Positions 1 through 25,518 of a stretch of 25,518 nucleotides of DNA are shown here, piece by piece. Where the stretch lies: IMG/VR virus record IMGVR_UViG_3300023184_000476, positions 1 to 25,518 of that record; one strand, written 5' to 3'. Position 1 is the stretch's first letter, and the number at the start of each line of letters is the position of its first letter. This DNA comes from a virus. Below the pieces are notes generated by a model, which worked only from the letters and a program-made list of their open reading frames with translations, searched no databases and was not told where the DNA came from. A program made the translations under genes and the position numbers.

Positions 1-1115
1 TAGCTGTATTGGGTGGAATTAGTGGTTCTGGAGGTAGTGGAGCAGGATTCCCATTCAGTGGATCTGCTGTAATAACTGGTAGTTTCTTAGTATCAGGATC
101 GTTTGCTGATTTTACAAGAGTAGCAAACTTTACAGGATCATTAACTGGTAGCTTATTAGGTACATCTTCATACGCTACAACAGCATCTTATGCTACAACG
201 TCTTCATTTGTAACATTAGCTCAAACAGCATCCTTTGTACAAAATGCACAAAGTGCTTCATATATTTTAAATGCAGTAAGTTCATCATTCGCTACAACAG
301 CATCTTATGCTACTACAGCATCATTCGTAACATTAGCTCAAACAGCATCCTTTGTACAAAATGCAGTAAGTTCATCATACGCTACAACAGCATCATATGC
401 ATTATTTGCTTTAACAGCATCTACAGCTCCAGGCTACACAGTACAATTTACACAAAGTGTAGCTGCCGCCACTTGGTCATTTAATCATAATATGAACACT
501 AGAAACCCTATTGTTCAGGTTTATGATTCAAGCTACAAACAAATTATTCCAAATGATATTATAGGTACAAGTGTTAATACAGCTGAAATTAGATTTGATT
601 ATGCAACTACAGGCTATGTAGTAATGAGTAATGGAGGTGGATTATATGTTACAGGATCTACTTCACTATTAAGCCAAACTTCAGCCGCTACAACTTGGTC
701 ATTTACTCATAATCTAAATTCAAAGTATGTAAACTTTGAAGTTTATGATTCAAATGATTATGTAATTATACCTGCAGGAATTAAAGTAATTGATACTAAC
801 AATGCTGAATTGTATTTTGCAGGCGCTACAGCAGGTAAAGCAGTAGCTAACTTTAGTGGTATAAATGGAGCTCCAAACGCTACAACAGCGTCTTACGCTT
901 TAACAGCAACAAGCGCTTCATACGCTTTAACAGCAACAAGTGCATCGTTTGCTTCAACAGCTTCATATTTAAACCCGATACAAAGCTCATATGTAATATT
1001 GTCTCAAGTATCAGCTAGTTTGAATTATGCAGACGATACAGCGGCGGCAGCAGGCGGAGTACCATTAGGTGGATTATACAGAAACGGAAACTTTATATTA
1101 ATAAGATTATCATAA
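1..1115 (+). CDS. Tail fibre/adhesin, 5'-truncated by window edge
   Basis: The frame is open from the first base and the only early start-like codon is a TTG at 9, so the gene most likely begins upstream of the window. After a Gly/Ser-rich segment with TGSL/SGS strings come Ala/Ser/Thr repeats (about 165-420) built on six- and nine-residue units ending in AS-F/Y. Two copies of a roughly 74-residue domain follow (about 435-650 and 655-865), each with a WSF-x-HN motif and a VYDS motif. A second short ASYALTATS repeat comes next. The C-terminus is a compact Gly-rich tail, GGVPLGGLYRNGNFILIRLS. This looks like a trimeric fibre with a repetitive shaft and tandem beta domains. No S74 domain is present, unlike the next three genes. 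The stop lies 1 base before the next start. The fibre role is inferred from composition and context; the receptor is unknown. Confidence 0.8.
   Translation, partial: AVLGGISGSGGSGAGFPFSGSAVITGSFLVSGSFADFTRVANFTGSLTGSLLGTSSYATTASYATTSSFVTLAQTASFVQNAQSASYILNAVSSSFATTASYATTASFVTLAQTASFVQNAVSSSYATTASYALFALTASTAPGYTVQFTQSVAAATWSFNHNMNTRNPIVQVYDSSYKQIIPNDIIGTSVNTAEIRFDYATTGYVVMSNGGGLYVTGSTSLLSQTSAATTWSFTHNLNSKYVNFEVYDSNDYVIIPAGIKVIDTNNAELYFAGATAGKAVANFSGINGAPNATTASYALTATSASYALTATSASFASTASYLNPIQSSYVILSQVSASLNYADDTAAAAGGVPLGGLYRNGNFILIRLS
165..420 (+). repeat. Nested direct repeats in fibre shaft
   Basis: A 39-base segment at 210-248 recurs exactly at 327-365, a 117-base offset. A second near-identical segment (273-310) recurs at 363-400. 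At protein level these encode six-residue (ATTASY type) and nine-residue (VTLAQTASF type) units with an aromatic residue at the end of each unit. The same nine-residue unit appears in the gene at 2402. The repeat is coding and in frame, so it most likely builds a fibrous shaft. Confidence 0.85.
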
Positions 1116-1116
1116 T

Positions 1117-2400
1117 ATGCCAATATCATTAACAGGCTCATTAAATTTATCAGGTTCAAACACCTTAATAGGAACCAAAACCATAACTGGTAGTGTGTTT
1201 ATTAGTGGATCTAAAACCATTATAGGTACTACTTCAATTACTGGATCTTTATTAGTAACAGGTAGTCTTAATACAGTAGGTACTATTACAGCAACAACAT
1301 TAGTTGTTCAAACTATTACTTCCAGTATTAGTTCAATTACAGGTTCTACAAATTTTGGATCATTATCTTCTGATACTCATAAGTTTACTGGTAGTTTAAA
1401 TGTAACTGGTGCTTTTTATGTTACTACAGGTAGTGTAGGTATTGGAACTGTTTCTCCATCACAAAAACTAGAGGTAGTAGGTGGTGAAATTAAAGCAGGT
1501 AGAGTTGATACAAATCAGGAAGGTGGACAAGTAAGTTTTGGTAGAGCATCAGACAACAATACTAGTTGGTATATTGATTTATATGGTAGTTCTACATCAC
1601 CACAACTTCGTTTTGTGGATGTTGACAACTCTGCTGTAAGAATGACTATGACAGGAAGTAATGTAGGTATAGGAGCTTCAATTCCAAGAAATACATTACA
1701 AATAGGAAATACAGTTGCATATGCTGGTAATTCATTAGCTATTAGTAATGGAACTATAGATTTTGCAGTCTATATGGATTCAACCTCTACTAATTTATAT
1801 TCTTATGGTAACTTTACATTTAATACTAATGCTGCAGGTACCGAAAGAATGCGTATCCAATCAGCGGGACAATTAACATTTGGCGAGGGAGCAGGAACAA
1901 TTACTTCTTATAAATTTAGATTTAATGGGAATGGTGCAGGAGATGTAATGGCTATTGTTGTAAATGGTGCAACTGCTTCTTCAACTTCTTATATATCATT
2001 TAGAACAGGAACAGGTGAAGGTTCATATAAAGCAGATATTCGTTATGAAACAGGTCAGTTAAGTTTAAATAATATTTCTGATGTTAGATTTAAGGAAAAC
2101 ATTATAGATGCTTCTACAAATGAACAATGGAATAAAGTTAAAAACTCTAAACTAAGAAAATTTGATTTTAAAGATAAAACTACAACTAATCAATTAGGAT
2201 TTATTGCCCAAGAATTATATCAAACAATACCAGAAGCTATTAGTAAAGGAGGTGATGAGGAAGAATTTAATGGTAATGAAAAAAGTATTTGGACAATAGC
2301 ATCTACAAATATGATACCAGCGATGTTTGGTGCATTACAAGAAGCAATGACTAAAATAGAAACATTAGAAGCACGCGTACAATACTTAGAAAACAAATAA
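1117..2400 (+). CDS. Tail fibre with C-terminal peptidase S74 chaperone domain
   Basis: This 427-aa protein begins with TGSL/ISGS-type repeats, then a segment with TLVVQTITSS and FTGS motifs shared with the proteins at 2402 and 5690. A VGIGTVSP motif follows, typical of S74 fibres. The C-terminal part from about residue 321 is an S74 intramolecular chaperone. It carries S-D-V-R-F-K with the expected Ser321/Lys326 dyad, then GFIAQEL, IPEAI and a terminal helix ending LENK. In characterised S74 proteins this domain trimerises the fibre and then cuts itself off just before the Ser. The start follows the previous stop by one base, with no Shine-Dalgarno. Its role as a host-binding tail fibre or spike is inferred from this architecture. 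Confidence 0.9.
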   Translation: MPISLTGSLNLSGSNTLIGTKTITGSVFISGSKTIIGTTSITGSLLVTGSLNTVGTITATTLVVQTITSSISSITGSTNFGSLSSDTHKFTGSLNVTGAFYVTTGSVGIGTVSPSQKLEVVGGEIKAGRVDTNQEGGQVSFGRASDNNTSWYIDLYGSSTSPQLRFVDVDNSAVRMTMTGSNVGIGASIPRNTLQIGNTVAYAGNSLAISNGTIDFAVYMDSTSTNLYSYGNFTFNTNAAGTERMRIQSAGQLTFGEGAGTITSYKFRFNGNGAGDVMAIVVNGATASSTSYISFRTGTGEGSYKADIRYETGQLSLNNISDVRFKENIIDASTNEQWNKVKNSKLRKFDFKDKTTTNQLGFIAQELYQTIPEAISKGGDEEEFNGNEKSIWTIASTNMIPAMFGALQEAMTKIETLEARVQYLENK

Positions 2401-2401
2401 T

Positions 2402-4057
2402 ATGATACTTAACTCACCCACTATATCAGGTTCACTAACAGTAACAGGCAATATAATTGCCTCAGGCAGCATAACGCTATCAGGCTCTGTTGCATCTGCA
2501 TCATATGCTGCTACAGCATCATTTGTTGCTTTAGCACAATCTGCATCGTATGTGCTTACAGCACAAACAGCATCGTTTGTGGCAAATGCACAAACAGCAT
2601 CATTTGTTGCTTTAGCACAATCTGCATCAAATGCAGTTTCTGCTGCAACAGCATCATTTGCGAATACATTTACTGTTGCTTCAACTTTAACGGCACAAAC
2701 GTTAGTAGTGCAAACGATTACTAGTTCGGTGGATTTTGTCACTGGTTCTACGCGATTTGGATCTATAGCTGCTAACACAATGCAAATAACTGGTTCAGTA
2801 AGTATCAGTGGTTCATCAACTGCGTTTGCAGTTAATAACAGTGCTTTTTTTATTAGTTCTAGTGGAAATATAGGAATAGGAACAACAATTTCAAATGCAG
2901 GAAGCTCAGTATCAGGTACAACCGTTGTAACAATAGCACCACAAAGTAGTGTAAGTGAAAGATGGGGTATTTTAGAACTAGCAGGTAATAGAACCTTAGG
3001 TGAAAACCAAGTAGGTGAAATTAAATTTACAAATATTAATACAACTAATAATGTTGTTGCAAGTATAAGTGGTAATAATACTACTACTGGAGTTACAGGT
3101 GGTTCTTTAAGTTTTTCAACCAAAACCGATGCTGGTTCTCTTACCGAAAGAATGCGTATTACACCTAGTGGTAGTGTAGGTATAGGAACAAGTGCTCCTA
3201 CAAGTACTTCAAGTTTTAATAAATTTTTAGAAATAAATGGTGGTTCTGTTAACTCTGCATTATGCTTATCAGGTTTAAATACAGCAGGACAAGGCACTAT
3301 TGGTTATGATAGTGGTAATTTATATATTGAAGCACTTGGAAACCCAACAGGAACAAATAATAATATATTATTTAGTACAACAAGCACAAATAGTAGTTCT
3401 ACTAGAATAGAAAGAATGCGTATTACAAGTGGGGGTAAAGTAGGAATCGGTGTCACCAATCCAAATTATTCTCTAACCGTAGCCGGATCAATACAAGCAG
3501 GCTATATTTTATTGGGAGATACCGGTAATGGTGTAAATAATACTATTGAAATGACTACTGGAACAAACTCTACCACTTATAGTGCTGGCCATATACAATA
3601 TTATTCAAATGGATATCTTACTATATGTTACGGAGGCGGTAATGTATATATAGGAGCTGCTAGTGGTGCATATAAATTAACATTGAATGGACAACCAGGC
3701 GCCAACGGATATACCGCTTGGACGAACTATTCAGATTCTAGATTAAAAGAAAATATTACAGATTTAGAAGCTAGTAATATATTAGACAAAATTTGTGCAA
3801 TAAGACCGGTAACATTTAATTACAACGAATTATCTGGATTTGATGAAACAACAAGATCTAGAAGAATATCAGGATTTATAGCTCAGGAATTAATGGAAAA
3901 ATTCCCTGATATGATTGGTACTATTAAATTAGATAATACAGAATACTACGATACTAACTTATCTAATTTAAACTTATATCTAGTAAAAGCAATCCAAGAA
4001 CAAAACTCACTAATAACATCTTTACAATCACGAATCGAAGCACTAGAAAATAAATAA
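2402..4057 (+). CDS. Tail fibre with peptidase S74 chaperone domain
   Basis: This 551-aa protein is a paralogue of its neighbours. The N-terminus has ISGSLTVTG-type repeats. About residues 30-90 hold nine-residue units such as ALAQSASYV that match the shaft repeat of the first gene. Then come TLVVQTITSS, repeated NIGIGT and SVGIGTSAP strings, and two ERMRIT-x-SG motifs. The S74 domain starts at S-D-S-R-L-K, giving the dyad Ser444/Lys449, followed by SGFIAQEL and a terminal helix ending ALENK. Self-cleavage before Ser444 would leave a mature fibre of about 443 aa. It sits one base after the previous stop. The varied middle region (about residues 120-440) is the probable receptor-binding part, but no specific fold is recognisable. 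Confidence 0.9.
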   Translation: MILNSPTISGSLTVTGNIIASGSITLSGSVASASYAATASFVALAQSASYVLTAQTASFVANAQTASFVALAQSASNAVSAATASFANTFTVASTLTAQTLVVQTITSSVDFVTGSTRFGSIAANTMQITGSVSISGSSTAFAVNNSAFFISSSGNIGIGTTISNAGSSVSGTTVVTIAPQSSVSERWGILELAGNRTLGENQVGEIKFTNINTTNNVVASISGNNTTTGVTGGSLSFSTKTDAGSLTERMRITPSGSVGIGTSAPTSTSSFNKFLEINGGSVNSALCLSGLNTAGQGTIGYDSGNLYIEALGNPTGTNNNILFSTTSTNSSSTRIERMRITSGGKVGIGVTNPNYSLTVAGSIQAGYILLGDTGNGVNNTIEMTTGTNSTTYSAGHIQYYSNGYLTICYGGGNVYIGAASGAYKLTLNGQPGANGYTAWTNYSDSRLKENITDLEASNILDKICAIRPVTFNYNELSGFDETTRSRRISGFIAQELMEKFPDMIGTIKLDNTEYYDTNLSNLNLYLVKAIQEQNSLITSLQSRIEALENK

Positions 4058-4062
4058 TTAAA

Positions 4063-5685
4063 ATGGTAATATATTCACCCTCAATAACAGGCTCATTAAG
4101 CATAAGCAGCTCAGGGGCTTTTAATAATGTTGGATCTGCTAACTTTACTGGATCTGTGTTTGTGACTGGTTCGTTAAACGTTAATAGTGGGTCTTTATTT
4201 GTTAGTTCAAGTGGTAATGTAGGTATAGGAAATTCATCTCCTTTATCTTTATTACAGATAGGAAGTACTTTTTCTGCTACTACTCAATCTACTTTATTAT
4301 TAACAACCCAAGCTTCAAATTATGATTCAATGGGTGTTGTTAATACTAATGAAATGTTTATTCAACCATATACTTATTTTCATATATTAAAAGGATACGC
4401 ATACACATCAGGATCTAGAAAAATGAATCCATTAGATGATGTAATGGTTGCAACCCAAAAAGACATTATTTTTTCTCCTGTAAGTAGTTCATTATTTACA
4501 ACAGGATCAGTTGGAATTGGAACAACAAGTCCTTTTGCTATTTTAACCTCAACAGCACCAACTGCTGGAGCAATAGGATTAGGAATTATAGGTAGACCTT
4601 CTGATGATTATGGCTTAATTACTTTTAGAAAAAATGATGGAACGACAACAGTACTTGAAATAGGAGGTAGTACATCTAGTGGATTTATTTTTAATAATTA
4701 TACTACTGCTTCTACTTCATTTGCTACAAATGCTGTTGTTAGAATGACTATTAGTGCTAGTGGACAGATAGGAATTGGAACTTCAACTCCACTTTCTACA
4801 ACTGCTTTAGATGTTGCTTTTGGAGGAGTTACTTTATCACTAGGAGCAGATAATAATGCATATACAAGAACAAATAACACTGAAAAAGTAACAAGAATAG
4901 CATCGGCTAATTATGTAAATGCAAATTTACCTATGACGATGATGCTTGCAGATTCATATTCTGGAAATCACGACTTAAAAATAGGTGGTGGAACATCTGC
5001 TTTATATGCATCAACTGCTATCTATTTTTTAACAGCGGCTGATACAACAACACTTACAGGTACTGAAAGGATGAAAATTATAAGTAATGGTCAAATAACA
5101 ATAAACCAAGCACCAACAACTTATGGTACACTATCAGTAAGAGGATATTCAGATTTTACTTACTCCGGTATAAATGTTTATGCAACTGGTAGTAGTAATA
5201 ATTTTTTAAGTCTTGCATTATTTTCTACAAAAGCAGTTATTGGAGCAGATTATGGAGCTGGAGGTGGATATGTTCCTGTAGTAATACAAACAAGTAATAC
5301 TGATAGACTTACAGTTGCTGTTAACGGAAGTATAGGAGCCCCTTCAGGTACAAACATATATAATGCCTCTGATGTTAGATTAAAACAAAATGTTACAACT
5401 ATTACAAATGGTTTATCTAAAATAAATGCTTTAAATCCTGTTAAATTTAACTGGATACATAATTTTGAACCTATTGAAAATGATAAAGATATGTTTGGTT
5501 TTATTGCTCAAGAAGTACAAAGTATAATTCCAGAAGCAGTAGAAAACTTTGGAGGAAATTCAATAACAGTAGGAGATACAGTAGTAGATAATCCATTAAG
5601 AGTAAATGAAAAATTTATTATACCAGTCCTAGTAAAAGCAATCCAAGAATTAACAGCACGCGTACAAGAACTAGAAAACAAATAA
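4063..5685 (+). CDS. Tail fibre with peptidase S74 chaperone domain
   Basis: This 540-aa fibre protein starts with a short ITGSLSISSSG-type N-terminus and lacks the TLVVQT segment found in three siblings. It has several VGIGN/VGIGTTSP units and ERMKI. The S74 domain begins S-D-V-R-L-K, with the dyad Ser436/Lys441, followed by NPVKFNW, FGFIAQEV, IIPEAV and a terminal helix ending QELENK. The end of the gene is close at the DNA level to the ends of the two preceding S74 genes, as expected for duplicated genes or exchanged chaperone modules. The leader before the ATG is short and A-rich. The trimeric, self-maturing tail fibre role is inferred from family knowledge. Confidence 0.9.
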   Translation: MVIYSPSITGSLSISSSGAFNNVGSANFTGSVFVTGSLNVNSGSLFVSSSGNVGIGNSSPLSLLQIGSTFSATTQSTLLLTTQASNYDSMGVVNTNEMFIQPYTYFHILKGYAYTSGSRKMNPLDDVMVATQKDIIFSPVSSSLFTTGSVGIGTTSPFAILTSTAPTAGAIGLGIIGRPSDDYGLITFRKNDGTTTVLEIGGSTSSGFIFNNYTTASTSFATNAVVRMTISASGQIGIGTSTPLSTTALDVAFGGVTLSLGADNNAYTRTNNTEKVTRIASANYVNANLPMTMMLADSYSGNHDLKIGGGTSALYASTAIYFLTAADTTTLTGTERMKIISNGQITINQAPTTYGTLSVRGYSDFTYSGINVYATGSSNNFLSLALFSTKAVIGADYGAGGGYVPVVIQTSNTDRLTVAVNGSIGAPSGTNIYNASDVRLKQNVTTITNGLSKINALNPVKFNWIHNFEPIENDKDMFGFIAQEVQSIIPEAVENFGGNSITVGDTVVDNPLRVNEKFIIPVLVKAIQELTARVQELENK

Positions 5686-5689
5686 TAAA

Positions 5690-7372
5690 ATGGTAATACA
5701 TAACGCAATACTAACAGGTTCAATATCAATGCAGGCACCCCCTGTAATATCAGGTTCCTTAACATTAACAGGTAGCATTAATGCTACAGGCGATATTACG
5801 GCATCAAGTGCTCGTTTTTCAAACATAATAACTGCACAAACGTTGGTTGTGCAAACTGTATCGTCATCTGTAACTTATAGTTCTGGATCGAATGTGTTTG
5901 GAAATGCTGCATCTAATACGCAGGTGTTTACTGGTAGTGTTTATATTACAGGTAGTGTTGGTATTTATCAACCAAATCCTTCCTCTTCTTTAGATGTAAG
6001 AGTATTAGGTGAATCCCCAGCTACAGGTAAAGTAGCTTTAATAGCAGGTACAGGTAATGGTGCAAATGATGTTTTTAGATGGTATGATGGAAATACACAA
6101 TTAGGTGTATTTAAAAACTCAGGTAATGTAGGTATTGGTACAGTTAGTCCTGCTTATGCATTAGATATAAATGGAGTATCAAAAAGTTCAGGATCAATAA
6201 TATCATCTAACAATTCTTCAGGAACACCCTCTACATCCAATACCTTATGGATGACAGAATCTACTACTAATACTAACTGGCAACTTTATATAGGAGGTTC
6301 TACAAACTCATTCCCTGGAGGTTTTAGTATTTTACAAAGTACTAACGCAAGAATGGTTATTGCTTCTGGTAGTGGTAATGTAGGTATAGGATTAACAAGT
6401 CCAGGGTCAATATTAGAAGTATCAAAAGATACAGACGGTGATACTCCAATATATTTTACAAATGGCTCTGGTGGTGCTAGCAATACAAACGCTAGTATTA
6501 CTTTAGAATTTAGATTAAGAAATGGTAGTGGTGGTAGTACAGGAGGGGTAAGATTAAGAGCAGGTAAAGAAACAGACCATCAGGGTGCTAACGTAAATGA
6601 CTACTTTGCTATTAGTACTACTAAGAGTGATGCTATGGCCGAAAGAATGCGTATTAGTGCCGCGGGTTATCTAAAACTAAAAACAGTATCATCAGTATTA
6701 ACTACTACTACTCATAGAATTGATGATTATCAATTAACCCAAGGAAGTACTATATTAGTATGTGGTAACGCAAACACTGCAGATACGATTAATGTAATTT
6801 CTGTTGATAATGCTGGTTTTAATGGAGCCGCTACAGGTGTAACTGTAGGAAAAAATAGTTCAACGTCTCGTTCTATAAATGCAGGTGGTACTGTTAATGC
6901 ATCAGGAGCTGACTATGCGGAGTATATGACTAAAGCAATAACGGATAACATTGCAAAAGGCGATATTGTAGGAATTAATTCACAGGGGTTATTAACAAAT
7001 ATATTTAATGATGCTATTTCATTTGTTGTAAAATCAACAGATCCATCTTATGTAGGGGGTGATGTTTGGGGAAGCACTGATATAATGGGTATCCCACCAG
7101 GTAATGAAGCAACACAAGAACAAAAAGATACTTATAATGCTAAATTAGAAACAGCAAGAGCAAAAGTAGATAGAATCGCATTTTCAGGTCAAGTACCTTG
7201 TAACGTAACTGGATCAAATGTAGGTGACTACATCATTCCAATACAATTAGAAAATGGTAAAATAGGCGGACAAGCAGTAACAAATCCAACATTTGATCAG
7301 TTTAAATCAGCTGTTGGTAAAGTATGGAAAATAATGAATGATGGTCGTGCTTGGATCAAAGTAATAAATTAA
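5690..7372 (+). CDS. Tail fibre with G2-like autoproteolytic C-terminal domain
   Basis: The first 330 or so of 560 residues match the other fibres: GSL/TGS repeats, TLVVQTVSSS, VGIGTVSP, VGIGLTSPG and ERMRIS. The C-terminus differs. There is no SDxRxK motif; instead ASGADYAEYM lies at about residues 404-413, followed by a segment with GDIVGIN and VPCNVTGSNVGDYI and a final WIKVIN. ADYAEY is characteristic of the Peptidase_G2 family of intramolecular chaperone domains (phi29 gp12 type), which also self-cleave. The assignment rests on this motif and on its position at the end of a fibre. A fibre array using two unrelated maturation modules is notable. After this gene the spacing widens to 18 bases with an A-rich leader. 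Confidence 0.8.
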   Translation: MVIHNAILTGSISMQAPPVISGSLTLTGSINATGDITASSARFSNIITAQTLVVQTVSSSVTYSSGSNVFGNAASNTQVFTGSVYITGSVGIYQPNPSSSLDVRVLGESPATGKVALIAGTGNGANDVFRWYDGNTQLGVFKNSGNVGIGTVSPAYALDINGVSKSSGSIISSNNSSGTPSTSNTLWMTESTTNTNWQLYIGGSTNSFPGGFSILQSTNARMVIASGSGNVGIGLTSPGSILEVSKDTDGDTPIYFTNGSGGASNTNASITLEFRLRNGSGGSTGGVRLRAGKETDHQGANVNDYFAISTTKSDAMAERMRISAAGYLKLKTVSSVLTTTTHRIDDYQLTQGSTILVCGNANTADTINVISVDNAGFNGAATGVTVGKNSSTSRSINAGGTVNASGADYAEYMTKAITDNIAKGDIVGINSQGLLTNIFNDAISFVVKSTDPSYVGGDVWGSTDIMGIPPGNEATQEQKDTYNAKLETARAKVDRIAFSGQVPCNVTGSNVGDYIIPIQLENGKIGGQAVTNPTFDQFKSAVGKVWKIMNDGRAWIKVIN

Positions 7373-7390
7373 TAATAAAACAAAAACAAT

Positions 7391-7585
7391 ATGAAATACA
7401 TCGTACTAATGCAGTATCTTCCAGGACTAGATCAAATTTGGGTAGCTCGTCTAACACCAGAAGATCCAATCTATGAATTCGATACATACGAAGAGTGTGC
7501 CGCTAAAGCAGCAGAATTGCAAGCAGCAGACACTACCGGCCGTCAATACAAATCATCTCAAGAGGAAGAAGGAACAACATATTAA
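7391..7585 (+). CDS. Small protein of unknown function
   Basis: This 64-aa acidic protein starts at an ATG behind an A-rich leader and ends three bases before the next start. It has a compact alpha/beta look: a beta strand at the N-terminus (KYIVLMQY), then WVARL, an FDTYEECAAKAAELQAA helix, and a short polar tail. No membrane segment, cysteine pair or known motif is visible. Its position between fibre genes and other virion-type genes suggests a late role, but the function is not recognisable. Confidence 0.75.
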   Translation: MKYIVLMQYLPGLDQIWVARLTPEDPIYEFDTYEECAAKAAELQAADTTGRQYKSSQEEEGTTY

Positions 7586-7588
7586 TAT

Positions 7589-8026
7589 ATGGGCCAAACA
7601 GTAACCCTTGTCAAACAAGGAGGCAACCCAACGTTTGCCTCATTAGCGGTAAATGGTTCAACTAACTTTAGTTCAACTACAGAGCTGATAACCTTAAAAA
7701 ATGGTTTAGGGGCAGGTACTAATACATTTGATTATGCAAATAGTGCTATATTCTATTTGTCTGGGTCAACCTCTAATAGTACATTTAATATAATAAATGT
7801 TCCTGTAACGTCGCCTACTGCAACTTCACTTACATTTTTAATAGAGCAAGGAGCAACACCTTATAGTGCTTCTGCATATCAAATTAATAGTTCAGCAGTA
7901 ACTGTTAAGTGGGTTAATTCATTAACACCAATAGGAACTGCTAATAAAACTGATGTAATAGGTATAACTGCTTTTAGAAGTGGTTCTGCTTGGAATGTAT
8001 TAGGTTCACTTAATACCTTTGGGTAA
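7589..8026 (+). CDS. Small virion-type beta protein, probable structural/adhesin
   Basis: This 145-aa protein is rich in Ser, Thr, Asn and Gly with alternating hydrophobic residues, suggesting an all-beta fold. Motifs such as LTFLIEQGATPY, VKWVNS and FRSGSAWNVLGS resemble a short beta module seen repeatedly in fibre and appendage proteins of marine T4-like phages. The N-terminal SLAVNGSTNFSSTTEL could form a trimeric beta collar. The start is an ATG three bases after the previous stop, and it ends three bases before the next gene, so it is cotranscribed with its neighbours. The appendage role is inference from composition and place. Confidence 0.75.
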   Translation: MGQTVTLVKQGGNPTFASLAVNGSTNFSSTTELITLKNGLGAGTNTFDYANSAIFYLSGSTSNSTFNIINVPVTSPTATSLTFLIEQGATPYSASAYQINSSAVTVKWVNSLTPIGTANKTDVIGITAFRSGSAWNVLGSLNTFG

Positions 8027-8029
8027 ACA

Positions 8030-9418
8030 ATGATAAGCAAGGTTTCAACACATACAGTAGTGGGGTTATTTCTCCCTCCTTATTTACCATCACCTTCTGT
8101 GTCACCAACACCTAGTGTAACTCTTACCCCCTTTTATACACCATCTGTAACTCCAACTGTTACCCCATCCATAACAATTACACCGTCATTAACGCCTACT
8201 CCTAGTATTACTGCTACTCCATCGTTAACAGCAACTCCATCGTTAACACCTAGCATAACGCCTACTCCATCGTTAACTCCAACACCAAGTTTAACACCAA
8301 CCCCTAGTCTTACTGCTACTCCATCGTTAACGCCTACTCCATCATTAACCCCTAGTATAACACCTACTCCATCGTTAACACCTAGTATAACGCCTACTCC
8401 ATCGTTAACTCCAACACCAAGTTTAACACCAACCCCTAGTATTACTGCTACTCCATCAATTACTCCAACACCTTCATTAACACCTTCAATTACTCCTACT
8501 CCAAGTATAACTCCTTCAATTACTTCTACTCCAAGTATAACGCCTACTCCATCATTAACACCATCTATAACTCCATCTATAACACCATCTATTACTGCTA
8601 CTCCATCGTTAACGCCTAGTATTACTATTACTCCTAGTATAACGCCTACTCCATCTATTACTCCAACACCATCACTTACTCCAACACCAAGTATTACTAG
8701 AACGCCTAGTATTACTGCTACTCCTTCATTAACGCCTAGTATTACTGTATCTCCAAGTCTTACGCCAACACCTAGTATTACAGCTACTCCATCGTTAACA
8801 GCAACTCCTTCATTAACACCTAGTGCTACCAGAACACCATCAATTACACCAACTCCATCAATTACACCAACTCCATCAATTACACCAAGTATAACGCCTA
8901 CTCCAAGTATTACTAGAACACCAAGTATAACCCCTACACCATCATTAACTCCTACTCCATCAATTACTAGAACACCTGACCCAAGTAGAACACCGGATCC
9001 TAGTAGAACACCAGATCCTAGTAGAACACCAGACCCAAGTAGAACACCAACACCAACCCCATCCACCTCTCCAATCCCACCAGGTTATAATATATCATGG
9101 GATTTTAGTAAAACCGGTGGAGGTGGAGGTATACTATCAATCTCAGTAAACTCAAGTCAAGTAGTATACCAAGCTTCAGGAACACACGCAAGCGGTAATT
9201 TTACAATTCAACCAGGGGATTATATCACATGCGATTTATATGGAACTAGTGGAAACTATTCGCAATCAGAATTGTACATATATCAAGGCTCAACATTATT
9301 AGATAGTTATGTTGGTTGTGATTTAAATGATAGCTCAGCTACACTACCTGCTAATTATCTTGGCGGAAATGGTTCAATAATAGCAATAGTAAGCAATGGA
9401 TTAGGTGGATGTCCGTAA
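8030..9418 (+). CDS. Pro/Ser/Thr-repeat protein with C-terminal globular domain
   Basis: This protein is 462 aa. After about 20 residues comes a region of roughly 300 residues made of [15 protein letters not shown]-type units, then about four copies of RTPDPS (from residue 314), then PTPTPSTSP. From about residue 352 a compact domain begins ([13 protein letters not shown], many beta-prone stretches, cysteines near the C-terminus, ending GGCP). The repeat would form an extended, stiff stalk that holds the C-terminal domain away from the particle. Codons for the repeat vary, so it is kept by selection on protein as well as by DNA duplication. It follows the previous gene by three bases. A possible surface stalk or adhesin is inferred; glycosylation of Ser/Thr is possible but not shown. 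Confidence 0.85.
8086..9062 (+). repeat. Coding Pro/Ser/Thr tandem repeat array
   Basis: Nearly 1 kb of in-frame repeats with units of 12-18 bases. Phrases such as cctactccatcgttaac and ccaagtataacgcc recur many times, with silent changes. A final subset (about 8969-9045) encodes RTPDPS units. The array is prone to length change by recombination or slippage. Confidence 0.9.
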
Positions 9419-9439
9419 AATAAAACTTTTAAAACAAAC

Positions 9440-9470
9440 TTGGTTGTCTCCTATCTCTTGTATATATTTA
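9440..9470 (+). promoter_or_regulatory. Putative promoter, TTG-N20-TATATTTA
   Basis: TTG at 9440-9442 and TATATTTA at 9463-9470 are separated by exactly 20 bases. The same spacing occurs upstream of the genes at 13121 and 25287. The pattern fits the Bacteroidota type (TTTG near -33, TAnnTTTG near -7), with a final A instead of G. The upstream box is part of TTGGTTGTCTC, and the promoter at 25234 has TTGGCTGTCTC. Position and repetition support the call; no start site is mapped. Confidence 0.6.
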
Positions 9471-9492
9471 TATCAAACAAATAAAATAAAAT

Positions 9493-9735
9493 ATGTTATT
9501 ATTAATTTCAATCATTGTTATTGCTGTAGTAATTGCTCTAGTATATAACAACAACAAGAAAAAAATCGCTGAAACTATTGAGAAAGTTGAAGAAACAATT
9601 GCACCAGTAGTTAAAGAAGTTAAAGAAGTAGTTGCTAAAGCAGAATCTGCATCAGCACCTAAAGCTAAAAAACCAGTTGCACAAAAAGCAACCAAAGCAA
9701 CATCTGGTTCAACAGCTAAAACACCTCAAAAGTAA
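9493..9735 (+). CDS. Small membrane-anchored protein with Lys/Ala-rich tail
   Basis: This 80-aa protein starts with a single hydrophobic segment (about residues 2-17, LLLISIIVIAVVIALVY) followed directly by NNNKKK. A Glu/Val/Lys-rich helical region (KVEETIAPVVKEVKEVV) and an Ala/Lys/Pro-rich tail follow, the latter resembling histone-like tails. The topology is a short N-terminal anchor with the charged part in the cytoplasm by the positive-inside rule. It is the first gene after its own putative promoter. It might be an envelope-acting factor or an accessory of lysis or assembly, but nothing in the sequence proves a role. It is not a standard two-span holin. Confidence 0.8.
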   Translation: MLLLISIIVIAVVIALVYNNNKKKIAETIEKVEETIAPVVKEVKEVVAKAESASAPKAKKPVAQKATKATSGSTAKTPQK

Positions 9736-9737
9736 TT

Positions 9738-10205
9738 ATGGAAAAAATCAGTTTAAAATTATTTGAATTCTATAACTTAGATTCAGAATTAAACGGAGTT
9801 GTGAATCAACAAACCGGTGAAAAAGTAAGTGAAGGCTTATTAAGTGAAAAATTAAAGTTAACTACTAAATACTGGTTAACTGAATTATCTAAAAAAGTAC
9901 TTGCTGAAAAAACATCTGTTGAATCTTTAAAAGAAGAATTGATTAAAAAACATGGCGAAGCTGATGAAAATGGAAACATTGGTATCCAAATGTACATTGA
10001 CATTGTAAAAGATGAAGATGGTAAAATCATTGAGGGTAAATCAAATCCAAAATTCATTGAATTTCAAAATGATTTTAACACATTACTACAAGAAGAAAAA
10101 GAATTAGAGTACAAACCTATTAATCTTAATGAACTAGAAAACATTGAGTCAGATGGTAACTACCCAACATTTTTTAAATTGGTTGTGGCTGATGAACAAG
10201 CTTAG
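9738..10205 (+). CDS. Conserved-looking acidic phage protein, function unknown
   Basis: This 155-aa acidic protein contains FYNLDSELNG near its N-terminus and a GLLSEKLKLTTKYWLTELSK helix, both recurrent in small unknown proteins of tailed phages. A central helical part has IKKHGEADENGNIGIQ, and the C-terminus has an FNTLLQEEKELEYKPI region. No catalytic motif, membrane span or cysteine cluster is seen. It lies two bases after the previous gene and overlaps the following one by 14 bases if that gene starts at 10192. Membership of a virion-assembly module is suggested only by its place upstream of the sheath gene. Confidence 0.75.
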   Translation: MEKISLKLFEFYNLDSELNGVVNQQTGEKVSEGLLSEKLKLTTKYWLTELSKKVLAEKTSVESLKEELIKKHGEADENGNIGIQMYIDIVKDEDGKIIEGKSNPKFIEFQNDFNTLLQEEKELEYKPINLNELENIESDGNYPTFFKLVVADEQA

Positions 10206-10416
10206 TGAAATATTTCAGGCATGGGTAGCTGCGGCTAATCCATCGCCTGAACAAAAGCTTTTAGCAGAACAACGAACAGCTATCTGTGATAGTTGTGAAC
10301 ATAAGCAATACGCGTTAAAAATATATACGTGTAGTTTATGTGGATGTCCGTTAAGTAAAAAAGTATTTAGCCCTAATGGCGCAAAAGCCTGCCCCGGCAA
10401 TAAATGGGAAAATTAA
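10192..10416 (+). CDS. Small zinc-ribbon-like protein
   Basis: The frame is open from about 10144, but the ATG at 10192 is preferred: it gives a 74-aa protein and a 14-base overlap with the previous gene, typical of translational coupling. Upstream residues read as shadow of the preceding frame. Six cysteines stand at 32, 35, 47, 50, 52 and 67, in the pattern CDSC, CSLCGCPL, and CPGNKW. This CxxC...CxxCGCPL...CPxxKW arrangement is a recognisable zinc-ribbon motif found in small proteins of T4-like phages. It probably binds one zinc ion. A nucleic-acid or assembly role is possible; function is not assigned. Confidence 0.75.
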   Translation: MNKLSEIFQAWVAAANPSPEQKLLAEQRTAICDSCEHKQYALKIYTCSLCGCPLSKKVFSPNGAKACPGNKWEN

Positions 10417-10421
10417 ACGTT

Positions 10422-10688
10422 ATGGCACAATTAACACCTGAAGAATTACAATCTGTTAAAGATTTACAGTCAAAGTACAATCAAACTATATTTGAAATCG
10501 GCGTTGCTGAAACTCAAATCATTACACTTCAACAACAAATCGAAAAATTGCAAAAAGACAAAAAAGATTTAGTTGCTGATATTGATAGTATTGGTAATAA
10601 AGAGACAGAATTAGTTAAAGGTCTTCAAGAAAAGTACGGAACGGGCAATATTGATCCCGAAACCGGAGAAATAACTCCAATTCAATAA
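10422..10688 (+). CDS. Small coiled-coil protein, unknown function
   Basis: The ATG at 10422 gives 88 aa and begins just after the preceding stop at 10416. An in-frame ATG at 10404 would overlap that gene and add six residues of no clear value. The protein starts MAQLTPEELQSVKDL and contains a long, heptad-rich helical region (FEIGVAETQIITLQQQIEKLQKDKK), then a second helix, and a short C-terminal motif KYGTGNIDPETGEI. This suggests an oligomerising helical protein. It is the last gene before the sheath transcription region, so an assembly or chaperone role is plausible but not demonstrated. Confidence 0.75.
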   Translation: MAQLTPEELQSVKDLQSKYNQTIFEIGVAETQIITLQQQIEKLQKDKKDLVADIDSIGNKETELVKGLQEKYGTGNIDPETGEITPIQ

Positions 10689-10715
10689 TAGCTCTGCGGT
10701 CTGTGCTGGTTTTTG

Positions 10716-10744
10716 GATATTTATTATTAGGTAAATCCTAATAA
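10716..10744 (+). promoter_or_regulatory. ATATTTATT motif and leader hairpin before sheath gene
   Basis: GATATTTATTA (from 10716) is an AT box also found before other tail genes. It overlaps an 8-bp hairpin: TTATTAGG (10724-10731) pairs with CCTAATAA (10737-10744) around a 5-base loop. The hairpin lies in the leader of the sheath mRNA if transcription starts at or just upstream. It lacks a U-tract, so it is not a typical terminator and might stabilise the message. Whether the AT box is a promoter is unproven; no TTG box at the usual spacing is visible. Confidence 0.35.
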
Positions 10745-10767
10745 AATTCCAAAAATAACAATACAAA

Positions 10768-12492
10768 ATGGCAGAAAAAATCATTTCCCCTGGTGTATTC
10801 CAGAATGAATCAGACCAAAGTTTAGTACAAAGAGGTATTCAAGGCACATCAACCGCTATTGTAGGTCCTACAGTATTAGGTCGTCCTTACGTACCTACTT
10901 ATGTAACTTCATACTCTGAATATTTAGCAAAATTCGGCTCTACATTTAAGAGCGGTAGCTACTATTATGAATATTTAACTTCATTAGCTGCTAAAGAATA
11001 TTTCCAAAACGGTGGTCAAACACTATTAGTAACTCGTATTATTAGTGGTACAGCAAACGCTCAAACGTATGCTCAAGCAAACGTAACTCAAGTATCTTCA
11101 TCCGCTGCTACTTCATTCCAATTGGAAGCTTTAGCTTGGGGTGATATCATGAATAACACTTCTAGTTTATCTGGTGGTGCTTTAGCAAGTGGTAGTGCTT
11201 ACAACGTTCGTTATGAAATTACAAACGTAAACACTGGTAGTGGTACGTTTAACTTAGCAATCCGTGCTGGTAACGATAGTGAAGCTCAAAAGAACTATCT
11301 TGAAACTTGGCCTAACTTATCATTAGATCCAAACTTACCTAACTTTATCTCTCGTGTAATTGGTGATACAAAACCAGTTTACGCTTTAGATAGCTCAAGC
11401 ACTCCATTTATATCAATTAGCGGTTCTTATGCTAATGCTTCTCAATATGTTCGTATATCTTCTATTACAACTCCACAAGTTGATTCAATCGACAACAACG
11501 GTAACTTTAAAGCAGCTATTTATAGTGGTTCTTTACCAGCTTTAGGTAGCGGTTCTTTTGGTGGTTCATTTGCAGGTGGTACAGCAGCAACAACAACAGT
11601 TCAAAAGATGAACGAAGACATAACTATAACTAACCTAGAAGGATTTGCCCCAGCAGATTACAATACAGCATTAGCTTTATTAACAAATAAAGATGAATAT
11701 CAATTTAATGTATTAATAGCTCCAGCTGTTGGTTTAGATTGTACAGCTGCTGCAACAGTTATCTCAGTTGTAGAAGCTAGAGGCGATGCTTTTGCTCCTT
11801 TAAGTGCAGGTATTTATGGTACTTCAATTACAGCAGCAACTACAATCGCTGCTGGTCAATCAAGTAACTACGCTGCAACATATTATCCTTGGATTCAATT
11901 ATACAACTCTAACTTAGGTAAGAATGTTTGGTCTCCCGCTACAACAGTAATGGGTGGTGTTTTAGCATTCAACGACCAAGTAAGTGCTGAATGGTTTGCT
12001 CCAGCAGGTTTAAACCGCGGTGGTGTTCCTTCAGTATTAAGAGCTGAAAAGAAATTATCTCAAGCAGATCGTGATACATTATATAGTGCAAATGTTAACC
12101 CATTAGCTACATTCCCTGGTGAAGGTGTTGTAGTATTTGGTCAAAAGACATTACAACGTAAAGCTACTTCATTAGATAGAGTTAACGTTCGTCGTTTATT
12201 GATCGCATTAAAAGGATTCATCGGTCAAGTAGGTCGTAACTTAGTATTTGAACAAAATACAATTGCTACAAGAAACAGATTCTTAGCTCAAGTTAACCCT
12301 TATATGGAATCAGTAGTACAAAAACAAGGTTTATACGCTTACAAAGTAGTAATGGATGATACAAACAATACTCCAGATGTAATCGATAGAAACCAATTAG
12401 TAGGTCAAATTTATATTCAACCAGCTAAAACTGCTGAATTTATTATCTTGAACTTTAACGTATTACCAACAGGCGCTATATTCCCTGCATAA
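10768..12492 (+). CDS. gp18: Tail sheath protein (T4 gp18-like)
   Basis: This 574-aa protein forms the contractile outer sheath that drives the tube into the host. The N-terminus has the usual sheath opening, ISPGVFQNE and GIQGTSTAIVGPT, followed by FGS-type and YLTSLAAKEYFQNGG motifs. Middle residues (about 120-290) are a variable outer domain with Ser/Gly-rich stretches. The conserved C-terminal domain starts near residue 475 (RRLLIALKGFIGQVGRNLVFEQN) and ends with QPAKTAEFIILNFNVLPTG. This C-terminal part holds the sheath-sheath linkers in known structures. Codon choice is more regular here than in the fibres, in keeping with strong expression. The tube gene follows after 50 bases. Confidence 0.95.
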   Translation: MAEKIISPGVFQNESDQSLVQRGIQGTSTAIVGPTVLGRPYVPTYVTSYSEYLAKFGSTFKSGSYYYEYLTSLAAKEYFQNGGQTLLVTRIISGTANAQTYAQANVTQVSSSAATSFQLEALAWGDIMNNTSSLSGGALASGSAYNVRYEITNVNTGSGTFNLAIRAGNDSEAQKNYLETWPNLSLDPNLPNFISRVIGDTKPVYALDSSSTPFISISGSYANASQYVRISSITTPQVDSIDNNGNFKAAIYSGSLPALGSGSFGGSFAGGTAATTTVQKMNEDITITNLEGFAPADYNTALALLTNKDEYQFNVLIAPAVGLDCTAAATVISVVEARGDAFAPLSAGIYGTSITAATTIAAGQSSNYAATYYPWIQLYNSNLGKNVWSPATTVMGGVLAFNDQVSAEWFAPAGLNRGGVPSVLRAEKKLSQADRDTLYSANVNPLATFPGEGVVVFGQKTLQRKATSLDRVNVRRLLIALKGFIGQVGRNLVFEQNTIATRNRFLAQVNPYMESVVQKQGLYAYKVVMDDTNNTPDVIDRNQLVGQIYIQPAKTAEFIILNFNVLPTGAIFPA

Positions 12493-12542
12493 GGGGGAAT
12501 AGTTCCTAATATTTATTAATAGCAATTAAAATTTAACATAAA

Positions 12543-13028
12543 ATGGCAGTATTAGACGCTAACGAAATCATGTTCACCGCTTTTGAACCTAAGGTTCAGA
12601 ACCGTTTCATGATGTATATTGATGGAATCCCAGCATACTTAATCAAGAGTGCAACAGCACCAGGATTTGAAGCAGGAGAAATCATCTTAGATCATATCAA
12701 CGTATACCGTAAAATTAAAGGTAAAGTACGTTGGAATGACATGACTTTAGGATTATACGATCCTGTAACTCCATCTGGTGCGCAAGCAGTAATGGAATGG
12801 GCTCGTTTAGCACACGAATCAGTAACTGGTCGTGATGGATATTCTGATTTCTACAAGAAAGACTTAACTTTAGATATTTTAGGCCCAGTAGGCGATATCG
12901 TTGGTGAGTGGATAGTTAAAGGTGCTTACGTAAAAACAGCTACATTCGGTGAATACGATTGGGCTAACGAAGCAGCAATTAACTTATCTGTTACAATCGC
13001 TATGGATTATTGCGTTCTAAACTTCTAA
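12543..13028 (+). CDS. gp19: Tail tube protein (T4 gp19-like)
   Basis: At 161 aa this is almost the length of T4 gp19 (163 aa). It begins MAVLDANEIMFTAFEPKVQNRFMMYIDGIPAYLIKS and continues APGFEAGEI, the IKGKVRWNDMTL strand, the DPVTPSGAQAVMEWARLAHE helix and a C-terminal MDYCVLNF. These are typical tail-tube features: an N-terminal beta hairpin, a central loop and an amphipathic helix in the hexameric ring. The product would stack as the inner tube through which DNA passes. It follows the sheath gene and is separated from the next unit by a clear terminator. Confidence 0.95.
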   Translation: MAVLDANEIMFTAFEPKVQNRFMMYIDGIPAYLIKSATAPGFEAGEIILDHINVYRKIKGKVRWNDMTLGLYDPVTPSGAQAVMEWARLAHESVTGRDGYSDFYKKDLTLDILGPVGDIVGEWIVKGAYVKTATFGEYDWANEAAINLSVTIAMDYCVLNF

Positions 13029-13052
13029 TTAAATTACATATTTCTTATATTG

Positions 13053-13084
13053 GCGTCTACCTTTTTGGTAGACGTCTTTTTTTT
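13053..13084 (+). terminator. Rho-independent terminator after tube gene
   Basis: CGTCTACC (13054-13061) pairs with GGTAGACG (13067-13074) around a TTTTT loop, with a possible G-T extension, and is followed by eight T (13077-13084). The stem is mostly GC-supported and perfect. It lies 25 bases after the tube stop. Confidence 0.85.
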
Positions 13085-13095
13085 GCATATATTTA
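13065..13095 (+). promoter_or_regulatory. Putative promoter overlapping terminator
   Basis: TTG at 13065-13067 is followed by exactly 20 bases and TATATTTA at 13088-13095, the same layout as at 9440 and 25234. The TTG lies in the loop and stem start of the terminator, so termination and re-initiation share bases. It would drive the chaperone-like pair and the tape measure. Confidence 0.55.
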
Positions 13096-13120
13096 TATAT
13101 ACAACAAATAAAAACGTTAT

Positions 13121-13864
13121 ATGGCAGAATTTAAAATTCCAACCGAACAAGTTACATTACCCTCTAAAGGTTTATTGTACCCTAAAGAATCACCACTTGC
13201 TAAAGGTGAAATTGAAATGAAATACATGACAGCTAAGGAAGAAGATATTCTTACTAATGCTAACTATTTAAGAAATGGTACAGTAATTGATAAATTATTA
13301 CAATCCCTAATCATTACACCAATCGACTACAATGAATTATTAGTTGGTGATAAAAATGCAATTTTGATTGCAGCTCGTATTTTAGGTTATGGTAAAGATT
13401 ATACTGTAATGTTTAATAATACAGAATATACTGTTGATTTAACTACATTAACAGAGAAAAAAATTGATAACTCATTGTTTAAAGCTGGTATCAACGAATT
13501 TACATACACATTACCTAAATCTGAAAACACAGTTACATTTAAATTGTTATCACATGGTGATGAACAAAAAATCGATGCTGAAATTAAAGGTTTACAAAAA
13601 GTTAACCCAAATTCAGTACCTGAAGTAACAACAAGATTAAAGTATATGATCACATCAGTTAATGGTGACCGCGATCAAAAAAATATCCGCGATTTCATTG
13701 ACACATACTTATTAGCTCCAGATTCTAGAGCATTACGCCAATATTATAATAAAATCTCCCCAGACGTTGATATGAAGTTTATTCCTAATGACGAAAACTA
13801 TACAGGGGAGGGTATAGAGATTTCGATTGGACTTGACTTTTTTTGGCCTGACGCAGGAGTATAG
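13121..13864 (+). CDS. Tail assembly chaperone-like protein (G-type; T4 gp26-like)
   Basis: This 247-aa protein begins MAEFKIPTEQVTLPSKGLLYP, followed by GEIEMKYMTAKEEDILTNANY and a helical stretch, IDKLLQSLIITP. The C-terminal half has HGDEQKIDAEIKGLQK, a DFIDTYLLAPDSRAL helix and a terminal FFWPDAGV. LPSKG-LYP with the TAKEE motif is typical of T4-like phage baseplate or assembly proteins related to gp26. Its position between the tube and the tape measure is that of the first tail assembly chaperone in other long-tailed phages. The ORF ends just after a run of seven T at 13838, from which the next frame continues. The molecular function is inferred from family resemblance plus order, not shown directly. 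Confidence 0.7.
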   Translation: MAEFKIPTEQVTLPSKGLLYPKESPLAKGEIEMKYMTAKEEDILTNANYLRNGTVIDKLLQSLIITPIDYNELLVGDKNAILIAARILGYGKDYTVMFNNTEYTVDLTTLTEKKIDNSLFKAGINEFTYTLPKSENTVTFKLLSHGDEQKIDAEIKGLQKVNPNSVPEVTTRLKYMITSVNGDRDQKNIRDFIDTYLLAPDSRALRQYYNKISPDVDMKFIPNDENYTGEGIEISIGLDFFWPDAGV

Positions 13865-14120
13865 ATTATACTTATTTAACCAAATACACGAAATTGTATT
13901 TAATGGACAGGGTGGTTATGACTGGACTACTGTTTATGATATGCCTATTTGGTTACGTAAATTTACTTTTGAAACATTAAAGGAACATTACGAAAAGCAA
14001 GCCGAAGAAGCTAATAAACAGCAGAATATGCTTAAAAATACCAACAATAAGGACGTAGCACGTCCTAACATAGCACCCGGTAAACAACCGACATATACAG
14101 CAAAGGCGCCTAAAAAATAG
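13827..14120 (+). CDS. Frameshift-extension ORF (GT-type/gp51-like), likely not independently started
   Basis: This frame runs 97 codons and overlaps the previous gene by 38 bases in the +1 (= -2) phase. It has no ATG until 13941. Only TTG codons at 13827 and 13833 could start it, and the conserved-looking core (YRLYLFNQIHEIVFNGQGGYDW, then MPIWLRKFTF) lies before that ATG. An in-frame stop at 13815 limits it upstream. The simplest reading is that ribosomes change frame at the seven T (13838-13844). A +1 shift would give a fused product of 332 aa. A helical charged tail follows (LKEHYEKQAEEANKQQ), then a Lys/Pro-rich end. A weak TTG start or a one-base homopolymer error are alternatives. Confidence 0.65.
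   Translation: MDLTFFGLTQEYRLYLFNQIHEIVFNGQGGYDWTTVYDMPIWLRKFTFETLKEHYEKQAEEANKQQNMLKNTNNKDVARPNIAPGKQPTYTAKAPKK
13838..13844 (+). other. Candidate ribosomal frameshift site, seven T
   Basis: In the upstream frame the run reads TTT TTT T|GG. Shifting +1 at the second TTT or -2 over the run joins the upstream protein at ...LDFF to GLTQEYRL in the downstream frame. It lies 18 bases before the upstream stop (TAG at 13862-13864), as expected for frameshift sites of tail assembly chaperones. Confidence 0.55.
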
Positions 14121-14128
14121 GCGCTTTT
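14106..14128 (+). terminator. Probable terminator overlapping stop codon
   Basis: GCGCCTA (14106-14112) pairs with TAGGCGC (14118-14124) around five A, then four T. The stop codon TAG (14118-14120) of the upstream ORF is in the right arm. The U-tract is short, so it may be partial or serve mRNA processing. Confidence 0.6.
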
Positions 14129-14139
14129 GATATTTATAC
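14129..14139 (+). promoter_or_regulatory. ATATTTATA box before tape measure gene
   Basis: GATATTTATAC follows directly after the hairpin at 14106-14128 and lies 17 bases before the start at 14156. The same AT box occurs before the genes at 10768, 12543 and 17004. No TTG at the usual spacing is visible, so it could be a late promoter needing only a -10-like element, or chance in AT-rich DNA. Confidence 0.3.
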
Positions 14140-14155
14140 GGCGCAATATTAAACT

Positions 14156-16975
14156 ATGGCTGATAATAACGATAACATAAAGGACGTACAGAATAGCGAA
14201 AAACTATTAGACTTATCTAATCAAATTGTTGATTCTTTAAATCAAAGAAGAAAAATAATTAAAGATATTAAGGCTGATGAAGATTCATTTTTTACTACAA
14301 TAAAACAACAGCAAAAGTTATCTCAAGATATTACAGCTAATGCTGAAAAATATTTAGGTTATCAAATTAAATCTAAAGATTTAGATAAACAAATTAAAGC
14401 TAATAAAGACAACCAGAAAAAAACAGAACTTTCTTTTATTAAAGGAATTAATGGTCAAGATAGTTTATCTGTAAAATTAGAAAAACAAAGACAAGATGCT
14501 TTAAAAAAAGCATTTGATGTTAGAAAACAAATAAAAAGTACAACTGACTCTATTAATAAATTAGATGAAAAAAATCAAGATTTATTAATAGCAAAAGGTG
14601 AAGCTGAAAGAGATAATAATAGAAATTTAGTTAGAAATATTCAATCTCAAATTAGAGAGAATCAAAGAATAGCTAATAACAAAGAAAAGTATGTTAAAGT
14701 TTTAGAAACTCAATTTGACAAAGAAAAAAATATAGCTAAAACAGCTCGTGAAACTGTTGAAAATGGTAAAAAATTAGTAGAAGATCAAAAGAAAGAATTA
14801 GCTTTTTTACTTAAAAACTTTGAAATAAGAAAACGAATAGAACGCTCTACAGGTCTATTAGGAGGTCTTGCCAAGTCATTATCTAAAATACCAGGTATAG
14901 GAGCTTATCTTAGAGCAGATGATGCCATTGAAGAAATGGAAAAACTAGCTGCTAAAATTGAAGAGGCAGGAGGTAAATCAACTAGTTTTACAAATAGATT
15001 ACAAATTGGATTAAAAGGAGCTAGTGTACTTGCTAAAGGATTTATTGAAAATATTAAATCTCCAGAAGCTATTTTTACATTTTTAGGTAAAGCAATTATT
15101 AATGCTAATGAACAAATAGTTACTTTAGGTAAGTCATTAGGTGTTAGTAGTATTCAATCTAAAAATATAAGAGAAGAATTTGTAAAATATTCCGCTTATG
15201 CTGGTGATACTTTTGTTAATACAAATCGACTATTAAAATCTCAATCTGAATTATCTAATCAGTTAGGTATTGCAGTTCAATTTAGTAAAAAAGAAGCAGA
15301 AAATTTTGCTCGCTTAACTGAGTTAAGTGGCTTATCAGTAGATGAGGCTGGCAAATTAGCTAAAGCATCAGCTGCTGTAGGACAAGAAGTAGGAGATTAT
15401 ACAGACACTATTCGTGAGGCTGCTACTTACGCTCAACGAGCTACTAAAACTCACTTCAGTTCTAAACAAATATTACAAGACGTATCTAAATTAAGTGCAG
15501 GAATATTAGTTAAATTCCAGGGTAATCCTAAAGCATTAGCTGCAGCCGTAGTACAAGCTAAAGCATTAGGTACTAATTTAGAAACTATAGATAAAATTGG
15601 TGATTCATTATTAAATTGGGAATCATCAATTGAAAATGAACTTAAAGCAGAATTAATAACTGGTAAACAGTTAAATTTAGAAAAAGCTCGTTATGCTGCT
15701 TTAACAGGTGATCAATTAACATTAACTAAAGAAATAGCTAGTCAAGTTGGTACTTTGAATGATTTTGAGAATATGAATGTCATAGCTCAACAATCATTAG
15801 CTCAAGCATTTGGTTTAAGTAGAAGTGAGTTAGCTGATATGTTAATACAGCAAGAGGCTATAAACAAATACGGAGATGCAGCAGCTAAACTTAACAAAGA
15901 CCAAGTTAAAGATTTTGAAAAACAAAAAGAATCACGTAAAGGATTAACATTAAAAGAATACCTAAAAGAACAAGAACAACAAGTTACAATCCAGGATAAA
16001 TTTAATAATGCTATCTTAAAATTACAAGATTTAATAGGTAATATGGTAGCAGGTCCTTTAGGTGGATTTATTGATTCTTTAACTGATGGTTTAAGCATTA
16101 TAACTAAAATATTTGCAGGCTTTGCAAAAATAGCTTCTGCAGTTAAAGGACTTTTTGGAGATGGAATTGGAGAGGCTTTAGGTAAAACTGCTTCTATAGC
16201 AGCTATAGGAGGTATAGGATTATTAATGGCTCGTTCACTTACAAAAGGCACTATACTTAATCCAATGATTGTAAAAGATGCTAGTGCTGCTGGTGGTGGT
16301 GGAGGATTAGGAGATATGTTTGGTGGAGGTGGAGGATTAAAAGGAGGTGCAGGTAGAATTGGAAAAGCATTTAGCAAAGGTGGATTGAAAGGTGGTGGTA
16401 AAGCAATGAGTAGAATACTTAGCAAAACATTAAAAGGAAATGCTCTTACAGCTCTAGCAATGGGAGTTGGAGATGCTGCTATGAATATGGGTGAGGGAAA
16501 AGGTGTAGGTGAATCTTTAGGAAGAGCAGGAATTACAGGATTAGCATCATTACTTGGAGGAGGATTAGGATCACTTATAGCACCAGGAGCTGGAACTATA
16601 GGTGGAGGTATTGCAGGTGGTATGGCGGGTGATTGGTTAGGAGATAAAATTTTCGGTGAACAACAACAAGTACAAGACGGTATAGCATCATCAAGTCAAG
16701 GACCATTTACTGTTAGAAACAAATATGGTAAAACAGCAATAACAGCTAAAGGCGATAGTTTAGCAGTATCACCTAATATCAATAATGCATCATTAGATTT
16801 ATCACCAATGATAAACGCTATTAACGAAGTTAGAAACGCAGTATCTGCATTAGCTAATAAATCAACACCACAATTCGCATTACATGTAGATGGTAAACAT
16901 ATTGGTACAGCGGTTGGTAAACAAATGGAAACAGGTACATCGCAACTCCAATATACTGGTTACAAAATAGCATAA
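14156..16975 (+). CDS. Tail tape measure protein
   Basis: This 939-aa protein comes right after the chaperone-like pair, where tape measure genes lie. About the first 240 residues are charged, Lys/Glu/Gln-rich and helical, apt for coiled coils. A middle section has helical, Ala-rich stretches. Residues about 630-840 hold hydrophobic and Gly-rich segments (PLGGFIDSLTDGL, GGGGGLGDMFGG, LLGGGLGSLIAPGAGTIGGGIAGGMAG) resembling the membrane-active part of tape measures. The C-terminus ends in a small module, HVDGKHIGTAVGKQM. It would set tail length and move through the tube at injection. At roughly 0.15 nm per residue the tail would be near 140 nm, longer than T4; this is a rule-of-thumb estimate. 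Confidence 0.85.
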   Translation: MADNNDNIKDVQNSEKLLDLSNQIVDSLNQRRKIIKDIKADEDSFFTTIKQQQKLSQDITANAEKYLGYQIKSKDLDKQIKANKDNQKKTELSFIKGINGQDSLSVKLEKQRQDALKKAFDVRKQIKSTTDSINKLDEKNQDLLIAKGEAERDNNRNLVRNIQSQIRENQRIANNKEKYVKVLETQFDKEKNIAKTARETVENGKKLVEDQKKELAFLLKNFEIRKRIERSTGLLGGLAKSLSKIPGIGAYLRADDAIEEMEKLAAKIEEAGGKSTSFTNRLQIGLKGASVLAKGFIENIKSPEAIFTFLGKAIINANEQIVTLGKSLGVSSIQSKNIREEFVKYSAYAGDTFVNTNRLLKSQSELSNQLGIAVQFSKKEAENFARLTELSGLSVDEAGKLAKASAAVGQEVGDYTDTIREAATYAQRATKTHFSSKQILQDVSKLSAGILVKFQGNPKALAAAVVQAKALGTNLETIDKIGDSLLNWESSIENELKAELITGKQLNLEKARYAALTGDQLTLTKEIASQVGTLNDFENMNVIAQQSLAQAFGLSRSELADMLIQQEAINKYGDAAAKLNKDQVKDFEKQKESRKGLTLKEYLKEQEQQVTIQDKFNNAILKLQDLIGNMVAGPLGGFIDSLTDGLSIITKIFAGFAKIASAVKGLFGDGIGEALGKTASIAAIGGIGLLMARSLTKGTILNPMIVKDASAAGGGGGLGDMFGGGGGLKGGAGRIGKAFSKGGLKGGGKAMSRILSKTLKGNALTALAMGVGDAAMNMGEGKGVGESLGRAGITGLASLLGGGLGSLIAPGAGTIGGGIAGGMAGDWLGDKIFGEQQQVQDGIASSSQGPFTVRNKYGKTAITAKGDSLAVSPNINNASLDLSPMINAINEVRNAVSALANKSTPQFALHVDGKHIGTAVGKQMETGTSQLQYTGYKIA

Positions 16976-16980
16976 TTTTT

Positions 16981-16991
16981 AATATTTATAT
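16981..16991 (+). promoter_or_regulatory. AATATTTATAT box before gene at 17004
   Basis: AATATTTATAT stands 13 bases before the ATG, in the 28-base gap after the tape measure stop, followed by an A-rich leader. It resembles the other AT boxes, without a TTG partner at 19-20 bases. AT-rich DNA makes chance matches common. Confidence 0.3.
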
Positions 16992-17003
16992 AAAACAATA
17001 ACA

Positions 17004-17261
17004 ATGGCAGCAACAGGAATTTTATCAAACTTAACTAAAATGGTTTTAGGACTTAAAGGTGAAAAACCATCTAACTTTGGCGTTGACCCAATCCCACCAA
17101 ACTCAATACACAATACTTATTCAACAACAGGTGTTCCTGCTGTTAAGTGGCGTACAATTAGTGGTACAGGAATGAAACCAGCACCATCTAAATTAGATGA
17201 CATTAAGTCTAAATACAAACCAGGCAAGGGCGCTTACGTAAATAACAAACCAAAAGGCTAA
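17004..17261 (+). CDS. Small basic protein, probable tail/baseplate component
   Basis: This 85-aa basic protein has a short hydrophobic start (MAATGILSNLTKMVLGLKG), then a Pro/Asn-rich region (GVDPIPPNSIHNTYSTTG) and a Lys-rich tail ending NNKPKG. There is no known motif. Its place between the tape measure and a large baseplate-type protein, with three bases to the next gene, suggests it is made with them. It could be a small baseplate or tail-tip subunit. Function is not recognised. Confidence 0.75.
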   Translation: MAATGILSNLTKMVLGLKGEKPSNFGVDPIPPNSIHNTYSTTGVPAVKWRTISGTGMKPAPSKLDDIKSKYKPGKGAYVNNKPKG

Positions 17262-17264
17262 TAA

Positions 17265-18956
17265 ATGCCAGGATCAAGACTAGTAAATTTAAAGACTAAT
17301 TTAAAGTCTCTTAAATACGGGCATGATCGTCAGGGGGATGGTAGTAGTGAACAACCATATATTACTACAAACATTCCTAGAAGACTTTTTACTAGTCCGA
17401 CGGACGACGGCTACATTAGAGGTGGTTGGACATTAGCAAATCAAGCATCAACTACTGATCAATTAAGAATTAACAAATTCATTAATGATACACCTAAAGG
17501 TCCTTTATTTATTCAACGTCAAATTGGATTACAATTAACTAATCCAAAACTTGAGACTAGAAAAATAAATTTAAACTCATTTGGGTTATTAGGAAATATA
17601 TTAACATCAGCATTTAATGTTTTTAATGATTTAGCTCCTGGTCCTACTCGATTATACAACGAAGGTAAAAATACCTTATCACAATTACCAGTAACAGCAT
17701 TTGGTACTCACTTTGAGCGCCATGGTTTATCACCTATTCAGGATGATAATACCAAATATTTAGCTGTTGTTAGAAATAATAACGATAATGGTAATAATAG
17801 ATTACTTGCCTTAAAAACCAAATTAATTAAGCCAGGTATTACCAATCCAAGAAGCGGTAATGTCATTTTAGGCACTGTAAACGCCATTTTAGGCGCAGTA
17901 AATGTATTTAATACAGCAATAGGTAAAGGTACAAACCCATTATTACCTACATCCCCATTATTGCAACCTGCAGATTTAATTATTGATAGATATAGTGGAG
18001 GTCCTGGATCAACTTATGGCATTGGATTTACTACTATTAGAAGATATGATGTAACAAGTAATGGTTCTAATAAACCAATACCAAGTAAAGGATTGATTGA
18101 TTATAAAGGTGCTTTAGGAATATCAGATATATATTTTGATCAAACTAGCGGTGAGGCTAACTTTTTTGTTAATAACATTGCTGGAACTGGTAAACCATCT
18201 CAAATTGATCAAACAACAGTTACTTATAAACAAAATATTCCTGCTGGAGCAAATGGTACAATTTCATCCCCTACATCTAGAATGTATGATGAATTAAGAA
18301 GTCAAGTAAAAACAAGCATTACTCAAGTAATAAACAATGGTAGTGGCTCCATATCTACAAAAACTCATACTGTTGTTAGAGATGCTAAAGATTTTAAATA
18401 TAATTTAAATAATTTAAAAGATGTATTTTCAAGAACAGAAGAATGGCAGGATGAAAATATTTTAAAACTTAAATTTAGTATAATAGACCCATTCTCATTG
18501 TCTCCAAACCCACTTATATTTTCAGCATATATGAAAGGATTTAAAGATAATTTTGATGCTTCTTGGAATGAATATAGTTATATAGGTCGAGCAGAAAGTT
18601 TTTATACTTACGGAAAATATAAACGTAATGTATCTTTTAATTTAGATATACCTTGCTTTAAAAAAGCAGATTTAATAAAAAATCATACTAAACTAGGACA
18701 ATTAGCATCTACAACAGCTGGTTCCTACAACACCGCTGGTTTATTAGGTGGTGTTTTAATTAAATTGAATATTGGAAATTATATAAAGGATGAATATAGT
18801 ATATTAAATAATATTTCTTATGATATACCTGATGATTCATCTTGGGATTTAGATGCTAAGTTAGCAATGTATGTTAGAGCTTCATTAAGTTTTACCATAA
18901 TTCATAAAAATTTACCTGAATACAAAGGAAAAGAAGGATTTCTTAACTACGCTTAA
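17265..18956 (+). CDS. Baseplate protein, possible tube-junction component
   Basis: This 563-aa protein opens PGSRLVNLKTNLKSLKYG, followed by a long Asn/Gly/Pro-rich region without recognisable domains. The C-terminal third is more conserved in look: EWQDENILKLKFSIIDPFS, SWNEYSYIGRAESFYTYG (Gly441 region), a helix KADLIKNHTKLGQLAST, and SWDLDAKLAMYVRASLSFTIIHKNLPEY. A YIGRAE...YTYG block with a later beta-rich IIH stretch recurs in baseplate hub or tube-initiator proteins of T4-like phages (gp48/gp54 type). I place it there with moderate confidence. It precedes the LysM-like protein and the hub, as expected for inner baseplate components. Confidence 0.65.
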   Translation: MPGSRLVNLKTNLKSLKYGHDRQGDGSSEQPYITTNIPRRLFTSPTDDGYIRGGWTLANQASTTDQLRINKFINDTPKGPLFIQRQIGLQLTNPKLETRKINLNSFGLLGNILTSAFNVFNDLAPGPTRLYNEGKNTLSQLPVTAFGTHFERHGLSPIQDDNTKYLAVVRNNNDNGNNRLLALKTKLIKPGITNPRSGNVILGTVNAILGAVNVFNTAIGKGTNPLLPTSPLLQPADLIIDRYSGGPGSTYGIGFTTIRRYDVTSNGSNKPIPSKGLIDYKGALGISDIYFDQTSGEANFFVNNIAGTGKPSQIDQTTVTYKQNIPAGANGTISSPTSRMYDELRSQVKTSITQVINNGSGSISTKTHTVVRDAKDFKYNLNNLKDVFSRTEEWQDENILKLKFSIIDPFSLSPNPLIFSAYMKGFKDNFDASWNEYSYIGRAESFYTYGKYKRNVSFNLDIPCFKKADLIKNHTKLGQLASTTAGSYNTAGLLGGVLIKLNIGNYIKDEYSILNNISYDIPDDSSWDLDAKLAMYVRASLSFTIIHKNLPEYKGKEGFLNYA

Positions 18957-18958
18957 TT

Positions 18959-19264
18959 ATGGATAGATACGATAACGCAACTATAGAAACATCAATAACG
19001 GGTAATCAATACTTTAAACAAAAGTTCTACCCTAACATACCATTGTCTTCAACAGACGACTATGTTATTACAACTATAGGAGATAGACTTGATACTTTAG
19101 CTTATTCTTATTATCGTGATAGTACCTTATGGTGGGTAATTTCTATGGCTAACAACAATGTTACTAAAGGATCATTATTCCCAGAACCAGGTACACAATT
19201 ACGTATACCAACAAATTTAAATGCAGTTTTGTCATTGTATAACCAATACAATACAATAAGATAA
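18959..19264 (+). CDS. LysM-like baseplate protein (T4 gp53 / P2 gpX type)
   Basis: This 101-aa protein has a central LysM-like block: DDYVITTIGDRLDTLAYSYYRDSTLWWVISMANN followed by PEPGTQLRIP. A beta-alpha-alpha-beta module with GDRLDTLA and W-x-I-x-x-x-N is the usual signature. In contractile phages a LysM-fold protein next to the hub joins baseplate parts or contacts peptidoglycan. The gene starts two bases after its neighbour and ends four bases before the hub, so it is translated with them. The exact equivalence to gp53 is inferred. Confidence 0.8.
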   Translation: MDRYDNATIETSITGNQYFKQKFYPNIPLSSTDDYVITTIGDRLDTLAYSYYRDSTLWWVISMANNNVTKGSLFPEPGTQLRIPTNLNAVLSLYNQYNTIR

Positions 19265-19268
19265 TGTT

Positions 19269-22091
19269 ATGTCAATATTTCGCAATACCCTCCAACCATC
19301 TGTTCAAGCACAATTAAAGGCTAGACAAAAAGCCCTTAATAGTAGAACATCTGACTCCATAATTCACGCTAACACTCGTAATTCATGGGTTAGAATGACA
19401 TCTGCTGTGGATGTAAATGGTGATGGTGGTAAATTGGCTAAACAATATGTTATGTTTGGTGGTACTTTAAATAACAAACAATTAAGATCTGGAGTTGGAG
19501 ACCAATCTCATGCTTACAGTACAACAAGCCCTTCAGGAACATCATACAATACAACGGCTAGAGCAGGTGCAGCAGGTCTTAAACCAATGCCTGGTATTAC
19601 TTCAATAGACATTAAGTCTAAATCAGCATATGGTTCATTAAGAGAAGTAACAATAAACTTCGTATGCCATAATATTCAACAATTAGAAGATTTAGAATTA
19701 TTATATATGCGCCCCGGATACACAGCATTAATTGAGTGGGGTTGGGCACCTTATTTAAATAAAAATGGTAAAATTGAAACTAACATTGAATTTTATGACG
19801 ATGTTTTAAAAGGTGGAAAAGAAAGAGATGAAGTGTTTTTAGATTTATATAAACTATCAGTAAAAAAAGAACATAATTATGATGCAATGTATGGTTATGT
19901 TAAAAATTATAACTGGACTGCTAGAATGGATGGTGGTTATAACTGTCAAACAACAATTATTTCTATAGGTGAGATAATGGAATCATTAAAAGCAAGTTAT
20001 CTTCCTTTTGATGTAGATGGTGTTATTAGACAAAAAGGATTACTTGGTTTAGTACCACAAAGTGCTGCTGTCTTTACACCTGGTGCTCCTGCTCCATCAT
20101 TAGAAGCGTATTCTAAAAATATACTAGCAGGATTGTGTAGAGAAATATATGATTACTGTGCAGATCCTGTTAATTTTGCATTAGATAATGTATTTCCAAA
20201 ATTACCTAAATCAAATACTACGAACTACGTAGCTAAAGAATTTTATGATTATAATTTATTTAAATTTAATTATAAAACAACTGAAATACCTAATTCAATG
20301 GCATCTTCAGGAGTACAAGTATATATTACTTTAGAATCATTTGTTCAATTATTAAATGATTATGTTTTATTGTATGCTGGAAAAGATGCAAAAACAGCAA
20401 AACCATTTATAACAATTTCAACTAACTCAAATACATACGAAACAGGTTCTGCTTCTCCATTATTATGTTTAGCCCACCCATTACAAGTATCTGTTGATCC
20501 TACAATATGTCTTATAACTAATACTTTGTGGGCTAAAGGAATTACTTTTAATAGTGTGGATGCAAATAATAATACATCTGGAACAGAATATTTAAAAACT
20601 TTAGCAAAAGGCAATATTTCTTTTGAAAATAAAGAAGAAACTGGGATTATAGGTAACATTTATCTTAATATTGATTTTTTATATAGACTATCTATTGAAC
20701 CTGGTTTATTAGATCCAAAAACACAAGATTTAAAATTATTTGATTATTTTAGAAATATATTAAAAAATGTTCAAGAATCAATTGGTGGAGTTAATAACTT
20801 TGAAATTCATGTAGATCCTATAGATAGTGTTGCTAGAATAATTGATCTTAACTATGTAGATGTTCTATCAAAAACATTAGCATATGATAAAGCATTTCAA
20901 ATAGAAATGCATAATCTTTCAGGAAGTGTAAGATCATATGAATTACAATCTCAAATATTCCCTGAACAAGGTGCTATTATAGCTATAGGTGCCCAAGTAA
21001 AAGCAACTAGTGCTCAAGGAACTTCAGCAAGTACTTTACTTGATTTTAATAGTAATTTAGAAGATAGAATTATACCTAAAAAAATTGATCCTCCACTATC
21101 AAATTCATTTGCTTTTAATGATAATGGAAATGAAAAGTTTGAAAAATTAAAAACTAACTTAAATACAATTCGTGAATTTTTCTTTGAACAACCAACTATT
21201 ATTGATGGTACTCCAACACATGTTCAAGAAAAAACCTCTGAATATAAAAATGCTTTAAGAGATACTATTATTTATTTTCAAGAAACTATAAAATCAAATA
21301 CTACTGGTCGTTCTATTATACCTGTTAAAATATCTCTTACAATGGATGGTATTGGGGGTTTAATTATAGGACACTTATTTAAAATACCACCAGATTTATT
21401 ACCAAGAGGCTACGGAAGTGATAATGTAGGGGGTAAATTAATACAAACAATCACATCTATTGGTCATAAAGTAGAAAATGGTGATTGGACTACTACTATA
21501 GATGCTCAAAACATTGTAACAAAAGAACCTTCAGGTATAACCAAAACTTTTAATGACTTACTTACAGAAACTAAAACTGGATTTAAAATAAAAACCCCAG
21601 GAGTGCCAGATAATGTTTATCCAGATAAACCTGAAGTATCATATCAAAGAACAACAGTTACTAAAGATGAAGTAGTTGCTTATTTAAACTATGCTAATAA
21701 ATTTGATGTTAATGTTAGAAGATCAGTATTAGCTATATGGAGAAACGAATCTGGAAATGGATCAAAAGGTGTAAATAATAACTATTTTGGAATCCAGGCA
21801 GATAATGCAAAATGGCCTGATAGTGAGTCTTATGTTATCGCAACTTCTGTAAAAGTAGATAGTGGTGGTGCTACAAGACGTTTTGCTGTATTCCCTGATT
21901 ACAAAACTAATTTGAACTTTATGTTAAATACAGTACAAAGAAGAAATTTAGTAGCAAATACCGCTGAAGAATGGTCTAAAAAATATGTATATGAGTGGGT
22001 TTCTCCTTATGATAAAGAAGGTACTTACCAAGCAGCTAAATCAAATTTAGTATCAATATATAATAGTTCTATAAAAGATTTACCTAAATAA
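19269..22091 (+). CDS. Baseplate hub with C-terminal muralytic domain
   Basis: This 940-aa protein has an N-terminal hub region: NINFV-type strands, LEDLELLYMRPGYTALIEWGW (RPGY at 148-151), and a long middle part with QTTIISIGEIMESLKASYLPFD. Residues about 710-780 form a further beta domain (QTITSIGHKVENGDWTTTIDAQNI). From about residue 795 to the end comes a helical domain with VRRSVLAIWRNESGNGSKG and NNNYFGIQ (836-843). Glu827 sits where the catalytic Glu of glucosaminidase or lytic-transglycosylase-like enzymes is expected. The protein thus seems to join the central hub and the cell-wall-cutting function, split as gp27 and gp5 in T4. Enzyme class is uncertain. Confidence 0.8.
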   Translation: MSIFRNTLQPSVQAQLKARQKALNSRTSDSIIHANTRNSWVRMTSAVDVNGDGGKLAKQYVMFGGTLNNKQLRSGVGDQSHAYSTTSPSGTSYNTTARAGAAGLKPMPGITSIDIKSKSAYGSLREVTINFVCHNIQQLEDLELLYMRPGYTALIEWGWAPYLNKNGKIETNIEFYDDVLKGGKERDEVFLDLYKLSVKKEHNYDAMYGYVKNYNWTARMDGGYNCQTTIISIGEIMESLKASYLPFDVDGVIRQKGLLGLVPQSAAVFTPGAPAPSLEAYSKNILAGLCREIYDYCADPVNFALDNVFPKLPKSNTTNYVAKEFYDYNLFKFNYKTTEIPNSMASSGVQVYITLESFVQLLNDYVLLYAGKDAKTAKPFITISTNSNTYETGSASPLLCLAHPLQVSVDPTICLITNTLWAKGITFNSVDANNNTSGTEYLKTLAKGNISFENKEETGIIGNIYLNIDFLYRLSIEPGLLDPKTQDLKLFDYFRNILKNVQESIGGVNNFEIHVDPIDSVARIIDLNYVDVLSKTLAYDKAFQIEMHNLSGSVRSYELQSQIFPEQGAIIAIGAQVKATSAQGTSASTLLDFNSNLEDRIIPKKIDPPLSNSFAFNDNGNEKFEKLKTNLNTIREFFFEQPTIIDGTPTHVQEKTSEYKNALRDTIIYFQETIKSNTTGRSIIPVKISLTMDGIGGLIIGHLFKIPPDLLPRGYGSDNVGGKLIQTITSIGHKVENGDWTTTIDAQNIVTKEPSGITKTFNDLLTETKTGFKIKTPGVPDNVYPDKPEVSYQRTTVTKDEVVAYLNYANKFDVNVRRSVLAIWRNESGNGSKGVNNNYFGIQADNAKWPDSESYVIATSVKVDSGGATRRFAVFPDYKTNLNFMLNTVQRRNLVANTAEEWSKKYVYEWVSPYDKEGTYQAAKSNLVSIYNSSIKDLPK

Positions 22092-22095
22092 TATT

Positions 22096-23127
22096 ATGTT
22101 TAAGATACCTAAAAGTAAAATAAAAACAGGATTATATACTTCTAATGATGAGTATGTTTATAAACTACCACCAAAAAAAGTTTACAAAGGAGATTACTAT
22201 AAGTATAATGGTAAGTTTTATGCTGGTAAAACATTTAATTCTGAAGAAACACCTATAGAAATAGAGCTTGCTAAAAAAACAACTTACAATACAAACAATT
22301 TCTTATATGACGTGCTTGCAGGTGTTAAACAAGGATCAATAATATCTCCAGCTCCTGTTAGAAATAGAGCTGCTGTTCTTACAGGAATACAATTAGCAAA
22401 CCAACAAGGATTTACAAAGGAAGTAGGTGTTAATAATGATGCTGACATTGATGCTATAAATGCTTATCAAGAAGAGCAAGTAGCATCATCTACTACAACC
22501 CAACGAAAAAGATATTTTTACAGACAAACGTATAGCCTTAGTAAAGCTGATGCTTATAAATTTGGTGAAGTAAAAACTGAAGACGATTATGATTTACTTA
22601 CTAAAAGACCTAACTATATAACAGCATTTATTACAGAAACTAGAATACCAGGTCAAGCTCCATTTTTTGATGAAAAAGAATTAAATGATGCTAACGATAA
22701 AATGCCTGGATTAAAAAAATTTCTAGAAACTCAACCCCAGACTCCAGCAGAAACAATATCTACTCCTGCTAACCCAAAACCACCAACTCCAGCTCCAAAC
22801 CCAATTACTAAAACCCCAGTAACTCCAATATCTCCAAATCCGGTTACACCCCCAACTCAACCAGAACCTATTAAAGCAGTTCCATTCCCACCAAACAAAC
22901 CAGCTCCTGAACCACCACCAAGTAGTGGTAATGAAAATCCACCACCTCAAAATTCAGATCCAACTCCACCTATAGCTCCAATTGTTGCTCAACCATCAGT
23001 AGTAGCTGTAGATCCACCTTCTACTAATACAGGGGGAGGGGGTGGCTCATCTTCTTCTTCTGGAAAAATGATTGTTACAGGAGCCGGAAGTAATTTAAAT
23101 GCACCTTCTAATTCTAGGCTTAAATAA
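22096..23127 (+). CDS. Proline-rich virion protein, probable baseplate accessory
   Basis: This 343-aa protein has an ordered N-terminal half and a disordered C-terminal half. The first part contains KTGLYTSNDEYVYKLPPKKVYKGDYYKYNGKFYAG, suggesting a small beta domain, then helical segments up to about residue 210. Residues 212 to about 312 are Pro-rich (PPTPAPNPITKTPVTP-type), followed by GGGGGSSSSSG and a short tail, MIVTGAGSNL. The gene follows the hub after four bases, so it may attach to the baseplate. The linker could reach outwards or bind other proteins. No enzyme motif is seen. A terminator-like hairpin begins at its stop codon. Confidence 0.75.
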   Translation: MFKIPKSKIKTGLYTSNDEYVYKLPPKKVYKGDYYKYNGKFYAGKTFNSEETPIEIELAKKTTYNTNNFLYDVLAGVKQGSIISPAPVRNRAAVLTGIQLANQQGFTKEVGVNNDADIDAINAYQEEQVASSTTTQRKRYFYRQTYSLSKADAYKFGEVKTEDDYDLLTKRPNYITAFITETRIPGQAPFFDEKELNDANDKMPGLKKFLETQPQTPAETISTPANPKPPTPAPNPITKTPVTPISPNPVTPPTQPEPIKAVPFPPNKPAPEPPPSSGNENPPPQNSDPTPPIAPIVAQPSVVAVDPPSTNTGGGGGSSSSSGKMIVTGAGSNLNAPSNSRLK

Positions 23128-23147
23128 AGTTTGAAAGCCAAACTTTT
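23126..23147 (+). terminator. Hairpin overlapping stop codon, possible terminator
   Basis: AAAGTTTG (23126-23133) pairs with CAAACTTT (23139-23146) around AAAGC, followed by one further T. The stem is 8 bp but AT-rich and the U-tract is short. The upstream stop codon overlaps the left arm, and the promoter box TTG at 23131 lies in the stem. Confidence 0.5.
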
Positions 23148-23160
23148 AGTCTTATATTTA
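23131..23160 (+). promoter_or_regulatory. Putative promoter, TTTG-N19-TATATTTA
   Basis: TTTG (23130-23133; TTG at 23131) is followed by 19 bases and TATATTTA (23153-23160), 16 bases before the next ATG. It is one base shorter in spacing than the three other examples. It overlaps a hairpin, as at 13065. Confidence 0.55.
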
Positions 23161-23176
23161 GTGTAATAAAAAGGTT

Positions 23177-24463
23177 ATGTTTTACATCATTGAGAAATCA
23201 TCTCAACTACAACAATTAGACTTTGAGGATTGTTTTGTTAGGTTTATCCCTCTTAATAACAATTTTCATCCCGCACTTACTGAGTTAAGTTTGGTTTATG
23301 TTAGACCACTTAATAGTAAGAAGGGATACATACTGTGTTTAAATCATAACGAATCACTTTCATTAAATAAAGATGAAGTGTTTAATTGGTTAGATACTTT
23401 AGGTAGAATATGGGTATTAGATAAAAAACAATCATTACACTGGTATAACAATTCAGATAAATTATTCGACGTAAATTTCCTTGAACCTGTTGACATCAAA
23501 TCGTTAGACAACGCGTGCATCAGCTACTACTATAGCAAGCACAATACGTTGTCTAACGTTAACTGTTTAATTCCAATTAGTAAGCATTATGAAATGTGTG
23601 AGACGATATTCAACATGGCGTTGCCTATTATCAAACAATATACATTAAGCGACACAACGTTTCAATTTAATAATTTTCGCACAGCAAATGTGTTTTATAA
23701 TATCGAAATCAGCGGCATTAAGGTTGATAAAAACTGCTTTATTGAGCATTACCAGGGGAAGTTAACCAACCCTCAATTTAATTTATCTCGCAGCAAAATA
23801 TACACTCAATATAATTTATATACAACCACATCTCGCCCATCTAATACATTTAATAGCATTAATTTTGCAGCATTAAATAAAGATAATAGCGAACGTACGT
23901 GTTATCGTCCAGAAAACGATAAATTCATCGAATTAGATTTCCAGGGGTACCACCCACGATTAATTGGTGAGATGATTGGATTTAATTTTCCTAAAGATAA
24001 AAACACATATGATGTATTAGGTGAAGTATTAGGTGTATCACAGCAAGAAGCTAAAGAATTAACATTTAAACAGCTATATGGCGGTGTTTGGTCTGAATAT
24101 CAGAATAAACCATTTTTTAAAGATGTAGTTAGATACACAGATGATATGTGGGATACGTACCAATACGGAAAGCGTTTAGTGACCGAAAATAAAATATTTA
24201 TGCCTGACGCTAATATGACTAAATCAAAATTATTTAACTATATAGTTCAAAGTAAAGAAACATCAACCAATGTTGATTTACTAAAATTAGTATTTGATAA
24301 ATTAAAAGGTAAAAAAACAAAATTAGTATTATATACTTACGATGCGTTTTTGTTTGATTATAGCAATGAAGATAAAGGTTTAATCCAAGAAATAATAAAT
24401 ATATTGGATTATCCCGTTAATATTAAACAAGGTAAAACGTATCATGGTTTGGAGAAACTATAA
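23177..24463 (+). CDS. Family A DNA polymerase-like protein (palm domain)
   Basis: This 428-aa protein carries all three Pol I palm motifs in order. Motif A is ELDFQGYHPRLIG with Asp254. The O-helix is QQEAKELTFKQLYGG with Lys293, Phe297 and Tyr301. Motif C is YTYDAFLFD with Asp389. Both metal-binding Asp of Pol I are thus kept. Deviations are Gln289 at the usual Arg of the O-helix, and Tyr and Ala around Asp389 where HDE is normal. TTTSRPSNTFNSINFAALN stands where the family has its TGR-LSS-P-NLQNIP. There is no recognisable 3'-5' exonuclease, and the first 190 residues are unassigned. It is far shorter than Pol I. It may be a specialised or inactive polymerase. It has its own putative promoter. 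Confidence 0.75.
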   Translation: MFYIIEKSSQLQQLDFEDCFVRFIPLNNNFHPALTELSLVYVRPLNSKKGYILCLNHNESLSLNKDEVFNWLDTLGRIWVLDKKQSLHWYNNSDKLFDVNFLEPVDIKSLDNACISYYYSKHNTLSNVNCLIPISKHYEMCETIFNMALPIIKQYTLSDTTFQFNNFRTANVFYNIEISGIKVDKNCFIEHYQGKLTNPQFNLSRSKIYTQYNLYTTTSRPSNTFNSINFAALNKDNSERTCYRPENDKFIELDFQGYHPRLIGEMIGFNFPKDKNTYDVLGEVLGVSQQEAKELTFKQLYGGVWSEYQNKPFFKDVVRYTDDMWDTYQYGKRLVTENKIFMPDANMTKSKLFNYIVQSKETSTNVDLLKLVFDKLKGKKTKLVLYTYDAFLFDYSNEDKGLIQEIINILDYPVNIKQGKTYHGLEKL

Positions 24464-24472
24464 ATATTTATT

Positions 24473-24886
24473 ATGGAACAAACTATACTAGATTTGAACA
24501 AGCTTTTCTGTACATTCACCTCCCCAGCGGATCTGGAAGAAACAGTAAACACAATAAATCGCCGTTACGCTATTCTATTCAATAAGATTTTCATCTTAGA
24601 ATCTCCACAAAGCGATGAATTAATGTGCACTTACAATATTGACTCGGGCAACACATCAGATGCGCCGATGGCTAATACTATCTTATTGCATCGCAAAAAA
24701 GAAACTAATTCATTATATACAATCAATGCTTTAAATACATTGATTAAATCATTAAACAATGGTTTTTTAGATAAGAATTTTATGGTTGATTGGAATCAAT
24801 ATAAAAATTGTATATTATTAACTGATGGTCCTAATTTAAGAAAATTAGACACAGGTATTCATAAAATTATAGATTTTAACAAATAA
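24473..24886 (+). CDS. Conserved-looking phage protein, unknown function
   Basis: This 137-aa protein begins at an ATG 9 bases after the previous stop and overlaps the next start by one base (TAATG). It contains NTINRRYAILFNKIFILES, then a cluster with SLYTINALNTLIKSLNNGFLDKNFMVDWNQYKNCILLTDG and RKLDTGIHKIIDF at the end. The latter block looks like a conserved family core, but I know no function for it. No membrane span or catalytic motif is visible. It is adjacent to the polymerase-like gene and just upstream of a beta-rich protein. Confidence 0.75.
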   Translation: MEQTILDLNKLFCTFTSPADLEETVNTINRRYAILFNKIFILESPQSDELMCTYNIDSGNTSDAPMANTILLHRKKETNSLYTINALNTLIKSLNNGFLDKNFMVDWNQYKNCILLTDGPNLRKLDTGIHKIIDFNK

Positions 24887-25227
24887 TGGCAAGTTATACA
24901 CGATATCAACTCAATGAAAGTGGATCAATTGGTGAAAACCTATCAGGAACTAAAACGTTTGCATTCACTAATTTAAGTGGATCATCATATTTTACAATGG
25001 AAACAATACCAGGTTCAAATAACCTATATTATACTGGTGTTACACCTGCTAACTTTTTAGGAACATACAACGCCTCAGCATCTATGGGATTAGTTAATGA
25101 TGCATACGTAGCCGCTGTTGTTGTACCATCTGGAGTATCAGCTTTTACATTTATCCCTGCATCAGCAGTTACGGGTACTACGTACCGTTTAAAAGGTACA
25201 GGAGACTATAGCTTGACAATTTCTTAG
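24886..25227 (+). CDS. Small beta-rich protein, unknown (possibly structural)
   Basis: This 113-aa protein is rich in Ser, Thr, Gly and Tyr with repeated hydrophobic strands: TKTFAFTNLSGSSYF, NLYYTGVTPANFLG, AYVAAVVVPSGVSAFTFIP and RLKGTGDYSLTIS. This suggests a beta-sandwich. Composition is like virion proteins. The start overlaps the previous stop by one base, implying translational coupling. It may be a minor structural or decoration protein; nothing in the sequence identifies it. It is followed by a weak AT hairpin and a putative promoter. Confidence 0.7.
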   Translation: MASYTRYQLNESGSIGENLSGTKTFAFTNLSGSSYFTMETIPGSNNLYYTGVTPANFLGTYNASASMGLVNDAYVAAVVVPSGVSAFTFIPASAVTGTTYRLKGTGDYSLTIS

Positions 25228-25235
25228 GAAATTTT
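25218..25235 (+). terminator. Weak hairpin at stop codon
   Basis: AATTTC (25218-25223) pairs with GAAATT (25228-25233) around TTAG, followed by two T. The stop codon is within the loop region. It is weak and could be chance; its position just before the promoter resembles the other two hairpin-promoter overlaps. Confidence 0.3.
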
Positions 25236-25264
25236 GGCTGTCTCATTTTAAGATCGTATATTTA
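25234..25264 (+). promoter_or_regulatory. Putative promoter, TTG-N20-TATATTTA, before gp32
   Basis: TTG at 25234-25236 and TATATTTA at 25257-25264 are 20 bases apart, 22 bases before the ATG at 25287. The TTGGCTGTCTC context matches TTGGTTGTCTC at 9440, beyond the core boxes. It suggests that gp32 starts its own unit. Confidence 0.6.
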
Positions 25265-25286
25265 ATTTTAAACAAATAAATAAGTT

Positions 25287-25518
25287 ATGGATTTATCATT
25301 CGTAAAGCAAAAGCTTGAGGCTAATGCTAACAAATCAGCAGGTCGTGAAAAAATCGACTACACAAAAATTTTCTGGAAACCAAAACCAGGCAAGTACCAA
25401 ATCAGAATTATCCCGAACTCATTCCGTAAAGAATGGCCGTTACGTGAAATTCAAATGCACTATGGCTTCTCAAAAGGACCAATTTTAGCTCTAAACAATT
25501 GGGGCGAAGAGGATCCAA
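25287..25518 (+). CDS. gp32: Single-stranded DNA-binding protein (T4 gp32-like), 3'-truncated
   Basis: Only the first 77 residues are present, cut off by the window end. They read MDLSFVKQKLEANANKSAG, then KIDYTKIFWKPKPGKYQIRIIPNS and KEWPLREIQMHYG, and GPILALNNWGEEDP at the edge. The block KPGKYQIRIIP followed by HYG and a downstream GE-DP is typical of T4-like gp32, the protein that coats single-stranded DNA in replication and recombination. The zinc-binding centre and acidic C-tail would lie beyond the window. The start is an ATG after an A-rich leader. Placement next to late-type genes is common in T4-like genomes of marine phages, though its own promoter suggests separate timing. Confidence 0.85.
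   Translation, partial: MDLSFVKQKLEANANKSAGREKIDYTKIFWKPKPGKYQIRIIPNSFRKEWPLREIQMHYGFSKGPILALNNWGEEDP

Follow-up and report, generated by a model that had tools for sequence, protein, structure and literature searches.

The window analyzed here is the whole of the 25,518-base IMG/VR record IMGVR_UViG_3300023184_000476, a complete record in itself, in which two overlapping open reading frames on the + strand lie between genes for a tail tube and a tape measure protein. ORF1 (positions 13121 to 13864) encodes a 247-aa protein that we read as a gp26-like baseplate-hub protein and the putative short form of a tail assembly chaperone (TAC-N), based on its match to phrog_150 (E = 2.8e-9), on the Pfam family PF12322, and on an AF2 model. 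ORF2 (the putative TAC-C) lies in the +1 frame on the same strand and, from its substitution pattern and a profile match, would form a C-terminal extension of 91 aa plus a stop codon past the proposed slip (13845 to 14120), beginning GLTQEYRLYLFNQIHEIVFNGQGGYDW and ending MPIWLRKF. The upstream neighbor is a gp19-like tail tube protein (12543 to 13028, +; phrog_4542, E = 3.2e-20), the downstream neighbor is a tape measure protein (14156 to 16975, +; phrog_167, E = 3.2e-14), and a tail sheath gene is likewise found in the neighborhood. The order of tail tube, overlapping ORF pair, and tape measure is shared with phages immuto, Mel-JY01, and SP-15. Two terminator-like hairpins on the + strand, one with a 10-pair stem and a run of eight T between the tail tube gene and ORF1 (13052 to 13084) and the other at the end of ORF2 (14101 to 14139), bracket the chaperone unit. 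A hairpin of −8 kcal/mol or lower, differing in sequence, occurs at the place equivalent to the upstream one in 65 of 126 nonredundant relatives, and SP-15 has an annotated terminator at the matching place.

Farther from the pair, positions 3 to 7372 of the window hold a run of tail-fiber-like ORFs rich in SGS/TASFA repeats, one of which (1117 to 2400) carries a C-terminal Peptidase_S74 chaperone domain. An ORF made of long repeats (8030 to 9418) has an open antisense frame (8134 to 9066), apparently a by-product of its repeats, and a 428-aa ORF (23177 to 24463) has stretches that, on visual inspection, resemble motifs of family A DNA polymerases, with no match in Pfam.

In frame 0, the 3′ end of ORF1 reads GGA CTT GAC TTT TTT TGG CCT GAC GCA GGA GTA TAG. 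The +1 frame is closed upstream by a TAG (13815 to 13817, +) and is open from 13818 to its own stop at 14118 to 14120, such that ORF2 overlaps ORF1 at a run of seven T (13838 to 13844) that belongs to the candidate slip core TTT TTT TGG (13838 to 13846, +). The stretch that follows (CCT GAC GCA GGA GTA; 13847 to 13861, +) encodes PDAGV in frame 0 and part of GLTQEY in the +1 frame. A preliminary description of this DNA had reported the overlap in the +1 (equivalently −2) phase, the upstream stop at 13815, the first ATG of ORF2 at 13941, TTG codons at 13827 and 13833, a T-run spanned by both ORFs, a +1 fusion of 332 aa, and a position between tail tube and tape measure; on rereading, the overlap is exact to the base, the remaining positions and the computed length of the fusion agree, and the two flanking profile matches bear out the location. 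The −1 frame is closed within a few codons by a TGA just past the T-run, so a −1 shift cannot join ORF1 and ORF2, and a canonical −1 frameshift (X_XXY_YYZ) was ruled out for the lineage of the window.

Several comparisons place the pair within the T4-like phages. Matches to PF12322 (T4_baseplate) are found in 14 of 24 members of the ORF1 family (best E = 2.2e-21), the ORF1 protein of the window itself scoring 20 bits, below the curated cut-off of 24.5. AF2 models were made of ORF1 and of a naturally fused gp51: in structure searches, the former (pLDDT 90) significantly matched baseplate hub assembly proteins of the T4-like kind, and the latter gave no solved-structure relatives. A PDB sequence search likewise returned no solved-structure relatives, and the highest probability among the PDB matches listed for the ORF1 fold was a weak one to the HK97 chaperone 2ob9 (E = 0.96, probability 0.38). 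The ORF1 profile aligns with cyanophage gp26 from end to end, through the FF residues (E = 5e-7), and the cyanophage gp26 profile in turn matches T4 gp51 over its N part (E = 2e-7). The ORF2 profile matches the downstream part of cyanophage gp51 (E = 3.4e-5), which matches the C terminus of T4 gp51 (E = 3e-9); compared directly by profile, ORF2 and T4 gp51 give a nonsignificant E of 0.32. By sequence, ORF1 is a relative of T4 gp26, and ORF2 appears to correspond to the last ~50 residues of T4 gp51 by transitive homology, through its cyanophage homologues only. Given that gp26-like and ORF2-like parts match its two ends, T4 gp51 appears to be a ready-made N+C protein.

The arrangement recurs widely. 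From viral contigs, a first scan retrieved 80 close relatives, and further scans together with annotated phages brought the number of readable ORF1 ends to 265. In 258 of these IMG/VR and phage relatives, the +1 frame runs on past the ORF1 stop for 150 nt or more without closing (five of the seven exceptions are cut by a contig end), and the −1 frame is comparably open in only 10 of the 265. Of the relatives in bacterial and archaeal genome bins, 14 were examined (33 to 63% identity), and all share this phase and have TTT TTT T; these bins bear names such as Flavobacteriales, Halobacteriovorax, WOR-3, and Methylococcaceae, with host assignments that are uncertain because binning may be wrong. 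The recurrence of phase and core in both sets indicates that the arrangement is not due to chance. The +1 phase is also present in Bacillus phage SP-15 (TTT TTT CAC), Listeria phage LIS04 (TTT TTT AGT), Rhodothermus phage RM378 (TTT TTT TGG AAT), and Streptococcus phage GXN1 (TTC TTT CGT). Seven window-type records of 126 to 222 kb each contain one ORF1 and one ORF2, and a second gp51-like copy was sought elsewhere in these seven genomes and not found.

The site itself is frozen. Across 126 sequences with less than 85% nucleotide identity, synonymous codons are conserved only at codons 239 to 247 of ORF1, and excess conservation elsewhere is near zero: the peak five-codon window (codons 240 to 244) scores 0.88, versus a median of −0.02. 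Synonymous-site scores for codons 243 to 247 are mostly 0.8 to 0.97 (0.25 for codon 245), against an ORF1 mean near 0, and part of the constraint reflects dual coding past the slip, as expected. ORF2 also bears the mark of a translated frame, since its differences at positions 1, 2, and 3 of its own codons (10,383, 6,225, and 20,082) are distributed as in coding sequence. Among 263 sites, the slip core is TTT TTT TGG in 196, TTT CTT TGG in 41, TTC TTT TGG in 14, TTT CTA TGG in 4, and one of several rarer forms in 8. The preliminary description had proposed comparing homologues for a conserved T-run and phase; the phase is kept, as above, but all seven T are kept in only 198 of the 263.

From the conserved phase, the frozen site, the coding character of ORF2, the loss of the site where ORF2 has its own start, and the single copy of each part per genome, we consider it very probable that, close to the 3′ end of the gp26-like chaperone gene, a programmed +1 frameshift of the ribosome produces a minor 332-aa form beside the 247-aa form, so that the frameshift between two tail chaperone ORFs first suggested for this locus gains strong support from comparison. 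In the proposed mechanism, the P-site tRNA would sit on UUU (or CUU) with UGG (or the second YUU) waiting in the A site; this tRNA would let go and re-pair one base downstream on UUY (UUU to UUU in the window), and the ribosome would continue on GGC CUG ACN in the +1 frame. The short form would consist of the N domain and the long form of the N domain plus the ORF2 domain. If the pair works as lambda gpG/gpGT does, the tape measure protein would be coated by N domains, and the C domain would recruit tube subunits; a chaperone function for the two products is suggested by position, family, and this analogy.

The preliminary description had left open whether the shift is +1 or −2. A −2 shift, as reported for phage Mu (PMC5009743, PMC3498833), would yield the same fusion with one extra residue and has an identical phase, and the TTT TTT TGG core of the window allows the P-site re-pairing that it needs. 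We scored re-pairing for each site variant with assumed anticodons (GAA on UUY, GAG on CUU, and UAG on CUA): +1 re-pairing is allowed in all 263 variants and −2 re-pairing in 244. In the other 19 (14 with TTC TTT TGG and 5 with TTT CTA), −2 re-pairing is barred, +1 re-pairing is allowed, and the phase of ORF2 is unchanged; TTC TTT CGT of Streptococcus phage GXN1 behaves likewise. A −2 shift is, by these variants, improbable, and we infer from the re-pairing rules that the direction is +1. The shifting codon and the efficiency are inferred as well: the shift must occur at the second codon for TTC TTT and at the first for TTT CTA, and most sites permit either.

No strong stimulator was found among those checked (downstream structure, an A-site stop, a clearly rare A-site codon, and a nearby Shine-Dalgarno [SD] sequence). 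The A site in the window is UGG, and the SD-like GGGGAGG is distant, its end lying 27 nt before the first TTT. A downstream stem-loop was dropped as a stimulator because the folding there, with a mean z of about −0.5 to −0.6, is weak (values of −0.64 and −0.47, versus −1.33 and −1.45 in cyanophages, are uncorrected for relatedness). As for the slip codons, CUU_U is the proven +1 site of RF2 and UUU_U is reported to be much less shifty than CUU_U in an E. coli RF2 context (PMC5009743); influenza PA-X has its proven +1 site at UUU_C (PMC3498833).

Somewhat less probable still than a −2 shift is that ORF2 is a separate gene, started at TTG 13827 or 13833 or by reinitiation past the ORF1 stop, and released as a free, small gp51-like protein. 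Such TTG codons do exist in the window, and two relatives (L260 and L264) and phage Cygsa01 do have ORF2 as a separate ATG gene, from which it follows that fusion is not needed in every phage. Against a separate gene in the window lineage, 121 of 258 relatives (51 of 120 when nonredundant) have no ATG, GTG, or TTG in the +1 frame before the slip, and in L210 and L249 that frame stays closed until 20 nt ahead of the ORF1 stop; a separate start also leaves unexplained both the frozen TTT YTT TGG codons and the heptamer in the opposite, −1 phase in cyanophages. L260 and L264 form a nested pair within the +1 clade of the tree, with ORF2 in another frame and an ATG just past the ORF1 stop. Their cores are TTC TTG TAT and TTC CTT TGG CCA GAT, respectively, and L264 has kept FLWPD at the protein level but with altered codons. 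Judged from sequence, the two serve as a natural control in which the site is lost once ORF2 has its own start: homologues with a proper ATG, which the preliminary description had held to count against a frameshift, occur in the derived relatives L260 and L264, and the decay of the slip site there supports its role elsewhere. RNA polymerase slippage on the seven T, with ribosomes translating the edited mRNA, is hardly credible even with such a run in 198 of the 263 relatives, as the other 65 have runs of six or fewer (three or four in 61) and keep the phase.

Among the systems closest to the +1 frameshift proposed here is a pair in the cyanophages (Kyanoviridae), whose gp26 and short “gp51” are homologous overlapping ORFs with the same FF slip position. 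The cyanophage pair differs in its invariant T_TTT_TTC, its −1 phase, and its greater downstream RNA structure: in 79 of 80 cyanophage homologues, ORF2 is in the −1 frame at this heptamer, and the 80th is cut. The −1 phase also occurs in Desulfovibrio phage 7757, Atu_ph07, RAS14, and one 595-kb uncultured phage. The tree needs few changes of direction, although its deep branches are long and unsure. Synechococcus phage S-SCSM1 (L280, 3600 to 3750) belongs to the −1 clade of cyanophages and carries T_TTT_TTC, yet its ORF2 is in the +1 frame; either a real change or the misreading of one base in sequencing may account for this.

T4 itself has two divergent genes, with a pre-fused long gp51, whereas the window has one copy of each part, joined by the proposed frameshift. 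The preliminary description had suggested that the T4-like chaperone pair is gp26/gp51, an assignment that holds except that only the last part of gp51 is represented in ORF2; genes 26 and 51 of T4 are on opposite strands and are transcribed divergently, so T4 cannot use a frameshift of the window type. Vladimirov et al. 2022 (Virology 566:9) had already identified tail chaperones of the T4 type; as citing papers relate, some T4-like phages have both a short gene and a long gene in fused form.

Different phages are known to shift frame in their tail chaperone genes by −1, −2, or +1 (PMC5009743). Like frameshifted tail assembly chaperones, the window has overlapping ORFs between tube and tape measure and a conserved, apparently slippery site. 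The lambda gpG/gpGT (TAC-N/TAC-NC) system shifts −1 and the window lineage would shift +1; the proteins of the window belong to the T4 gp26 family, and neither their sequences nor the fold significantly match those of solved lambda-type chaperones. The site resembles CUU_UGA_C of RF2 (prfB) in having a P-site YUU followed by U and in its +1 re-pairing, but the A-site stop and the SD about 3 nt upstream that mark the RF2-type shift are lacking in the window. In influenza PA-X (UCC_UUU_CGU; PMC3498833), the tRNA-Phe in the P site slips +1 from UUU onto UUC, a move also possible in SP-15 and GXN1, although PA-X comes from a eukaryotic virus and an unrelated gene and has CGU in the A site. A +1 shift, in the same direction as here, is predicted in the tail chaperone gene of the archaeal myovirus HSTV-2, likened here by its description as cited in PMC5009743.

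As judged from these comparisons, the pair in the window is real and is a +1 variant of a known device, the T4-like chaperone pair having already been published. It is possible, if somewhat doubtful, that YNN_UUU_YUU_UGG_CCU constitutes a minimal +1 signal, kept by phages with links to several bacterial phyla, with no need of a stop, close SD, or strong structure, and that one ancestral U-rich FF site was used in both directions before giving way to separate genes in T4 and in L260 and L264. For annotation, the pair offers a correction, as ORF2 is routinely called a hypothetical protein of 37 to 80 aa or is missed. In the isolated phage immuto (MW353175; TTT CTT TGG), the junction peptide would by itself distinguish the modes of shifting: GVSFFGLTPEYR for +1 at the first codon, GVSFLGLTPEYR for +1 at the second codon, and GVSFLFGLTPEYR for −2. 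Cyanophage gp51 was noted in 2010 as being without its first ~200 residues (PMC3037559); the overlap of the ORFs can account for this short gp51, which would be the last part of a longer, frameshifted protein. The range of tail chaperones with programmed frameshifting would grow to include a large and mostly uncultured set of T4-related phages, and the direction of the shift appears to differ between homologous gene pairs, +1 here and −1 in cyanophages.
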